Assembly (NCBI GenBank): GCA_001898405.1
Contig: MKTW01000004.1
Location: forward strand, 74,156-138,155
Length of the DNA stretch: 64,000 nucleotides
Direction: 5' to 3'
Origin: Sphingobacteriales bacterium 44-61
GTDB lineage: Bacteria; Bacteroidota; Bacteroidia; Chitinophagales; Chitinophagaceae
Made by a program: the position numbers and the translations under genes. Under the pieces are notes generated by a model. That model searched no databases. It saw only the letters and a list, made by a program, of their open reading frames with translations, and was not told where the DNA came from. Shown here piece by piece: positions 1-64,000 of this stretch. Numbering within the stretch: the first letter of the stretch is position 1; every line of letters begins with the position of its first letter.

Positions 1-2628
1 TTCTCCCTGGCCCATATTCTTCATATAGCCATATGCGATCCGGCCCTTGCTCTTTTCATCCACACGCTGCTGGTTCTTATCTACCCATTCATCATACAGC
101 GTGTTGAACAGGCTGGATTGCGGATGCAATTTTACACTGATGGGTTGGCCCTGCCGGCTGAATTCCAGTCTCATTTCCCTGTCTTGTGAAGGACGGGTAA
201 AATAAAAACTACGGTCTTTATTTGCTTCAACAGGCTCTCCATTCACTTTTGTCAATACATCACCCGGGCGGATATCAATCCCTTTTTTATCTGCAGCCGA
301 ACGCTTCAGAATATATTTTACAGTATACGGTGAAGCATCATCGAAGATAATACCTGTTTCCATTGTTGAATTATTCAGCGCTACAGCTTCATCCGTTCCA
401 AAAGTGCCAAAGCCCTGGTGCGATGAATTCAATTCTCCCAGCATATCATTCAGTAATATCCGCAGATCAGCCCTGTTGTTTAAATAGGGAATGAACTGTT
501 GATAGTACTTCTTTGTTTTTTTCCAGTCAAGTCCATGGAAATTCTCATCATAATAATTTTCTTCTATCTGCGCCCAGGCTTCTTCAAACATCTGGCTGAA
601 CTCTGCAGAAAGATTACGGCGGAAAGTGAAACTGGTGGATATCGGATCGAGGCGGTTAATATCAAGGTTGAGTTTATTTATCACGCCATTCAACAGCACA
701 TATAATTTATCGCCAGCTTCCGTTATACCTGCCACGCCACCATCGGCAACTTTTTCTGTTTTGTCCTGCTCAAACGGCTCTTTCACAGTTTTCCATATAG
801 CCGATCGGCCTTCACCATGGTTACTTTGATACAGTACAATGGTTTTTTCACCTTTCTGATACACACCAATGAGAAACTGAGCTCCTGCAAAGGGACCGAT
901 CTGTTCTATCCTGTCCATGATACCATCAGTATCGATCGTAATGGTTTTAACAGGTGTTACTGCAGTTGCTTTTTTGGTTGTATCCTTTTTGGCTGTTGTA
1001 TCTTTTTTCTCTTCTTTAAAAAGCTCATCAAATTTATCTGTACGGAAAGGCTCATCTAAGTTTTCCAATGCGATCCTGTACACTTTAGCATTACCCATTC
1101 CAAAGGGGTAAGATGGCCTTAACCGTTGGGAGGTAAAATAAATATATTTTCCGTCGGGTGACCATACCGGATCAGCTTCTGTAATATCTGTATTGGTCAG
1201 ATTGGTTGTCTTATTTTCTTTCAGGTTGTGAACATAAATATCTCTTTCAAAATTCTTGTATACGGTAAACACCACATATTCATCATTGGGTGAAAAACCA
1301 GGCTCGCTGTTCTGAAATCCCCAGATCTCTTCCTTTGCAATGGTTTTGCTTTCACCGGTTTTCAGATCAAGCAGGCGTACTTCGTCGCGACCGCTGAGAT
1401 AAACAGCTTTATCCCTTTTCTTATTCAATGCTACGTCGCGATTGTTTTTCGCATCCCTGGTCAATTGTTTGATAGCGCCTTTGCCGTCCGCACTCACCGT
1501 ATACCAATTAGTGTAGCCATCCAGTGTCTGGTTGAATAAAAGCGTCTTGTTATCACTGGTCCATTTCACTTCGCGCACACGCTCAGCAGAGCCCCGTTTC
1601 ACTTGTTGGATGAATTTGCCGTCAATATCGCTTACAAACAATTCGCCTCTTGAAACAAAAGCGAGTTTCTTATTGTCAGGTGATACATCAAAAGCACTGA
1701 TATTGCTTTTTACATCAAAGTCTTTTTCTTTTGACAGCACATTATTGCGGACAATGGCGATATCCAGTTTGTTTTCCTTACCGCTTTTTACATCATACAA
1801 CCACAGCTGGTAATCTTTTTCAAATACGATCTTTCCTCCCTGAGCATTTACGATGGGCGTTTTAATGGAAGAGCTGAACCTGGTCAGGGCTTTCTTTTTA
1901 CCATTTTCCAGTGCATATAAATTATACTCGCCATTGGCTTCATCGGAGATAAAATAGATATTGCCATTGCGGTCAATGGTAGCACCGAAGTCTTTTCCCT
2001 CCCAATCAGTATATTTCTTATGTTGTTTGGATTGGGGATTGTAGGATTGTATATCCGGGTTGAATGGTCCTTTGTAGCGTTTCCTCTGCACCTGGTTGGA
2101 ACTTTCCCAGGTATCATTAAAGAAGATCTCACCGGAAGAAGGGTGTTCAACCAGGTTATGGTCGAACAGGAAAAAATAATTTCCCAAAACGCGCCTGGGT
2201 GTGCCACCGGTTGCTGCTACTTTAAATCCTGATACCTGGCCCATCCGGCCGCTGTTGAAATAAATGTATTTGGAGTCCCAGCTCCAGCTGCTCACTTCAT
2301 CATTGCCGCTATGGTAAGTGATCTGCGTTACATCTCCGCCATTCGCAGGCATTATGAACACATCTGCATTGCCATACTGGCGGCCGGTAAAAGCGATCCA
2401 TTTACCATCGGGTGATACCCGCGGGCTGGTTTCATAACCCTGCATGGCAGTGAGGCGGGTCGCCTGTCCGTCTTTTACGGATGCTTTCCAGAGATCACCT
2501 TCAAAACTGAAGATCACTGTTTGTCCATCAGGGGTAAGACAGGGGTTTGATAAAAAATAGGCAGATGGGTCCTGCGCAAAAAGCCGTGCCGTGCAGCATA
2601 GCAGGGCCAGGGAGAAGATTTTCTTCAT
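1..2628 (-). CDS. Tricorn-type S41 family peptidase with WD40/TolB-like propeller and PDZ domain (partial)
   Basis: The gene runs off the left edge; 876 codons are visible and the C-terminus is missing. The ATG at 2628 opens a Sec signal peptide (MKKIFSLALLCCTARLFAQ), so the product is exported. Next come many propeller blades (SPDGKWIAF, SPDNKKLAF and SPDGKYIYF types, roughly residues 20-600), interrupted by a Lys/Thr-rich linker (KKDTTAKKDTTKK). A helical C1-like region follows (about 675-735, FEEAWAQIEENYYDE), then a PDZ domain (about 756-830, RPGDVLTKVNGEPV). That order is the one known from tricorn-like S41 peptidases, which degrade peptides in the envelope. The catalytic core lies outside the window, so activity cannot be checked. 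It sits 86 bp downstream of leuS on the same strand. Confidence 0.85.
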   Translation of the reverse strand, partial: MKKIFSLALLCCTARLFAQDPSAYFLSNPCLTPDGQTVIFSFEGDLWKASVKDGQATRLTAMQGYETSPRVSPDGKWIAFTGRQYGNADVFIMPANGGDVTQITYHSGNDEVSSWSWDSKYIYFNSGRMGQVSGFKVAATGGTPRRVLGNYFFLFDHNLVEHPSSGEIFFNDTWESSNQVQRKRYKGPFNPDIQSYNPQSKQHKKYTDWEGKDFGATIDRNGNIYFISDEANGEYNLYALENGKKKALTRFSSSIKTPIVNAQGGKIVFEKDYQLWLYDVKSGKENKLDIAIVRNNVLSKEKDFDVKSNISAFDVSPDNKKLAFVSRGELFVSDIDGKFIQQVKRGSAERVREVKWTSDNKTLLFNQTLDGYTNWYTVSADGKGAIKQLTRDAKNNRDVALNKKRDKAVYLSGRDEVRLLDLKTGESKTIAKEEIWGFQNSEPGFSPNDEYVVFTVYKNFERDIYVHNLKENKTTNLTNTDITEADPVWSPDGKYIYFTSQRLRPSYPFGMGNAKVYRIALENLDEPFRTDKFDELFKEEKKDTTAKKDTTKKATAVTPVKTITIDTDGIMDRIEQIGPFAGAQFLIGVYQKGEKTIVLYQSNHGEGRSAIWKTVKEPFEQDKTEKVADGGVAGITEAGDKLYVLLNGVINKLNLDINRLDPISTSFTFRRNLSAEFSQMFEEAWAQIEENYYDENFHGLDWKKTKKYYQQFIPYLNNRADLRILLNDMLGELNSSHQGFGTFGTDEAVALNNSTMETGIIFDDASPYTVKYILKRSAADKKGIDIRPGDVLTKVNGEPVEANKDRSFYFTRPSQDREMRLEFSRQGQPISVKLHPQSSLFNTLYDEWVDKNQQRVDEKSKGRIAYGYMKNMGQGE

Positions 2629-2714
2629 GGATGACTGTTTTATGGTTGAAAGTACAACCAAAAGCAGTTCTGAAATTACCGCCGGTAAAAATATTGACAG
2701 TTGATCAGCCTTGA

Positions 2715-5501
2715 CTACACCACCACATTCACCATCTTTCCCTTTACAAATATGATCTTCTTTGGGGCTTTTCCTTCCAGCCATTTTTGCACCACTTCAT
2801 TTTCCAGCGCCAGTTTTTCTACCTCGGCAGGTGTGGCTTCAAGGGAAATGTTGATGGTAGTGCGGAGCTTACCATTTACAGACACAGGGTATTCTTTGCT
2901 GGTCTCCTTCACATATTTTTCTTCAAAAACAGGATAGGGCGCATCCAGCACACTGCCTTCATTGCCCAATTGCTGCCAAAGCTCTTCAGCGATATGTGGA
3001 GCATATGGGGTCAGTAATACCAGCAGAGATTGCAGCATCTCTTTTTTATGGCAATCCAGATCATTCAGTTCGTTCACAGCGATCATAAAACCACTCACAC
3101 CCGTGTTGAAGCTGAAGCGATCAGTAGCTTCCTCTATCTGGCGGATGGATTTGTGCAGCACTTTCAATTCGGCATCGGTTGCTTTTTCTTCTGTCCACAC
3201 TTTGCCTTTTATTTCATCATAAAAAAGCCGCCATAATTTTTTCAGGAAGCGGTGAACACCTTCAATGCCTTTGGTGTCCCAGGGTTTGCTCATTTCAACA
3301 GGACCGAGGAACATTTCATACATGCGGAAAGTATCGGCACCATATTTCTGAACAAGATCATCAGGGTTGACAGTATTGTACTTCGACTTGGACATTTTTT
3401 CTACCTCTGCTTCGCAGATGTATTTGCCATCTTCCAGTATGAATTGAGCGTCTTTATATTCATCGCGCCAATTCTTGAATGCTTCGATATCCAGTTCCAG
3501 TCCATCTACAATATTTACATCCACATGGAGCATGTCCACTTTATCCTGTCTCTCACTATAAGTTCCGTCTTCATTCAGCAATCCTTTTGATACAAATGTG
3601 TTGGTACCATTGATCCTGTACACAAACCGGCTGCTACCCTGTATCATTCCCTGGTTGATCAGCCTTCTGAACGGCTCATCATGACTGATATAACCAAGAT
3701 CATACAAGGCTTTTGTCCACATCCGGCTGTACAACAAGTGGCCTACAGCATGCTCGGTGCCACCGATATAAACATCCACCTGTCCCCAATAATCAGAAGC
3801 CTTGCGGTCGCAAAATGCTTCTTTATTATGCGGGTCCATATAACGCAGGAAATACCAACTGCTGCCGGCATAACCGGGCATGGTGTTCGTTTCAAGATGC
3901 TGTGATGTCCAAGCAGGAATATTGGCCAGCGGGCCTTCCCCTTCCGGACCTGGTTTGTAGGAATCCACATGCGGTAGTTGCAGCGGTAGCTCTTTTTCAT
4001 CCAAGGGATAAGCGACTCCATCGATCCATTTAATGGGAAACGGCTCACCCCAGTAACGCTGCCGGCTGAAAGCAGCATCCCGCATTTTATAATTCGTTTT
4101 CCTTACGCCGATACCTCTTTTCTCCACTTCCCTGATCACCGCTTCTATCGCATCTTTCATCACCAGTCCATTCAGGAAACCTGAATTTTGCAGAATGGCA
4201 TCTTTGGTAGGATTGGCTTCATCACCTTTAAAGTAAGAACCGATGATATTGGTGATAGGTATATTAAAATGCTGGGCGAATTTAAAATCACGTTCATCAC
4301 CACAAGGCACGGCCATAATAGCACCTGTGCCATATCCGGCCAGCACATACTCAGAGATCCAGATAGGGATCTGGCGTCCATCAAAAGGATTTTCTGCAAA
4401 AGCCCCAGTAAACACACCGCTGATCTTCTTCTCCGCCATACGCTCGCGTTCACTCCTGCTTTTTACATACGTGATGTATTCTTCCACTGCCTTTGCCTGC
4501 TCTTCTGTTTTGATCTGATCAACCAGTTCATGTTCCGGAGCAATTACCATAAAGTCCACTCCAAAGATCGTATCAGGCCTGGTTGTATAAACCTTCAGCT
4601 TGTTCCCGACTCCCGACTCCTGGTTTGTGATACTGAACTCAATCTCCGCTCCACTTGATTTTCCGATCCAGTTGGTTTGCATTTCCTTCATCGCTTCGCT
4701 GAAGTCAACGCTTTCCAGTCCTTCCAGCAAGCGGTCGGCGTATTCCGTGATACGGAGATACCATTGCCTTAATTTCTTTTTTACTACGGGATAACTACCG
4801 CGTTCGCTCACTCCATTCACTACTTCATCATTGGCGAGCACAGTGCCCAATGCTTCACACCAGTTCACTTCACCATATCCGCAATAGGAGAGGCGATAAT
4901 TCATCAACACATCCATTTTCCGGGCAGTGTCGAAATTTTCCCATTCGTCGGCAGTAAACTTCAAAACAGGATCGCCGGGGCATGGATGGCTTTTATTACC
5001 TTCCTTCTCAAAAGCTGTGGTGAGCACGGATATCCTTTCTGCCCGGCGGGTTTGCCGGTTATAGAATGAATCAAACAATTGCAGGAAGATCCATTGCGTC
5101 CATTTATAGTAATGGGGTTCGCTGGTATTCACTTCACGGCTCCAGTCGTAGCAAAAACCAATATTATTCAATTGCGATTTGAACGTAGCGATATTGTTCC
5201 GGGTGGTTACGGCGGGATGTTGGCCTGTATCAAGGGCATATTGCTCTGCAGGTAATCCAAAGCTGTCGAACCCCATCGGATGAAGCACATTGAATCCTTT
5301 CAGCCTTTTGTAGCGGCTATAGATATCGGAAGCGATATAGCCTAAGGGATGACCCACATGAAGGCCTGCTCCGCTTGGGTAAGGGAACATGTCCAGTACA
5401 TAGTACTTGGGTTTATTGCTTTCATTCGGGACGCGGTATGCTTCCGTTTCTTTCCAATGCTGCTGCCATTTTTTTTCGATAGCCCTGAAATTGTATTCCA
5501 T
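2715..5501 (-). CDS. leuS: Leucyl-tRNA synthetase
   Basis: Class I aminoacyl-tRNA synthetase that charges tRNA-Leu in the cytoplasm. From the ATG at 5501 the protein has 928 residues, the usual size for Bacteroidota LeuRS. The HIGH-type motif is HVGH (residues 48-51, after PYPSGAGL). The KMSKS-type loop is MSKSK (about 703-707). The CP1 editing domain carries TRPDTIFG, and the zinc/leucine-specific region lies in between. An in-frame upstream start at 5582 would add 27 residues that do not look like LeuRS, so MEYNFRAIEKKWQ is the better N-terminus. It is transcribed divergently from ftsX. Confidence 0.97.
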   Translation of the reverse strand: MEYNFRAIEKKWQQHWKETEAYRVPNESNKPKYYVLDMFPYPSGAGLHVGHPLGYIASDIYSRYKRLKGFNVLHPMGFDSFGLPAEQYALDTGQHPAVTTRNNIATFKSQLNNIGFCYDWSREVNTSEPHYYKWTQWIFLQLFDSFYNRQTRRAERISVLTTAFEKEGNKSHPCPGDPVLKFTADEWENFDTARKMDVLMNYRLSYCGYGEVNWCEALGTVLANDEVVNGVSERGSYPVVKKKLRQWYLRITEYADRLLEGLESVDFSEAMKEMQTNWIGKSSGAEIEFSITNQESGVGNKLKVYTTRPDTIFGVDFMVIAPEHELVDQIKTEEQAKAVEEYITYVKSRSERERMAEKKISGVFTGAFAENPFDGRQIPIWISEYVLAGYGTGAIMAVPCGDERDFKFAQHFNIPITNIIGSYFKGDEANPTKDAILQNSGFLNGLVMKDAIEAVIREVEKRGIGVRKTNYKMRDAAFSRQRYWGEPFPIKWIDGVAYPLDEKELPLQLPHVDSYKPGPEGEGPLANIPAWTSQHLETNTMPGYAGSSWYFLRYMDPHNKEAFCDRKASDYWGQVDVYIGGTEHAVGHLLYSRMWTKALYDLGYISHDEPFRRLINQGMIQGSSRFVYRINGTNTFVSKGLLNEDGTYSERQDKVDMLHVDVNIVDGLELDIEAFKNWRDEYKDAQFILEDGKYICEAEVEKMSKSKYNTVNPDDLVQKYGADTFRMYEMFLGPVEMSKPWDTKGIEGVHRFLKKLWRLFYDEIKGKVWTEEKATDAELKVLHKSIRQIEEATDRFSFNTGVSGFMIAVNELNDLDCHKKEMLQSLLVLLTPYAPHIAEELWQQLGNEGSVLDAPYPVFEEKYVKETSKEYPVSVNGKLRTTINISLEATPAEVEKLALENEVVQKWLEGKAPKKIIFVKGKMVNVVV

Positions 5502-5629
5502 CCTGTTTTGTTGGTTAATTTGATTGCCCGGTAGTTTTAACAAATATCTTTTATTCCCTATGGCAATATAGGCGCCCTGCAACCGTTTAAAAGGGCAGCA
5601 AAAATACTGATTATAGGTCTTAAATTGGC

Positions 5630-5637
5630 TATTTTTG
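5630..5637 (+). promoter_or_regulatory. -7 box of the ftsX promoter
   Basis: TATTTTTG matches the Bacteroidota sigma-ABfr -7 consensus TAnnTTTG exactly and lies 68 nt before the ftsX ATG. No clear TTTG element is seen about 19 nt upstream, so the call rests on the -7 box alone. Confidence 0.4.
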
Positions 5638-5705
5638 CAATACCTGCTTCGTTTCAGGGCTTCTCCTGGAAGTTGGTTAACCCATTCATTTCAAAATTCT
5701 ATGCC

Positions 5706-6578
5706 ATGGCCAAATCCGGCAAAGCTTCTATCAAGAGAGGCAAACCCTCGTATTTTATGTCCATCCTGGGCGTTACACTGGTTTTATTCCTTCTCGGCCT
5801 TATTGGCTGGTTAGTGATCAATGCCAATAAACTCGGCAATTACTTTAAGGAAAGCGTGGAATTGCGTGCTGAACTCAGGGGTGACCTTAACCCGTCGGAC
5901 AGTACTGCCCTCATGCAATATATTTCTGCCAAACCTTATGTAAAGTCTATCGAGTTCATCACCAAGGAGCAGGCAAAAAAGATCTACCTGGGCGATGGCA
6001 ATGAAAACTGGGACAAAGTACTTGATGCAAATCCCTTGCCCAACAGCATAAATTTCAAGGTGAAAAAGGAGTATATGAACACAGACTCCCTCAACCTTAT
6101 CCAGGCCGACCTGCAGCAGCAGACCTATATCGCTGAAGTGGCGTATCCGCAGGCCCTGGTCGACAATCTGAATAAAAACGTAAAACGGATCAGCATCATT
6201 CTCCTGGCAGTAGCCATTATCCTGGCCCTCGTGGTGATCATCCTGATCGATAATACTATCCGCCTCGCCATGTTCAGCAACCGTTTCCTTATCAAAACCA
6301 TGCAAATGGTGGGAGCTACGCGCTGGTTCATTGCCAAACCCATGAATATCAGGGCTATTATCAATGGAGCCATCAGTGGGGTCATTGCTATCGCTGCCGT
6401 CATTCTCGTGATCCTAGTGGCTGAGCGGATCCTGCCGGAAATGAAGGCCATTCATGATAATACCACCCTGGCCCTGTTGTTTATCGGCCTGATCATACTG
6501 GGTATTTTTATTACCCTTTTCAGCACCCATCGCAGCGTGTTAAAATACCTGAAAATGAAGCTGGATGATCTTTACTGA
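5706..6578 (+). CDS. ftsX: Cell division protein FtsX (permease-like)
   Basis: Inner-membrane partner of FtsE that couples division to septal peptidoglycan hydrolase activation. The 290-residue product has an N-terminal membrane segment (SILGVTLVLFLLGLIGWLV), a periplasmic domain of about 150 residues, and three C-terminal membrane segments, as in FtsX. The start at 5706 (MAKSGKASIKRGKPS) is preferred over the more upstream in-frame start at 5625, which would overlap the promoter. ftsE is not nearby, which is usual in Bacteroidota. ftsX leads the conserved ftsX-DUF3098-uppP cluster. Confidence 0.92.
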   Translation: MAKSGKASIKRGKPSYFMSILGVTLVLFLLGLIGWLVINANKLGNYFKESVELRAELRGDLNPSDSTALMQYISAKPYVKSIEFITKEQAKKIYLGDGNENWDKVLDANPLPNSINFKVKKEYMNTDSLNLIQADLQQQTYIAEVAYPQALVDNLNKNVKRISIILLAVAIILALVVIILIDNTIRLAMFSNRFLIKTMQMVGATRWFIAKPMNIRAIINGAISGVIAIAAVILVILVAERILPEMKAIHDNTTLALLFIGLIILGIFITLFSTHRSVLKYLKMKLDDLY

Positions 6579-6643
6579 GCCCTGGCCCAGCCGGCAGCTC
6601 AATAAAGACTTTTTCCTATATTGCAGACCCAAATTGAATAAAA

Positions 6644-6898
6644 ATGGCTGAAAATAAAACGGTTTCTTCTTCAGGTTCCAGTGTGTTCACAAAAGACAAT
6701 TACACCTGGATGGTGGTCGGCCTGGCAGTAATTACGATCGGCATGTTCCTGATGTCGGGCGGAAGAAGTGATGATCCAAAAGTATTTGATCCCAACCAGG
6801 TATACAGCAAGATGCGTATTACCGTAGCGCCGGTGCTTATCCTGGCAGGTTTGGTGATCGAGATCTACGCCATCTTTAGAAAAGCAAAGCAAGGCTAA
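6644..6898 (+). CDS. DUF3098 family small membrane protein
   Basis: 84 residues with two predicted membrane helices (about 26-42 and 66-79) separated by a short polar loop (GGRSDDPKVFDPNQVYS). This is the DUF3098 pattern found almost only in Bacteroidota, between ftsX and uppP. The function is unknown; its position suggests a role in division or cell-wall synthesis. It lies 65 bp after ftsX and 74 bp before uppP. Confidence 0.9.
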   Translation: MAENKTVSSSGSSVFTKDNYTWMVVGLAVITIGMFLMSGGRSDDPKVFDPNQVYSKMRITVAPVLILAGLVIEIYAIFRKAKQG

Positions 6899-6972
6899 AC
6901 GGATTGATAACGCGATAAAATTTTAAGGTGATGCAAAAATGTATCACCTTCTTTTTATTTCAACCTCCCCTT

Positions 6973-7770
6973 ATGAGTATTATTGATGCAATTATCATCG
7001 CTATTGTGGAAGGTCTTACAGAATTCCTGCCGATTTCTTCCACTGCCCACATGAAGTTTACAAATCCTTTATTGGGTGTTTCACCCAGCCCGTTTGGTGA
7101 TATGTTTGAAGTGGTGATACAACTGGCAGCGATCCTTGCCGTGATCGTGCTTTACTGGAAAAAATTTTTTGATTTCAAGCGCATCAATTTTTATATCAAA
7201 CTTATCATCGCGGTTATTCCCGCACTTATCTTCGGCTATTTATTAAAGAAACATATTGATGCGGCATTGGGTAATCTTGTGTTCATTGCCTGGGTGATGA
7301 TCATCGGTGGAGTGGTTTTATTATTTGTTGACCGCTGGTTCAATAAGCCACAGGTGTTTTCAGAAGAAAACATCAGCCCGAAAACTTCTTTTATCATTGG
7401 TTGTTTCCAGGTGTTGTCAATCGTTTTCCCCGGCCTTAGCCGCAGCGCTGCCACTATTATCGGCGGTATGAGCCAGAAGCTGAGCCGTAGTGCCGCTGCT
7501 GAATTTTCTTTTTTCCTGGCAGTGCCCACTATGCTGGCTGCTTCGGTAAAAAGCTTTTGGGATACCTACCAGGAGCATCCTGAAGTAATAGCGAAAGACA
7601 ATATGACAACCCTGTTGATTGGAAGCCTGGTGGCATTTGTAGTGGCTCTACTGGCGATCAAGTTCTTTATCGGCTTTCTGAAAAAATACGGGTTCAGGGT
7701 CTGGGGTATTTACAGGATCATTGTGGGAGCGATCATGTTGCTGTTGCTGTGGAAAGGTGTTATTTCCTGA
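6973..7770 (+). CDS. uppP: Undecaprenyl-diphosphatase UppP/BacA
   Basis: Integral membrane phosphatase that recycles undecaprenyl diphosphate to the monophosphate carrier for peptidoglycan and other envelope polymers. The 265-residue protein shows both family signatures: EGLTEFLPISSTAH near the N-terminus and the FPGLSRSAATI box in the middle. The start is taken at 6973 (MSIIDAIIIAIVEG), the family-typical N-terminus; an upstream start at 6928 adds 15 poorly conserved residues. In many Bacteroidota truB follows; here a 120-bp hairpin element begins 10 bp after the stop instead. Confidence 0.96.
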   Translation: MSIIDAIIIAIVEGLTEFLPISSTAHMKFTNPLLGVSPSPFGDMFEVVIQLAAILAVIVLYWKKFFDFKRINFYIKLIIAVIPALIFGYLLKKHIDAALGNLVFIAWVMIIGGVVLLFVDRWFNKPQVFSEENISPKTSFIIGCFQVLSIVFPGLSRSAATIIGGMSQKLSRSAAAEFSFFLAVPTMLAASVKSFWDTYQEHPEVIAKDNMTTLLIGSLVAFVVALLAIKFFIGFLKKYGFRVWGIYRIIVGAIMLLLLWKGVIS

Positions 7771-7780
7771 GTCGGAGAGT

Positions 7781-7900
7781 GATATTTTCCCACAAAGACG
7801 ACGAAGACCACAAAGAAATATTTTGTCTATTAAGCTTTAAAAAAGAAAGACGCCCTGGCACAATTCTTTGTGGTCTTCGTCGTCTTTGTGGGAAAATATC
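7781..7900. repeat. Perfect 37-bp inverted repeat (hairpin element, CACAAAGAC word family)
   Basis: Arms 7781-7817 and 7864-7900 are perfect reverse complements over 37 bp, with a 46-nt loop. Each arm is built of 9-nt words (CACAAAGAC, GACGAAGAC, CACAAAGAA). Elements at 27162-27237 and 52512-52627 have nearly the same arms. It lies between uppP and the MFS gene, contains no ORF, and could act as a terminator, although it lacks a T-tract. Confidence 0.9.
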
Positions 7901-7963
7901 AAGTCAATACCGACCCGTACTCCACCCGGCTAAATGCTTATTTTTACTCGTAAATAACTGCTT

Positions 7964-9256
7964 ATGCAAACCGCTTCAAAAAAGGTAGTGAACGGATGGG
8001 CGATGTATGACTGGGCGAACTCGGTTTATAATCTGGTTATCACTACTTCCTTTTTTCCCATCTATTTCCTGGCAGTCACCGGTGGAGACGGAGATCATCA
8101 TATCAATTTCCTCGGCCGCAGTTTTGTAAATTCTTCTTTGTATGATTATGTACTGGCAGCTTCTTACCTGCTGGTAGCCCTTTTATACCCTATCCTCACT
8201 TCCATTGCCGATACAAGAGGCAATAAGAAAAATTTCATGCGCTTCTTCTGCTATATGGGTGCGTTGGGCTGCAGCATGCTTTTCTTTTTTAAGCAGGACA
8301 CATTGGGTCTCGGTATTATTGCCTTTATACTGGCTGCAATGGGTTGGGCAGGCAGCCTGGTATTTTACAATGCCTATCTCCCGGAAATTGCAGCACCGGC
8401 TGACCAGGACAGGATCAGCGCCCGTGGCTTCTCCTTCGGTTATATCGGCAGCGTGCTGATGCAGATGGTCGGCTTTGCTTTGGTAACATTGATGGATGCT
8501 GCTATGGGCACACGCATCACTTTCCTGCTGGTTGGTTTCTGGTGGTTTGGCTTTGCACAGATCACTTTTGCACGACTGCCAAAAACAGTTATTCAAAAGT
8601 CACAAAGGGGAAATGTTTTCAAAGATGGTTTTGCCGAAATAAGAAAAGTATATGGCCAGGTAAGGAAATTGCCTGTACTGAAAAGATTCTTACGCGGTTT
8701 CTTTTTTTACAGCATGGGTGTGCAAACTGTGATGCTGGCCGCCACTTTGTTTGGCAGTAAAGTATTGAAACTGCCGGATACCAAATTGATCATTACTGTA
8801 GTAGCTATCCAATTGGTAGCGATATTGGGCGCATGGGGTATGTCGAAGCTCTCCGCAAAATTTGGCAACCTCCGCGTGCTGATGGCTGTTGTCCTTTTCT
8901 GGATAGCGATCTGCATAGCAGCTTATTTCACCGCTTCACTGGCAGAACGGGGCGTGAACACAGAATACTATTTCTATGTACTGGCTGTAGGTGTAGGACT
9001 TGTAATGGGAGGCATTCAATCGCTTAGCCGCTCCACTTATTCAAAGCTGATGCCTGAAACAAAAGACACCGCTTCTTTCTTCAGTTATTATGATGTAACG
9101 GAAAAAGTGGCTATTGTGATCGGTATTTTCAGCTTCGGTTATATTGAAGAAATAACCGGCAATATGCAAAACTCTATTCTCTCCCTGGTCGTTTTCTTTA
9201 CTATTGGATTTTTCTGGTTGTATTCAGCATTGCTGAAACAGCGGCAAACTGTTTAG
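7964..9256 (+). CDS. MFS transporter, UMF1/Atg22-like family
   Basis: 430 residues with about 12 membrane segments. The N-terminus carries the family hallmark NGWAMYDWANSVYN, known from UMF1-type permeases related to yeast Atg22 (vacuolar amino acid effluxer). The ATG at 7964 places this motif at residues 10-23, as expected. The bacterial substrate is not known. It stands alone between two hairpin elements (7781-7900 and 9257-9587), so it is probably transcribed as a single gene. Confidence 0.88.
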   Translation: MQTASKKVVNGWAMYDWANSVYNLVITTSFFPIYFLAVTGGDGDHHINFLGRSFVNSSLYDYVLAASYLLVALLYPILTSIADTRGNKKNFMRFFCYMGALGCSMLFFFKQDTLGLGIIAFILAAMGWAGSLVFYNAYLPEIAAPADQDRISARGFSFGYIGSVLMQMVGFALVTLMDAAMGTRITFLLVGFWWFGFAQITFARLPKTVIQKSQRGNVFKDGFAEIRKVYGQVRKLPVLKRFLRGFFFYSMGVQTVMLAATLFGSKVLKLPDTKLIITVVAIQLVAILGAWGMSKLSAKFGNLRVLMAVVLFWIAICIAAYFTASLAERGVNTEYYFYVLAVGVGLVMGGIQSLSRSTYSKLMPETKDTASFFSYYDVTEKVAIVIGIFSFGYIEEITGNMQNSILSLVVFFTIGFFWLYSALLKQRQTV

Positions 9257-9587
9257 TTCCTGCTGGCTGTTGTTCGTTGACCGTTGACATAGAAATCCGA
9301 ACCAGTAGTTCCTTTTCCATTGTCACCCCGGCCCTGGTTCAGTAAGCATTCAGGTTTAAAGAATATAAGAGCCGGGGTCTCCCCGCGCTGCACTTGCTTC
9401 GAATCTGTAAACCATTACTGCCTGGAAAATATTGCAGATGGGGGAGACCCCGGATCTTAACGAACTATAGCAGCAACTGTACTAAACCTGGTCCGGGGTG
9501 ACAATGGAAAAGAAACTACTGGTTCCGGCTTGTGTATGACAACCATCGGTTATCGAACAACTACCAACGAACAACAGCCAGCAGGAA
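9257..9587. repeat. 331-bp nested inverted-repeat element
   Basis: The whole 331 bp folds on itself. The outer arms 9257-9279 and 9565-9587 are perfect over 23 bp. The middle arms 9300-9331 and 9493-9524 differ at one of 32 positions and continue imperfectly to about 9347/9477. The inner arms 9372-9384 and 9441-9453 are perfect over 13 bp. There is no ORF. It starts on the base after the MFS stop codon and ends 17 bp before the next ATG, filling this gap of about 350 bp. It looks like a MITE-like element or a structured RNA. Confidence 0.85.
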
Positions 9588-9604
9588 TTACTTAATTTTA
9601 ACGC

Positions 9605-10486
9605 ATGAAACTATATACCATTAATACAGGCTATTTCAAACTGGATGGTGGCGCTATGTTTGGCGTTGTTCCCAAAAGCATCTGGAATAAACTCAATCCG
9701 GCTGATGAAAATAATATGTGCAGTTGGGCTCTCCGCGCTTTACTTATTGAGACTGATGGGCGGTTGATACTGGTAGACACTGGCATGGGAGATAAACAGG
9801 ATGCTAAATTTTTCGGCTATTACTATTTACATGGAGATGATACGCTGGATAAATCATTAGCCAAACACGGTTTTAACCGCGATGATATTACCGATGTGTT
9901 CCTTACCCATCTTCATTTCGATCATTGCGGAGGGGCCATTAAAAGAGAGGGTGATAAGCTGGTGCCTGCTTTTAAGAATGCCGTGTTCTGGAGCAATGCA
10001 GTGCACTGGGAATGGGCCATCCAACCTAACGACAGGGAAAAAGCTTCATTCCTCAAAGAGAATATCCTGCCGATACAGGAAAGCGGGCAACTGCAGTTCA
10101 TCAATCCTTTTGAAGAAGGAGACAAGGGCTGGTCTGCTTATCCACCGGGTTTATTGCAAAAAGATTTTATCCCTGATATCTCGGTCCGTTATGTAAACGG
10201 ACATACTGGTGCGATGATGCTGCCGCAGATAAAATATAAAGGAAGAACCGTCGTGTTCATGGCCGATCTGCTGCCTTCCGCCGCCCATATTCCCATGCCT
10301 TATGTGATGGCATACGATACATCGCCACTTATTACGCTGGGAGAAAAAAGGAATTTCTATAATGATGCTGTCAACGGGGATTATGTCCTTTTCTTTGAAC
10401 ATGATCCCGTAAATGAGTGCTGCACACTGGAGCGGACTGAAAAGGGGGTGCGGGTAAAAGAATTCTTCCGCCTGGAAGATCTTTGA
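9605..10486 (+). CDS. MBL fold metallo-hydrolase
   Basis: 293-residue metallo-beta-lactamase-fold enzyme. The metal motif HLHFDHCGG, the preceding LILVDTGMGD strand, a later NGHTGAMM histidine, an FMADLLPSAAH aspartate and the C-terminal FEHDP give the full set of expected metal ligands. It resembles the AHL-lactonase/quinoprotein-hydrolase type, but the substrate cannot be told from sequence. No signal peptide is seen, so it is probably cytoplasmic. Its stop codon touches the stop of the convergent DUF3108 gene (TGATCA, no gap). Confidence 0.88.
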   Translation: MKLYTINTGYFKLDGGAMFGVVPKSIWNKLNPADENNMCSWALRALLIETDGRLILVDTGMGDKQDAKFFGYYYLHGDDTLDKSLAKHGFNRDDITDVFLTHLHFDHCGGAIKREGDKLVPAFKNAVFWSNAVHWEWAIQPNDREKASFLKENILPIQESGQLQFINPFEEGDKGWSAYPPGLLQKDFIPDISVRYVNGHTGAMMLPQIKYKGRTVVFMADLLPSAAHIPMPYVMAYDTSPLITLGEKRNFYNDAVNGDYVLFFEHDPVNECCTLERTEKGVRVKEFFRLEDL

Positions 10487-11308
10487 TCACCTTCTTTTGA
10501 TCGCTGAGGTCAATGGATAGCGGAGGTTCTCATGCCCCATCATATCGATCTTTACTTTTCCTACAGCGATCGGGCTCTCGATACGTACCGGGATATGGTT
10601 TGCATCATCCGTTACCCAAACAGTCATTTGCTCGCCGCCTTCAAAGATGGTGCCTTTGATCAGCAGGGGTTTGAACTTGATAGCATCAAACTTGCCATAT
10701 TTGGTTTTAACGGTTTCTTTGCCCAGGTAGCGGATATACATATTATACACTTCGTTGTCGAGGAACATCGAGAAGGCGATCTTATCGTTGGGCTGCAGTT
10801 TATCAAAATCAATATTCCGCGCATAGAATACAGAGCTTACTACATCCTGCACGCAGGCTGGTACATTGAAAACACCATCATTCGTTACCGCTGTATTAGC
10901 TGTTTTATTGAAAGTAACGTTCTGGTATTTTTTATAGCCGCCTTCGTTCACATTACGCACAAATTTCAGGGCCTGCAGAGTGGCCGTGTCAATATAGGTT
11001 TCGTATTTGTCCCTCACCTTGTAAAAGATATCATAAGAAGGATTGGTATGCCCTTCCCCTACGATATGATACACAGGCCTGTTGTTCAGGTTTTCCAGTG
11101 TGTTGGTGAAAGTGGCAGTGCCTGCATCAACATAAATGCCTGCCACTGCATAATATACTTTAAAAGTGACTTTTTCACCGGCCTGGAAAGCCGTGTTCTT
11201 TATGCCACAGGAATCATAATAAGTGTTAGCATACGGAGCTTTGGCTTTGGTCGTAAAAGCCATCAGGATGATCGCCGGCAGAAAAATCAGTTTGAGTATT
11301 CCTTTCAT
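10487..11308 (-). CDS. DUF3108 domain-containing exported protein
   Basis: 273 residues from the ATG at 11308 (MKGILKLIFLPAIILMAFTT, a signal peptide); an upstream start at 11356 would bury the signal sequence. The mature part shows the DUF3108 features: FQAGEKVTFKVYYAVAGIYVDAG, a KVRDKYETYID block and a C-terminal KVKIDM-type strand. Proteins of this family are periplasmic or outer-membrane associated and of unknown function. The gene converges on the MBL hydrolase with no spacer. Confidence 0.85.
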   Translation of the reverse strand: MKGILKLIFLPAIILMAFTTKAKAPYANTYYDSCGIKNTAFQAGEKVTFKVYYAVAGIYVDAGTATFTNTLENLNNRPVYHIVGEGHTNPSYDIFYKVRDKYETYIDTATLQALKFVRNVNEGGYKKYQNVTFNKTANTAVTNDGVFNVPACVQDVVSSVFYARNIDFDKLQPNDKIAFSMFLDNEVYNMYIRYLGKETVKTKYGKFDAIKFKPLLIKGTIFEGGEQMTVWVTDDANHIPVRIESPIAVGKVKIDMMGHENLRYPLTSAIKRR

Positions 11309-11418
11309 CAATTTCTGTAATTTAATTTTCCGGATAAGACGCTGCAAATTAATCATTGGATTTGCAGGGATAAGGACAGTTTATCAATAACAAATCAAAA
11401 ACTTTTTACCCCTACCTA

Positions 11419-12426
11419 TTACCCGCTTTTATTCTTAAATATCTTTCTTATACTTAAAATCAGCAAACTGCCTGCTATCGCGGGGATGATCAGGTTGATA
11501 AACCAGATGCTTACTGCCGTCAGGCTTATGCCTAATTGGTTGCTGCTGAACATGCCCAGCAATTGCAGGTTTACTTTTCCCCTCAAACCAAGGTCCGTTA
11601 TCAAAGCAATGGTCGGTATCACTGCCATTACCAGAAACGATAAACTCACTGCCCACCAACCCTGCCACCACGATACGTCCACATCGAATAAACGAAAAAG
11701 AAGATAATATTGTATTATAAAAACAATAAATCTTAGTGTTGATAAAGACAGTAATTGCAGGAGTAACGTTGCATTAAAGTGTTCCAGCGACTCAAGCAGC
11801 CAGGCATAACGCCTGCTTCCCGGAAGCCTGTCCACCCATCGCACCAACCAGGCCAGCCTGAAATAAAATAGTGTTAAAATCGCCACTACCACCAGCACCC
11901 CATAGATCATCATTTTCATCCAGAAAGCAGTGATCATTCCATTGTCCAGGATAGGTTTTTGCAATATCAGCAAGGCTACAAATCCCATAGCCAGTGTAAC
12001 GATCAGCTGGCTGATGCTTCCTGCAATGGTCAGCGAGATCGCTTTCAACCGCTTCCCCTCTTCCATATATAAAACACGGCCCAGGTATTCACCCACCCGG
12101 TTGGGCGTCATCACAGAAAAGGAAACGCCCGATAATACAGCTTTCAGGGCTGTGATAAAATCCACCCTTTGTATCCTTTGTACAGCCAGCTTCCATTTCA
12201 GTGTTTCGATTGACCAGTTCACCAGCATCAGCAGCATCACGGCCAGCAATAACCAGATACGGCTGCTATAGAATGAATCGCGGATATGCTGCCAGGATTG
12301 CTCCAACCCGGGCTGTTGACGGATCTGTTTAAAAATGGAATAGGATAACCATATAAACAACAGCGGCCCCAGGAAATAATTGATAAAATATTTGAACTGC
12401 CTGTTATGTTTGCTTTTTACCGGCAT
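11419..12426 (-). CDS. Lysylphosphatidylglycerol synthase transmembrane-domain (flippase-like) protein
   Basis: 335-residue polytopic membrane protein with about eight hydrophobic segments and no soluble domain. The segment GVSFSVMTPNRVGEYLGRVLYM matches the (T/S)PxRxGE motif of the MprF-like/UPF0104 flippase domain. Such stand-alone proteins probably move lipids or glycolipids across the inner membrane; the substrate is unknown. ATG 12426 is chosen; an in-frame TTG lies 15 bp upstream. It is 110 bp upstream of the DUF3108 gene on the same strand, so co-transcription is possible. Confidence 0.85.
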   Translation of the reverse strand: MPVKSKHNRQFKYFINYFLGPLLFIWLSYSIFKQIRQQPGLEQSWQHIRDSFYSSRIWLLLAVMLLMLVNWSIETLKWKLAVQRIQRVDFITALKAVLSGVSFSVMTPNRVGEYLGRVLYMEEGKRLKAISLTIAGSISQLIVTLAMGFVALLILQKPILDNGMITAFWMKMMIYGVLVVVAILTLFYFRLAWLVRWVDRLPGSRRYAWLLESLEHFNATLLLQLLSLSTLRFIVFIIQYYLLFRLFDVDVSWWQGWWAVSLSFLVMAVIPTIALITDLGLRGKVNLQLLGMFSSNQLGISLTAVSIWFINLIIPAIAGSLLILSIRKIFKNKSG

Positions 12427-12574
12427 AATCGGATGATGCAAAATCCTGGGGGAAAACTCAAAACAATTCCCCGTTACTCAGAAGAAGTATGCTTTTTTGA
12501 ATTTTGCAGTTTTACTTTTTACTTTTGGGTTTGAACGGTCCGGTTTTTCTCTTCATGTAAAAATACAATGCGGT

Positions 12575-13144
12575 TTGCAAAAGTCTGCTAAAATAATACT
12601 TGGTATTGATCCGGGTACCCTGCTGATGGGTTACAGTGTTATCAGGGTATACCAGGGTAAGATCACCCTCCAGGAAATGCAAGCCCTTAAGCTCTCCGGT
12701 AAAAAAGATAATCATGAAAGGCTTCACCTGATCCACCATAAAGTAACCGAACTGATCCATCTTCACAAGCCTCATGAATTTGCCATTGAAGCTCCCTTCT
12801 TTGGAAAGAATGTGCAGAGCATGCTAAAGCTGGGAAGGGCACAGGGCGTCGCCATTGCTGCTGCTATGGCCGCAGGGATCCCTGTTACAGAATACTCACC
12901 CCGTAAAGTGAAGCAATCTGTTACCGGCAACGGTAATGCCGATAAGGAACAGGTTTGGAAAATGCTTCAGCAATTGCTGAATATTGCCGAAGCGCCGAAA
13001 TATTTTGATGCTACAGATGCTTTGGCCATTGCTGTTTGCCACCATTTTCAGTTGGGCGGAACAGCAGCGCTCAAAAAAAATAAGCCTTTAAACGGCTGGA
13101 GTGATTTTTTGAAAAAGAACCCGCACAGGGTAAAGGGGCATTAA
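12575..13144 (+). CDS. ruvC: Crossover junction endodeoxyribonuclease RuvC
   Basis: Resolves Holliday junctions with RuvAB. The RNase H-fold acidic residues are visible: the D of ILGIDPGT, the E of FAIEAPFFGKN, and the D pair near the end in YFDATDALAIA. Family N-termini begin just before the KIILGIDPGT strand. The only codon there is the TTG at 12575 (189 residues). The ATG at 12497 would add 26 residues encoded by AT-rich repeat-like DNA, so I prefer TTG. The product matches the usual 170-190 residue size. Confidence 0.9.
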   Translation: MQKSAKIILGIDPGTLLMGYSVIRVYQGKITLQEMQALKLSGKKDNHERLHLIHHKVTELIHLHKPHEFAIEAPFFGKNVQSMLKLGRAQGVAIAAAMAAGIPVTEYSPRKVKQSVTGNGNADKEQVWKMLQQLLNIAEAPKYFDATDALAIAVCHHFQLGGTAALKKNKPLNGWSDFLKKNPHRVKGH

Positions 13145-13155
13145 CTGTTTATTTG

Positions 13156-13223
13156 CTTCCTTCCCGTTCTTCCCGCCTTACCGGTAAGTTTTTACCGGTA
13201 AGGCGGGAAGAACGGGAAGGAAG
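13156..13223. terminator. Perfect 32-bp hairpin between ruvC and the HIT gene
   Basis: Arms 13156-13187 and 13192-13223 are perfect over 32 bp with a 4-nt loop. The genes converge here, so it may act as a two-way terminator, but there is no T-tract and the stem is far longer than needed. The stem contains two 9-nt words (GGCGGGAAG, AACGGGAAG), echoing the phased hairpins elsewhere in the window. Confidence 0.7.
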
Positions 13224-13256
13224 TACTAACCTACAGGCATTCTAATAATGCTGTAA

Positions 13257-13646
13257 TTACAGGTTTGATAGTATCAGGTCCTGTATTTCTTTCAACCGTT
13301 TTTCATTTAGCTTTAGTTTCGGCTGTGTAAAATTCAGATCGTTAGCAGAACTGATCGGGATAAGATGCAAATGTGCATGCGGCACTTCCAATCCGATCAC
13401 ACTAAGACCAACCCTGTTGCAATCAAAGCTTTTTTCGATCGCTTTGGCAATTGGTTTTGCAAACACCAGCAATTCCTGCAGGTATTTTTCCGGGAGGTCA
13501 AAAAAATTGTCTGTTTCGCTTTTGGGTATTACCAGTACATGGCCTTCCCGTAAAGGAAATATATCGAGGAATGCATAGAAATTGTCGTTTTCGGCAATCT
13601 TATAGCTGGGTATCTCACCTGCGATGATCTTTGAAAAAATAGTCAT
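13257..13646 (-). CDS. HIT family protein (histidine triad nucleotide hydrolase)
   Basis: 129 residues, the normal length for a HIT protein. The catalytic triad motif is HAHLHLIP near residue 90, following GLEVP. The N-terminal CIFC-type segment is replaced by MTIFSKIIAGEIPSYKI, as in Bacteroidota members. HIT proteins hydrolyse nucleoside phosphoramidates or dinucleotides; the exact substrate is unknown. It converges with ruvC across a long hairpin. Confidence 0.93.
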   Translation of the reverse strand: MTIFSKIIAGEIPSYKIAENDNFYAFLDIFPLREGHVLVIPKSETDNFFDLPEKYLQELLVFAKPIAKAIEKSFDCNRVGLSVIGLEVPHAHLHLIPISSANDLNFTQPKLKLNEKRLKEIQDLILSNL

Positions 13647-13742
13647 AGCGCTTCTTTAATTGTTAGAACCATAAACTTCAGCAACGGTTTTACGTTAACA
13701 AAGTTAAGATTTACCTTAGTACCTGAAGCCAATACCCGCTAC

Positions 13743-15803
13743 ATGAAAAAAATTGTACTTCTGCTGACCATTGCTTATTTACTGCCCGGTTATTCTTACG
13801 CACAGCAGGAAACTGCGCCGGATTCGTCCCGTCTTTTAAGCGAAGTGACCGTAAGGGCTTTTGGCCAGTACCGGAAACTGTCAGATGCTGTGGTGCCGGT
13901 AAAAGTGATCGTTGTTAGTAACGGTGATCTCAATAACAAATCATCTCTTGTCAATAGCTTTAACACCATTGCCGGTGTGCGCATGGAAGAACGCTCACCC
14001 GGCAGCTACCGGATCAATATCCGTGGCAGTTCATTAAGATCGCCATTCGGGGTGCGGAATGTGAAAGTGTACTGGAATGATATCCCTGTTACCGATCCCG
14101 GTGGCAATACCTATTTCAACCAGTTTGCCTGGAACAACTTCTCCAGCATAGAGATATTTAAAGGACCAGCAGCCAGCCTTTATGGTGCAGGTACAGGTGG
14201 TCTTATCCTGATCAATAATCTCGACCGCTGGCAGCCCGGTGTTTCGCTTGATTATGTGACCGGCAGCTATAATCTGCAGAATGTTTTTGCTTCTGCCCGT
14301 TTTGGCAATGGAGATAATAAAAACCAATTTACCTACGCACATAACCAAAGCGATGGTTACCGCGAGCAAAGTGCTATGAGAAGGGATAATTTTTCCTGGC
14401 TTTCCCAATTGAAGATCTCCGAAAAACAGGAGTTAAGCGCAGCCGTTCTTTTCACAGATATGGAATATCAAACGCCTGGTGCTTTAACACTGGCAGAGTT
14501 CAATGCCAATCCCAAAGCTGCAAGGCCGGCAGCCGGTGGATTTCCCAGTGCTGCAGGTGCTAAAGCCACCATTTATCAAAAGAATATACTGGCAGGCTTC
14601 ACCAACCGCTATGAGATCAACTCTTCGCTGCAAAATGCCACTACGCTGTATGGTGCTTTCTCTCAAATTAAAAACCCTACTTTCCGCAATTATGAAAGAA
14701 GAAATGAACCTTCTTATGGCGGAAGAACAACATTCACCTGGAAAAACAAACAATGGCAACTGGCAGGTGGTGCTGAGTTCCAGCAGGGATTTTTTAACAC
14801 ACAGGTTTCGAAAAACAGGAATGGCAATCCCGATACATTGCAGACCAATGATGATATCAACTATAAAAACCTGAGTGTATTTCTGCAAGCCGACTGGAAC
14901 CTGGAAGAAAAATGGTTTCTGCAGGGTGGCCTCAGCATTAATAAAACCAATGTGGAATTCTCGAGACTGAGCAGTTATCCGGTAGTAAAACAAAGCCGCT
15001 CTTATAAGAACGAGCTTGCGCCACGGCTAAGCCTGATGCGGAAGATCGGGAATGATCTTTCCTTATTCGCAACCGTATCCAGAGGTTTTTCTCCGCCTAC
15101 TATTGCCGAGCTGTTGCCATCCACCGGTGTGATCAGCACTGACCTGGAAGCAGAAGAAGGATGGAATTATGAAATGACCGCACGTTATTTTTTCTTCAAT
15201 AAGAAACTGCAACTGGAAGCTACAGGATTTTATTTCAGACTCGACAATGCTCTTGTGCAACGAAGAGATGTAGCCGGAGCTGATTTTTTTGTAAATGCCG
15301 GTAATGTAAAACAGAAGGGCATTGAGATTTTCGCCAGTTATCTTACCCCATCAATCCGCGGTACTTTCATCGATCATTTGGCAATCACCGGGGGCTACAC
15401 CTATAATCATTTCCGTTATGGAAGTTTTATAAAAGGCACGGACGATTTCAGCGGTAAAAAAGTGCCAAGCGTACCAGCCGGAACGTTCTCTGTATGGGCC
15501 GATCTGCAACTGAAAAACGGCTTATACCTTAATGCCAACCTGTATGCATCATCCAGAATATTCCTGAATGATGCCAACACAGCAGCAGCCAGTTCCTATC
15601 AATTGCTGGGCTGCCGTATCGGTTGGAAAAGAACAGGCGTTTCCAAAACACGTTACAGCATTTATGCCGGTGCTGATAATTTACTGGATGAAGTGTATAG
15701 CTTAGGTAATGATATCAATGCCGTCGGAGGAAGATATTACAATGCCGCACCTGCAAGAAATTATTATGCAGGCATCAGCTTTCAACTTAATGCTAAAAAA
15801 TAA
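13743..15803 (+). CDS. TonB-dependent outer-membrane receptor
   Basis: 686 residues with a signal peptide (MKKIVLLLTIAYLLPGYSYA). There is a plug domain (about 30-150, with IRGSSLRSPFGVRNVKVYWNDI and an EIFKGPAASLYGAG stretch), followed by a beta-barrel ending in an aromatic C-terminus (YYAGISFQLNAKK). It lacks the N-terminal carboxypeptidase-like domain of the other two receptors in this window and has no SusD partner. It more resembles siderophore, vitamin or metal receptors; the ligand is unknown. It is a single gene with its own terminator. Confidence 0.92.
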   Translation: MKKIVLLLTIAYLLPGYSYAQQETAPDSSRLLSEVTVRAFGQYRKLSDAVVPVKVIVVSNGDLNNKSSLVNSFNTIAGVRMEERSPGSYRINIRGSSLRSPFGVRNVKVYWNDIPVTDPGGNTYFNQFAWNNFSSIEIFKGPAASLYGAGTGGLILINNLDRWQPGVSLDYVTGSYNLQNVFASARFGNGDNKNQFTYAHNQSDGYREQSAMRRDNFSWLSQLKISEKQELSAAVLFTDMEYQTPGALTLAEFNANPKAARPAAGGFPSAAGAKATIYQKNILAGFTNRYEINSSLQNATTLYGAFSQIKNPTFRNYERRNEPSYGGRTTFTWKNKQWQLAGGAEFQQGFFNTQVSKNRNGNPDTLQTNDDINYKNLSVFLQADWNLEEKWFLQGGLSINKTNVEFSRLSSYPVVKQSRSYKNELAPRLSLMRKIGNDLSLFATVSRGFSPPTIAELLPSTGVISTDLEAEEGWNYEMTARYFFFNKKLQLEATGFYFRLDNALVQRRDVAGADFFVNAGNVKQKGIEIFASYLTPSIRGTFIDHLAITGGYTYNHFRYGSFIKGTDDFSGKKVPSVPAGTFSVWADLQLKNGLYLNANLYASSRIFLNDANTAAASSYQLLGCRIGWKRTGVSKTRYSIYAGADNLLDEVYSLGNDINAVGGRYYNAAPARNYYAGISFQLNAKK

Positions 15804-15831
15804 ACCCTTCCGTTAAGAAGGGTTTATTTGT
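15801..15831 (+). terminator. Terminator of the TonB receptor gene
   Basis: A 10-bp perfect stem (15801-15810 with 15817-15826, loop CGTTAA) is followed by a short T-rich run. The stem begins with the TAA stop codon of the receptor gene. greA converges from the other side. Confidence 0.75.
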
Positions 15832-15850
15832 AACAGTAATTTATTCCTTC

Positions 15851-16324
15851 TTATACACTGATTTTATCAATCTTGAATTTGATGACCCCTGCAGGAGCAA
15901 GCACTTCTGCAACTTCTCCTACTACTTTGCCAAGCACACCTTTACCGATAGGCGAAGAGATGGAGATCTTGCTGGCCTTCAGGTCAGCCTCCTTCTCGCT
16001 TACGATTTGATACGTCACCTGCTTTTTGGTGTTAAGATTAGTAAGGGTCACTTTGGTAAGAATAGAGACTTTGCTTGTGTCAATATTGGATTCATCCAAT
16101 ACACGCACATTGGCCATGGCCCCTTCCATAACAGCGATCTTGGCTTCCAACAATCCCTGGGCTTCTTTGGCAGCATCGTACTCTGCATTCTCTTTCAAAT
16201 CCCCTTTTTCCCTGGCTTCTGCAATAGCGCGGCTGGCTGCCGGGCGATCAACAGATTTAAGACGTTGCAGTTCTACTTTCATCTGCTCCAGGGTTTCCTT
16301 AGTCACATACTGAATGTTACTCAT
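15851..16324 (-). CDS. greA: Transcription elongation factor GreA
   Basis: 157 residues. It rescues backtracked RNA polymerase by stimulating transcript cleavage. The N-terminal coiled coil contains the acidic tip signature (AREKGDLKENAEYDAAKEAQ), and the C-terminal FKBP-like domain contains SPIGKGVLGKVVGEV. Both match GreA. Unlike other genes here it has a perfect Shine-Dalgarno sequence, AAGGAGG, 6 nt before the ATG. Confidence 0.97.
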   Translation of the reverse strand: MSNIQYVTKETLEQMKVELQRLKSVDRPAASRAIAEAREKGDLKENAEYDAAKEAQGLLEAKIAVMEGAMANVRVLDESNIDTSKVSILTKVTLTNLNTKKQVTYQIVSEKEADLKASKISISSPIGKGVLGKVVGEVAEVLAPAGVIKFKIDKISV

Positions 16325-16337
16325 GATTAACCTCCTT
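16325..16337 (-). promoter_or_regulatory. Perfect Shine-Dalgarno sequence of greA
   Basis: AAGGAGG (plus-strand CCTCCTT at 16331-16337) with a 6-nt spacer to ATG. Bacteroidota genes rarely use such sites, and no other start I checked in this window has one. Confidence 0.85.
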
Positions 16338-16348
16338 GGGTATAAACG

Positions 16349-16389
16349 AAAAAAATAGCAACGCCTCAGGTTTTTACCTGAAGCGTTGC
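16349..16389 (-). terminator. Rho-independent terminator after the 2-hydroxyacid dehydrogenase gene
   Basis: A 14-bp stem (16358-16371 with 16376-16389, one G-U type mismatch, 4-nt loop) is followed on the minus strand by a run of T residues (plus A-run 16349-16355). It separates the rsmA-dehydrogenase unit from greA, so greA must start from a promoter within or just after this hairpin. Confidence 0.8.
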
Positions 16390-16432
16390 GGTATTAGTCC
16401 TGCAAAGATAGGAAAGTATTATGAATAAACCG

Positions 16433-17359
16433 CTATGAAAGCCCTAATTTTTCCAGCACCACTTCTGTCATCCTCAAAAAAGCTTCATGGCTATATCCTG
16501 CAATATGTGGTGTAATGATCACATTAGGCTGAGCCAGCAGCCAATCAAGATTGGCCTTTTCTTCGGGTTTATAAGTATTTAACTTTTCATTTTCCAATAC
16601 ATCCAGCGCAGCAGCCTTTATTTTATTGTTTTTCAAAGCTTCAATTACTGCAGGTGTATTTACTATTTTGCCCCGGGATGTGTTGAGGAAATAAGGTGAC
16701 CGTTGCAGGGAATTGAAAAATTCTTCTCCGGCAAGATGAAAGGTTTCATCAGTTAATGGCACATGAAGGCTGATCACATCCGCATAGCGGCAAATCTGTT
16801 CCAGGTTGGCTTCTTTTATATAACCTCCGCCAAAACCAAACTTGTATTTATCATAAGCCAATATGGTCACATCAAAAGATTTCAGCAGTTTGGCAAAAGC
16901 CATTCCTGTATTACCAAAACCAATGAGGCCAACAGTGCGGCCTGTCAGCTCCGTTCCCCTGTTCTCATCTCTTTTCCAAAGGCCTTCCCTCACTTCACTC
17001 AATGAAGAAGGTATCTTATTCATCAATGCCAGCAATAAACCCAGCTCATGCTCTGCTACTGCATTGCGGTTGCCTTCAGGGCTGCTCACACAAAGGATGC
17101 CTTTGCTTTCTGCATAAGGTACATCGATCAGTTCCATACCGCTTCCTAACCGCCCGATCCATTTTAATGAGCCGGCTTTATCGATCAGCGGCCGGTCTAC
17201 TTTAATACGGGTAGTGAGGATCAGGCCCTCTGCATCATGAACTGTTCCCATCAGCTCTTCATAACTGATCTGTGGATCATATACTACTTCGTATCCCTTT
17301 TTTTCCAATACTTCCCGGAGATGGTCATGCGCCTTTCCTGTAATGATTACCTTCTTCAT
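16433..17359 (-). CDS. D-isomer specific 2-hydroxyacid dehydrogenase, NAD-binding (phosphoglycerate-dehydrogenase-like)
   Basis: 308 residues. The Rossmann motif is [16 protein letters not shown]. The catalytic His is in [12 protein letters not shown], the Arg in [13 protein letters not shown] and the Glu in the [10 protein letters not shown] region. The length fits the short forms without an ACT domain. The reaction is NAD-dependent oxidation of a 2-hydroxy acid (for example 3-phosphoglycerate or glycerate); the specificity is not clear. It lies 16 bp downstream of rsmA and is probably co-transcribed with it. Confidence 0.9.
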
Positions 17360-17375
17360 GTTGTATATTCCTGCG

Positions 17376-18128
17376 TTATTTCATTTTAAAGCTAAGTGCT
17401 GCAAATTGCTCCACGCTCAGTTGCTCGGCCCTTTTACCAAACAATTCATCTTCCAGTATGTTTGCGTCAAACAAACTTCTTACTGCATTCCTTAATGTTT
17501 TGCGGCGTTGGTTAAAGGCTGTTTTTACCAATAAAAAGAAATCCTTTTCCGATCTCATGGACGGCACGTCTTTTCTTGGCACCATCCTGATCACACCGCT
17601 TTTTACCTTGGGAGGAGGATTGAAACTTTGTTCTGATACATCAAACAGGTATTCCACTTCAAAAAATGCCTGCACCAGCACGCTCAGTACTCCATACACT
17701 TTATTGCCTTCCGGGGCAGCAGCCCGCTGCGCCACTTCTTTCTGGAACATGCCCACCATGCATTCCACATCTTCTTTCCATTCCAGTATCTTAAAAAGGA
17801 TCTGCGTGGAAATATTATAGGGAAAATTGCCGACAATGGTAAAATTGCCTGCAAAAGGCTTCTCTATGTCCAGGAAACTTTGATGGATGATCCTGTCCTT
17901 TATAGCAGGATAGGTAGCTGTTAAGAAACTTACTTTTTCTTCATCCAGCTCCACCGCTTTAAAATCCACATTTTCCAACTGCAGCAGGTATTTGGTAAGT
18001 GCTCCTCCTCCAGGCCCTACTTCCAGCAATTGGGAAAAAGGCCCTTGCTGCAATGCAGACACGATCTTACGGCAGATATTCTCGTCTTTCAGGAAATGCT
18101 GACCAAGGGATTTTTTGAGGGTGTACAT
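17376..18128 (-). CDS. rsmA: 16S rRNA (adenine(1518)-N(6)/adenine(1519)-N(6))-dimethyltransferase RsmA
   Basis: 250 residues. It dimethylates two adjacent adenines in helix 45 of 16S rRNA. It begins with the family hallmark [14 protein letters not shown]. It has the SAM motif [15 protein letters not shown] and the catalytic NFPYN motif ([12 protein letters not shown]). The C-terminus has the small helical domain with [12 protein letters not shown]. The gene leads an operon with the 2-hydroxyacid dehydrogenase. Confidence 0.97.
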
Positions 18129-18150
18129 TAATGCAAAAATAAGATAATCC

Positions 18151-20811
18151 TTATCTCAGCTTTTGCACTTTCACTTTTCCTTCCATGCCCTGCCCATTCA
18201 CCTGCAGGTAATACACACCAGAAGGCAGGCTGGTCAAGCTAATATTGATCACATTGTTCCCCCTTACAAGGTTCTCTGTTCCCTGCATTACCACACGACC
18301 CGTATTATCATGCATTTTCCATTGTGCATTACCGGCAGTCCGGGAATGAATGATCAGTTTTGTTTCATTAGCGGCCGGATTGGGCGAAACCAGGATATCC
18401 CTTGTTATCGACGACAATGAAATTGCGATCACATTGGAATAAGAAACAGCTCCGTCCTGGTCAACCATTCTCAAACGATAATAAACAACAGAAGCCGGCA
18501 GGTCAGTGAGGGTATTATCTGTAAAAGTATACCGGTTCTTTACATTTCCATTATCATTGGCCTTCACCCTACCGATACTGGTAAAATTGCGGCTATCCGT
18601 ACTTCTTTCTATAGCAAAAAAGTCAGTATTGATCTCCTGGGCAGTTTCCCATTGCAGCAATGCAGTGGCATTGTCCTGCAACGAACCTTTAAAGCTTAAA
18701 AGACGAAGCGGCAATGTAATACTGCTTGCACCAAAATAGAAGGAAGAAAAGCTGGTAAGGTTATTATACTGCAACACATAAGCGTTGGCTCCGTGCGCAT
18801 CCCAGTAGTCAGGTGTAAGGGAAGTAGTGGAGGTAAGAATATTTCCTCCGCAGGCATCCTGGTTTTTCAGTATGTGCAGATCATCCAGTTCATTGACCAG
18901 GCTGGCACCATCCGCATCCAGCGCATCAAATTCTGTTTTTGAAATATACAGGCGGATTTTCACTGGCTGTCCTACCATCGGTTGATTGGTGGGAGTAATG
19001 GTAATGCTGCGGTCGAGGTATTTCTTTCCACCGGCAGTACGTATTGTACCACTGTGCACAAACACAGAAGAGCTGACAGCACCCAGATCGTTTCCATTCG
19101 CATACACTTCCGCTATCACATTGCCATCCGGTCCGGTGAAAGGTACCCATAGATCCGCATTCTTATTAGCACTGTTGATCACCACCGTGCTGCCCGGAGT
19201 ACAGGTATTGGCTGTGCCTGTTGTAATATCAATAGCCTGAGGGATAGTGCTTTTGTCCGAAGCATCATTCTTATATCCCAAAAAAGTATACTTCTGCACG
19301 CAACCGGCGCATGCAGGAACGATAGGGTTGTTGGCACTGGGGCCAGAACTGCTGGATGAACGTTCCATTACTACATAGATCGATCTTCCATCGGGATCAA
19401 CAGCCACATCCCTGAAGCGGTTCCTGCTGCCGAAATAGCCAATGGTGTCGGTGCCATCAACAGGTATCACGGCCGATCCGTCATTATTCAATTTCAACCG
19501 CAGCACCCTTCCCCATTTCAGTGATTCAATCAGCAATGAGTTCTTCCAGCCTGGAATAAAGCTTTTGGTATAAAGGCCAAGCCCTGAATATCCTTCGGAA
19601 TGCCAGTAGTTGTTGGCTGATTGTGCCGACAAATTTTGTGTGCCATCCCAGTAGGTCTGATTGTTATAGATGTATTGTATGGACCATGGCGTGGAATTAT
19701 CACCTGCAACAGAGGGATAGTTTGAATAGATAGGGTCCATATAGCTTGGGCCGATATTATTCGCATTTGTCAGTTCATTACCAATCAGTGGGAGCGAGCT
19801 GCTGCTTGGGCCAGCTTTGGCATTATTGTAATTACCATCGTTTTTATACCCTATCACCAATGGATGTCCGTAATTTTTGGCAGACTCGAGCAGGTTCACC
19901 TCATCATCACTGAAAGGTCCATGCGATGTGCCATAAAAACGCGGCGTTCCATTGATGGTATCATAAGCAAAGCCCTGGTTGTTGCGCATGCCAATGCTCC
20001 ACACAGCACTTTGCACACCTAAGGCAGAATTATAGGGATTATCATTCGGTATCCAACGATCATAATTGATGGTCGCTGGTGTTTGCACAGGATCGTTGTC
20101 TTCTTCCAAATTGAACCGGAGGATCTTTCCTTCATAGGAGTTGGTCCTTTGGGCTTTGTTGGTGCGGTTGATATTATCAAACTGACCTGCACCCATATCA
20201 CCAACGGCGTAATACAGGTAATTCACACCATCTTCTGGTTTAATGATCAGGCGGCCGGAATTATGGTCATTACTTCCGCGGATCGTATCGCAGATTGCTA
20301 CAGGGCTATCTAATTTGCCGGAAGCTGTGTTGAAAGTAAAACGGACCAGCCAGGTAATGAAGAGATTGCCTTTTACCAGTTCGCCATTGTAGGTAACATT
20401 ATTCCCAACATAGTTATGAACGTAAGCAATGTATACAAACCGCTTTGCGGGATCAGTCATAAAGTCAGGATGGATGGCCAGCCCCATCATACCACCCTGA
20501 GGCCAGGGATTTTGACTTGAATTGAAAGTTCTTCTGAAAGAAGGGAAACTGCCGGTATTACTAAGGTCTAAGATCGTCCGCCAGCTTCCATTAACAGGAT
20601 GTATTTTATTGACCTTATAACCTTTTGCTTCTGTTACCCAGAGAGAATCATCGGGGCCATATGTAATTTCCCAGGGGTCCTGATAATTGGCAACAGCATT
20701 GATCAGGTCTGTTTTGAGGAATACTTCGTTCATCCTGCTCGACACAACCTGAGCCAGGGAGGGAATACACAATACTAATCCCACAAGCAGGAGGAACGGT
20801 GGCTTTTTCAT
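18151..20811 (-). CDS. Secreted PQQ-dependent sugar dehydrogenase-like protein with T9SS type A sorting domain
   Basis: 886 residues from ATG 20811 (MKKPPFLLLVGLVLCIPSLA, a signal peptide). Residues about 35-500 resemble the glucose/sorbosone dehydrogenase propeller (DPWEITYGPDDSLWVTE, GMMGLAIHPDF, NSYEGKILRF). A middle Fn3-like segment contains LQWETAQEINTDFFAIERS, and a C-terminal sorting domain of about 80 residues starts at ILVSPNPAANETKL and ends in KVKVQKLR. It should pass the Sec system and then the type IX secretion system to the cell surface. The upstream ORF extension (to 20901) has no signal peptide and is rejected. Cofactor and sugar are not known. Confidence 0.9.
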   Translation of the reverse strand: MKKPPFLLLVGLVLCIPSLAQVVSSRMNEVFLKTDLINAVANYQDPWEITYGPDDSLWVTEAKGYKVNKIHPVNGSWRTILDLSNTGSFPSFRRTFNSSQNPWPQGGMMGLAIHPDFMTDPAKRFVYIAYVHNYVGNNVTYNGELVKGNLFITWLVRFTFNTASGKLDSPVAICDTIRGSNDHNSGRLIIKPEDGVNYLYYAVGDMGAGQFDNINRTNKAQRTNSYEGKILRFNLEEDNDPVQTPATINYDRWIPNDNPYNSALGVQSAVWSIGMRNNQGFAYDTINGTPRFYGTSHGPFSDDEVNLLESAKNYGHPLVIGYKNDGNYNNAKAGPSSSSLPLIGNELTNANNIGPSYMDPIYSNYPSVAGDNSTPWSIQYIYNNQTYWDGTQNLSAQSANNYWHSEGYSGLGLYTKSFIPGWKNSLLIESLKWGRVLRLKLNNDGSAVIPVDGTDTIGYFGSRNRFRDVAVDPDGRSIYVVMERSSSSSGPSANNPIVPACAGCVQKYTFLGYKNDASDKSTIPQAIDITTGTANTCTPGSTVVINSANKNADLWVPFTGPDGNVIAEVYANGNDLGAVSSSVFVHSGTIRTAGGKKYLDRSITITPTNQPMVGQPVKIRLYISKTEFDALDADGASLVNELDDLHILKNQDACGGNILTSTTSLTPDYWDAHGANAYVLQYNNLTSFSSFYFGASSITLPLRLLSFKGSLQDNATALLQWETAQEINTDFFAIERSTDSRNFTSIGRVKANDNGNVKNRYTFTDNTLTDLPASVVYYRLRMVDQDGAVSYSNVIAISLSSITRDILVSPNPAANETKLIIHSRTAGNAQWKMHDNTGRVVMQGTENLVRGNNVINISLTSLPSGVYYLQVNGQGMEGKVKVQKLR

Positions 20812-21002
20812 GATAGCGGATTTGGCCTGTAAATTAGAAAGATCAGAGAAGATAAATTGAGTATTTCCCGTGAATTTGTCATTAGTAGATACCCTTAGCA
20901 AACCGGGATTCTTCCGAAACGGCTGAATGAAGAAGATCAGGGCCTAAGTGCCTGTCCCATTCGGACTTTTGTTAGTACTTTTATGCACAAATCTGTAAGA
21001 CA

Positions 21003-22091
21003 ATGACTAACACTTCCGCCAAGCCTGTGATCGGCATATCCTGTGGAGATCTGAATGGTATAGGCTTAGAACTCATTATAAAAGCTTTTTCGGATAACAG
21101 GCTGCTGGACCTTTGCACCCCGGTGATCTTTGCATCGAATAAAGTGGTGAATTTTTACCGGAAGTCGATCAGCGAAATCAATTTTAATTACCAGAGCACA
21201 AAAGAATATAATCGCCTCAATAACAAGCAAGTAAATGTATTTAACTGCTGGGAGGAAGAAGTGGCGATCAATCCCGGTCAACTGGAAGATGCAGCAGGAA
21301 AATACGCTATCCTCTCCCTTCAAACGGCTGTGGCTGCACTGAAACAACAGCAGGTCGACGGGTTGGTAACTGCCCCGATACATAAAAAGAATATCCAGTC
21401 GGCCGACTTTAATTACACCGGCCATACACCCTACCTTAAAGAAGCTTTTGGTGTAAATGATGTGGTGATGATGCTGTGTGCAGGCAATTTCCGCGTAGCG
21501 CTGGTAACAGAGCATGTGCCGGTAAAAGACATTGCTCAATATATTACCAAAGAAAATATTCTCAGCAAACTCACTATCATCCATAAAAGCCTGCAGCGTG
21601 ATTTTGGGATAGACCGTCCTCGCATAGCTGTTCTTGGACTGAATCCTCATGCCGGAGATGAAGGGCTGGTAGGAAAAGAGGAAGAAACCATCATCAAACC
21701 GGCTATCAAAGAAGCCAAGAATAATAATATGCTGGTGGTTGGCCCATTCAGTGCAGACGCTTTTTTTGCCAGGAGGCAATATGAGAAATTTGATGCGGTG
21801 CTGGCCATGTATCACGACCAGGGGCTGATCCCTTTCAAAGCCCTGGCTTCAGGTGAAGGAGTGAACTATACTGCAGGGCTGCCTGTAGTAAGGACCTCAC
21901 CAGACCATGGAGTAGCTTTTGATATAGCCGGTAAGGATAAAGCCGATACTTCATCTTTTCTCACTTCTATTTTTGAATGTATAGACATCATTCAGCAAAG
22001 GAGTGCGTATGATACCAATAGAAGCAATCCACTGAAAAAAATCAATCCCGAAGTGTTTGCGAGAATGGAAGATGAGGAGATCAGGGAATGA
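21003..22091 (+). CDS. pdxA: 4-hydroxythreonine-4-phosphate dehydrogenase PdxA
   Basis: 362 residues. Oxidises 4-phosphohydroxy-L-threonine in de novo pyridoxal phosphate synthesis. Family motifs: GISCGDLNGIGLELI at the N-terminus, TAPIHKKNIQ, FNYTGHTPYL and AMYHDQGLIPFKAL, which supply the metal-binding histidines and aspartate. The N-terminal insert of about 40 residues (YQSTKEYNRLNNKQVN) is common in Bacteroidota PdxA. It is transcribed divergently from the T9SS cargo gene. Confidence 0.96.
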   Translation: MTNTSAKPVIGISCGDLNGIGLELIIKAFSDNRLLDLCTPVIFASNKVVNFYRKSISEINFNYQSTKEYNRLNNKQVNVFNCWEEEVAINPGQLEDAAGKYAILSLQTAVAALKQQQVDGLVTAPIHKKNIQSADFNYTGHTPYLKEAFGVNDVVMMLCAGNFRVALVTEHVPVKDIAQYITKENILSKLTIIHKSLQRDFGIDRPRIAVLGLNPHAGDEGLVGKEEETIIKPAIKEAKNNNMLVVGPFSADAFFARRQYEKFDAVLAMYHDQGLIPFKALASGEGVNYTAGLPVVRTSPDHGVAFDIAGKDKADTSSFLTSIFECIDIIQQRSAYDTNRSNPLKKINPEVFARMEDEEIRE

Positions 22092-22359
22092 CGGGATCGT
22101 TGAAATACCCGAAAACAACCATCCCTGGGCCACTAAAAATCAATCGTTTAGAATTTCCCTAAAAAAATTCCGGGTAAACGCTTGCAAATACTCGAACGAG
22201 TTACTACGTTTGTTTCCAGTTACGGAAAACCACATTTTACTACGAAAAAATACGAGTAGAAATGAGACAGGGATTTCCACCGACTATTCCCATCCGTAAA
22301 CTTTAATTCGCTTATCCGATATTCCTGTGGGCCATTGAGTCACCATCAAAACCCAGGAA

Positions 22360-22755
22360 ATGAAAACAAATCTTTACGGCTTCATTATAGCCCTGCTGTT
22401 GAACGCCACCATCGCAATCGCCTATCCCGGCCCTTTTACAGCCACTGATTCTGCCACCCCATCTTCTTCCACAGCACCAAAAGCATCTGTGACCGGTTTT
22501 CAATCCACTTCAACGGATAAGCGTACCCAATTGACCTGGTCGGTCAATAATAATGAAATGACCGGCCAGCTCGAACTTGAGAAAAGTGTGAATGGAAAAG
22601 AATTCAAGATCATCGCTATCATATTCACTACAGAAGAAACAGGTACTGCAGAATATGCTTACCGCGATAAAGAAATTGCTACTGACGCCAACTACCGTAT
22701 CAGGATCATCCAGAAAAATGGTCAAACAGAATACTCTACTGTTATCGGCAGGTAA
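22360..22755 (+). CDS. Small secreted protein with a stand-alone Fn3-like domain
   Basis: 131 residues with a signal peptide (MKTNLYGFIIALLLNATIAIA), a Ser/Thr/Ala-rich linker and one beta-sandwich domain (about 45-131: LTWSVNNNEMTGQLELEKS, YRIRIIQKNGQTEYSTVI). This domain matches in pattern the segment just before the T9SS sorting domain in the large cargo protein at 18151-20811 (LQWETAQEINTDFFAIERS, YYRLRMVDQDGAVSYSNVI). No sorting domain follows, so it may stay in the periplasm or be surface-bound in another way. The function is unknown. The 268-bp region before it holds no recognisable gene. Confidence 0.75.
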   Translation: MKTNLYGFIIALLLNATIAIAYPGPFTATDSATPSSSTAPKASVTGFQSTSTDKRTQLTWSVNNNEMTGQLELEKSVNGKEFKIIAIIFTTEETGTAEYAYRDKEIATDANYRIRIIQKNGQTEYSTVIGR

Positions 22756-22784
22756 TAAACAAGTTCCGTACACCTAAATCAACC

Positions 22785-22919
22785 ATGATGTCTACTCCTA
22801 AAAACAAAACCAAGCAATGGGTGAAGAAGTTGAAGAATGCGTTGAACCGATTGCTGGCTCCTAAACAAAACACGCCATCATTAATATTAGTGCCTGTAAG
22901 AACTCAAAAAAGATTCTGA
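22785..22919 (+). CDS. Possible 44-residue basic peptide
   Basis: A short ORF starting with ATGATG, 29 bp after the secreted Fn3-like gene and followed by a hairpin terminator at 22970-23003. The product is strongly basic, with a Lys-rich amphipathic part (KQWVKKLKNALNRLLAPKQ) and a short hydrophobic tail region (SLILVPV). It looks like no family I know. Position and terminator support expression with its neighbour; its length makes this uncertain. Confidence 0.4.
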   Translation: MMSTPKNKTKQWVKKLKNALNRLLAPKQNTPSLILVPVRTQKRF

Positions 22920-22969
22920 GAGGCTAATAACCTTAGTTCACAAGTATACACTTAGAGTTTCCAATAGAA

Positions 22970-23003
22970 GCGGCCCTTTGTCTAGAGGGCTGCATTTTTA
23001 TTT
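22970..23003 (+). terminator. Terminator downstream of the 22.4-22.9 kb secreted-protein unit
   Basis: An 8-bp stem (22970-22977 with 22986-22993, one G-U pair) with an 8-nt loop is followed by ATTTTTATTTT. The convergent HTH gene ends 10 bp further on. Confidence 0.65.
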
Positions 23004-23012
23004 TATAGCCCT

Positions 23013-23303
23013 TTACTTATTAGCGCCCAGGTAGGCCTGAAGATTCTTCACATATTCTTCAAATGCAGTAACACCGAGGGAAGTTATTTTACAGATCGTT
23101 TGCGGGTAATTGTTTTTGAACTGCTTCACTACATCAATATAGCCGGCATCTTTCAGCTTTTGGATCTGCACGCTGAGATTACCTGCCGTAGAATTGGTCT
23201 TCTCTTTCAGAAAAGTGAACTCTGCCTCTTTCACACTGATGAGCAACGACATTACTGCAAGCCGTAACTGTGAATGTAATATGGGATCAAGGTCTTTAAA
23301 CAT
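23013..23303 (-). CDS. Winged-helix transcriptional regulator (HTH_34-like)
   Basis: 96 residues forming a single winged-helix domain. There is an N-terminal helix (LDPILHSQLRLAVMSLL), a recognition region (STAGNLSVQIQKLKDAGYIDV) and a wing (NNYPQTICKITSLG). It resembles the small MarR/ArsR-like regulators called winged helix DNA-binding domain (HTH_34). Its start overlaps the end of the upstream membrane-protein gene by 8 bp, a translationally coupled pair in which the regulator probably controls its own operon. Confidence 0.85.
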   Translation of the reverse strand: MFKDLDPILHSQLRLAVMSLLISVKEAEFTFLKEKTNSTAGNLSVQIQKLKDAGYIDVVKQFKNNYPQTICKITSLGVTAFEEYVKNLQAYLGANK

Positions 23304-23976
23304 GTGCAGATTTTGCTTTCCGGTGTCTTTTGTTCAATATCAATCCCGGAATAAGCCAGTTGCCGATACCAGCCAACCCGCTTAACAACATATCATATTT
23401 GAAAGAAGTAAAAAGAGAAATAACAAAAAAACAGTAACATGCAATAGCGCCGATGATCATTGGTTTAAACTTGCTGAGCCATCCTGTGATCAGGGTGGGA
23501 AATGCATAAATGATCAGGAAAACAGAAGTTATACTGAGCGTGCTTGGCCGATATGGTTTTGTTTCCCCCGTCACCGTGTTATGCGACAGCAACTCAAGAT
23601 GCTCACTGGCAAAAAAACGTTCGCTGAGAGCAGGTATAACGTTCACATATATTACCAGGCAGGTAATGCTTATTCCAAATACGCTCCAGGCAATATCCAC
23701 CGCAACTTCCTCATGGGTTTTCACGATGCTTCTCTTTGAATCACGGATATTGAACCAGACGCCGGGAATAATGGCAGCCAGTATCAGGAACCATATATCA
23801 AACCCGATCGAGAAATTCCATTGCAGTTCTGCAAAGCTGACCAGGCCGCAAGTACCGATCACAGCACCCCACAAAATAGCACTGGCACCACTTTCGTGGT
23901 AATTGTCTTTTGCTTTGCCGATCATTTCCTGGATCAGCCGGAGGCTTTCCTGTTCGGAAATATTTCTTTCTTCCAT
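23296..23976 (-). CDS. Membrane protein paired with the HTH regulator
   Basis: 226 residues. A cytoplasmic N-terminal helix (EESLRLIQEMIGKAKD-like) is followed by about five or six membrane segments and a basic tail. Such two-gene units of a multi-helix membrane protein and a small winged-helix protein are common in Bacteroidota, but no function is established. A hairpin element (24011-24103) lies just upstream. Confidence 0.75.
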   Translation of the reverse strand: MEERNISEQESLRLIQEMIGKAKDNYHESGASAILWGAVIGTCGLVSFAELQWNFSIGFDIWFLILAAIIPGVWFNIRDSKRSIVKTHEEVAVDIAWSVFGISITCLVIYVNVIPALSERFFASEHLELLSHNTVTGETKPYRPSTLSITSVFLIIYAFPTLITGWLSKFKPMIIGAIACYCFFVISLFTSFKYDMLLSGLAGIGNWLIPGLILNKRHRKAKSAHV

Positions 23977-24010
23977 ATTGATATACTACGATTTCTGAAA
24001 CCTTTAATTA

Positions 24011-24103
24011 AGAGTATCGCAAAGAACGCCAAGATAAGGCTAAGAACGCAATGTACATACTTTGCGTTCCTGGCGTATCCTTTGCGTTCTTTGCGATACT
24101 TTT
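24011..24103. repeat. Imperfect about 44-bp inverted repeat (CGCAAAGAA word family)
   Basis: Left arm about 24011-24053 and right arm about 24060-24103 pair with a few mismatches and a one-base gap around a 6-nt loop. The words are CGCAAAGAA, CGCCAAGAT and CGCAAAG, again with roughly 9-nt spacing. No ORF. It lies between two minus-strand genes and ends 32 bp before the stop of the next one. Confidence 0.8.
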
Positions 24104-24135
24104 ATTGACCAATAGTCAATATCAGCGCATCCTGC

Positions 24136-24783
24136 TTATTTTATCTGCGACAAGAAATAGCTAAGCTGTCCCCTTCCCCAGTTAGGTGAAATACTGTCTT
24201 CTGGTTTATAACTTTCAAATTTTTTCGATGCTTCTTCAAATTTCTTCTTCGCCTCCTGTTTATCACCACCAAATTGCTCGGGCGTGAAAAACAGGTCCTG
24301 ACCCTCCAGTAAATACACACGGGGGTTTTCAGGGTTCAGTTGTTTTGCTTTAGCTAATGCTTCTGCTGCCGCAGGGCCATAAGTCATATAGCGGTTTTGC
24401 GGATCAGCCATCATTTTTGCGGTGTTGAGCATTTTTTTCAGACAGAATATTTCCGAATTGTCTTTTTGCAGTTCTTCCGCTTTGGCCAGCAAGGGAGTTG
24501 CTTTATCAGTAAGCGGATCTATCTGGTCTGTTTGGCCATTAGCGAATAGCATATTCGCGCTGTTCACATTTATCAGGGCTGCATAATAATAAGGTAACCA
24601 CTGTGTCTTTTCTGCTTCAGCAATACGCTGGAAAGAATTGGCCAGTTCAGCTAATCCTGTTACTGATCTTGTAGTGTCAACCGCAGGCACCAGCTTTTCC
24701 ATAGCAGCTTTATATCTTTCACTTTGTGCATTTGCTGCCAGGCAAACTACTGCAACAGCAAGCGATAATACTATTTGTTTCAT
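24136..24783 (-). CDS. Secreted TPR-like protein downstream of a TonB receptor
   Basis: 215 residues with a signal peptide (MKQIVLSLAVAVVCLAANA). The remainder is helical with TPR-like spacing (LANSFQRIAEAEKTQWLPYYYAAL, AAEALAKAKQLNPENPRVYLL). It is probably periplasmic and may assist the receptor encoded 41 bp upstream on the same strand. No family name is certain. Confidence 0.75.
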   Translation of the reverse strand: MKQIVLSLAVAVVCLAANAQSERYKAAMEKLVPAVDTTRSVTGLAELANSFQRIAEAEKTQWLPYYYAALINVNSANMLFANGQTDQIDPLTDKATPLLAKAEELQKDNSEIFCLKKMLNTAKMMADPQNRYMTYGPAAAEALAKAKQLNPENPRVYLLEGQDLFFTPEQFGGDKQEAKKKFEEASKKFESYKPEDSISPNWGRGQLSYFLSQIK

Positions 24784-24824
24784 GTCTTGATTTTATAAAG
24801 GTTAATTAAACAAGGTTGTTATGG

Positions 24825-27095
24825 TTAAAGGTTATTGTTGATGACGTTTTCTGTATTATCCACTCCAAAGCTGATAAAGAGCCCAATGAATACGAATGAC
24901 CGGGATGGTGGCACGATAAGTTCTTTTCTTACACCGTTATAGGAATATTTATATCCATAGGTTTGCTTGATACCGAAGATATTGTTTACCGACAAAACAA
25001 GAACAGTGAACTTGCTGGCCCCAGCATCTTTATTGAATAATTTGGGAAGGTAGTTAAGGCTGAAACTCACGTTATGGTAATCATCCGTTTTACCAAGATC
25101 GTTGAATTTGTTTTCACCATTATCATTATAAATATTATAGTATGGGCGTCCGCTGGAATAAGTGTATGTCATATTGAAACCGGTTTTCCAGGCTGTAACA
25201 AATTTTTTCATCACCAGTGAAGCAGTATGCTTTGCTGCAAAACTTGGTTGCATGGCAATAGGAAAATTCAGGAAATCACGTTTGGTATCGAGATAAGAAT
25301 AAGAGACCCAGTAATCGAAATTCTTGATCGTTTTCTTATCACGCCAGAATAGCTCTATTCCTTTTGCATCACCATACCCATTATTGTTGGCCGCTATTTG
25401 CTGATTGTCGTTATTGTTCTGGGCATTCGTTTTGATCAGGTCCTGGTATTTTTTATAAAATACTTCCACCCGGGCTGTAATGTATTTATTTGATTTCAGG
25501 TATTGAGCCACGTAGTGGGTGGCCCTGGCAAAATCAAGGTTGCCGACAGACCGCAGGTATTTTGTTTCAGGGTTCTGATAAAATATGCCATACGCCAATG
25601 AAGCCTGGCTTTCTTTACCTGTTTTATATGCAAGGGAGACGCGGGGTGCAATATTTGAGCGGTCAAAAAGGCTGGACTGCTCGAAACGGCCGCCCAGCTT
25701 GGCTGCCAAAGCATTAGTCAGATAAATATCGGTTTCTGCAAATACGGATTTCAGGTGTTCCTTGATACTGAAATTATAGGACTGACCGCTATGATCTGTA
25801 TAATTGGGATCATCCTGGCTGTAGTTATACTCAGATCCAAAGCGGACGGCGCTGATGCCTCCCAGCCTTTTTTCAAACACAGCTTTGGCATTGAAATAAT
25901 TTCCTTTGGATATCAACCCGAAGTTTTTCCATTCGAGCCCTGACAGCACAACATCTTTTTCATTCAGGTCCTGCATACTGCCATTGATATTATCCTTGTT
26001 GTAAGCATAAGACACACCCAGGTTCATCTTCCAACCAGAACCAAGGCTTTCCCTCCAGGAAAGATTATGATACATGTTGAGGTTTTTCAACCTGAATGCA
26101 TCTTTATAGCCGATTGAGTCAATACTGTTTTCCCGGAAGCCAAGCCTGTTGTGGCTGAAGTATCCATAATATTTTACCATGCCTGTATTGGAAGTCTTGA
26201 TCCTGAAATTGGCATCACCGGTATGATATTCCGGAGCAGTTGTATAGTCCTGCCTTTGCTTGATTACCTTAAACGCCGGCCACAGGTTAGCATAATCATA
26301 ATTAAAACCCCAGGATGCTTTTTTATTTTTTGTCAGTTTCTGCACGCCGCCATTTACGCCGATCACAGAAAAACCAAGACTGCCGGCGCTTTGCTCTGGC
26401 AGATCAATTGTTTCGAGAATGAGAGCGGAAGACAAAGCCTGGCCATACAAAGCAGAATAGCCACCAGTGCTGAATACCGTTCCTTTAAAAATAAAAGGCG
26501 AGAAGCGGCTGCGTTGTGCAATATTGGGAACGCTGCTGTAAAAGAAATTATTAACGAGTGTGCCATCAATAAAGGTCTTTGTTTCCGAAGCAGTGCCACC
26601 ACGAACAAACAAGCCTTCACTTTCACCTACCTGTTGCGTACCAGGCAGTGTTTTTAATGCAGCAGTTACATCTGCATTGGCACCTGCGGTAGTGGCCACA
26701 TCAATAGGAGTTAACACAGTCGTTCTTTTCTTATCGCTGGCTTCAAAAGTGCCGGCGGAAATAACCACGGCTTTTAATTCAGTGATCTCTTCTTTCAATT
26801 GTATGGTAAAACTGTAAGAAGAATCTTTAACAAGGGTAAATAATTGTTCAAATGGTTTCAGACCGGAAGAGCTTGCCACCAGCAATTGCTGTCCTTTCTC
26901 CGTGGTAGTAAAAGAGAAATTGCCGGAGCTATCAGTGGTAGCTCCATCATAGGTATCTTTCAGGGTGATGTTGATACCAATCAGGGGTTTCGATTTATTA
27001 TCAGTAACCATTCCTTTTATAACAGACTGTGCATCAGTTGATTTCGCAATGCCCAGTCCAATAGCCAACAAAGAAAAAATAAGCAGCGATTTCAT
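24825..27095 (-). CDS. TonB-dependent receptor with carboxypeptidase-like regulatory domain
   Basis: 756 residues from ATG 27095 (MKSLLIFSLLAIGLGIAKS, a signal peptide). The order is a carboxypeptidase regulatory-like domain (VIKGMVTDNKSKPLIGINI, about 25-105), a plug (LPGTQQVGESEGLFVRGG) and a beta-barrel ending in FIGLFISFGVDN and a short tail. The longer ORF to 27281 reads through a hairpin element and is not plausible. There is no SusD-like partner; the neighbour is the TPR-like secreted protein. The ligand is unknown. Confidence 0.9.
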   Translation of the reverse strand: MKSLLIFSLLAIGLGIAKSTDAQSVIKGMVTDNKSKPLIGINITLKDTYDGATTDSSGNFSFTTTEKGQQLLVASSSGLKPFEQLFTLVKDSSYSFTIQLKEEITELKAVVISAGTFEASDKKRTTVLTPIDVATTAGANADVTAALKTLPGTQQVGESEGLFVRGGTASETKTFIDGTLVNNFFYSSVPNIAQRSRFSPFIFKGTVFSTGGYSALYGQALSSALILETIDLPEQSAGSLGFSVIGVNGGVQKLTKNKKASWGFNYDYANLWPAFKVIKQRQDYTTAPEYHTGDANFRIKTSNTGMVKYYGYFSHNRLGFRENSIDSIGYKDAFRLKNLNMYHNLSWRESLGSGWKMNLGVSYAYNKDNINGSMQDLNEKDVVLSGLEWKNFGLISKGNYFNAKAVFEKRLGGISAVRFGSEYNYSQDDPNYTDHSGQSYNFSIKEHLKSVFAETDIYLTNALAAKLGGRFEQSSLFDRSNIAPRVSLAYKTGKESQASLAYGIFYQNPETKYLRSVGNLDFARATHYVAQYLKSNKYITARVEVFYKKYQDLIKTNAQNNNDNQQIAANNNGYGDAKGIELFWRDKKTIKNFDYWVSYSYLDTKRDFLNFPIAMQPSFAAKHTASLVMKKFVTAWKTGFNMTYTYSSGRPYYNIYNDNGENKFNDLGKTDDYHNVSFSLNYLPKLFNKDAGASKFTVLVLSVNNIFGIKQTYGYKYSYNGVRKELIVPPSRSFVFIGLFISFGVDNTENVINNNL

Positions 27096-27161
27096 GTTCA
27101 GGTGATATTTAGCGGCAAACATAAACTTGTTTATAATATAAACCAAATTAAATTTAAGATT

Positions 27162-27237
27162 TCCCACTAAGACACAAAGACCACAAAGAAAATGGAAGCA
27201 ATGGTTAATTCTTTGTGGTCTTTGTGTCTTAGTGGGA
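27162..27237. repeat. Perfect 29-bp inverted repeat (CACAAAGAC word family)
   Basis: Arms 27162-27190 and 27209-27237 pair perfectly over 29 bp with an 18-nt loop. The arm words are CACTAAGAC, ACAAAGAC and CACAAAGAA, almost the same as the elements at 7781-7900 and 52512-52627. It sits upstream of the TonB receptor and just beyond the atp operon terminator. Confidence 0.9.
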
Positions 27238-27266
27238 TAACCATTAACATAGTGGGCTCTTAAACC

Positions 27267-27293
27267 AAAAACGGCCCTCAAAGGAGGGCCGTT
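27267..27293 (-). terminator. Terminator of the atp operon
   Basis: A 10-bp GC-rich stem (27270-27279 with 27284-27293, loop AAAG) is followed on the minus strand by TTTT. It lies 26 bp after the atpA stop codon and shows that the operon ends at atpA. Confidence 0.85.
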
Positions 27294-27318
27294 AATATAA
27301 TATATAAGGATTTACTTC

Positions 27319-28899
<1,581 letters not shown>

Positions 28900-28920
28900 A
28901 TTGTTTTATTTATCTATTAA

Positions 28921-29484
28921 TTACCTTACTTTATATATAAAATCATTATTCTCAAACTGCTTGGCGATCGTTTTCAGATCATAAGCGATACTGGCATCTA
29001 CCAGTTGATCGCCTACCTGCAACACAAAACCGCCGATCAGGTCCGGGTTCACTTTTTCTTCCAGTTCTATATGCTGGAAATTAGCTGTTTTTTTCACCTG
29101 CTCTACAATCGCGTTCTTCAGTGAATCGCTCACCGGTGCTGCAGTGGTCAGTTTTATTACCTGGATATTCTTATGTTTCTTATACAGGTCGATGAATGCT
29201 GTTACGATCTCCGGTAAGTTGCTTTCACGGCCCTTGTTGATAAGGAGCGTATTGAAAGCAGTCGTCAATTGACCCAGCTTACCGGCTGTTACTGCACCCA
29301 GTATTTTTTTCTTTGCATCCGCTTTGATGATAGGGCTGCGAAGAAGGTTTACAAAATCCTTATTGCTTTTATTCACAGCCTGCAGCCATTGCATATCAGC
29401 AAATACCTGTTCCAACTGACCTTTTTCAATAGCAAGATCAATCAGCGATTTGGCATAACGGGAGGCTAAACGGGGATTAGGCAT
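28921..29484 (-). CDS. atpH: F1Fo ATP synthase subunit delta
   Basis: 187 residues. It begins with the typical SRYAKSLIDLAIEKGQLEQV helix and ends with DLIGGFVLQVGDQLVDASI, the conserved C-terminal signature of delta/OSCP. It connects F1 to the peripheral stalk. It lies 21 bp upstream of atpA and 21 bp downstream of atpF. Confidence 0.96.
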   Translation of the reverse strand: MPNPRLASRYAKSLIDLAIEKGQLEQVFADMQWLQAVNKSNKDFVNLLRSPIIKADAKKKILGAVTAGKLGQLTTAFNTLLINKGRESNLPEIVTAFIDLYKKHKNIQVIKLTTAAPVSDSLKNAIVEQVKKTANFQHIELEEKVNPDLIGGFVLQVGDQLVDASIAYDLKTIAKQFENNDFIYKVR

Positions 29485-29505
29485 ATATCTTTTTGCAAAA
29501 GCTTA

Positions 29506-30000
29506 TTAATTCAGTTTCACTTCGTCAACCAGGCCTTTGATATGGGCTTCCTGGGCATCTTTACCTGTCAATTCTTTTCTCAACACTTTTTCTGCTACTT
29601 CTATCACCAGTTTACCTACCTGATTTTTTACATCGATCATAGCAGCCATTTTCTGTGCTTCAATGGAAGCCTGTGCATCGGCAGCGATCTTGGCATAATC
29701 AGCTTTGGCTTGCTCTTTCGCTTCGCTGATGATCCTGTCTTTTGTTTCCCTGGCTTCTTTCAGCAGTTGTGCTCTTTCTTCACGGGCTTTGGCCAGCAGG
29801 GTTTCATTTTCTGCTTTCAGTTGAGCCATTTCAGCTTTTACTTTCTCTGCTGTTTCCAGTGAGCTGGCAATGCTGTTTTCACGGTCGCGCAAGCCTTTAA
29901 TAATAGCAGGCCATGCCTTTTTCTTTAAAATAAAGAATGCAAGCAGGAAAGCGAGCAGTGTCCAAAAAAGCAACCCGAGTTCGGGAGTAAGTAATTTCAT
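29506..30000 (-). CDS. atpF: F1Fo ATP synthase subunit b
   Basis: 164 residues: one N-terminal membrane helix (LGLLFWTLLAFLLAFFILKKK) followed by a long charged helix (EKVKAEMAQLKAENETLLAKAREERAQLL pattern). This is the peripheral stalk of the synthase. It is separated from atpE by 109 bp containing a small hairpin. Confidence 0.96.
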   Translation of the reverse strand: MKLLTPELGLLFWTLLAFLLAFFILKKKAWPAIIKGLRDRENSIASSLETAEKVKAEMAQLKAENETLLAKAREERAQLLKEARETKDRIISEAKEQAKADYAKIAADAQASIEAQKMAAMIDVKNQVGKLVIEVAEKVLRKELTGKDAQEAHIKGLVDEVKLN

Positions 30001-30059
30001 TGTTCTGATTTTTATTTCGTTTCAATGGTTGAATGCCATTGAATTTTTTCTTTTTTAAA

Positions 30060-30094
30060 TACTGCATCCGCCGCCCTGTGCATTGGATGCAGTA
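30060..30094 (-). promoter_or_regulatory. Hairpin in the atpE-atpF gap
   Basis: A 10-bp perfect stem (30060-30069 with 30085-30094) with a 15-nt loop lies 15 bp after atpE, with no T-tract. It could protect or process the 3' end of atpE mRNA, which must be made in excess over the other subunits. This role is inferred. Confidence 0.5.
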
Positions 30095-30109
30095 AATAGT
30101 TGCCGGTGA

Positions 30110-30367
<258 letters not shown>

Positions 30368-30394
30368 TCAGATTTTATAATTAAAAAAAAGATC

Positions 30395-31609
30395 CTATAC
30401 TAAAACGGGGTCATCATGTCCTGATCCTACATGCACGCCCTCGGGCTCATGATCATGATGCGCTCCTTCAATTGCCTGACCGATAAACACTGCAGCCAGG
30501 TTCGTAAAGATAAACGCCTGCAGGAAAGCCACCAGCACTTCGATCAGATAAATAAACACCGTGAAGGCAACAGACAGCGGTGATGCTGCCCAACCCGCCA
30601 CACTGCTCATTTGCGCGAAAATAAATATCAGGGAGATCAGGCAGATAATGATAATGTGACCCGCCACCATGTTGGCAAAAAGACGGATGATCAGGGCAAA
30701 AGGCTTAATGAAAATACCCAGGATCTCTACCGGTATCAAAATGACTTTTACAAATCCCGGAACACCAGGCGGATTAAAGATATGTGCCCAGAAATGCTTG
30801 TTGGCACTGAACATGATCACGATAAAGGCCGTAACACCCAACACCAGCGTAAAAGCAATATTGCCGGTTACGTTGGCAGAGCCGGGTATCATTCCAAAAA
30901 GGCTGTTGATCAGGATAAAAAAGAAGATCGTAAGCAGGTAGGGCAGGTAGCGGTAAGAAGCGGCACCCAGGTTTGGCTTGGCCACTTCATCTCTTACAAA
31001 GGTGATCACCGGCTCCAGCAGGCTTTGAGAGCCCTTGGGAGCAGAGGTAACACCAATACCGGATTTATATCTTTTAGCAATACGCAGCATGATCCAGGTA
31101 AACAGCGCAAATGCGATCAGCATCTGCACCACGTTGCGGGTAAGAGAAAGATCATACACTTTAACGGAAGCATCATATTCTCCCTTCTCATTCACTGCAA
31201 CAATATCCTGCGGATTGAATTTTTTTGGATCGAGTCCCCATTCTTTAATGCTGTGGTCGGTAAGCATAGCATAACCATTGTGTGCAGCATGTCCATGTTC
31301 AAATTTGGACGACATGAAAGCGGTCAATCCTTTCTCAGGAGAGTAAAGGATCACCGGCAGGGGAAGGCTGACAGGATGTTTCGCCCCATCATCACCGACG
31401 ATATCAAAGAAATGGAAATCGTGGTTGTTCAGGACGTGCCCAAAAATCACTTCTGTGGCATTAAAACCCTTTTTTTCCACGGGGGCATGCTCAGCTTCCT
31501 GAGTAGGCTGCCCATGTTCCTCTTGCTGGGCAAAAGCGATGCTGCCGGATAAGGTAAAAAATAAGCTAAAAACCGCTACTGGCAAGCATTTGAGACGTTC
31601 TAAACGCAT
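30395..31609 (-). CDS. atpB: F1Fo ATP synthase subunit a (with long N-terminal extension)
   Basis: 404 residues, much longer than the about 270 of E. coli. The extra part is a signal-like segment followed by about 130 polar residues (His-rich QQEEHGQPTQEAEHAP), as is usual in Bacteroidota. The functional Arg lies in LIIRLFANMVAGH, and the last helix is AFLQAFIFTNLAAVFIG. It forms the proton half-channels next to the c ring. It is the first gene of the atpBEFHA operon. Confidence 0.95.
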   Translation of the reverse strand: MRLERLKCLPVAVFSLFFTLSGSIAFAQQEEHGQPTQEAEHAPVEKKGFNATEVIFGHVLNNHDFHFFDIVGDDGAKHPVSLPLPVILYSPEKGLTAFMSSKFEHGHAAHNGYAMLTDHSIKEWGLDPKKFNPQDIVAVNEKGEYDASVKVYDLSLTRNVVQMLIAFALFTWIMLRIAKRYKSGIGVTSAPKGSQSLLEPVITFVRDEVAKPNLGAASYRYLPYLLTIFFFILINSLFGMIPGSANVTGNIAFTLVLGVTAFIVIMFSANKHFWAHIFNPPGVPGFVKVILIPVEILGIFIKPFALIIRLFANMVAGHIIIICLISLIFIFAQMSSVAGWAASPLSVAFTVFIYLIEVLVAFLQAFIFTNLAAVFIGQAIEGAHHDHEPEGVHVGSGHDDPVLV

Positions 31610-31629
31610 ACAGTTCCTGAAATTTGGCG

Positions 31630-31637
31630 CAAAGATA
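31630..31637 (-). promoter_or_regulatory. -7 box of the atp operon promoter
   Basis: On the minus strand TATCTTTG matches TAnnTTTG and lies 20 nt before the atpB ATG. The -33 element is not clear. Confidence 0.5.
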
Positions 31638-31737
31638 AGGGTCGGTAAGTTAAAAAGGAATTGGAAATGGGAAATTGATGAAAATCCTGGGGTTTTGGTG
31701 GTCAGCTTCTTTCTGAAAGAAAAATCCTTCCAGATTT

Positions 31738-31808
31738 GAGCCGAATAAATTGATTATTCGGCTCATTTTTTGACTATATTTGAGCCGAATAATCAATTTA
31801 TTCGGCTC
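31738..31808 (+). promoter_or_regulatory. Double palindromic operator and promoter of the Fic gene
   Basis: Two 27-bp palindromic sites (31738-31764 and 31782-31808) each have arms GAGCCGAATAA/TTATTCGGCTC. One is the exact reverse complement of the other. Between them lies a perfect -7 box, TATATTTG (31775-31782). The second site ends on the base before the fic ATG. A bound dimer pair would block both the promoter and the start region, the layout of a tight autoregulatory operator. Confidence 0.8.
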
Positions 31809-32921
31809 ATGCTCCGTTACAACTGGGAAAAAGAGGATTGGCTACACTTCACCTATTCTCTGCGCGAAGCAGAAGATGAGCTCTTCCTTATTGCCGAAAA
31901 AACAGGAAAGGTTTCAGGGATTTTAAATGCGCTTCCCAAAAATACCATGACAGATACTATTGTTGAAATGATAGTACTGGAAGCCATTAAAACTTCTGAA
32001 ATAGAAGGTGAATATTTAAGCCGGAAAGACGTTATGTCTTCCATCAGAAATAATCTTGGTTTAAACCAGCAACTGGAAAAAGTTAAGGATAAGCAAGCAG
32101 AAGGTGTGAGTGAGCTATTGATAGACGTACGAAACACTTTCCAGGAACCTCTTTCCCGGGAAAAACTTTTTGCATGGCATAAAATGCTTTTAAAAAAAGA
32201 GCGGGATATTACAGTAGGGGCCTGGCGTAGCCATACGGAGCCCATGCAGATCGTATCCGGTGCAATGGGTAAACAAACAATACATTTTGAAGCACCCCCG
32301 TCCGATCGTGTGCCTGAGGAGATGGAAAAATTCATTGCATGGTTCAATAAAACAGGACCGGGTGGTTCGGAGGAAATAAAAAAAGCGCCACTGAGAGCTG
32401 CTATCGCACATCTATATTTTGAATCCATTCATCCTTTTGAAGACGGCAATGGCCGTATCGGACGGGCTATAGCAGAAAAAGCCTTATCACAAGGCATTGG
32501 CCGGCCTGTTTTAATGAGTCTTTCAAAAACAATAGAAGCTAAAAAAAATACTTACTACGCAGCTCTTGAAAAAGCGCAACGTTCAAATGAAATCACTCCC
32601 TGGGTAAATTATTTTATCAGAACGGTGCTGGAAGCCCAGATTGCTGCGGAAGAGCTGATTGACTTTACCTTGAAAAAAACCAGGTTCTTTGACCGTTTCA
32701 ATGATATGCTCAATGAAAGGCAATCCAAAGCCATCCGGCGAATGCTCGAAGAAGGACCAACGGGCTTTAAAGGGGGAATGACCGCAAGCAAATATGTTTC
32801 TCTCACTAAAACATCCAAAGCTACTGCTACACGCGATCTTCAATACCTACTCAGCATAAACGCTTTTATCCAGTCAGGCAGCGCAGCAGGCCGAAGTACC
32901 AGCTACCAGGTTAATTTGTGA
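31809..32921 (+). CDS. Fic family protein (DUF4172-like N-terminus, C-terminal winged helix)
   Basis: 370 residues from ATG 31809, giving the expected N-terminus MLRYNWEKEDWLHFTY; a TTG at 31770 would extend the protein through the operator. The Fic motif is HPFEDGNGRIGRA (about 208-220), so AMP transfer is chemically possible. An inhibitory motif (S/T)xxxE(G/N) is present before it (TSEIEGEYL), making it a class II, self-inhibited Fic protein. The C-terminus has a winged-helix region (TASKYVSLTKTSKATATRDL). It likely binds its own operator. No antitoxin gene is adjacent. It converges with the ABC exporter (9-bp gap). Confidence 0.92.
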   Translation: MLRYNWEKEDWLHFTYSLREAEDELFLIAEKTGKVSGILNALPKNTMTDTIVEMIVLEAIKTSEIEGEYLSRKDVMSSIRNNLGLNQQLEKVKDKQAEGVSELLIDVRNTFQEPLSREKLFAWHKMLLKKERDITVGAWRSHTEPMQIVSGAMGKQTIHFEAPPSDRVPEEMEKFIAWFNKTGPGGSEEIKKAPLRAAIAHLYFESIHPFEDGNGRIGRAIAEKALSQGIGRPVLMSLSKTIEAKKNTYYAALEKAQRSNEITPWVNYFIRTVLEAQIAAEELIDFTLKKTRFFDRFNDMLNERQSKAIRRMLEEGPTGFKGGMTASKYVSLTKTSKATATRDLQYLLSINAFIQSGSAAGRSTSYQVNL

Positions 32922-32930
32922 TAGCCTCTG

Positions 32931-34706
32931 CTACACCTTCACCTGATGCTTCTCAAACTGCATACTATGCAACTGCGCATAAAACCCTCCCTTCTCCAAA
33001 AGCTCCTCATGCGTTCCCATCTCTTTCAATTCCCCCTTATCCAGCACAATGATCTTATCAGCTTTCCGGATCGTTGACAACCGGTGGGCGATCACGATCG
33101 CTGTACGGCCTTTGATCAGGGTATCTATCGCATGTTGTATCAGTAATTCACTTTCTGTATCTACGGAAGAAGTGGCTTCATCCAGCACAAGAATGGAAGG
33201 ATCATATAATAAAGCCCGGATAAATGACAACAACTGCCGCTGGCCCAATGAAAGCGTGGCGCCCCTTTCCATTACGTTATAATCATATCCGCCGGGAAGC
33301 CTCATAATAAAATCGTGCATATCGATCAGCTTCGCTGCTTCTATCACTTTTTCCTTTGAGATCTCTTCATTGCGCAGCGTTATATTGTCCAGCACAGAGC
33401 CGGAAAAAAGAAACACATCCTGCAACACTACACCAATATGCTTACGGAGAAAATCGGGCTCATAAGATTCAATATTCCGCCCGTCGATCCGGATCGCGCC
33501 CTGCTTTATATGATAAAGGCGGTTCAGCAGGCTGATGATCGTGGTTTTGCCGCTGCCGGTATGGCCTACAATCGCCACGGTTTCGCCGGGTTGTATATTA
33601 AAGCTGATATCTTTCAATACGTATTTATCATCCGTGTAAGCAAAAGATACTTTGTCAAAACTTACAGCCCCTTCTATCCTGGCCGGTGAAGGTTGATACC
33701 CTTCTGCCGGCGGTTTGGTTACGTCATCATTGTCGAGCACACGGAATACCCGCTCACTGGCGATAACGCCCATTTGCAATACATTGAACTTATCTGCCAG
33801 CACACGCAAAGGACGGAACAGCAGGTTGAGGCAAAGGATAAATGAGATAACCGTACCCTGCTGGCTTTCCTGCAGGCCCAGTGCTTCTTTGGCAGCCCAC
33901 CACACTATCAGGCCGATAGACAAAGCCAGCACGATCTCCACTATCGGAAAGAAAACGGAATAAGCAAAAATGGCTTTGATATTTGCATTTCGGTGTTCTT
34001 TATTGATCTTTTGAAACTTACTGAATTCCCTGTCTTCTGATGCAAAAGCCTGCACCACGGCCATGCCTGTCAGATGCTCCTGCACAAAAGCATTCAGGTT
34101 GGTGACAGCATTCCTCACTTTAAAGAAAGACTTATTAATACTCTCTTTAAAATAATATGTAGCGATGATAATAATCGGAAAAGGAATAAGGGCTACAAGG
34201 GTCAGCTTCCAATCTACCCAGCACATATAGGCCAGCACACAAACAATGGAAAGCAGGTCTGCAATGATCGGCACGAGGCCTTCCGAAAAAATCTCGTTGA
34301 TGGATTCAATATCATTAATAGTGCGGGTCGTAAGCGTACCGATCGGTGTTTTGTCAAATTGGGAAAGATTCAGCCCCAGTATTTTTTTATATACACCGAT
34401 CCGCATATCCTTTACTACCGACTGTCCCAACCAGGCGGTTACAAACGTGAAAGCAAAACGCATGGCTGTTTCCAGCAGGATCAGGCCGATCTGGATCAGC
34501 GTTATCCTCACCACCATATCTGCCAGGGAAAGAACAATGAATTTATCTACCGTCAACTGTATCAGCCACGGCCTTACCGGTGTGATCACTGCCAGCAGTA
34601 TCGCCAACACGACTGAGAGGTAAAACTTTCTTTTATACGGTGCCGCATAACCGAAAACTCTCCGCAAGACCGCTATATCAAATTTTTTAGGTGCTGTTTC
34701 AGCCAA
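32931..34706 (-). CDS. ABC exporter (fused permease and ATPase)
   Basis: 591 residues: six membrane helices (about 20-310) followed by an ATPase domain with Walker A GHTGSGKT, signature LSLGQRQL and Walker B ILVLDEATSS, then the H-loop IAHRLSTI. It belongs to the MsbA/multidrug-like half transporters that act as homo- or heterodimers. The substrate cannot be deduced. The start is a TTG at 34706 (MAETAPKKFDI), with no better codon nearby. Confidence 0.93.
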   Translation of the reverse strand: MAETAPKKFDIAVLRRVFGYAAPYKRKFYLSVVLAILLAVITPVRPWLIQLTVDKFIVLSLADMVVRITLIQIGLILLETAMRFAFTFVTAWLGQSVVKDMRIGVYKKILGLNLSQFDKTPIGTLTTRTINDIESINEIFSEGLVPIIADLLSIVCVLAYMCWVDWKLTLVALIPFPIIIIATYYFKESINKSFFKVRNAVTNLNAFVQEHLTGMAVVQAFASEDREFSKFQKINKEHRNANIKAIFAYSVFFPIVEIVLALSIGLIVWWAAKEALGLQESQQGTVISFILCLNLLFRPLRVLADKFNVLQMGVIASERVFRVLDNDDVTKPPAEGYQPSPARIEGAVSFDKVSFAYTDDKYVLKDISFNIQPGETVAIVGHTGSGKTTIISLLNRLYHIKQGAIRIDGRNIESYEPDFLRKHIGVVLQDVFLFSGSVLDNITLRNEEISKEKVIEAAKLIDMHDFIMRLPGGYDYNVMERGATLSLGQRQLLSFIRALLYDPSILVLDEATSSVDTESELLIQHAIDTLIKGRTAIVIAHRLSTIRKADKIIVLDKGELKEMGTHEELLEKGGFYAQLHSMQFEKHQVKV

Positions 34707-34752
34707 AATGAAGAATTAAGGAGTTGCGAAATTAAGTAAAGTTTGTTTTGAC

Positions 34753-36882
34753 TCAGGAACGGCTCAAACTGTATGCTTTAATAAAAATCACGCCCAGGTT
34801 CTTATGCGGAGGAATATAATCATCAAAGCCGTCCACCCTGGCGTTTTTACGGAACTCCTTCCAGAAAGGGATCCATTCAATATCGGCGCCTGCCCTCAGT
34901 TTGTCCATTAACAACTGAATGAATGGTTTGTTGATATCCCTCTTGCCGATTTGTTTGGAGGCAACAATATGGGCGTCCGGTGATTTTTGTAAAATGGCAT
35001 TGATCAGGTTGAAGCCGCCGCAGGAGCCCATAAATACAATGCGGGAGGAAGGTGCCATGTAGGCAATGGTCGTGTTGGCATGGTAGCTATGTCCGCGGTT
35101 GATCGTCACCGTCGGTTTGATATTATTTTCCCGGAGATAATTCCGCAAAGCTGATTGCGCCATATCGTCTTTGCCCGTTTCCTCATCAAACGGGATATTG
35201 GCATAGATGGAAATGGGCTTGTCTTTAGTTGATTTGATCAGTATCCATTGGGGATTGCTCTTATCAATCGTCCAGTGTGTGCGTGGGAACATGGATTGAA
35301 AAATGCCAAAATCCAGTTTCCCGTCCTCATCACCAAAAAAGAATACCTGCACAATCACTTCTCCTTTTTCATTTGTTAGTGATGAAAAAGGAACACGGTA
35401 TACCGGTGGAATACCCAGTTCTTTTGTAAGATCAATCCCGTTAGAAGAATCGGCCGACAGGAATAATTTATCCAGGATGGTATAAATGGCTTGCCCTCTT
35501 GCATTACCCTGGCTTTTATTCCGCTCATAATTCGCCTGCACATTCTTCAGCATTTCCTTTGCCCGGTCAGGCAATGTTTCAGCAATGCTCGCATAGGAAT
35601 CCGCTACATCCACCCCATCTTCCAGTCCTGCTGATTCTTCCAACTGGCTTACAAATGTTTTCATCAGTTCATCTGCACTCTTACTGTCAGGAAAAGAAGC
35701 CAGGAAACCGCCCAGGGTATTATATGCTGCCGCCTGGCTGATGAATTTGCGGTAATGATCATAATGAACAGACGGCAATAATGAATCACCGCGGTTATTG
35801 ATCTTTTTCATTATCTGTGGATACACGCCATTCGTATAGCTGGAAGTATAGATCAACCCATCTGTGAGCACGGCGAGATAATACAGTTCCTGCGCAGTAA
35901 GCGGCAGAATGCTTTTGAACCGCACCGCATCAGGCCTTTCATGCAAGCCGTTAATAGTTGTAACAAATACATCACTGGCTTTTTGACGAAGGCGTGCTTC
36001 CAGTTCTGCATAAGCTATGGCGGTATCTTTATTCATAGCCCGTTGCACGTATTCGATCCTGGTTTTAACAAGCAGGCGGTAATACAATACCGAATCTTTT
36101 TCTGCAGCATCCAGCTCAGCCATTGTGATCTTACCCTTTACCACATTATCCAGGAAAGGAAAATATTGCTGACCGCTTTTGCTTCTTGACATGCGTACGA
36201 CGGTCTTTACAAAATTATCGTCCGTTATATTCCGGATAGTATAACCAAGTTTGTTATTGGCCTGTGCGTAAGTATACAACTGAGCGGGATATTTTTTTGC
36301 CACAGCTTTTACCAGGCTGTCGGCAAAAGGCATATCGGGATTTTCTCTGAGTGTCTGGAATGTCTGGTCAGGATGAAGCGAACAATATTTTAACACCAGC
36401 AGTTGCTGGCCGGCTTTGAATCCCACGTTTTTTTCAAACGCGATCTTCGTTCCGCTAATGATCAGGCTGCCCACCTCATATGATGCTTTTTCTATCACCG
36501 GCTCAATGGAGCGGCCGTTCTTATCCGCAACCATGCAGGATTCATATGCATGGATCGCTTGTGGCAACAGTTTGTTTGCCGTCTCCTTGTTCTTATAACC
36601 TGCTGCAAAAAATTTCAGGAGGTTCTCGATCCCCCGCAGGTAACGCACTTTATCCTGCGCTTTGATAAGGCTGTCGGTTTCAATGCTGCATTGCAGCCTG
36701 TCAATGCCTGATGAAGTAAGATTTCCCAGGTTTTTCTGGGCTGCGTCCACATAATCATGAAAAATCTGCCTGCTCAGCGGCACCTGGCATCCGCCAGAAT
36801 TGGTAGAAGCTTTGTCTTGAGCTAAGAGTGTCTTCGAAATGAAGAATAAGCATACAGCTATGGTGATCCCCTTTCTTATCAT
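34753..36882 (-). CDS. Secreted protein of unknown family, possible caspase-like His-Cys domain (paralogue 2)
   Basis: 709 residues with a signal peptide (MIRKGITIAVCLFFISKTLLA). The first 500 residues are mostly helical. The C-terminal domain has a strand ending in RGHSYH (His598) and a second hydrophobic strand ending in MGSCGGF (Cys621), 23 residues later. A His after one strand and a Cys-Gly after the next is the arrangement of clan CD cysteine peptidases (caspase, separase, CHAT), so a secreted peptidase is possible but not shown. It is a close paralogue of the gene 22 bp upstream, in one operon. Confidence 0.75.
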   Translation of the reverse strand: MIRKGITIAVCLFFISKTLLAQDKASTNSGGCQVPLSRQIFHDYVDAAQKNLGNLTSSGIDRLQCSIETDSLIKAQDKVRYLRGIENLLKFFAAGYKNKETANKLLPQAIHAYESCMVADKNGRSIEPVIEKASYEVGSLIISGTKIAFEKNVGFKAGQQLLVLKYCSLHPDQTFQTLRENPDMPFADSLVKAVAKKYPAQLYTYAQANNKLGYTIRNITDDNFVKTVVRMSRSKSGQQYFPFLDNVVKGKITMAELDAAEKDSVLYYRLLVKTRIEYVQRAMNKDTAIAYAELEARLRQKASDVFVTTINGLHERPDAVRFKSILPLTAQELYYLAVLTDGLIYTSSYTNGVYPQIMKKINNRGDSLLPSVHYDHYRKFISQAAAYNTLGGFLASFPDSKSADELMKTFVSQLEESAGLEDGVDVADSYASIAETLPDRAKEMLKNVQANYERNKSQGNARGQAIYTILDKLFLSADSSNGIDLTKELGIPPVYRVPFSSLTNEKGEVIVQVFFFGDEDGKLDFGIFQSMFPRTHWTIDKSNPQWILIKSTKDKPISIYANIPFDEETGKDDMAQSALRNYLRENNIKPTVTINRGHSYHANTTIAYMAPSSRIVFMGSCGGFNLINAILQKSPDAHIVASKQIGKRDINKPFIQLLMDKLRAGADIEWIPFWKEFRKNARVDGFDDYIPPHKNLGVIFIKAYSLSRS

Positions 36883-36904
36883 ATCTCTTACGTCATTGCC
36901 GGCG

Positions 36905-39121
36905 TCATCCGTCCGTTTCTTCCTCTCCCATCGATTTCCTGTACGCCTTTATAAAAATAGCTCCCAGGTTTTTGTAGGGTGGAATATAATCTTCAAATCC
37001 TTCCACACTGGCTTTTGATTTGAATTCTTTCCAGAAAGGTATCCAGTCGATATTGTTACCATTCCGCAGTTTCTCTGTAAGCAACAGGAAGAACGGTTTG
37101 TTGATCGCCGTTTTACCGATCTGCTTCGATGCAATGATGTGTGCATCTTCTGATTTATGCAGGATAGAATCGATCAAATGGAATCCGCCACAGGAGCCCA
37201 TGAACACGATGCGGGAAGAAGGTGCCATATAGGCAATGGTTGAATTGGCGAAATAACTGTGCCCGCGGTGAATGGTCACAGTAGGATGAATATTGTTCTT
37301 TTCCAGGTAATCATCCAGCGCCTGTTGCGCTTTATCGTCTTCACCGGTTTCTTCCGGTAATGGCTTGTTGGCATAGATCACTACAGGGTTGCCTTTGACA
37401 GAACGGATCGTGATCCATTGCGGGTTATTACGGTCAATAGCCCAGTTGCCGCCGCCAAACATATTCTGGAAGCCATTGAAGATCCCCTGCCCATCTTTAT
37501 CTCCATAAAAGAATACCTGGGCTATCACTTCGCCTTTCTCATTGGTCAGTGAAGAGAAGGGCACGTTATATACCGGCGGAATACCCAGTTCTTTGGTAAG
37601 ATCAATATTCTTGGAAGAGTCTGCAGAAAGGAAAAGCTTATTTAAAATATTATAGATCACAATTCCTTTCTTGTTATTCTCATCAAGGTTGCGCTGATAA
37701 TTTTCCTGCACCAGGTTCAACACTTCTGCTGCCAGTTTTTTATTGGTTTCAATAATGCTCGCATAAGAATCTGCTACGTCCACCCCATCTTCCAGCCCTT
37801 CTGTTTTTTCCAAACCGCCTACAAAGGCTTTCATCAGGTCGGTTGCTTCATCATGCCTTGGAAAAGTAGAAAGAAAATTGCCCAGGGTATTGTAGGCTGC
37901 TGCCTGGCTGATGAATTTACGGTAGTGATCAAAGTTCAGGCTGAGCAATAAGGAATCGCCGCGATTGTTGATCTTTTTCATCATCAACGGGTACACGCCA
38001 CTTGTGTAGCTGGATGTATAGATCAACCCATCGGTAAGCACCGCCAGGTAATACAACTCCTGTGCTGTTAATGGCTGAAGGCATCTGAAACGTACCGCAT
38101 CTGATTCAGTATGCAAGCCGTTAATGGTTGTTACAAACACATCTTTTGCCTTCTTTTCCAGTTTTGCTGTCAGTTCTTTAAATGCAATGGCGGTGTCTTT
38201 ATTGATCGCTCTTTGCATATAGTCCATCTGCGTTTTCACCAGCAACCGGAAATATTGTATTGAATCTTTTTCTGCAGCATCCAGTTCCTCAAAAGTTATT
38301 TTTCCTTTCACGATATTATCGAGGAAAGGAAAATATTGTTGCCCGCTTCTGCTTCTTGCCATGCGGGTAACGGCTTTCACAAATTCATCATCATTGATGT
38401 TGCGGATAATACCCCCCAGTTTATTGTTGGCCTGCGCGTAAGTGTACAATTGAGCAGGGTATCTTTTTGCCACGGCTTTCACCAGGCTGTCTGCAAAAGG
38501 CACATTGGGATTATCCTTAAGGGTAATAAATGTGGAAGCCGGATGCAGTACGCAGTATTTTAAAATCAGCTCGTCTTTGGATGGCTGGTACCCTTTATTG
38601 GAAGAGAAAATATTGGCAGCAAGCACAGCAGTTCCTGCATCGTAAGATAAAGGAGCAATTACCGGCTCTATGCTTTTACCATCCCTGTCATCAATCACGC
38701 ATTGCTTATATCCATTGATGATCTGCGGAAGATGCAGCAGGTTCACTTTTTTCGTTCGCCAGTTGGCACGTACATATTTCAACACGTTCGACATGCCGGT
38801 GAGATAATTCACTTTCAACCGGTGGTCCAGTAAGCTATCTGCTTCTATGTTGAACTGGAATTCATCAACCGTTTGGCCGATGGCTTTAGTAAGCAAAAGA
38901 TTTACTTCCTCATTTCCGGAAAAAACCAACTCGTTGTCGGCTTTTCCATCCGCACTCAGCAGGTCTCTTTGTTCTTTATCGATATAGTCATGAAAAAGCT
39001 CCCTGTTCTTGGGCGGCTTTATCGTGATGGCGGCATTATTGATATTAAGCTGTGCTGCCAGGCTTGTAGAAAAAGCCAGGAAAGCAGTCCATAAAACAAG
39101 GTATCTCAACATTGAAGTCAT
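36905..39121 (-). CDS. Secreted protein of unknown family, possible caspase-like His-Cys domain (paralogue 1)
   Basis: 738 residues; signal peptide LRYLVLWTAFLAFSTSLAA (ATG at 39121 or 39112). It shares long blocks with paralogue 2: PFADSLVKAVAK, YPAQLYTYAQANNKLG, LTAQELYYLAVLTDGLIYTS, ELGIPPVY and TIAYMAPSSRIVFMGSCGGF. The candidate dyad is His621 in HRGHSYF and Cys644 in GSCGG. The N-terminal 100 residues diverge most, so the two copies may differ in partner or substrate. It is transcribed divergently from the PhoB-like regulator. Confidence 0.75.
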   Translation of the reverse strand: MTSMLRYLVLWTAFLAFSTSLAAQLNINNAAITIKPPKNRELFHDYIDKEQRDLLSADGKADNELVFSGNEEVNLLLTKAIGQTVDEFQFNIEADSLLDHRLKVNYLTGMSNVLKYVRANWRTKKVNLLHLPQIINGYKQCVIDDRDGKSIEPVIAPLSYDAGTAVLAANIFSSNKGYQPSKDELILKYCVLHPASTFITLKDNPNVPFADSLVKAVAKRYPAQLYTYAQANNKLGGIIRNINDDEFVKAVTRMARSRSGQQYFPFLDNIVKGKITFEELDAAEKDSIQYFRLLVKTQMDYMQRAINKDTAIAFKELTAKLEKKAKDVFVTTINGLHTESDAVRFRCLQPLTAQELYYLAVLTDGLIYTSSYTSGVYPLMMKKINNRGDSLLLSLNFDHYRKFISQAAAYNTLGNFLSTFPRHDEATDLMKAFVGGLEKTEGLEDGVDVADSYASIIETNKKLAAEVLNLVQENYQRNLDENNKKGIVIYNILNKLFLSADSSKNIDLTKELGIPPVYNVPFSSLTNEKGEVIAQVFFYGDKDGQGIFNGFQNMFGGGNWAIDRNNPQWITIRSVKGNPVVIYANKPLPEETGEDDKAQQALDDYLEKNNIHPTVTIHRGHSYFANSTIAYMAPSSRIVFMGSCGGFHLIDSILHKSEDAHIIASKQIGKTAINKPFFLLLTEKLRNGNNIDWIPFWKEFKSKASVEGFEDYIPPYKNLGAIFIKAYRKSMGEEETDG

Positions 39122-39259
39122 AAGGATAGATATGCAAATTTAATAACCCGCGTTGATATTCAACTATAATCTGTTTATCATACAGTTATAAGACGGTTTT
39201 CGGGGCATAAGGTTGTCTGTGGTCCGCCCTGCATTTTCCTGTCATAAAATCATGCCTGA

Positions 39260-39289
39260 TATTAAGTTATCATTAAGTCTGTATGAACA
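39260..39289. promoter_or_regulatory. 11-bp phased direct repeats between paralogue operon and PhoB-like gene
   Basis: On the minus strand, heptamers CTTAATG (39277-39271) and CTTAATA (39266-39260) are 11 bp apart, with a weaker GTTCATA one period before. CTTAATA is the same heptamer as upstream of the PlcP-like gene. The downstream GGTnAY and CCTTTG parts of the other Pho-type promoters are missing here, so this is a weaker candidate. Confidence 0.4.
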
Positions 39290-39303
39290 AAGTGCCGGGG
39301 TTT

Positions 39304-39332
39304 TTTGCGCCCGCAATTTCCCAGTAGCTTTG
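39304..39332 (+). promoter_or_regulatory. Promoter of the two-component system
   Basis: TTTG (39304-39307), 17 nt, then TAGCTTTG (39325-39332), a full match to the TAnnTTTG -7 box. The ATG at 39350 would leave a leader of only about a dozen bases. The palindrome TTTGCGCAAA overlaps the -7 box (39329-39338). Confidence 0.5.
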
Positions 39333-39349
39333 CGCAAACTTTCATTGGC

Positions 39350-40027
39350 ATGGAAACTAAGGCCCGAAAAGTGCTGATAGCCGACGATGAGCCGGATATA
39401 TTAGAAATTTTAAAATACAACCTCAGCGGCGAAGGATATGATGTGATAACCGCCAAAGACGGGGATGAAGCGCTCGAAAAAGCAAGGCGTACCCAACCAG
39501 ACCTGGTGGTGCTGGACGTAATGATGCCTAAAAAAACAGGGGTGGAAGTTTGCCAGATCCTCCGCACCCAGGCAACTTTCAAAGACACCCTGATCATTTT
39601 CCTCACAGCTGTAAATGATGATGGCAGCCAGATCAGGGGTTTGGAAACCGGCGCTGACGATTATGTGAGTAAGCCGATCAGTCCAAAAGTGTTCCTGAGC
39701 CGCGTGAACGCTTTGTTCCGCCGGCTGAATAAAGCAGAGGTCAAGACCCTGGAACTGGAAAATATCAAAATAGATCCCGAGCGCTTTATGGTGCAGGTGG
39801 ATGGAAGTGATATCGTGCTGGCGAAAAAGGAATTTGAATTATTATATCTATTGGCCCAGAAACCAGGTCGTGTATTCCTTCGCAATGAAATACTCAACCA
39901 GGTATGGGGTAATGATGTGATCGTAGGCGACCGCACTATCGATGTCCATATCCGCAAGATCCGCCAGAAACTGGGGATCGATTGCGTGACGACGGTGAAG
40001 GGAGTAGGATATAAGTTTGAGCTTTGA
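39350..40027 (+). CDS. OmpR/PhoB-family response regulator
   Basis: 225 residues from ATG 39350 (METKARKVLIADDEPD). The receiver domain has the acidic pair DDE, the phospho-acceptor Asp in LVVLDVMMPKKTG, the Thr of FLTA and the Lys of VSKPISP. The C-terminal winged helix (KKEFELLYLLA, RTIDVHIRKIRQKLG) is of OmpR/PhoB type. It is followed 16 bp later by its kinase. With the phosphate genes around it, a PhoB role is likely; this is inferred from context. Confidence 0.93.
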   Translation: METKARKVLIADDEPDILEILKYNLSGEGYDVITAKDGDEALEKARRTQPDLVVLDVMMPKKTGVEVCQILRTQATFKDTLIIFLTAVNDDGSQIRGLETGADDYVSKPISPKVFLSRVNALFRRLNKAEVKTLELENIKIDPERFMVQVDGSDIVLAKKEFELLYLLAQKPGRVFLRNEILNQVWGNDVIVGDRTIDVHIRKIRQKLGIDCVTTVKGVGYKFEL

Positions 40028-40043
40028 AGCGTAACTTCATTAC

Positions 40044-41093
40044 ATGTTCTCCCTTAAAAATATTTCCCCCCGTCAGCTTTCTTTTCTTACTGCTCTGGGC
40101 TTAGCTGCCCCGATCAGCCTGCTGGTATTTGTGATTGAAAAAAGATGGCAACCGGTATTGATCTCTTTCCTGGTAATATTGGGGGGTGGTTATTTCCTGA
40201 TCAGCTTCGTGCTTGAAAGATTTATCTACCGGAAGATCAAGCTCATTTATAAATTCATTTACCAGACCAAAGCCACCAAAAGACAGGAAACCTACTACAA
40301 ATACATTTTACCCAAGAAAAGCATTGATGAAGTAAGGGAAGATGTGGAAGCCTGGGCAACGGAAAACAAACAGGAAATAGAACTGCTGCGGGCTAATGAG
40401 CAATTCAGAAAAGAATTCCTTCAAAATCTTTCACACGAATTCAAAACGCCTGTATTCGCCATACAGGGTTATGTGGATACCTTGCTGCAAGGCGCCCTGG
40501 AAAATCCGCAGGTAAACAGGAAATTCCTGGAAAAAACATCCACCAATGTGGAAAGGCTTACCAATCTGCTGAATGACCTGGATGAAATATCAAGACTGGA
40601 AAGAGGCGAGTTGAACCTGATCAAGCAAAACTTTGTGATCCAGGATCTCGTAAAAGAAACATTTGAAAGCATCTCCATTATGGCGGAGCAAAAGAATATC
40701 CGCTGCAGCATCAAGAAAGGTTGTGAATCCCCGCTTACCGTTTTTGCCGATAAGGAAAAAATAAGACAGGTGCTGCTGAATCTTGTGGAGAACTCCATCA
40801 AATATGGCAAACAGAACGGTTCTATTACAGCCAGCATGTATATTACTGATGGCAGACATGTGCTGGTGGAGATAAGGGATGACGGGATCGGCATTCCCGA
40901 AAAACACCTGACCCGCATTTTTGAACGTTTCTATCGCACTGAAGAAGGCCGCAGCCTTGATGTAACAGGAAGCGGGCTGGGGCTGGCCATTTGCAAACAT
41001 ATCATTGAAGCGCACGGGCAAACCATTCACGCACGCAGCCGCGAGGATGTAGGCACATCCATCGGTTTTACGCTCGATAGAAAAAAGGATTGA
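40044..41093 (+). CDS. PhoR-like sensor histidine kinase
   Basis: 349 residues. Two membrane helices near the N-terminus with almost no periplasmic loop, a linker, then the dimerisation domain with the phospho-accepting His in NLSHEFKTPVFAIQGY. The ATPase domain has the N box (LVENSIKYGK), G1 (IRDDGIGIP), F box (RIFERFYR) and G2 (GSGLGLAI). The missing sensor domain is typical of PhoR proteins that sense through the phosphate uptake system. It is in an operon with the response regulator. Confidence 0.92.
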   Translation: MFSLKNISPRQLSFLTALGLAAPISLLVFVIEKRWQPVLISFLVILGGGYFLISFVLERFIYRKIKLIYKFIYQTKATKRQETYYKYILPKKSIDEVREDVEAWATENKQEIELLRANEQFRKEFLQNLSHEFKTPVFAIQGYVDTLLQGALENPQVNRKFLEKTSTNVERLTNLLNDLDEISRLERGELNLIKQNFVIQDLVKETFESISIMAEQKNIRCSIKKGCESPLTVFADKEKIRQVLLNLVENSIKYGKQNGSITASMYITDGRHVLVEIRDDGIGIPEKHLTRIFERFYRTEEGRSLDVTGSGLGLAICKHIIEAHGQTIHARSREDVGTSIGFTLDRKKD

Positions 41094-41096
41094 TCA

Positions 41097-42191
41097 TTAC
41101 TTCCTCGAAGCGATCTTTGTTCCCGGTTCAAATTCCTCACCTACCAGTCCTGCAATCATGCCGGCTACCTGTTGCAGGTACAATTGCTGTTCGTCCTTCA
41201 CTTCACCCAGGGGAGCCACACCCGGCCCCATCATGGCCAGCCATGTTTGTGAAGAGCCGCGGATAAAAAGATGATGCGAAGCCCATTTTGCATCACGGTA
41301 TCCTCTTCCATGATCAGTGGTAATAATAATAGATGTGTTGTCTTTATAACCTGGCGTGGTTTGTATCCAATGCCATAATTCGGCCAGCAGCCTGTCTGCT
41401 TTGTTAAGATGCTCCAGGTACATATCATAGCGGGCTGAATGGGCATACTCGTCGGTTTCTCCCAGTCCCAGGAAAAGCACCTTTGGCCTGTGTTCTTCCA
41501 GGTATTCACGCGCAGCCAGGAAAGTGAGCTGATCGTAGCGTGTACCACCCTTGTGATAAACGTTTTCCTCCTGCACTTTATTGACCAGTTGCTGCCCGCT
41601 GGAAAGATGCTCGCCTTCCACTTTCTGATAACCGCTGTTGACGGGTATCCCATTCCTTTGCTCATTCAGGATATAGGGGAATACATCCCATGAAGTGAAT
41701 GCTGCCACTTTTCCTTTAAACTCATCTTTGCTCTCCAGGTACTCAAGCACATTGATATTGCTGTTGTACCTTTTTTTGTTGGATGATACCAGCAGGTCTG
41801 TAGTACCGGTGAATATTTCATTATAACCGGGATAGGAAAAAGCATAGAGGTTGGCCACATTCACTTTATTATTCAGCTGCCTGTTACCATACAGTTGTCC
41901 TTTCCCTGCCAGTACAGACCAAAAAAAAGGCATCAGTTGCCTGCGCCTTTGCTCTTTATTATCCGACCAGTAAAGTGCCTTGATGGTATTCGTGTCGGGA
42001 GTGAACTTCGGATCATTGATCAGGTCTTCGTCCGCGCCATTGAATATCTCCTGCCAGCGGACCCCGTCGATCGTAACAACGACCAGGTTTTTAGCAGGCC
42101 TGATATCGATAGGTGTTTGCTGAGCTAACCGTGAAGGTGTAGCAGAAGGAAGTGTTGCAAGGAGGATTAAAGAAGTAAGGAAAACTTTCAC
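41097..42191 (-). CDS. Alkaline phosphatase superfamily protein (phosphodiesterase/phosphatase-like)
   Basis: 364 residues from GTG 42191 (MKVFLTSLILLATLPSATPS, a signal peptide); another GTG at 42206 is possible. Metal-ligand motifs of the superfamily are present: VTIDGVRWQEIF near the N-terminus, GLGETDEYAHSARY, IITTDHGRG and SHHLFIRG. The nucleophile is probably in FSYPGYNEIFTG. An exported phosphate-releasing enzyme fits the phosphate theme. It converges with the kinase gene (3-bp gap). A Pho-type promoter precedes it. Confidence 0.88.
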   Translation of the reverse strand: MKVFLTSLILLATLPSATPSRLAQQTPIDIRPAKNLVVVTIDGVRWQEIFNGADEDLINDPKFTPDTNTIKALYWSDNKEQRRRQLMPFFWSVLAGKGQLYGNRQLNNKVNVANLYAFSYPGYNEIFTGTTDLLVSSNKKRYNSNINVLEYLESKDEFKGKVAAFTSWDVFPYILNEQRNGIPVNSGYQKVEGEHLSSGQQLVNKVQEENVYHKGGTRYDQLTFLAAREYLEEHRPKVLFLGLGETDEYAHSARYDMYLEHLNKADRLLAELWHWIQTTPGYKDNTSIIITTDHGRGYRDAKWASHHLFIRGSSQTWLAMMGPGVAPLGEVKDEQQLYLQQVAGMIAGLVGEEFEPGTKIASRK

Positions 42192-42205
42192 ATCTGAAGG
42201 TTTCA

Positions 42206-42262
42206 CAAAGAAAGGCAGATAGTGTGACCGGAAGGTTAAGGTAAGGTGATGAAACTATGAAA
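42206..42262 (-). promoter_or_regulatory. Pho-type promoter of the alkaline-phosphatase-superfamily gene
   Basis: Reading the minus strand, 7-mers at 11-bp phase are TTTCATA (42262), CATCACC (42251), CTTAACC (42240) and GGTCACA (42229). A 9-nt spacer and the -7-like TTTCTTTG (42213-42206) follow. Spacing and the GGTnAY unit match the promoters at 42298-42343 and 50186-50264. The distal heptamers are degenerate. Confidence 0.6.
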
Positions 42263-42297
42263 TGGCTGTGGGTCGGCCACGCCCTATTTCATAAATG

Positions 42298-42343
42298 CTT
42301 AATACTCGCTTAATACTAAGGTTATATACCATCCTGACCTTTA
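42298..42343 (+). promoter_or_regulatory. Pho-type promoter of the PlcP-like/glycosyltransferase operon
   Basis: Two identical heptamers CTTAATA (42298-42304, 42309-42315) are 11 bp apart. GGTTATA (42320-42326) is in the same phase, then come 9 nt and the -7-like GACCTTTA (42336-42343). The ATG follows at 42357. The order and distances equal those upstream of the TonB receptor gene at 50170. Confidence 0.65.
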
Positions 42344-42356
42344 GCAAACCTTTTGA

Positions 42357-43205
42357 ATGCAAAAACGTCCCGTTGATGTAGCTGTAATATCCGACCTGCA
42401 CCTTGGCACGTATGCCTGCCGGGCAAAAGAGTTTGTCAGCTACCTCAATAGCATCGAGCCCCGCCTCCTTATTCTCAATGGCGACATTATTGATGGATGG
42501 CAATTCAGCAAGCATTATTTTCCTCTTCATCACATCACCGCCATTCAGCAGATATTCCACCTGCTCTCCAATGGCACAAGGGTTATTTACATCACCGGCA
42601 ATCATGATGAAACACTGCGCCGGTATGCCGATCTCCATCTTGGAAATTTTCAACTGGCGGATAAAGTAGTGATAGAAATAGATGGAAAAATGAACTGGAT
42701 CTTCCATGGTGATGTGTTTGATCACACCACAGCCAATCAGGCCAAGTTCTGGGGCAAACTCGGCAGCAATGGCTATGCAATGCTGCTGGGTTTTAACAAA
42801 ATGATCAATAAAATGATGAGGCTGCTGGGCCGGGAAAAAGTTTCCCTTTCCAAAAAGATCATGGAGCAGTTTCATAAACGCTTTGTGCGCATCGATGCTT
42901 TTGAAACCATGATCGCTGAGCTGGCCATTGAAAAAAAATATGACTGTGTGATCTGCGGTCATATCCACCAACCCGTCAAAAGAGTTTACAGCAATGAAAA
43001 AGGGGCTGTCACTTATCTCAATTCAGGAGATTGGGTTGAGCACATGACTTCCCTGGAATATTATAACAACGACTGGCATTTATACACACACCAGCAGGAA
43101 GAGACCCAACCTGAACCGGCGAAACAACCCAAGCCAAAGCCCGAAGTGATCACCAACGAAATAGCTATTTATCTGCATTCTTTAACCCAACCCTCAGCAA
43201 TATGA
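42357..43205 (+). CDS. PlcP-like metallophosphoesterase (annotated UDP-2,3-diacylglucosamine diphosphatase family)
   Basis: 282 residues. Calcineurin-like metal motifs are complete: SDLHLG (11-16), NGDIIDGW, TGNHDE, FHGDVFDH and CGHIHQP. The SDLHLGTYACRA and GDIIDGW forms are those of the PlcP subgroup of COG2908, known in Sinorhizobium as a phospholipase C that removes phosphate head groups during phosphate starvation, and not those of classical LpxH. The last 4 bp overlap the glycosyltransferase gene (ATGA). The C-terminal tail is Pro/Lys/Gln rich. PlcP function is inferred from motifs, partner gene and promoter. Confidence 0.85.
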   Translation: MQKRPVDVAVISDLHLGTYACRAKEFVSYLNSIEPRLLILNGDIIDGWQFSKHYFPLHHITAIQQIFHLLSNGTRVIYITGNHDETLRRYADLHLGNFQLADKVVIEIDGKMNWIFHGDVFDHTTANQAKFWGKLGSNGYAMLLGFNKMINKMMRLLGREKVSLSKKIMEQFHKRFVRIDAFETMIAELAIEKKYDCVICGHIHQPVKRVYSNEKGAVTYLNSGDWVEHMTSLEYYNNDWHLYTHQQEETQPEPAKQPKPKPEVITNEIAIYLHSLTQPSAI

Positions 43206-44221
43206 ACATATTATATGCTATACAGGCAACAGGCAACGGACACATTAGCCGTGCCATGGAATTATTACCGCACCTCGAAGAGTACGGCAATATTGATATT
43301 TTCCTTAGTGGCGGCAACAGTCATCTTGCGCTTGATGCGCCGATCAAATACCGCAGCAAGGGTTTAAGCCTTTATTATAATTGTAATGGAGGATTGGATT
43401 ACTGGCAAATCGCCAAAGGCATTCACCCATTGCGTCTCCGCCAGGAGATCCGGGACCTGCCTGTAGAAAAATATGATCTCGTGCTCAACGATTTTGATTA
43501 CATCACTTCAGCCGCCTGCGCCCGCAAAAAGGTCCCGTCCATTAATTTCGGGCACCAGGCCAGCTTTTATTCATCCCACACTCCAAGGCCTTCTATAAAA
43601 AACTCAACAGGCGAATGGATCCTGAAGAATTATGCAAAAGCTACGCATTATGTAGGCCTGCATTTCAAATCGTATGATCATTTCATTTTCACCCCTGTGG
43701 TAAAGCAACAGATACTGGAAGCCAATCCTACTGATAAAGGTTATATCACGGTGTACCTGCCATCCTATTGCGAGCCGCAACTGGTGGAAATATTCAGTGC
43801 ATTCGGCGATCTTCAATTCGACGTGTTCTGCGGCCAGGTGATGCAACCGAGGCAAGAGGGAAACCTGCGTTTGCTGCCAGTCAATAAGCAGGCGTTTAAC
43901 GAAAGCCTGATCCATTGCAGCGGCATCATTACCGGCGGAGGATTTGAAACCCCGGCCGAAGCCCTGCACCTGGGTAAAAAGATCATGTCGATCCCCATCC
44001 GCAGCCAGTATGAGCAGCAATGCAATGCAGCTGCTTTACAGGAAATGGGCATCCGGGTACTGAAAAGTATCGATCATACGTTCAGCGATCATCTCGAAGA
44101 CTGGATCAACAATGATGAAAGGATAAAAATGGATTACAGTAAAAGCATCCCTGAAAGCCTGGAATATCTTTTCAGTTTAAATGTTGAAAAAAGAGAAAAT
44201 GAATTGCTGGAAGTAGCCTAA
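43202..44221 (+). CDS. MurG-like glycosyltransferase, probable diacylglycerol glycosyltransferase
   Basis: 339 residues, GT-B fold. The N-terminal ATGNGHISRAMELLPHL loop and the C-terminal donor site GGGFETPAEALHLGKK with a following RSQYEQQCNA are typical of the MurG/UGT superfamily. It is translationally coupled to the PlcP-like gene (ATGA overlap). In known lipid remodelling, PlcP yields diacylglycerol and a partner glycosyltransferase adds sugar to it; the same step is proposed here. Donor and acceptor are not known. Confidence 0.83.
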   Translation: MNILYAIQATGNGHISRAMELLPHLEEYGNIDIFLSGGNSHLALDAPIKYRSKGLSLYYNCNGGLDYWQIAKGIHPLRLRQEIRDLPVEKYDLVLNDFDYITSAACARKKVPSINFGHQASFYSSHTPRPSIKNSTGEWILKNYAKATHYVGLHFKSYDHFIFTPVVKQQILEANPTDKGYITVYLPSYCEPQLVEIFSAFGDLQFDVFCGQVMQPRQEGNLRLLPVNKQAFNESLIHCSGIITGGGFETPAEALHLGKKIMSIPIRSQYEQQCNAAALQEMGIRVLKSIDHTFSDHLEDWINNDERIKMDYSKSIPESLEYLFSLNVEKRENELLEVA

Positions 44222-44317
44222 GAAATATCAGCTGATTTAATATTGAGATAATGCTGCTATAATAACCGCTTAACAAACAAGCTCCATCTTTACACCAGTT
44301 CTTTCTTCCAAGTCGTT

Positions 44318-44414
44318 CCCATTTGCAGGATGGTTCTAGCAGTTATTCCATCCATGCAAGTCTTCTCATGCAGTTTAGCCACTCCGGTCGTCCTTCCTGA
44401 GTGGCTTTTTTTTG
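44318..44414 (+). ncRNA. Two-hairpin structured region ending in a terminator (possible small RNA)
   Basis: A first hairpin pairs TTGCAGGATGG with CCATCCATGCAA (about 44322-44360, one bulge). A second is a strong terminator, AGCCACTC (44377-44384) with GAGTGGCT (44399-44406), followed by eight T. The terminator ends the plcP-like operon transcript. The first hairpin, in the 268-bp gap without an ORF, makes a small RNA or a structured 3' UTR possible. No promoter was identified. Confidence 0.35.
44377..44414 (+). terminator. Rho-independent terminator after the glycosyltransferase gene
   Basis: An 8-bp perfect stem (44377-44384 with 44399-44406) and a run of eight T. It separates the lipid-remodelling pair from the transglutaminase-like gene. 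Confidence 0.85.
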
Positions 44415-44489
44415 CCTCAACCATCCCCCGGAAATTTAATATTACCTTATTGTTAAGTTTTAATAATTTTATAGTGGATTGATTGTGCC

Positions 44490-45701
44490 GTGAAAATAAA
44501 ATTCCCTATACATCCCATCCTGGGGCTCTTGCTGATCAGCCTGCTATCTTCTTTTTCTCCAAAGAATACACAAGCTATCCGTTTTGATTTTTATGGTGAT
44601 ACGGTTGAATTGGAAGTGGATGATGCTTTCAAAACCAGTTTCAGCGGACCGCTTTCACTGGAGTCTGTGACGGCATTCTATGAAAAACTGAATGCCGGCA
44701 ATTATGAAAGCCTTATAAAAAAGATGCTTTTTTATAAGGAACAGTATAAGCTGGACGATTGGTTGTATTACCAGCTGATCCGGCGGACCGCTCAATCCAT
44801 CAGCCCTAAGGGAGAAAATTACACTGCTTATACGATCTATAAATGGTTCCTTCTTTGCAAATCCGGCTATAATGCCACTTTGCAGGTCACCGATGGCAAG
44901 ATCCTGTTTTATGTGCAAAGCGATGAAGTCATTTACGATATTCCTTACCATTTCAAAGATGGCAAGCAATACGTTTGCCTTAACTACCACGATTACGGGT
45001 CAATGATCGATTTTGACCAGGAAAAGTTTACCGAACTGCCGATTCATATACCGGGAGCGGAAAAAGCGTTTTCTTATAAGATCAATCAGCTACCCAGCTT
45101 TAAGCCGGAAGACTACCTGGAAAAGGACCTGCTCTTCAATATTTACCAGACTGAATACCATCTCAAAATAAAGCTGAATCCACAGATAAAAACGATTTTC
45201 GCCAATTACCCGGTAGTGGATTATGCATCTTATTTCAATATTCCTCTCAGCAAGGAAACATACAGTTCCCTTATCCCATTGCTGAAGCAGAATGTGAAAG
45301 GATTAAACGCCAAGAACGGCGTCGATTATCTCATGCGCTTTACCCGCTATGCTTTCCTGTTTGAAAAGGATGCCGATGTGTTTGGAAAGGAAAAGCGCTT
45401 TACGCCGGAGCAAACTCTCCTGTATGAGTATAGTGATTGTGAGGACAGGGCGGCTTTGTTTTTTTATCTCGTAAAGGAAATTTATAACCTGCCGATGATT
45501 GTTTTGTCTTATCCCAAACATATCACCATTGCGGTGAAGCTGGATAAACCTGTAGGGACCCCCATTGTTTATAATGGTGATCAGTATACCATCTGTGAAC
45601 CTACTCCGCAAAAGCAGGATGTGTTGATAGGTCAAATGTTGCCGTCCCTTCGTAAAGTGCCTTACGAAATCGTGTATGCTTACGCCCCTCTCTATAAATA
45701 A
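44490..45701 (+). CDS. Secreted transglutaminase-like/cysteine-peptidase-fold protein
   Basis: 403 residues; GTG start at 44490 and a signal peptide (MKIKFPIHPILGLLLISLLS). The C-terminal part shows a transglutaminase-like core: Cys in YSDCEDRAALFFYLV, His in YPKHITIAVKL and an acidic residue in YTICEPT. The N-terminal 250 residues are unlike any domain I recognise. It is probably periplasmic, with an unknown role. It has its own leader after the 44.4-kb terminator and converges with the lipoprotein gene. Confidence 0.78.
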   Translation: MKIKFPIHPILGLLLISLLSSFSPKNTQAIRFDFYGDTVELEVDDAFKTSFSGPLSLESVTAFYEKLNAGNYESLIKKMLFYKEQYKLDDWLYYQLIRRTAQSISPKGENYTAYTIYKWFLLCKSGYNATLQVTDGKILFYVQSDEVIYDIPYHFKDGKQYVCLNYHDYGSMIDFDQEKFTELPIHIPGAEKAFSYKINQLPSFKPEDYLEKDLLFNIYQTEYHLKIKLNPQIKTIFANYPVVDYASYFNIPLSKETYSSLIPLLKQNVKGLNAKNGVDYLMRFTRYAFLFEKDADVFGKEKRFTPEQTLLYEYSDCEDRAALFFYLVKEIYNLPMIVLSYPKHITIAVKLDKPVGTPIVYNGDQYTICEPTPQKQDVLIGQMLPSLRKVPYEIVYAYAPLYK

Positions 45702-45703
45702 GA

Positions 45704-45731
45704 AATCGCCCCGGACAAACCCGGGGCGATT
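45704..45731. terminator. Bidirectional terminator
   Basis: An 11-bp GC-rich perfect stem (45704-45714 with 45721-45731, 6-nt loop) starts 3 bp after the transglutaminase-like stop and lies 28 bp from the convergent lipoprotein gene stop. Confidence 0.8.
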
Positions 45732-45759
45732 ATATAAATTCTGCTTTATTGATATAAGC

Positions 45760-47295
45760 TTAGTTGAATACACACCAGCCTTTGTACCAGCTTGCCAGGT
45801 CTCCTGAAGGAGAGATAGCGCCGCGGAATTTCACCGTTTTATCGATAAAGGCATTATTAGCCAGTTTAGCATCTGTGAAAGCATAACCGTTAATAATAGG
45901 ATTAGGCTGACCCAATACGCTGCCGGATCCAAATGGAGTGAAGTCAGGGTTGATATAGTCGAATGGGCGGGTATAACCTACATTCTCATTGTTAGTGATG
46001 ATTTGGTTCCCGTTTTCAGCGAGATTAACCCAGGCAAGAATTTCAGCATCTGAAGATTGTGCTGCAGCGTTGGTACCTGCAGAATATTTTACAGGAGCCC
46101 AGGCCGGGAATGAAGGGTGATTGCCACAACCAGCAATGATGTTGTTTTTGAACTTCAATTCGCCGCTACCTGTTGGAAGGCCTATATTGAGATCAGTTGG
46201 AGTACCAGTGCTCGCATCGATCAGCAGACCACGGGGCCATCCCATAAACACAGAATTGAAAATGGAAATGGCAGAGTTTCTTCTGATCTGTGCAGCTGCA
46301 AGGAAATAGCTGTTACCAACATTAGCGAGTGTAGCACGTGGGCCGATCGCTGTTATGTTAGAGAATATGGCAGAAGTTTTAGGTGTAGCTGTAGTACCGG
46401 TAGCATTATTATCGCTCTCAAATGCTTCTGAGTTAGATACGTCTGCATTGGCAGAATCGCGAACGATAAGGCCAAACTGTACAGTACCGCTATAGCCGTT
46501 ATCTGTATCGAAATCATCATCCTGTGTTCTGTATGCAACCAGGTATTTACAGTTAACCGTACCGCCAAACCATTCGTACGCATCATCTTTTGCATAAGTC
46601 ACCTGCACGTGATCGATCGTTGTGCCGGAGCCTACTGCACCCATTGTCAAACTGTTGATCTCTTTATCAGGAATGAATGCATAACCAGCGTATTCGATAC
46701 GCACATAGCTCAGTACACCTGAGTTGTCATTGTTAACAGGGTTAGCGCCGCCGCCGCATACACCTTCACCATAAGTATTGTCTACACCACCTTCGATCTG
46801 GAAAGTACCGGCACCGATCAATACATTTGGGTTATTGGGATATACGCTTGCGATATCAGCAGTATAGGTTGCATTGATCGCTGCTTTACCCAGCAATACG
46901 ATACCGCCCCAGTCACCTGAACGTGGATTGGGTGAATTGGAAGTGAAAACGATTGGCTCGCTGGCTGTTCCCTGTGCAATGATCTGTGAGCCGCGGGTAA
47001 TGATCAGGGCTGCAACTTCTGCTCCACTGTATGTGCCTTTGATCACTGTTCCGGCTTCAACGGTCATTTTAGCACCATTTGTTACATACACTTTTCCCTG
47101 CAGGATATACGTATTCGTTTTCTTCAGGACCGTATCTGAAGTGATACGTCCTTTCAGCGTAATAGTTTCGCCAGAGGGGCCGCCATTACCACCACCGGGA
47201 ACGATGACGATTTCTTTTTCACCATCTGTTTCAATCTTCCGGCATCCTGTGAATGCTGCGATGGCAAGTGCTGAATAAAGAATGATCTTTTTCAT
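45760..47295 (-). CDS. Outer-membrane lipoprotein, beta-helix-like, TonB-receptor partner
   Basis: 511 residues. The lipobox is in ALAIAAFTGCRK, so it is a lipoprotein (Cys18). After a Gly-rich linker come beta-rich repeats (GKVYVTNGAKMTVEAGTVI, SGDWGGIVLLG, GTTIDHVQVTYAKDDAYEWFGG) that suggest a right-handed beta-helix. It follows the TonB receptor by 52 bp on the same strand, so the two form a receptor-lipoprotein pair, although it is not SusD-like. A role in binding a phosphate-containing ligand is suggested only by context and promoter. Confidence 0.8.
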   Translation of the reverse strand: MKKIILYSALAIAAFTGCRKIETDGEKEIVIVPGGGNGGPSGETITLKGRITSDTVLKKTNTYILQGKVYVTNGAKMTVEAGTVIKGTYSGAEVAALIITRGSQIIAQGTASEPIVFTSNSPNPRSGDWGGIVLLGKAAINATYTADIASVYPNNPNVLIGAGTFQIEGGVDNTYGEGVCGGGANPVNNDNSGVLSYVRIEYAGYAFIPDKEINSLTMGAVGSGTTIDHVQVTYAKDDAYEWFGGTVNCKYLVAYRTQDDDFDTDNGYSGTVQFGLIVRDSANADVSNSEAFESDNNATGTTATPKTSAIFSNITAIGPRATLANVGNSYFLAAAQIRRNSAISIFNSVFMGWPRGLLIDASTGTPTDLNIGLPTGSGELKFKNNIIAGCGNHPSFPAWAPVKYSAGTNAAAQSSDAEILAWVNLAENGNQIITNNENVGYTRPFDYINPDFTPFGSGSVLGQPNPIINGYAFTDAKLANNAFIDKTVKFRGAISPSGDLASWYKGWCVFN

Positions 47296-47347
47296 TTTTT
47301 ATGATTTCTGTGTTTATGTACTTTTTATTGTTGACTTGTTGATTTAA

Positions 47348-50170
47348 TTACAGGCTGTATCCGAATGTGATGCTGAATGTGGTGCCATATTGACGGGTAA
47401 ACCTGTACATGTCCACACCCTTGTTCAATTTTGTGTTTCCATCCACATTCTGATAGAAATATGCTTTCTTGTTCAGGATATCAGACACATTCAGCCTGAT
47501 CTCACCTTTGTTTTTTACGACCTTCTTGGCAATCTGGAAATCGAGCAGGGGTCTTGATGCTTCCCAGGTATCAGGGAACTCAGACATGCCGGAACCGGTA
47601 GAATTTATAGAACCGACGAAAGCGATCCGTTTACCGATCTGGTTGAACAGCAAGCTCGCGTTGAGTCCGGCATTCTCCAGGTCATACAGCAGGCCTGCAT
47701 TGATCAGGTAGTTTGACTGGCCTTGCAAAGGGCGATCTATTGTCAGCTTCGCATCACTCACCTTACTCTTGATATAAGACAGGTTGGTGAGGAAGGTGAA
47801 ATTCTTAAGTCCGTCAGTGAAATCAAGTTTCTTCCTGAACTCCAACTCAGCGCCATAAGCTTCTGCTTTTTCAGGATTGGAGAAGTTGATGGTGCTTGAT
47901 CCGCCACCACCTAACTGGAATATCTGCTCGATTGGTTTGTCGAAATGTTTGTAGAACACACCGATGCTGAATGTTTCACCTGCCCTTGGATATAATTCAT
48001 AGCGCAGGTCGGCATTGGTGATCTTGGTACGTTGAAGACCTGTTGCACCCTGTACGGTAGCATTCAGATCGAAATCATAGAACTGGAAGGGAGCTACCTC
48101 ACGCAATTCAGGGCGTACCACCGTTTGTGACCCTGACAATCTCAGGTTTGTTTTATTGTTCAGTTTCAGGGTGGCATTCAGTCCGGGCAGGAAGTCGGTC
48201 ACTTCTGTATGCGAGTGGCGGCTGTCCCATGCTTTCACACTACCCATCAGTTGGTCATAGTTTTCTACACGCACACCCCACACAACACGCAGCGCTTGCG
48301 ACAATTGGTTGTCGAACTGGATATAACCTGCATTCAGAATAGTATTGGCGAGATAACGGAAGATGTTTGCATCAAGTGCTTCAAAAGCAAATTTGTTGTC
48401 GAAGCCGGTCCCGAAATTATCCGGGTTGAAGATCTGATCAGGGCCAAGCAATCTCAACTGCTCATTATCTCTGGGCAGATAAATGGAGAATGGTTTGGAA
48501 TCGAATAAACGGTCCCGGACCTGGATCATATATCCAGCTTTAACTGACTGATTGAAACCGAAAGCCCTGAATGATTTGGTCAGATCTGCACCACCGGTAT
48601 AGATATAATCATTCAGGAACTGGTAAAAGCGGTTGCCACTTTGTTGCGACAGTACGCCGCTTATATTAGCAAGGTAGGGGCGGTTATTCTCATTGTCTTT
48701 GCTGTAAGTAAGGCGGCGCTGATCAGGGATATAAGAATCCAGGATGCTGAAGCCACCATACCATTTCAATTTGAATGCCTGCTGGAAAAGCGACAGGTTG
48801 TGTTCGCCTGTAAGCTGATTGCTCCAGAACATATTTTGTTTGAAACCAAGCTCAGAACCTTTCAGGCTATCCAGAGAGGAACGGCCATTGTTCACTTCAC
48901 CACCACGGTTGGTAGTATAGTCTGTGGTGTTTACGTTGAAAATGGTTTTATAGGAAATTTTATTATTGGCATTGAACTGGAAGGTCACAGCACCCATGCC
49001 TCCCCACAATACATCCTGTGCATAACGGTTATCATTATACAGGAAGTCAGGGGTTATTACAGTATTGCCTGAAACATCGTCAGAAAACGCATAACCATTG
49101 TTGGTCAGCTTAAGATAGCGGTTAGATTTGTTGTATGTAAGGCCGAGTATTACACCCAGCTGTTTATCACCGCTGAATTTTTTATTAAAACCGCCACTCG
49201 CCTGGAAAGAAGTGTTGATAGGAGAAGATACTTTCTCAGGAGCCCATACATTTTCAAATTGTTTTCCTACTTCAATTTTTTGAGCAGGGGTCAGTACTTT
49301 GAACTGGTTTTTGGAACCATAAGAAGCAGGAAGCCCTCTTTGACCGTCATCAATTCCCAGGAAGTCGAGTTTACCACCTTTATAAGAATAGAAATCATTA
49401 CTGACCGTTTGGGTATTGAAACCTGTACCGATCTGTACATTAAAGAAGTTTTTTGCAGGAATATCCCTTGTATTCACCTGAACCAGGCCACCGGCCCATT
49501 CGCCGGGCAGTTCGGGTACAAATGCTTTATTAATAATAATATTATCAATCATAGCCGAAGGGAAGATGTCGAAAGAGAAGGTCTTCCTGTCGGGTTCAGT
49601 GCTGGAAAGCAATATGCCATTCAGCATTGCCTGGTTATAACGGTCAGCCAGGCCTCTTACTACCAGGTATTTACCATCCTGGATACTGGTACCGGGCGTA
49701 CGTTTCAATACCTCACCAGTATTTTTATCAGGAGAGCGGCGGATGCTTTCAGCAGAAATAACAGAAGCTACGGTGTTGGTATTTTTCTGAAAGGAAATGG
49801 CAGAGTTCACGCTTTCGAGGCGGGCGCTGGAACGTCTTGCAGTAACCACCACGTTCTCACCTTCCTTTGCCTTTATTACCAATACAACGTTCAACTCATT
49901 GAGCTGGTCGGTCGCTTCAACATCTGTTACAGTTTTTGTTTCATATCCTATGGCAGAAAACTCAAGTTCATATTTACCGGTTGGTAATGTTAAGGTATAG
50001 CGGCCTTCAACATTGGTAGAGGTTCCGCCGGCCTGACCTGCAATTCTTACAGACACACCTGGCAGTGGTTCATTTTTTTCATTGGAAACTTTACCAGAAA
50101 CCTTGTTTTGTGCGTAAGTGAAAGAAAATGCAAATGAGAGAATCAACAGTAATTTCAGCCGCAGTAGCAT
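47348..50170 (-). CDS. TonB-dependent receptor with carboxypeptidase-like domain, probable phosphate-starvation receptor
   Basis: 940 residues from ATG 50170 (MLLRLKLLLILSFAFSFTYA, a signal peptide). Domain order: carboxypeptidase regulatory-like (KVSGKVSNEKNEPLPGVSV, about 20-105), plug (GEVLKRTPGTSIQDGKYLVV), and a long barrel ending in YGTTFSITFGYSL. It is co-transcribed with the lipoprotein gene downstream. Upstream lie five 11-bp phased heptamers and a -7-like box, and beyond them DUF47 and PiT, so regulation by phosphate is likely. The substrate is not known. Confidence 0.92.
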   Translation of the reverse strand: MLLRLKLLLILSFAFSFTYAQNKVSGKVSNEKNEPLPGVSVRIAGQAGGTSTNVEGRYTLTLPTGKYELEFSAIGYETKTVTDVEATDQLNELNVVLVIKAKEGENVVVTARRSSARLESVNSAISFQKNTNTVASVISAESIRRSPDKNTGEVLKRTPGTSIQDGKYLVVRGLADRYNQAMLNGILLSSTEPDRKTFSFDIFPSAMIDNIIINKAFVPELPGEWAGGLVQVNTRDIPAKNFFNVQIGTGFNTQTVSNDFYSYKGGKLDFLGIDDGQRGLPASYGSKNQFKVLTPAQKIEVGKQFENVWAPEKVSSPINTSFQASGGFNKKFSGDKQLGVILGLTYNKSNRYLKLTNNGYAFSDDVSGNTVITPDFLYNDNRYAQDVLWGGMGAVTFQFNANNKISYKTIFNVNTTDYTTNRGGEVNNGRSSLDSLKGSELGFKQNMFWSNQLTGEHNLSLFQQAFKLKWYGGFSILDSYIPDQRRLTYSKDNENNRPYLANISGVLSQQSGNRFYQFLNDYIYTGGADLTKSFRAFGFNQSVKAGYMIQVRDRLFDSKPFSIYLPRDNEQLRLLGPDQIFNPDNFGTGFDNKFAFEALDANIFRYLANTILNAGYIQFDNQLSQALRVVWGVRVENYDQLMGSVKAWDSRHSHTEVTDFLPGLNATLKLNNKTNLRLSGSQTVVRPELREVAPFQFYDFDLNATVQGATGLQRTKITNADLRYELYPRAGETFSIGVFYKHFDKPIEQIFQLGGGGSSTINFSNPEKAEAYGAELEFRKKLDFTDGLKNFTFLTNLSYIKSKVSDAKLTIDRPLQGQSNYLINAGLLYDLENAGLNASLLFNQIGKRIAFVGSINSTGSGMSEFPDTWEASRPLLDFQIAKKVVKNKGEIRLNVSDILNKKAYFYQNVDGNTKLNKGVDMYRFTRQYGTTFSITFGYSL

Positions 50171-50185
50171 AGAAGTAATTTCCGG

Positions 50186-50264
50186 CAAAGGAAGAATTGG
50201 AAGATTACCGGCATGTTATGCAGCAATTAAGGAATTGTGAAGGCAATGTTATGGAAATGTTATG
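50186..50264 (-). promoter_or_regulatory. Pho-type promoter of the TonB receptor/lipoprotein operon
   Basis: On the minus strand, five heptamers at exact 11-bp phase: CATAACA (50264), CATAACA (50253), CTTCACA (50242), CTTAATT (50231) and CATAACA (50220). GGTAATC (50209-50203) in the same phase, 9 nt, and the -7-like TTCCTTTG (50193-50186) follow. Seven-bp repeats with 4-bp spacers are the known layout of PhoB and PhoP boxes. ATG 50170 follows. Confidence 0.7.
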
Positions 50265-50446
50265 GCCGTTTTGCTGAGCTTACTTAAAAGAATGTACCTT
50301 TATTTTATGTAGTGAGAGTTAAGTAGTTATAAAATAAAACCCAAAACATCGTATAAATAATTAATATTAAGGAATTATTAATTCCGCCTATTTTCCCGGG
50401 TCTGCTCACTGAAGCCGGTAATTTCGCAACCAGTTAAAAACATGAT

Positions 50447-51094
50447 ATGGGACTTAATTCATTTTTGAAAATTTTCATGCCTAAGAACAGGATATTCTTT
50501 GAACTTTTTGAACAGGTGGCAGACAATGTCGCTAAAATGGGAACAGTGATGAAGGATGTGGTAGCCGAAACTGATTTCGACAAACGTGCTGCCCTGATCG
50601 CCCAGATCGAAGACCTGGAACATGCCAACGATGAACTTACCCATAGCGTGTTTACCGAGCTCGGGCGCAACTTTATCACTCCGTTCGACCGGGAAGATAT
50701 TCACTACCTCGCCACTTCGCTGGATGATATCGCCGACTATATATATGCTTCTGCCAAAAAGATCAATTTCTACCGTGTGAACCCCAACGACATGGGTATG
50801 CAGAAAATGGCTGAGCTGATTGAGCAGGGTGCTTACCAGATCCGCATTGCTGTAAAAGAGCTCCGCGATATGAAAAACATGCGCAATATCACCGAGGCGC
50901 TGGTTAAGATCAACAGTATCGAAAACCAGGCAGATGATATTTTTGACATGAGCATCGAACGCCTGTTTGCGACAGAGCCTGACGCAAAAGAAGTGATCAA
51001 GAAAAGGGAGATCTACCAGGTAATGGAGATCGTGACCGATAAATGTGAAGATGCCAGCAATGTGATAGAGTCTATCATTATTAAATACGCTTAA
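50447..51094 (+). CDS. DUF47 family (PhoU-like) phosphate transport regulator
   Basis: 215 residues, all helical, with two PhoU-like three-helix bundles (FELFEQVADNVAKMGTVMKDVV, YLATSLDDIADYIYASAKKIN, MEIVTDKCEDASNVIESIIIKYA). DUF47 proteins are encoded next to PiT transporters and are thought to regulate them. Here PiT follows after 145 bp. The product is cytoplasmic. The gene is divergent from the TonB receptor. Confidence 0.93.
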   Translation: MGLNSFLKIFMPKNRIFFELFEQVADNVAKMGTVMKDVVAETDFDKRAALIAQIEDLEHANDELTHSVFTELGRNFITPFDREDIHYLATSLDDIADYIYASAKKINFYRVNPNDMGMQKMAELIEQGAYQIRIAVKELRDMKNMRNITEALVKINSIENQADDIFDMSIERLFATEPDAKEVIKKREIYQVMEIVTDKCEDASNVIESIIIKYA

Positions 51095-51123
51095 TAACTA
51101 TATATGGACCGCCGGTTCAGTTC

Positions 51124-51193
51124 AAAAGTCAAAAATCAAAATGCAAAAGATGCCAGGAAGGAGCCTTCTTCTACGTTTTGAGTTTTGACTTTT
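51124..51193. repeat. AT-rich imperfect hairpin between DUF47 and PiT
   Basis: Arms 51124-51143 and 51174-51193 differ at 2 of 20 positions. The words AAAAGTCAAAA and TCAAAATG recur in the hairpin at 54778-54838. No ORF. Confidence 0.65.
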
Positions 51194-51239
51194 TATTTTT
51201 TACCTAACCCGCGCTCTCTTATATCAGCAAACTCATTTT

Positions 51240-52442
51240 ATGACCACTTTCCTTATTGTTATTATAGCATTAGCGCTGATCTTTGACTATATCAATGGCT
51301 TTCATGATGCGGCCAATTCCATTGCCACAGTGGTTTCCACTAAAGTGCTCACGCCTTTCCAGGCAGTGCTTTGGGCGGCCCTGTTCAACTTCGTCGCTTT
51401 CTTTATTTTCAGGGATCATGGTGTGGCAAATACGATTGCCAAAACTGTAAAAAATGATTTTATCACCCTGGAAGTAATTTTCTCCGGCCTGATCGCTGCT
51501 ATCATCTGGAACCTGTTTACCTGGTGGCGCGGCATTCCGTCTTCTTCCTCTCATACACTGATCGGTGGTTTTGCCGGTGCAGCCATTGCCCATTCCGGTT
51601 CATTCAGTTCGGTTAACTCAGGCCCGGTGATCCAGATCGCTGCCTTTATTTTCCTGGCTCCCCTGATCGGTATGATCGTAGCTTTTGTTATTTCCCTTTG
51701 GTTTATTTATTCTTTTAAAAAGACCAGGGGCCCTAAAATATTTTCCTCTTTGGTGATCCTGGGTGTTCTCATCTTTTTATTTACGCACCTGGAAACTGAT
51801 CCGGCTAAGCTGAAATCGCATTACGACTCTTTTTTTCTGAAAGTGGTATTCCACTCACAGAATTTCAAATGGATATTGATGAGCCTTATTGTTATAATCA
51901 TGGCCATCTTCTCCTTATACCTGAGCAACCTGAATGCACATAGGGCAACTTCCTGGTTCAAGCGCCTGCAACTGGTATCATCTGCCGTATTCAGCATCGG
52001 GCATGGAGGTAATGATGCACAGAAGGTAATGGGTATTATCATGGCTGCGCTTATCGCCTCCAATCCTACCCGCTATAGCCTTGACCACATGGAACCCTGG
52101 GTGCCGCTGGCCTGCTATACTGCCATTGCATTGGGTACCATGAGCGGTGGCTGGAAGATCGTAAAGACCATGGGTACCCGTATCACCAAAGTAACTCCTT
52201 TTGAAGGCGTTGCGGCTGAAACTGCCGGTGCTCTTACACTTTTCGTTACAGAATCACTTAAAATACCTGTAAGTACTACCCACACCATTACAGGCGCGAT
52301 CATGGGCGTAGGTGCTACCAAACGCCTTTCGGCCGTTCGCTGGGGCGTTACGGTAAACCTGATCTGGGCCTGGGTGCTGACCATCCCGGTGAGCGGATTG
52401 CTGGCTACGGGTGTTTATTACGTTGTACATCTGTTCGTTTGA
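51240..52442 (+). CDS. Inorganic phosphate transporter, PiT family
   Basis: 400 residues with about ten membrane segments. Both PiT signatures are visible: GFHDAANSIATVVSTKVLTP near the N-terminus and GHGGNDAQKVMGII in the second half, plus KIPVSTTHTITGAI. It is a low-affinity metal-phosphate/proton symporter. It forms a conserved pair with the DUF47 protein, separated by a gap that holds an AT-rich hairpin. Confidence 0.96.
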   Translation: MTTFLIVIIALALIFDYINGFHDAANSIATVVSTKVLTPFQAVLWAALFNFVAFFIFRDHGVANTIAKTVKNDFITLEVIFSGLIAAIIWNLFTWWRGIPSSSSHTLIGGFAGAAIAHSGSFSSVNSGPVIQIAAFIFLAPLIGMIVAFVISLWFIYSFKKTRGPKIFSSLVILGVLIFLFTHLETDPAKLKSHYDSFFLKVVFHSQNFKWILMSLIVIIMAIFSLYLSNLNAHRATSWFKRLQLVSSAVFSIGHGGNDAQKVMGIIMAALIASNPTRYSLDHMEPWVPLACYTAIALGTMSGGWKIVKTMGTRITKVTPFEGVAAETAGALTLFVTESLKIPVSTTHTITGAIMGVGATKRLSAVRWGVTVNLIWAWVLTIPVSGLLATGVYYVVHLFV

Positions 52443-52511
52443 TCGGGATAATTGCTTAGAAATTTAAGATTTAAGTACTTTATCGACCTTTAAACCCCTT
52501 CGTTTGGATAC

Positions 52512-52627
52512 TTCCCACCAAGACGACGAAGACCACAAAGAAATTATTACCTGCACATTTTTCATACCCTATTGCTTTAAGATATAGTGTAAATATTTCT
52601 TTGTGGCCTTTGCCGTCTTGGTGGGAA
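52512..52627. repeat. 33-bp inverted repeat (CACCAAGAC word family)
   Basis: Arms 52512-52544 and 52595-52627 pair with three mismatches; the loop is 50 nt. The arm words CACCAAGAC, GACGAAGAC and CACAAAGAA are nearly those of 7781-7900. It lies between PiT and galE and has no ORF. Confidence 0.88.
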
Positions 52628-52694
52628 AACCGATTGGTGAAACCAAACCATCACTTTTCGAAAAAAATCCTGACTTTTGCCGGGAATTTTTTTT

Positions 52695-53750
52695 ATGGCT
52701 AAAATACTTGTAACAGGTGGTTGCGGTTATATCGGTTCCCATACCATCGTGGATCTTATTGAGCAGGGCTACGATGTGATCTCTGTTGATAATAACAGCC
52801 GTTCCAATCCCGCCATACTGGAAGGAGTGGAAAGGATCACCGGCAGAAAGATCAAGAACTACAAAGTAGACCTCTGCAATTTTGATGATACATTTGCGAT
52901 CTTCCAGGAAAATGAAGACATCGAAGGCATTATCCATTTTGCAGCTTACAAAGCCGTAGGCGAATCGGTGGAAAAGCCGCTGATGTATTTTGAGAATAAC
53001 AATAATTCCCTGATCAACATATTAAAGTGTGTACAGGAATTCAATATTCCTTTCTTTGTTTTCTCCTCTTCCTGCACAGTATATGGCAACCCGGATGAAA
53101 TCCCTGTTACAGAAAAAACTGTTCCCAAACCTGCTGAATCTCCTTATGGTTATACCAAGCAGATGGGTGAGCAGATCATCAATGAATTTGCCAAGAGTGC
53201 CGGCACGCAGTGTATCCTCCTGCGTTATTTCAACCCGGTAGGGGCGCATCATTCCATACAGATCGGTGAAATGCCGATCGGCCGCCCGCAAAACCTGGTG
53301 CCGGTGATCACACAAACTGCCATAGGTAAATTACCTAAGATGATGGTATTTGGAGACGATTATCCCACACGCGATGGCTCCTGCATCCGTGATTTTATAC
53401 ATGTAAGCGATATTGCGCATGCACATACCCTGGCGATCCAATACCTGGAACAAAAAAGGAACAGCTCCATTTGTGAAGTTTTTAATCTTGGCACCGGAAA
53501 TGGCGTGACCGTGCTTGAAGCGATCCGTTCCTTTGAAAAGGTAAGTGGTGTAAAACTGAACTATGAGATCGGCCCCCGCCGCGCTGGTGATGTGATCGCT
53601 ATTTATGCCAATAATGATCTGGCCAAAACCCGTCTGGGTTGGGAGCCTGCTTTAACATTGGATGAAATGATGCAGACAGCATGGGAATGGGAACAAAAAC
53701 TTAAAGCAGACCAGGCAATTTTTGGAGGAAAACCAAAAGAGCTGAACTAA
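52695..53750 (+). CDS. galE: UDP-glucose 4-epimerase
   Basis: 351 residues from ATG 52695 (MAKILVTGGCGYIGSHTIVD); an upstream alternative start adds six residues. Extended SDR enzyme that interconverts UDP-glucose and UDP-galactose with bound NAD. The NAD motif is GGCGYIGS, the active-site Ser/Thr lies in FSSSCTVYG, and the Tyr-Lys pair is in YGYTK. It feeds sugar nucleotides into envelope glycans. It stands alone after a hairpin element. Confidence 0.95.
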   Translation: MAKILVTGGCGYIGSHTIVDLIEQGYDVISVDNNSRSNPAILEGVERITGRKIKNYKVDLCNFDDTFAIFQENEDIEGIIHFAAYKAVGESVEKPLMYFENNNNSLINILKCVQEFNIPFFVFSSSCTVYGNPDEIPVTEKTVPKPAESPYGYTKQMGEQIINEFAKSAGTQCILLRYFNPVGAHHSIQIGEMPIGRPQNLVPVITQTAIGKLPKMMVFGDDYPTRDGSCIRDFIHVSDIAHAHTLAIQYLEQKRNSSICEVFNLGTGNGVTVLEAIRSFEKVSGVKLNYEIGPRRAGDVIAIYANNDLAKTRLGWEPALTLDEMMQTAWEWEQKLKADQAIFGGKPKELN

Positions 53751-53794
53751 GCAGGTAGCTCAAATTCCTTACTTTTACGCTCTAATAAAACACT

Positions 53795-54760
53795 ATGGCA
53801 TTAAAAGATATTCAACCAACCGGAAATAAAGATACAAGAAGTGGATTTGGAGACGGAATTGCGGAAGCAGCCCGCAAAAATCCCAATATCGTTGCCCTAA
53901 CGGCTGATCTCGCTGGCTCATTGAAGCTGCAGCAATTCATGAAAGAATTTCCTGAACGTTTTGTACAATGCGGTATCGCTGAAGCGAACATGATCGGTAT
54001 TGCTGCCGGTATGACCATCGGCGGAAAGATCCCTTACACAACTACGTTTGCCAATTTCTCTACCGGCCGCGTATATGACCAGATCCGCCAGTCTGTTGCC
54101 TATAGTGGTAAAAATGTAAAGATCTGTGCATCCCATGCCGGTGTTACATTGGGAGAAGACGGAGCTACCCACCAGATACTGGAAGATATAGGGCTGATGA
54201 AAATGTTACCAGGAATGACGGTGATCGTTCCCTGTGATTATGCACAAACCAAGGCAGCTACCCTGGCTATCGCCGACTATCAGGGACCTGTATATCTTCG
54301 CTTCGGCCGCCCGGTATGGCCGATTTTTACTAAAGAGGAAGATTTCAGGATCGGTAAGGCACAACAGTTTTCCGAAGGAACAGATGTGACCATTTTTGCC
54401 TGCGGTCACCTGGTATGGAATGCTATACAAGCCGGTGCACAATTGCAGGAAAAAGGGATCAGTGTGGAAGTAATCAATATACATACGATCAAACCATTGG
54501 ATGAAGAAGCTGTACTGGCTTCTATCCGTAAAACACGCTGCGTGGTTACAGCGGAAGAACATAATATCATCGGTGGACTAGGAGATGCGATCGCACAATG
54601 CGCGGCCAAGCATTTCCCTGTGCCTATCGAATATGTAGGAACAAAAGACACGTTTGGAGAAAGCGGTACGCCAAAAGAATTGCTGAAGAAATACGGACTG
54701 GACATCCCGGATATCGTGGCAGCAGCAGAAAAAGTGATCCAGCGTAAGAAAAACGGATAA
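53795..54760 (+). CDS. Transketolase C-terminal subunit (split transketolase)
   Basis: 321 residues, equal to the pyrimidine-binding and C-terminal domains of transketolase. Key parts: the thiamine-activating Glu in QCGIAEANMIGIAAGM, substrate loop CASHAGVTLGEDGATHQ and RFGRP. The N-terminal subunit that binds the diphosphate part should be a separate gene but is not adjacent here, unlike in many genomes where the two form an operon. galE precedes by 44 bp. Confidence 0.93.
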   Translation: MALKDIQPTGNKDTRSGFGDGIAEAARKNPNIVALTADLAGSLKLQQFMKEFPERFVQCGIAEANMIGIAAGMTIGGKIPYTTTFANFSTGRVYDQIRQSVAYSGKNVKICASHAGVTLGEDGATHQILEDIGLMKMLPGMTVIVPCDYAQTKAATLAIADYQGPVYLRFGRPVWPIFTKEEDFRIGKAQQFSEGTDVTIFACGHLVWNAIQAGAQLQEKGISVEVINIHTIKPLDEEAVLASIRKTRCVVTAEEHNIIGGLGDAIAQCAAKHFPVPIEYVGTKDTFGESGTPKELLKKYGLDIPDIVAAAEKVIQRKKNG

Positions 54761-54777
54761 AAAAATAAAAATCCCAA

Positions 54778-54838
54778 TTAAAAATGCAAAAGTCAAAATG
54801 CACCGGACCGGTTTGCATTTTGACTTTTGCATTTTTAA
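54778..54838. repeat. Perfect 25-bp AT-rich hairpin
   Basis: Arms 54778-54802 and 54814-54838 are perfect over 25 bp around an 11-nt GC-rich loop. The words AAAATGC and AAAAGTC repeat within each arm. It can end transcription from the transketolase gene, since the right arm carries T-runs. It resembles the hairpin at 51124-51193. Confidence 0.85.
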
Positions 54839-54898
54839 CTTTAGGAGGGATTAAACATTTTAGTATTTTAAGCTTCTAAAAATTGAAAAACCAACAGC

Positions 54899-55453
54899 AT
54901 GCCGCTAACCGGTGAAAGCGATACCGAATTGCTCACGCAGTTCAGAGAAACTGCTACGAAAGAAAGGGCTTACACAGCCATTATCAGGAAATACCAGGAA
55001 AAATTATACTGGCATATCCGCCGTATGGTTGTGGACCATGACGATGCCAATGACGTATTGCAGAATGTATTTATCAGGGTATGGAAGGGCCTGGAAAATT
55101 TCCGAGAAGACAGCCAGCTTTATACCTGGCTTTACCGGATCGCTACCAATGAAAGCCTGACCTTCCTGGAGCAGCAGAAAAAGAGAAGCACATTGAGCCT
55201 GAGCGATGTGGAAAGCGGTTTGAGTGAAAAGATAAAGGCCGATCAGCATTTTGACGCAGCGAAGCTGGAATGGAAATTACAGCTCGCTATCCAGCAATTA
55301 CCTGATAAACAAAGAGTTGTATTTAATTTACGTTATTATGATGAGATGCCCTATGAAGAAATGAGCCGGGTGTTGGAAACCAGTGAAGGGGCGCTTAAAG
55401 CAAGCTATCATCATGCGGTCAAAAAAATAGAGGATTATATCAAAAACCATTAA
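54899..55453 (+). CDS. ECF-type RNA polymerase sigma factor
   Basis: 184 residues with region 2 (DANDVLQNVFIRVWKGLENF, YTWLYRIATNESLTFLE) and region 4 (LPDKQRVVFNLRYYDEMPYEEMSRVLETSEGALK). It directs RNA polymerase to a stress or envelope regulon. It heads an operon with a membrane protein and a Spy-like periplasmic protein, which points to an envelope-stress role. Confidence 0.93.
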   Translation: MPLTGESDTELLTQFRETATKERAYTAIIRKYQEKLYWHIRRMVVDHDDANDVLQNVFIRVWKGLENFREDSQLYTWLYRIATNESLTFLEQQKKRSTLSLSDVESGLSEKIKADQHFDAAKLEWKLQLAIQQLPDKQRVVFNLRYYDEMPYEEMSRVLETSEGALKASYHHAVKKIEDYIKNH

Positions 55454-55490
55454 ACTTTGAATAGGGCAAACTGTCTCAATTATCCCACAA

Positions 55491-56240
55491 ATGCCACAGT
55501 CAGCTATCATATTACAGGAATTGCAGGAGCTTAACAGCTCCCTGACACCTCATGCCCCGGTAGGATACCAGGTGCCGGAAAGCTATTTTGAAGGCCTGGC
55601 AACCCAAATCCTGCAAAGGATCAGGGCAATGGAAGCAGCGACCCCGGATGAAGAACTGGCGCATTTATCACCTCTGCTGGCAGGCATTTCCAGGCAATCT
55701 CCTTATACAGTTCCGGCTGACTATTTTACCAGCCTGGACCCTTCTATCGCATTTTATGAGGATATGAGCGCACAGAAGGAATTGGAGCAGGTTTCCCCCT
55801 TATTAGGTGGCCTGGGTAAGCAGCATCCGTTTACGGTGCCTGAAGGGTATTTTGAAAAGCCTTTACTGCCGGTGATTGAAGAACAGAAAGAAGCACCGGT
55901 TGTCCGGATGGCCCCAAGAAAATGGTTTAAATATGCAATCGCTGCTTCTATTACAGCCATTGTTGCGCTGGGTACTGTGTTATTACTGAATCAGCAATCC
56001 ACTCCCGGTGTAAACAAACAACCTTATGCCTGGGTCGAAAAAAACATGAAAAAAGTGAGTACGGAAGATATCAGCAAATTTGTAGACCTGGCAGACGATG
56101 CTACGCCGGATATAGCAAAAACCAGTACTCAGACTGATATCAAAAACCTGCTGAAAAATGTATCTGATAAAGAAATACAGGATTTTCTGAAAGATGTTCC
56201 TGCTGATGAAACAGATGAGGACGATATTTTTTTAAACTAA
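55491..56240 (+). CDS. Membrane protein with VPxxYF repeats, possible anti-sigma factor
   Basis: 249 residues. The cytoplasmic part holds three copies of (Y/F)xVPxxYF at residues 26-33, 72-79 and 114-121, two of them preceded by SPLLxGxxxQ. One membrane helix (about 146-166) is followed by a periplasmic tail. The position right after an ECF sigma gene and the topology fit an anti-sigma factor, but it has no zinc-binding HxxxCxxC motif and I cannot name a family. Confidence 0.7.
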   Translation: MPQSAIILQELQELNSSLTPHAPVGYQVPESYFEGLATQILQRIRAMEAATPDEELAHLSPLLAGISRQSPYTVPADYFTSLDPSIAFYEDMSAQKELEQVSPLLGGLGKQHPFTVPEGYFEKPLLPVIEEQKEAPVVRMAPRKWFKYAIAASITAIVALGTVLLLNQQSTPGVNKQPYAWVEKNMKKVSTEDISKFVDLADDATPDIAKTSTQTDIKNLLKNVSDKEIQDFLKDVPADETDEDDIFLN

Positions 56241-56241
56241 C

Positions 56242-56661
56242 ATGAAAAGATTTTTATTCATACTTAGCCTTTTTGTTCTGACCACAGCACCCATTCTTGC
56301 GCAGGATGACGATGACGTGGATGACAATGCGACTATTCGCGATAAAATGAGCGAGTATATACAAGAGCGGCTCAAGCTCAGCCCTGAAGAGGCGAAAAAG
56401 TTCAAGCCTGTTTTTATCGAGTATTTCAAAGACTGGAAAAAAACAGCCAGGGAAAACCGGGGGGATAACCTCGTTATGCGTCAAAAAATCACGGACCTGC
56501 AGGTAAAATACAGGGCCCGGTTCAAGGAGATAGTTGGAGAACAGCGAAGTAATCTCATTTTCACCCATCAGCGGGGTTTTATACAGGAACTGCGCCGGCT
56601 ACGGCAGGAGCGGTTAAAAAATAACCCCGGAAAAAGAAACCCTGAAGGCAAGACAAAATAA
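56242..56661 (+). CDS. Periplasmic Spy/CpxP-like helical protein
   Basis: 139 residues with a signal peptide (MKRFLFILSLFVLTTAPILA), an acidic stretch (DDDDVDDN) and long charged helices (RLKLSPEEAKKFKPVFIEYF). The helix with LSPEEAKKF followed by a basic tail is like Spy-type chaperone or metal-sensing proteins. It starts 1 bp after the preceding stop, so translation is coupled. It probably acts with the sigma/anti-sigma pair in envelope stress. Confidence 0.75.
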   Translation: MKRFLFILSLFVLTTAPILAQDDDDVDDNATIRDKMSEYIQERLKLSPEEAKKFKPVFIEYFKDWKKTARENRGDNLVMRQKITDLQVKYRARFKEIVGEQRSNLIFTHQRGFIQELRRLRQERLKNNPGKRNPEGKTK

Positions 56662-56684
56662 ATATAATAAGATAAGTTTTTATA

Positions 56685-56750
56685 TATCTTTGAACCTGGT
56701 GTTTTTCATAGGTTAGCAACGGCCGGCTCTTTTTAGGGCGGGCCTTTTTT
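56685..56750 (+). ncRNA. Short promoter-hairpin-terminator module (possible small RNA)
   Basis: TATCTTTG (56685-56692) is a perfect -7 box with no ORF behind it. It is followed by an AACCT/AGGTT hairpin and a GC-rich imperfect hairpin ending in a T-run (about 56721-56750). Taken together this may be a small RNA of about 55 nt, or simply the terminator of the sigma operon. Confidence 0.25.
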
Positions 56751-56773
56751 GTACTAATGGTGCGAATGATTTT

Positions 56774-57398
56774 CTTCTGTAGAAAAGTTGCCTGGATAAC
56801 CACGAATGACGCGAATGGACCCTGATAGAATGAAAGGGGTTGATTGGTTATGAGATGGGTTGGGTATTAATGGGAGCATATAATGCGTTTAAAGTTTAGT
56901 TTGTCATGTCCGAAGTTGATTAGAAGGCCTAGTTGGATTCCGGAGGCTTTTAAGTAGTTGAGGGTTTGACGGAAGCCTTCAACAAAGGAGAGAAATGGTA
57001 AGGCCTTTAATTCCAGGATGATGCAATCAAATACCAGGAAGTCTACTCTGAATATTCTTTTAAGGGTTTCATCTTCATACTGAACAGTAAACGTTTTTTC
57101 CCTCACAAACGGAATTTTATCCTTTATTAACTCCATCTCCAACGCATCCTGATAAACCAACTCATTAAATCCCCTCCCTAAAATATTGTGGATTTTCATG
57201 CACAGTCCTATAATCTTATAACATTCCTGCTTATATAAAAGATCACAGTGATTCATATCATAAATATTTATTCCACTCCGCAAAATACCATCAACCCCTA
57301 TACTTAACCATGTGAAAAAAACAAAATAAAAACGTCTTTTCCTCTCCTCACGCCCATTCGCGTAATTCGTGGTTATCCAGGCAACTTTTCTACAGAAG
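56774..57398. repeat. GxxExxY element: 45-bp inverted repeats enclosing a nuclease-like gene
   Basis: Arms 56774-56818 and 57354-57398 are reverse complements at 44 of 45 positions. Each has an inner 9-nt phased part (CACGAATGA, CGCGAATGG). The 625-bp unit contains one gene (56867-57256). Its inner word also occurs in the 196-bp element at 58169-58364. No target duplication is obvious. Confidence 0.8.
56867..57256 (-). CDS. GxxExxY protein (PD-(D/E)XK nuclease-like)
   Basis: 129 residues from ATG 57256, the family length; upstream ORF extension reads through the repeat arm. The name-giving motif is G29-F-N-E32-L-V-Y35. The PD-(D/E)XK core is Asp72 (RVDFLVFD) and Glu82-x-Lys84 (ILELKAL), followed by Q97xxxY101. 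These are the expected catalytic residues of a restriction-like fold, so a DNA or RNA nuclease is likely, though no substrate is known for the family. It is enclosed by 45-bp inverted repeats, which suggests it acts on, or moves with, these hairpins. Confidence 0.9.
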   Translation of the reverse strand: MNHCDLLYKQECYKIIGLCMKIHNILGRGFNELVYQDALEMELIKDKIPFVREKTFTVQYEDETLKRIFRVDFLVFDCIILELKALPFLSFVEGFRQTLNYLKASGIQLGLLINFGHDKLNFKRIICSH

Positions 57399-57403
57399 GA
57401 ATA

Positions 57404-57432
57404 TTGGCAGTATTCGTGTTTATGTAGATTTG
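57404..57432 (+). promoter_or_regulatory. Promoter of the MBL gene next to the repeat arm
   Basis: TTG (57404-57406), 18 nt, then TAGATTTG (57425-57432), a full -7 box. The ATG is only 4 nt further on, so the mRNA may be leaderless. The promoter begins 5 bp after the inverted-repeat arm. Confidence 0.5.
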
Positions 57433-57436
57433 TGGG

Positions 57437-58174
57437 ATGAGAACAATCCCCCTTTCCGAAGGCTCCTTTACCATCGACAAGACCAAGCTTTTCGTTCCTT
57501 TTAATGAAGACCACGACGATTTGCAGGCGAGGCCTGTAGGCAGTTTGCTGGTAGAAGTGCAGCCCTTTGTAGTGATAACAGAACAGGATGTGCTGTTGCT
57601 GGATACAGGATTGGGATTCCCCAAAGATGGGAACCTGCAATTGCATGAAAATTTGCTGCAGGCAGGGATCAACCCCTCTGAGATCACTAAAGTGCTGATG
57701 AGCCATTTACATAAAGATCATGCAGGCGGAGTAGCAACGGGAAATGATCATAGCCAACTTAGCTTTCCTGCAGCCAAATACTATGTACAGGAAAGGGAAC
57801 TGGAATTTGCCCTGCAAAAAGGACTGCCATCCTTCATCCCGGAAGAATTGGAAATATTAAAGAATTCACCGCAGGTCGAATTCCTCAAAGAAGATGAAGG
57901 AATGATCGGTGATTATATACATTACAAAGTAACCGGCGCACACTCCCCCTTTCACCAGGTATTCTGGATAAAAGAAAATAACGAAACGATCTTCTTCGGA
58001 GCAGACGACGCTCCGCAGTTACAGCAGATGAAGCACCGCTTTGTAGCTAAGTATGATTATGACGGAAAAAAAGCAATGGAACTAAGAAGAGAATGGTGGG
58101 AAAAAGGAGAAAAAGAGGGATGGACCTTCCTCTTCTATCACGACATCAAAACTCCAAGCACGAATAATCGCTAA
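57437..58174 (+). CDS. MBL fold metallo-hydrolase
   Basis: 245 residues. Metallo-beta-lactamase fold: VLLLDTGLGF, then the metal motif MSHLHKDHAGG, a later GAHSPFHQVF histidine, GADDAP and a C-terminal FYHDIK. It differs from the 9.6-kb hydrolase and has no signal peptide. The substrate is unknown. It lies between two repeat elements; its last codons CGC-TAA are part of the terminal repeat of the 58169-58364 element. Confidence 0.88.
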   Translation: MRTIPLSEGSFTIDKTKLFVPFNEDHDDLQARPVGSLLVEVQPFVVITEQDVLLLDTGLGFPKDGNLQLHENLLQAGINPSEITKVLMSHLHKDHAGGVATGNDHSQLSFPAAKYYVQERELEFALQKGLPSFIPEELEILKNSPQVEFLKEDEGMIGDYIHYKVTGAHSPFHQVFWIKENNETIFFGADDAPQLQQMKHRFVAKYDYDGKKAMELRREWWEKGEKEGWTFLFYHDIKTPSTNNR

Positions 58175-58364
58175 TGGTCGCTTACCGTAGGGTGTTCGCC
58201 TTGATAGCCACGAATGACACGAATGGTGTCCTATATTTTCTGAAGTAAGCCAGGAAAGAAAGAAATGATCGGTAGGTTATATTCTACCTGCTATAAGCAT
58301 TCGCGTCATTCGTGGCTATCTTGATGCACACCCTATAGCAAACGGCCATTAGCGACCATTAGCG
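58169..58364. repeat. 196-bp inverted-repeat element without gene, related to the GxxExxY element
   Basis: The terminal 14 bp (58169-58182 and 58351-58364) are perfect inverted repeats. Pairing continues with gaps through TAGGGTG and GATAGCCACGAATGA to about 58227/58305. The inner words CACGAATGA and CACGAATGG match those of the GxxExxY element arms. Both flanking genes end inside the terminal repeat (CGC-TAA). It behaves like a non-autonomous relative. Confidence 0.8.
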
Positions 58365-59699
58365 CAGAACCATTTGGCGGTCGGCATCCAACCTGATCAA
58401 TATAAAAAGAAGGATCGTAAACGTAATAAGCGAAGTACCTCCATAACTAACCAGTGGCAACGTAATACCGATCACGGGAGCCAAGCCAACCGTCATCGCT
58501 ATATTGATGCCGATATGAAAGAAAAAGACGGCTGCTACGCCATAGGCATAACAGCGGCTGAAAACGCTTCGTTGCCGTTCGGCTACTGTGATTATCCTGA
58601 ATAAAAGAAGGAGGTAAATGGCAAGAAGGGCAAAGCTGCCGACAAAGCCAAAACCCTCACCGATGGTGTCAAAGATGAAATCCGTTCTTTGCTCAGGCAC
58701 AAAGCCATAGCGGGTTTGGGTACCTTTCAACAGGCCTTTGCCAAATAAGCCGCCGCTACCAATAGCGATTTTGGATTGCTTTACGTTATAGTCGGCTGTA
58801 TTTGTTTGCTTGCCGCTTGGTGTTTGTGTGGGTATAGCTCCTTTGAGGTATTCTTCCGGCACATCCTTTCCGATTGTGCTGTAAATACGCTCCACCTGGT
58901 GCTTGGCCAGTACATTCTTAAAAAAGAAGGGTACCCCAAACCGTTGTATGCCCACGCAAATGACCCAGAGCAATACGATCTTGAACAGGATGGATTTATC
59001 GCGCTTCAATTGACGGCGCATAATGAGCACCACCAGCAAAGCAAGTCCTGTCAGGATCATGGCAAGCGTATTTTTTTCCAGCAACAGCGTGGCTACTACC
59101 AGGGCCGCTGTTGCAAATCCTATCACCAATACGCCTGAAGGAAGGCCTTCGCGGTACATCACCAGGAAGAACGCAAAGAATACCAGTGCAAGACCGGTTT
59201 CACTTTGGAGGATTGTAAGCATAGCCGGCACCAACACGATCGATGCGGCGATCAACTGCGAACGGGTTTTGCTGAAATCCGTTTCCGGTCTCGATAAATA
59301 TTTCGCCAATGCCAGCGCTACACAGATTTTGCAAAATTCTGCGGGTTGAAAATTGAATCCGCCAAGGCGGATAATGGATTCCGTTCCTTTTACATTCGAG
59401 TGCAGGGGAAATACCAGCAACAACATCACCAGGCCGGTAGCATACCAGATATTGGCCGTGGCGGAAAAGAATTTACTGTCTGTTAAGAGAATGAACAGGC
59501 CAAGCACTAATGCCGCTACAAAAAAATACAACTGCTTGCTGTAATCCGTCTTGAACGAAATAAAGCTTTGAACAATCGCATCGCCTTCCTTATAGGTAGC
59601 TCCGAAAACAGCCATAATGCCAATGGCTACCAGCAGGAGATAAATCCACACAAGGCTCCAATCTATTCCTTTTGATATGGTAGGATTACGTTGGTTCAT
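58359..59699 (-). CDS. rodA: Rod shape-determining protein RodA
   Basis: 446 residues with about ten membrane segments. SEDS-family glycosyltransferase that polymerises lipid II in the elongasome with PBP2. Motifs: GGFNFQPAEFCKICVALALAKYLS, the long central loop, PEQRTDFIFDTIGEGFGFVG and the C-terminal GITLPLVSYGGTSL. Its ATG overlaps the mrdA stop (ATGA). The stop codon lies in the terminal repeat of the adjacent hairpin element. Confidence 0.96.
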   Translation of the reverse strand: MNQRNPTISKGIDWSLVWIYLLLVAIGIMAVFGATYKEGDAIVQSFISFKTDYSKQLYFFVAALVLGLFILLTDSKFFSATANIWYATGLVMLLLVFPLHSNVKGTESIIRLGGFNFQPAEFCKICVALALAKYLSRPETDFSKTRSQLIAASIVLVPAMLTILQSETGLALVFFAFFLVMYREGLPSGVLVIGFATAALVVATLLLEKNTLAMILTGLALLVVLIMRRQLKRDKSILFKIVLLWVICVGIQRFGVPFFFKNVLAKHQVERIYSTIGKDVPEEYLKGAIPTQTPSGKQTNTADYNVKQSKIAIGSGGLFGKGLLKGTQTRYGFVPEQRTDFIFDTIGEGFGFVGSFALLAIYLLLLFRIITVAERQRSVFSRCYAYGVAAVFFFHIGINIAMTVGLAPVIGITLPLVSYGGTSLITFTILLFILIRLDADRQMVLR

Positions 59700-61798
59700 A
59701 AAGCAGTAGTATTAGGCCGTGTGGTTGTTGATCTTTTTTCTCCGGGAAGAATAGCTGCCAGCAGGGCAGGCGTTTTGTCTTTTGATTGTTTATTCTTTGG
59801 CGAAGGCGAAGGTTGCTTCGGCTTCTCCATCGTAATATACTTGCGGATATAGGCGCTGTCTTTCCACATTTCAAATCTCTTGAACGCCCGGATGGAATCT
59901 TCCTTTCTTTGAAGGTCTTTCAGGAACGGAGGCATAAGGTTGGCGGCTGCAATGCGGTCCACCTCCTTCAGCCTGTCTACCCTCAATGTATCTTTTAAAT
60001 ATTTTTCCATCATCAGGTAAGCAATAGGGCCTGCCCAGGTTGCTCCAAACCCACCGTTTTCAATGATCACCGCTACAGCGATCTTGGGATCCTCCCGCGG
60101 CGCAAAACATACAAACAGGGAGTGATCTTTCAATTGTGTCCGTTTCCCCTTGATGATGCCATAGTTTTCCGCTGTTCCTGTTTTGGCACATACATTTACA
60201 CCAGGGATTTTAGGAATGCGTGCGGCAGTACCTGCAATCGTTACATCCTGCATACCGCTGATAACGGTTTCGTAAGAGCTGTCAGGTATATGCGTAAGCA
60301 CTTCATGCTTTACACGGTATTTATTCAGTAAAGCCGTATCAGCCGGGGATTCATCATCGATCGTTTTTACAAAATGCGGTACATAATAATATCCTTTGTT
60401 GGCCACAATGCTGATGCCATTGGCAATCTGAAGTGGGGTCGCCAGCATTTTATCCTGACCAATACCGATGGTCACCATTGTACAGGAATTCCATGAACCG
60501 CGATATTCTTTATCATATTGGGTGGTGTCAGGAATATTTCCCCCGTCTTCGCTGGGGATATCAACCCCAAGCCGGTGGCCGTAACCGAAGGCAGACATAT
60601 AGTTTTTCCAGGCTGTGAGCCCTTTTCTTGGGTCTTTATACGCAGGATTGTCGACCGTCAGCCGGAACGTGTTATAGAAAAAGGAGTTGCATGACCAGGC
60701 AATGGCCAGCCGCAGGTTGTTGGCGTGGCCTGCCCAATGCTCTGTGCAGCCGTATCTCCTGCCGCAATAATAATAAGCTCCTGTACAGGCGATGCCACTC
60801 TGAGGGGTGATCACACCTTCATCCAGCCCTATCAAAGCCCCTATCGGTTTATAGGTAGATCCTGCAGGGTATTGTCCTTTTATTGCGCGGTTGAATAATG
60901 GTTTGCTTACATCCAGAACAAGGCGTGCATAGTTCTTTTGCTTATCGGAGCCTGTGAGCTCGTTGGGGTTAAAGCCGGGTCCTGAAGCCATGGCAAGTAT
61001 ACCGCCGGTTTTGGGCTCCAGTGCTACAATGGAACCTATTTTACCTGTGAGCAGTTTTTCTGCCAGTTGCTGCAATTCCACATCAAGATAAGTGCGAACC
61101 CCCCGGCCGGCAATAGCCGCCGTATCAAACATACCGTTCTCATAGCTTCCTACCAGCCGGTTATGATTGTCTTTAATGATATGCTGCACACCGCGCTGGC
61201 CCATCAGCACCTTTTCATAAGTATTTTCCAGCCCGCTTTTACCGGTGTAATCGCCCATGCGATAAAAGCCATTGGACCGTTCGATATCTTTCGGGTCCAC
61301 CTCACCAATATAGCCAAGTATATGCGCTGCTGCATTAAAAGGATACACACGCACCGGGCGTTCCACCAAAGCGAAGCCCGGGAATCTCCAACCGTTCTCT
61401 TCAAACCTGGCCTGCATCTGGGGAGTCAATAGGGATTCAAAAACAGAAGGACGGACAGACGTGTTTTTGAAAGCTGCATCCCTTATCCTTTTTTTGAACT
61501 CCGCTGTATCTATTTCCATCAGGCGGCAGAAAGAAGTTGTATCGAAATTCTTTACCTCTGCCGGTGTCACCATCAGATCGAACATGATGGAGTTATTGAG
61601 TATAGCCTTGCCCTTTCTGTCGTAAATGATCCCTCTTTCAGGATAAACGATCTTGGGAAAAACAGCATTGTTCATAGCCAGCTTGCTGTATTCACCGGAT
61701 ATGATCTGCAACTTGAACAATTGTGCAACAATGATCACGAATGAAACAAGAAAAATAAGACGGATGATACGGCTTCTGGATTGGTTGAACACAGGCAT
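59696..61798 (-). CDS. mrdA: Penicillin-binding protein 2
   Basis: 700 residues. One N-terminal membrane helix, a PBP dimerisation (pedestal) domain and a transpeptidase domain with the three active-site motifs: S-x-x-K in PAGSTYKPIG, SCN in AWSCNSFFYN and KTG in CAKTGTAENYG. It cross-links peptidoglycan during side-wall growth, working with RodA. The Pro/Lys-rich C-terminal tail is unusual in length for the family but common in Bacteroidota. Order in operon: mreD, 157-bp gap, mrdA, rodA. Confidence 0.96.
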   Translation of the reverse strand: MPVFNQSRSRIIRLIFLVSFVIIVAQLFKLQIISGEYSKLAMNNAVFPKIVYPERGIIYDRKGKAILNNSIMFDLMVTPAEVKNFDTTSFCRLMEIDTAEFKKRIRDAAFKNTSVRPSVFESLLTPQMQARFEENGWRFPGFALVERPVRVYPFNAAAHILGYIGEVDPKDIERSNGFYRMGDYTGKSGLENTYEKVLMGQRGVQHIIKDNHNRLVGSYENGMFDTAAIAGRGVRTYLDVELQQLAEKLLTGKIGSIVALEPKTGGILAMASGPGFNPNELTGSDKQKNYARLVLDVSKPLFNRAIKGQYPAGSTYKPIGALIGLDEGVITPQSGIACTGAYYYCGRRYGCTEHWAGHANNLRLAIAWSCNSFFYNTFRLTVDNPAYKDPRKGLTAWKNYMSAFGYGHRLGVDIPSEDGGNIPDTTQYDKEYRGSWNSCTMVTIGIGQDKMLATPLQIANGISIVANKGYYYVPHFVKTIDDESPADTALLNKYRVKHEVLTHIPDSSYETVISGMQDVTIAGTAARIPKIPGVNVCAKTGTAENYGIIKGKRTQLKDHSLFVCFAPREDPKIAVAVIIENGGFGATWAGPIAYLMMEKYLKDTLRVDRLKEVDRIAAANLMPPFLKDLQRKEDSIRAFKRFEMWKDSAYIRKYITMEKPKQPSPSPKNKQSKDKTPALLAAILPGEKRSTTTRPNTTAL

Positions 61799-61955
61799 AG
61801 GTCAAGTAAGAAATATATAGGTGATGCGGCTCATTTACCGGCAGGAGAAATGTATACGCTTAGCAAATACAAAGTACGAAATACATCTGCCGGTTTCCAA
61901 ATGTTTATCGCACTAAATTTTTCCTAAAAGAAAACTACTGGGGCAACCCCGGATA

Positions 61956-62489
61956 TTACGCGGTATTGGTACGGTAGTTCATCTTCCTGGCAAATAACAA
62001 TTCAGTGATGATCACCAGCAACAGACTGATAGCTGTAGTGGAAAGCACTTTGATAAGGAAATGAAGGAAGTTGCCGAACGACCACCATTCCAGCAACACA
62101 AGGTAGAAATGATGGAATACTGTCAGGATGAGCACATATACCAGGTAAGGTGTCCAACCCATTGACCTGGGCGAAGGTTCACGGTAATTGAACTCTGTAG
62201 AATCTTTGGGCGAAAGAATATTGATGATAAATGGGCGCACATAAGCCACCAGCACACAGGCTGCTGCGTGCAGGCCGGGTGTATTGGTAAAATAATCCAG
62301 CGTCATACCGGTAATAAACCCGACAAAGAGCAGGCTGATGCGGGATATGTTAAAAGGCAACCAGAGAAGGAACAGGTAGTAGAGGTAAGGTATAACATAT
62401 TGATGCAATGGCGGGATCTTGTTCAGCACATACACCTGCACCAGTATGAACAGCAATAAACGGATGATATTTCTTAAGAGATCACTCAC
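61956..62489 (-). CDS. mreD: Rod shape-determining protein MreD
   Basis: 177 residues, GTG start (62489), about five membrane helices. The sequence is poorly conserved in the family, but size, topology (FISRISLLFVGFITGMTLDY-like TLDYF core) and place between mreC and mrdA identify it. The start overlaps the mreC stop by 4 bp (GTGA). Confidence 0.9.
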   Translation of the reverse strand: MSDLLRNIIRLLLFILVQVYVLNKIPPLHQYVIPYLYYLFLLWLPFNISRISLLFVGFITGMTLDYFTNTPGLHAAACVLVAYVRPFIINILSPKDSTEFNYREPSPRSMGWTPYLVYVLILTVFHHFYLVLLEWWSFGNFLHFLIKVLSTTAISLLLVIITELLFARKMNYRTNTA

Positions 62490-63364
62490 CGGCTTGTTTT
62501 TTTAGCATCATCTACTTTCTTCTTGGTATCCTGAAACAGTTGCTCCTGGTCTGCATACTGTAGATTTTCCACTACCATCACCTGCTGCAGGTTGCTGAAA
62601 TTGGCTGCAGTCCTGATCTTCAGCACATAAAAGTTAGTGGAATTATCTTTTATAATCTCTTCCACCGTACCCACCATATGGCCGGGAGGGAAGCTGAGGG
62701 AATAATTACCTGTAAGAATGGTATCTCCTTTTACAAGCGAATCGCTTTTGGGGATATTGTTCAGGGTCAGAAAGCGGGGATCTTTTCCGTCCCAGGAAAG
62801 CGTTCCGGAGCTTTTGGTCTTTTTTACCAGCACGTTCACTTTGTTCTGTACGTGCAGTAAGCTCATCACCTGGCTGTAATTGGAGCTTACGTTCACCACC
62901 TGGCCCACCAATCCGCCATCGGAGCTGAATACGCCCATATTGTCTTTTATACCCTGATTGGAGCCGCGGTTGAGCTGAACATAGTTCTTTTCAGCATTCA
63001 CGGTATTGTATAATACCTGGGCTTCGCGCCAAACATAATGGCGGTACTGGCCTGTGGTGTCATAAGCAACGGAATCCCTTACCACCACCCTACCGGTATC
63101 GTTTTTTACAAAATTGGAGGAAAGCAGGTTGATCAGCGAATCATTCATCCGCAGTATTCTCCGGTTCTCTTCCTTCATTTTGAAGAAATCTTCTACATTA
63201 TTGTATTTGGAATTGAACCAGCCGGTTACTTCGTTTGCTGCGCTCAAACCTTTTGCCCTATGGAATTTATTGTAGTTGAATAAAAACCAGATTGACACCG
63301 CCTGCAATATCAGGAACACGATGACGGTGAAAAAACGGCGGATAAAGAGAAATATATTTCGCAA
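62486..63364 (-). CDS. mreC: Rod shape-determining protein MreC
   Basis: 292 residues. TTG start, one N-terminal membrane helix (FFTVIVFLILQAVSIWFLF), a coiled coil (about 55-80, FKMKEENRRILRMNDSLINLL) and two beta-barrel lobes with NRGSNQGIKDNMGVFSSDGGLVG. This is the MreC plan. It links MreB with PBP2 in the periplasm. mreB precedes it by 32 bp. Confidence 0.95.
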   Translation of the reverse strand: MRNIFLFIRRFFTVIVFLILQAVSIWFLFNYNKFHRAKGLSAANEVTGWFNSKYNNVEDFFKMKEENRRILRMNDSLINLLSSNFVKNDTGRVVVRDSVAYDTTGQYRHYVWREAQVLYNTVNAEKNYVQLNRGSNQGIKDNMGVFSSDGGLVGQVVNVSSNYSQVMSLLHVQNKVNVLVKKTKSSGTLSWDGKDPRFLTLNNIPKSDSLVKGDTILTGNYSLSFPPGHMVGTVEEIIKDNSTNFYVLKIRTAANFSNLQQVMVVENLQYADQEQLFQDTKKKVDDAKKTSR

Positions 63365-63396
63365 GGGAGCAGGTTTGAAATCTGAAGCCTAAGCCG

Positions 63397-64000
63397 CTAT
63401 CTCATTACAAAAGGATACTTATCATAGTTCTTAAGAGCAATACCTGTGCCGCGAACCACGCTTTTCAGCGGATCGTCAGCCACGTGTACCGGCAGCTTGA
63501 TCTTTTGGCTAAGCCTTTTGTCAAGCCCTCTCAGTAAAGCTCCTCCACCAGTGAGATAAAGCCCGCGGCGGTAGATATCCCCGGCCAGCTCCGGTGGTGT
63601 TTGTTCCAGTGCTTTCAGGATGGCTTCTTCTATTTTGAAAATGCTTTTGTCGAGTGCTTCGGCAATTTCCTGGTAGCTCACCATGATCTGTTTTGGAATA
63701 CCGGTCACCAGGTCACGGCCATTTACAGGAATATCATCAGGCGGATTGTCCAGGTCTTTCATGGCAGCGCCTACCTGTATCTTGATCTGCTCGGCGGTGC
63801 GTTCCCCGATCAGCAGGCTGTGATAACGGCGGAGTGCTTCCATAATATCAGCAGTGAATTCATCGCCGGCGATACGGATGCTCTGATCGCATACGATACC
63901 TGCCAGGGCAATAACGGTGATACCGGTGGTGCCGCCACCAATATCAATGATCATATTACCAACAGGCTCTTCCACGTCGATCCCGATACCAAGTGCAGCA
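63397..64000 (-). CDS. mreB: Rod shape-determining protein MreB (partial)
   Basis: The C-terminal 201 codons are visible; the 5' end lies beyond the window, and an internal ATG at 63975 is not the start. Actin-like motifs: phosphate-2 loop MIIDIGGGTTGITVIALAG, and the adenosine motif YLTGGGALLRGLDKRL. It polymerises under the inner membrane to guide elongation and leads the mreBCD-mrdA-rodA operon. Confidence 0.96.
   Translation of the reverse strand, partial: AALGIGIDVEEPVGNMIIDIGGGTTGITVIALAGIVCDQSIRIAGDEFTADIMEALRRYHSLLIGERTAEQIKIQVGAAMKDLDNPPDDIPVNGRDLVTGIPKQIMVSYQEIAEALDKSIFKIEEAILKALEQTPPELAGDIYRRGLYLTGGGALLRGLDKRLSQKIKLPVHVADDPLKSVVRGTGIALKNYDKYPFVMR

Follow-up and report, generated by a model that had tools for sequence, protein, structure and literature searches.

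The question raised by this locus is how its phosphate-linked genes are controlled. In the window (i.e. the whole stretch of 64,000 nucleotides that was analysed) three of them were originally predicted to share one unusual promoter architecture, a candidate Pho box of this lineage. Bacteroidota are described in PMC8115612 as prominent contributors to phosphorus mobilisation around plant roots, and in the literature searched we came upon no account of the promoter switch that governs these phosphate genes. A searchable Pho box would make the regulon readable from the genomes of the class.

The genes of the window

The predicted PhoB/PhoR-like pair at 39.3-41.1 kb is borne out by a response regulator (39350-40027, + strand; receiver and winged helix in Pfam) and a histidine kinase (40044-41093, +; HisKA and HATPase_c). 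The best NCBIfam model for the regulator is TIGR02154 PhoB, at 229 bits against a curated cut-off of 296, and the second best is NF053854, also PhoB, at 217 against 270 bits; the protein lies below both cut-offs, and is therefore called PhoB-like and not filed as an equivalog. An OmpR-type DNA-binding domain is encoded by 11 genes of the genome, and PhoB is the best NCBIfam model for the window regulator only. The kinase is PhoR-like, with PnpS as its best NCBIfam model followed by WalK and PhoR, all below cut-off.

Next to the pair lie an alkaline-phosphatase-superfamily gene (AP; 41097-42191, -; Phosphodiest 2.4e-6, Metalloenzyme 8.3e-6), the start of which is probably the GTG at 42191, and divergently a PlcP-like metallophosphoesterase gene (42357-43205, +; Metallophos_2 3.7e-12). 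The glycosyltransferase gene that follows (43202-44221, +; Glyco_trans_1_3 5.6e-30) is likely to encode the lipid-remodelling partner of PlcP, a role taken from PMC4796936. Further on are a TonB-dependent receptor (47348-50170, -; Plug, CarbopepD_reg_2 and OMP_b-brl_3) and an adjoining surface-protein candidate (45760-47295, -) without a Pfam or NCBIfam match, which is likened to the F. johnsoniae lipoprotein FII (PMC8115612) by gene order only. A PhoU-like DUF47 protein (50447-51094, +; PhoU_div 5.4e-21) and a Pit phosphate transporter (51240-52442, +; PHO4 3.7e-96) are also encoded.

Phased arrays at four sites in the window

The 5.58-Mb genome contains three exact occurrences of the pattern originally described (heptamer, 4 nt, GGTnAY, fixed spacing, NWYCTTTR), at 42206-42240 (-), 42309-42343 (+) and 50186-50220 (-), all in the window, while the reversed pattern does not occur; the three genes do share one pattern at the same distances. 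The sites are direct repeats of a [CG]NTAA[CT]A-like heptamer in an 11-bp phase, the unit being [CG][GTA]TAA[CT]A plus 4 nt, set in tandem head to tail. GGTnAY had been regarded as an element apart from the heptamers. This we reject, as the unit table and the alignment of TonB promoters identify it as the final heptamer of the array. At the three window sites this last unit ends 13 nt 5′ of TTTG or TTTA. The Bacteroidota sigma-A -7 consensus is TAnnTTTG (PMC9723704), and the 8-mer NWYCTTTR is predicted to hold this element. Judged by position, the array is in the place of a -35/-33 element, at a fixed distance from the -10/-7 element.

The TonB-receptor array (50186-50264, -) has units starting at 50203, 50214, 50225, 50236, 50247 and 50258 and the -7 element TTCCTTTG at 50186-50193; where up to five heptamers had been counted there are six in-phase units including GGTnAY, five of them with the TAA core. 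The plcP array (42298-42343, +) has units at 42298-42304, 42309-42315 and 42320-42326 and GACCTTTA at 42336-42343. The AP array (42206-42251, -), with units at 42223-42229, 42234-42240 and 42245-42251 and TTTCTTTG at 42206-42213, is weaker, having one TAA-core unit and two variants. A fourth array (44236-44292, +; score 29.4) has units starting at 44236, 44247, 44258 and 44269 and CATCTTTA at 44285-44292, and is found at the same position in a genome of the same genus (G084).

At a score of at least 27.5 the window contains four arrays, and 60 dinucleotide shuffles contain none; at 26.5 there are six, against a mean of 0.15 in the dinucleotide shuffles. Looser forms of the pattern are poor genome scanners, and were rejected because their counts fall below those of the controls. 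The literal pattern with two mismatches occurs at 4 places against 14 for the reversed pattern, and is therefore over-specific; single heptamer pairs show no genome-wide enrichment (33 against 46), nor does a three-unit pattern with three mismatches (142 against 204). The non-random feature is the phased array together with TTT(G/A).

Conservation at the promoters of relatives

Using a consensus derived from the TonB set for both tests, an array (p ≤ 0.01 against shuffles) was found before 28 of 30 TonB-receptor orthologs and all 28 PlcP orthologs outside the genus. With the genus included the numbers are 31/33 TonB rows and 30/30 PlcP promoters; the truncated sequence L100 was dropped from the TonB set. 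Two TonB orthologs (L094 and L095) fail the shuffle test, and the best site of a third (L035) is without TTTG in place.

The core of the repeat is TTAAC/TTAAT. The information content of the TonB promoter alignment is autocorrelated at a lag of 11 (0.68) and of 22 (0.39), which together with the unit table agrees with the predicted 7-bp repeats and 4-bp spacers known from PhoB/PhoP boxes. TTTG follows the last unit after 13 nt in 29 of the 31 TonB promoters that were anchored, the anchor itself being partly selected on this distance, and TTTG or TTTA is in place in 28 of the 30 PlcP promoters. In the TonB promoters TTTG is kept, and the TA of TAnnTTTG weakly so (18/31 and 17/31).

Matches in the genome and across the class

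The model alignment (A1) used 48 of the 63 scored sites (33 TonB and 30 PlcP), excluding the own-genus rows L071, L072, L101, L102 and L103 and the weak or near-duplicate rows L035, L094, L095, L109, L110, L113, L115, L117, L120 and L121. Model R1, built without the genus, recovers the TonB, plcP (E = 5.7e-6) and AP (E = 0.0013) sites of the window. At E ≤ 0.5 it gives 13 rows in the genome, corresponding to 12 sites. Six of these sites lie ahead of a phosphate gene, or of a TonB gene inside a phosphate cluster, i.e. the TonB receptor, a TonB paralog beside PafA/Pit/PstSCAB-PhoU, plcP, AP, a TonB-phytase locus and a GDPD-like gene (a match just at the cut-off, 27.0 bits). Further sites lie before a SusC gene adjoining that GDPD-like gene, before a SusCD pair whose phosphate link is only by analogy with PusCD, and before the candidate small RNA discussed below. 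Three sites (C11:574786, C7:104500 and C1:721621) are without a phosphate gene, and the pstSCAB-phoU, pafA and PhoU-Pit genes of this genome are without an array at the scan threshold. We considered that the genome might lack Pst, and rejected this: PstS, PstC, PstA, PstB and PhoU are encoded at C17:107722-112037, all above a curated cut-off.

The site upstream of phoB (39243-39288, -; score 26.8, R1 E = 0.74) is not convincing. It is weak and on the strand opposite to phoB, so that autoregulation of the window phoB is unsupported.

Across the class 85 of 247 genomes, this one included, were matched at E ≤ 0.001; the E-values are rough, and many of the genomes are AT-rich. There are 119 sites in the other genomes, 112 of them with a downstream ORF by the rule used and 7 without. 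The raw counts downstream of the 112 include 24 TonB plug, 7 PstS, 7 Porin_O_P and 5 PhoU_div proteins. There are also eight response regulators, seven of which are best matched by the NCBIfam PhoB model, one only narrowly (L236, 177 bits against 174 for MtrA); the eighth (L184) consists only of a receiver domain. The matrix scan thus gives the predicted matches, which lie ahead of genes for phosphatases, PstS, PhoU or TonB receptors and are conserved in relatives, and the proposed Pho box is upheld by arrays before phosphate genes in the genome, the family and the class.

A candidate small RNA after the fourth array

Immediately where the fourth array promoter ends there begins a conserved element of about 117 nt (44297-44413, +) comprising a hairpin, single-stranded UUCUCAUGCAGUU and an intrinsic terminator, its 5′ end being set from the -7 spacing. 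An RNA model without the array found it in 26 of 394 family genomes, in 27 copies, and for every one of these an array-like site ends at offset 0 or +1. The terminator covaries, with 6 of 10 pairs changed on both sides; of 16 blastn rows 11 were inspected, five short ones being left out. Comparison with Rfam 15 gave no family, only a chance-level match on the other strand (11.3 against 77 bits). A predicted promoter and terminator of its own, and compensatory changes across genera, are the marks of a stand-alone RNA, and it appears to be a previously undescribed one driven by one copy of the array.

The block could instead be a leader or attenuator, or a small-peptide gene. The next window ORF (44490) is on the same strand, and the element contains an AUG (UUCUCAUGCAG). 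Yet the gene that follows often lies on the other strand in relatives (e.g. G051, G137, G411, G408 and G460) and the element ends in the covarying terminator; moreover some copies have GUG in place of the AUG or lack it, and the reading frame behind it, examined by eye, is not conserved. We consider this reading doubtful. On balance we lean to the view that Chitinophagaceae carry a PhoB-controlled small RNA of an undescribed family that acts in phosphate starvation, perhaps by pairing with mRNAs. The pairing would perhaps be between UUCUCAUGCAGUU or the 5′ end AGUUCUUUC and start-codon regions. If so, it would be a phosphate counterpart of the iron-sparing small RNAs. The mRNAs of this phylum lack Shine-Dalgarno sequences according to PMC6847099, and the RNA offers a direct and simple experiment on post-transcriptional control in such a phylum.

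In 174 kb of sequence from this genome, 11-nt antisense matches to the RNA are about as numerous as a rough calculation would predict. One match of 12 nt spans the start of the window ORF 23296-23976 (-), and is a lead only. Eight orphan arrays were inspected, seven class sites without an ORF by the rule used and one site of this genome; a crude test for terminators in the next 400 nt was negative for seven of them and positive for L228.

The regulator and known Pho boxes

The half-site of the E. coli Pho box is CTGTCAT, and the Bacillus PhoP box consists of TTAACA repeats with less strict spacing. The TTAAC/TTAAT core here differs from the former, and the arrays have a TTAACA core in direct repeats in common with the latter. 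In PMC1906773, which prints the E. coli half-site as CTGTACTA, that box has direct repeats of 11-bp period placed 10 bp before the -10 box. The period is thus like that found here, as is the recognition-helix region of the regulator (DRTIDVHIRKIRQKL in the window PhoB, DRTVDVHIRRLRKAL in E. coli), whereas E. coli has at least two units and uses a -10 box, against up to six units and a -7 TTTG. The cyanobacterial SphR box is a tandem of CTTAACCT, 8 bp plus a 3-bp linker giving 11 bp, with at least three repeats (PMC1906773); it has the TTAAC core but a different promoter element and target set.

In Riemerella anatipestifer DAP-seq with PhoP, likewise a Bacteroidota PhoP/PhoB-type regulator, gave TTTAACA as the most conserved nucleotides, and PhoP bound 5′ of its own phoPR in EMSA. 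In the accessible part of that report (PMC9603813) the motif is described as ArcA-like with 583 peaks, only 50 of 764 target genes changed in expression, and, unlike here, the authors neither interpret it as a phosphate box nor give a fixed -7 spacing. Because the core resembles both TTTAACA and CTTAACCT, the array is a variant of a known Pho box. The architecture is shared as predicted, but as a type it is not unusual.

In the F. johnsoniae phoBR cluster a TonB receptor (sharing three Pfam domains with that of the window), lipoprotein FII and a glycosyltransferase were raised on phosphate depletion, as were phoB and, elsewhere, PlcP, the phytase-cluster TonB receptor and PusCD; phoR (p=0.056) and oprP of the cluster were not significantly raised (PMC8115612). 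The main text of that paper contains none of the terms 'Pho box', 'promoter' or 'binding site'. By analogy with these induced gene types, the array genes would be induced by lack of phosphate.

We take the arrays, with good confidence, to be PhoB-type Pho boxes of this lineage. In this bacterium and in many of its relatives they very probably act as a phosphate-hunger switch. PhoB in its phosphorylated form, very probably the product of 39350-40027, would bind the tandem 11-bp repeats head to tail and replace the -33 element, with the last unit at about -28 to -22 and the preceding one at -39 to -33 (deduced positions), and activate the housekeeping polymerase at the TTTG -7 element. In the window this would switch on the TonB receptor and its neighbour, the AP-superfamily enzyme, and PlcP with the glycosyltransferase, leading to phospholipid replacement; elsewhere it would act on the SusCD, TonB-phytase, GDPD-like and PafA/Pst/Pit-linked loci. 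The stand-alone small RNA would also be made, and would probably adjust the translation of other mRNAs.

Binding by another OmpR-family regulator, with the phosphate genes as part of a wider stress regulon, is quite unlikely: the 11 OmpR-type genes provide candidates, and the ArcA-like Riemerella motif has many non-phosphate targets, but no response regulator of the genome other than that of the window has PhoB as its best model, many of the array matches in the genome are phosphate genes, and seven of the eight array-bearing regulators of the class are best matched by PhoB. That the arrays are a chance or generic AT-rich feature, with repeats arising from ordinary -33/-7 promoters, would fit the low counts of heptamer pairs and mismatched patterns, and is most improbable given the excess over shuffles in the window and at orthologous promoters, the spacing fixed across genera, and the kinds of gene behind the class-wide matches.

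Architecture of the array

The tandem array of heptamers upstream of three phosphate-linked genes in the window is most likely the Pho box of this lineage, judged by sequence comparison. The original prediction placed a composite pattern at the promoters of genes encoding a TonB receptor (47348..50170, minus strand), PlcP (42357..43205, plus strand) and a member of the alkaline phosphatase superfamily (AP; 41097..42191, minus strand), and this reading is correct in substance. The pattern has exactly three exact matches in the 5.58-Mb genome, all at those promoters, while its reversed control has none. The literal pattern is a poor scanner, however, because allowing two mismatches gives four places (14 in the control) and heptamer pairs are not enriched genome-wide (33, compared with 46 in the control). 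The proposed GGTnAY is present, but is the last unit of the array and not a separate element.

A scorer requiring three phased units and TTT(G/A) 13 nt past the last unit found four sites in the window at a score of ≥27.5, and none in 60 dinucleotide-shuffled versions of it; at ≥26.5 there were six, against a shuffle mean of 0.15. The top four are the three already proposed and one at 44247-44292. In-phase units number six at the TonB gene (five with the TAA core), three at plcP (two), three at the AP gene (one) and four in the fourth array (all four).

Alignment of the TonB promoters gives the unit consensus [CG][GTA]TAA[CT]A with an 11-bp phase, the autocorrelation of information being 0.68 at lag 11 and 0.39 at lag 22. 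TTTG lies 13 nt past the last unit in 29 of 31 anchored rows, the anchor having been partly chosen by that spacing. TTTG itself agrees with the −7 element TAnnTTTG of Flavobacterium psychrophilum, at −12 to −5 (PMC9723704), the TA of which is weakly conserved here. By analogy with F. psychrophilum, the array's final two units would occupy approximately −28 to −22 and −39 to −33, and leaders of ~9-11 nt are predicted for the three window mRNAs.

Conservation and genomic distribution

Conservation of the array in relatives, as originally envisaged, was observed for both genes analyzed. The TonB set comprised thirty family loci (own included), three contigs with named sources, of which two bear the title Chitinophagaceae and one Flavobacterium sp., and the paralog on contig C17 of the same genome; these titles suggest Chitinophagaceae as the family. 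Omission of the truncated L100 left 33 rows, each compared with 200 shuffles. The array was significant (p≤0.01) in 31 of 33, and in 28 of 30 outside the genus. The orthologs L094 and L095 fail this test, and in L035 TTTG is not in place at the best-scoring site. Scored with the TonB-derived consensus, which had been built without them, all 30 PlcP promoters had p≤0.01, among them all 28 from other genera; 28 of the 30 carry TTTG or TTTA at the right spacing.

The genome was scanned with R1, a sequence model built from 48 sites excluding the genus, giving 13 rows at E≤0.5 that correspond to 12 sites. As expected in the original prediction for a position matrix, sites precede phosphate genes or TonB genes in phosphate clusters, this being so for six of the 12. 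The six lie before the window TonB gene (two rows), plcP, the AP gene, a paralogous TonB receptor on C17 near Pit, PstSCAB-PhoU and the alkaline phosphatase PafA (707 bits, over cut-off), a TonB receptor accompanied by a phytase (PF02333, 3.3e-41), and a GDPD-like gene (PF13653, barely at cut-off). Of the others, one is before a SusC-like gene adjoining the GDPD-like gene, one before a SusC/SusD pair linked to phosphate solely by analogy with PusCD, and one corresponds to the fourth window array; the remaining three (C11:574786, C7:104500 before dnaB, and C1:721621) lack a phosphate-type gene. At the scan threshold there was no array at the organism's own pst, pafA and PhoU-Pit genes, and the array-like site at its phoB is weak and on the opposite strand.

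We note that the four clean units at C11:574786-574827 (L160 6787-6828) lack both a −7 element at the normal distance and a gene in a suitable position. On C17, 98950-117516 (L101/L293) holds the TonB paralog, its neighbor protein, an ArsR-type regulator, PafA, Pit and PstSCAB-PhoU together and adjoins an ACR3 arsenite efflux gene; this is possibly a phosphate/arsenic island.

Among 247 genomes of the class, probably Bacteroidia, 85 (own included) had R1 matches at E≤0.001, where ~0.25 matches would be expected by chance if the rough E-values hold, a figure that AT-rich genomes may raise. We read 119 sites from other genomes, nine belonging to the window's family, and found a downstream ORF at 112. 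Eight of the 112 encode response regulators. PhoB is the best-matching model for seven (narrowly in one), none exceeding the curated cut-off, and the eighth has a receiver domain alone. Raw counts for other genes were 24 TonB plug, seven PstS, seven Porin_O_P and five PhoU_div, with one each of Na/Pi cotransporter, PhoX, PI-PLC and the window's glycosyltransferase family. At L199 and L251 arrays precede two related proteins that by eye are CHAD-like (polyphosphate-binding).

The probable regulator and known Pho boxes

Eleven genes in the genome encode an OmpR-type DNA-binding domain, and the window regulator (39350..40027, plus strand) is alone in having PhoB as its best NCBIfam model. It scores 229 bits with TIGR02154 and 217 with NF053854, under the curated cut-offs of both; the next highest scores are 174 and 176, though among the other ten proteins one was scanned in an N-terminally shortened form and another had no match at 1e-30. 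The window protein shares 37% identity with Escherichia coli PhoB and is nearly identical to it in the recognition-helix region, where residues touch DNA. The partner kinase (40044..41093, plus strand) is generic, PnpS being its best model.

TTTAACA is reported as the most conserved part of the DAP-seq motif of Riemerella anatipestifer PhoP, a regulator that binds the DNA upstream of the operon encoding it (PMC9603813), and cyanobacterial SphR is described as binding tandem CTTAACCT with 3-nt linkers (PMC1906773). Therefore this kind of array is known and its core is not new. Among the papers we could search on Pho boxes in Bacteroidetes or Flavobacterium we did not find it described as a Bacteroidota Pho box. 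Putative Pho boxes are marked at plcP clusters of marine bacteria, their sequence not being given in the accessible text (PMC4796936). Phosphate depletion is reported to raise such types of genes strongly in F. johnsoniae, with no significant rise for phoR (PMC8115612).

A putative Pho-controlled RNA

The most interesting consequence is a putative Pho-controlled RNA at 44297-44413. The fourth array, spanning 44236-44292, lies behind a glycosyltransferase gene (43202..44221, plus strand). The following ~120 nt are nearly identical in a genome of the same genus, with divergence beyond. This block starts about where +1 is expected (44297) and ends in a hairpin and T run, in which a double change between the two genomes keeps pairing. 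Rfam gave no match to it.

A blastn search of 294 family genomes matched 15 (16 rows); of 11 rows inspected, seven (own included) have array and terminator and four are unrelated. The models R2 and R3 were built from the RNA alone, leaving out the array. R2 added two loci, and with R3 there were 27 matches, spread over 26 of 394 genomes and nine of 101 genera and including the nine training genomes. In every one of the 27, the end of the best array-like site is offset by 0 or +1 from where the model begins. Among the 18 non-training places, eight of which are in genera absent from the model, this site scores ≥26 in 16, and 24.4 and 25.6 in the other two; degenerate −7 letters occur in three. 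In an alignment fitted to the structure and uncorrected for relatedness, 91% of terminator cells are paired and six of ten pairs are changed on both sides; in the structure-fitted alignment, sliding the partners lowered whole-structure pairing from 93% to 27-47%. A first hairpin, outside the RNA model, is present in most single folds.

By eye the neighbors of the RNA are the glycosyltransferase, a lipoprotein-like ORF and the candidate surface protein encoded beside the TonB gene. In G530 and G109 the RNA adjoins a kinase 75% and 64% identical, respectively, to the window PhoR, and by eye the same kinase in G009 and G421. The orientation of the surrounding genes varies among relatives. One genome has two copies separated by ~4.6 kb, each with an array-like site (L338; G404 C197 2942-3043). 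The 5′ end of the RNA is complementary over 12 nt to the sequence around the start codon of ORF 23296-23976 (23964-23976, minus strand), the number of such matches being near chance. Lastly, at ~734 kb on C1 (L164 6957-7066, minus strand) the GDPD-like gene has an array after which come UUUUCUCGUG and a strong terminator resembling those of the small RNA (R2 E=0.16), possibly a second, divergent Pho-driven RNA.
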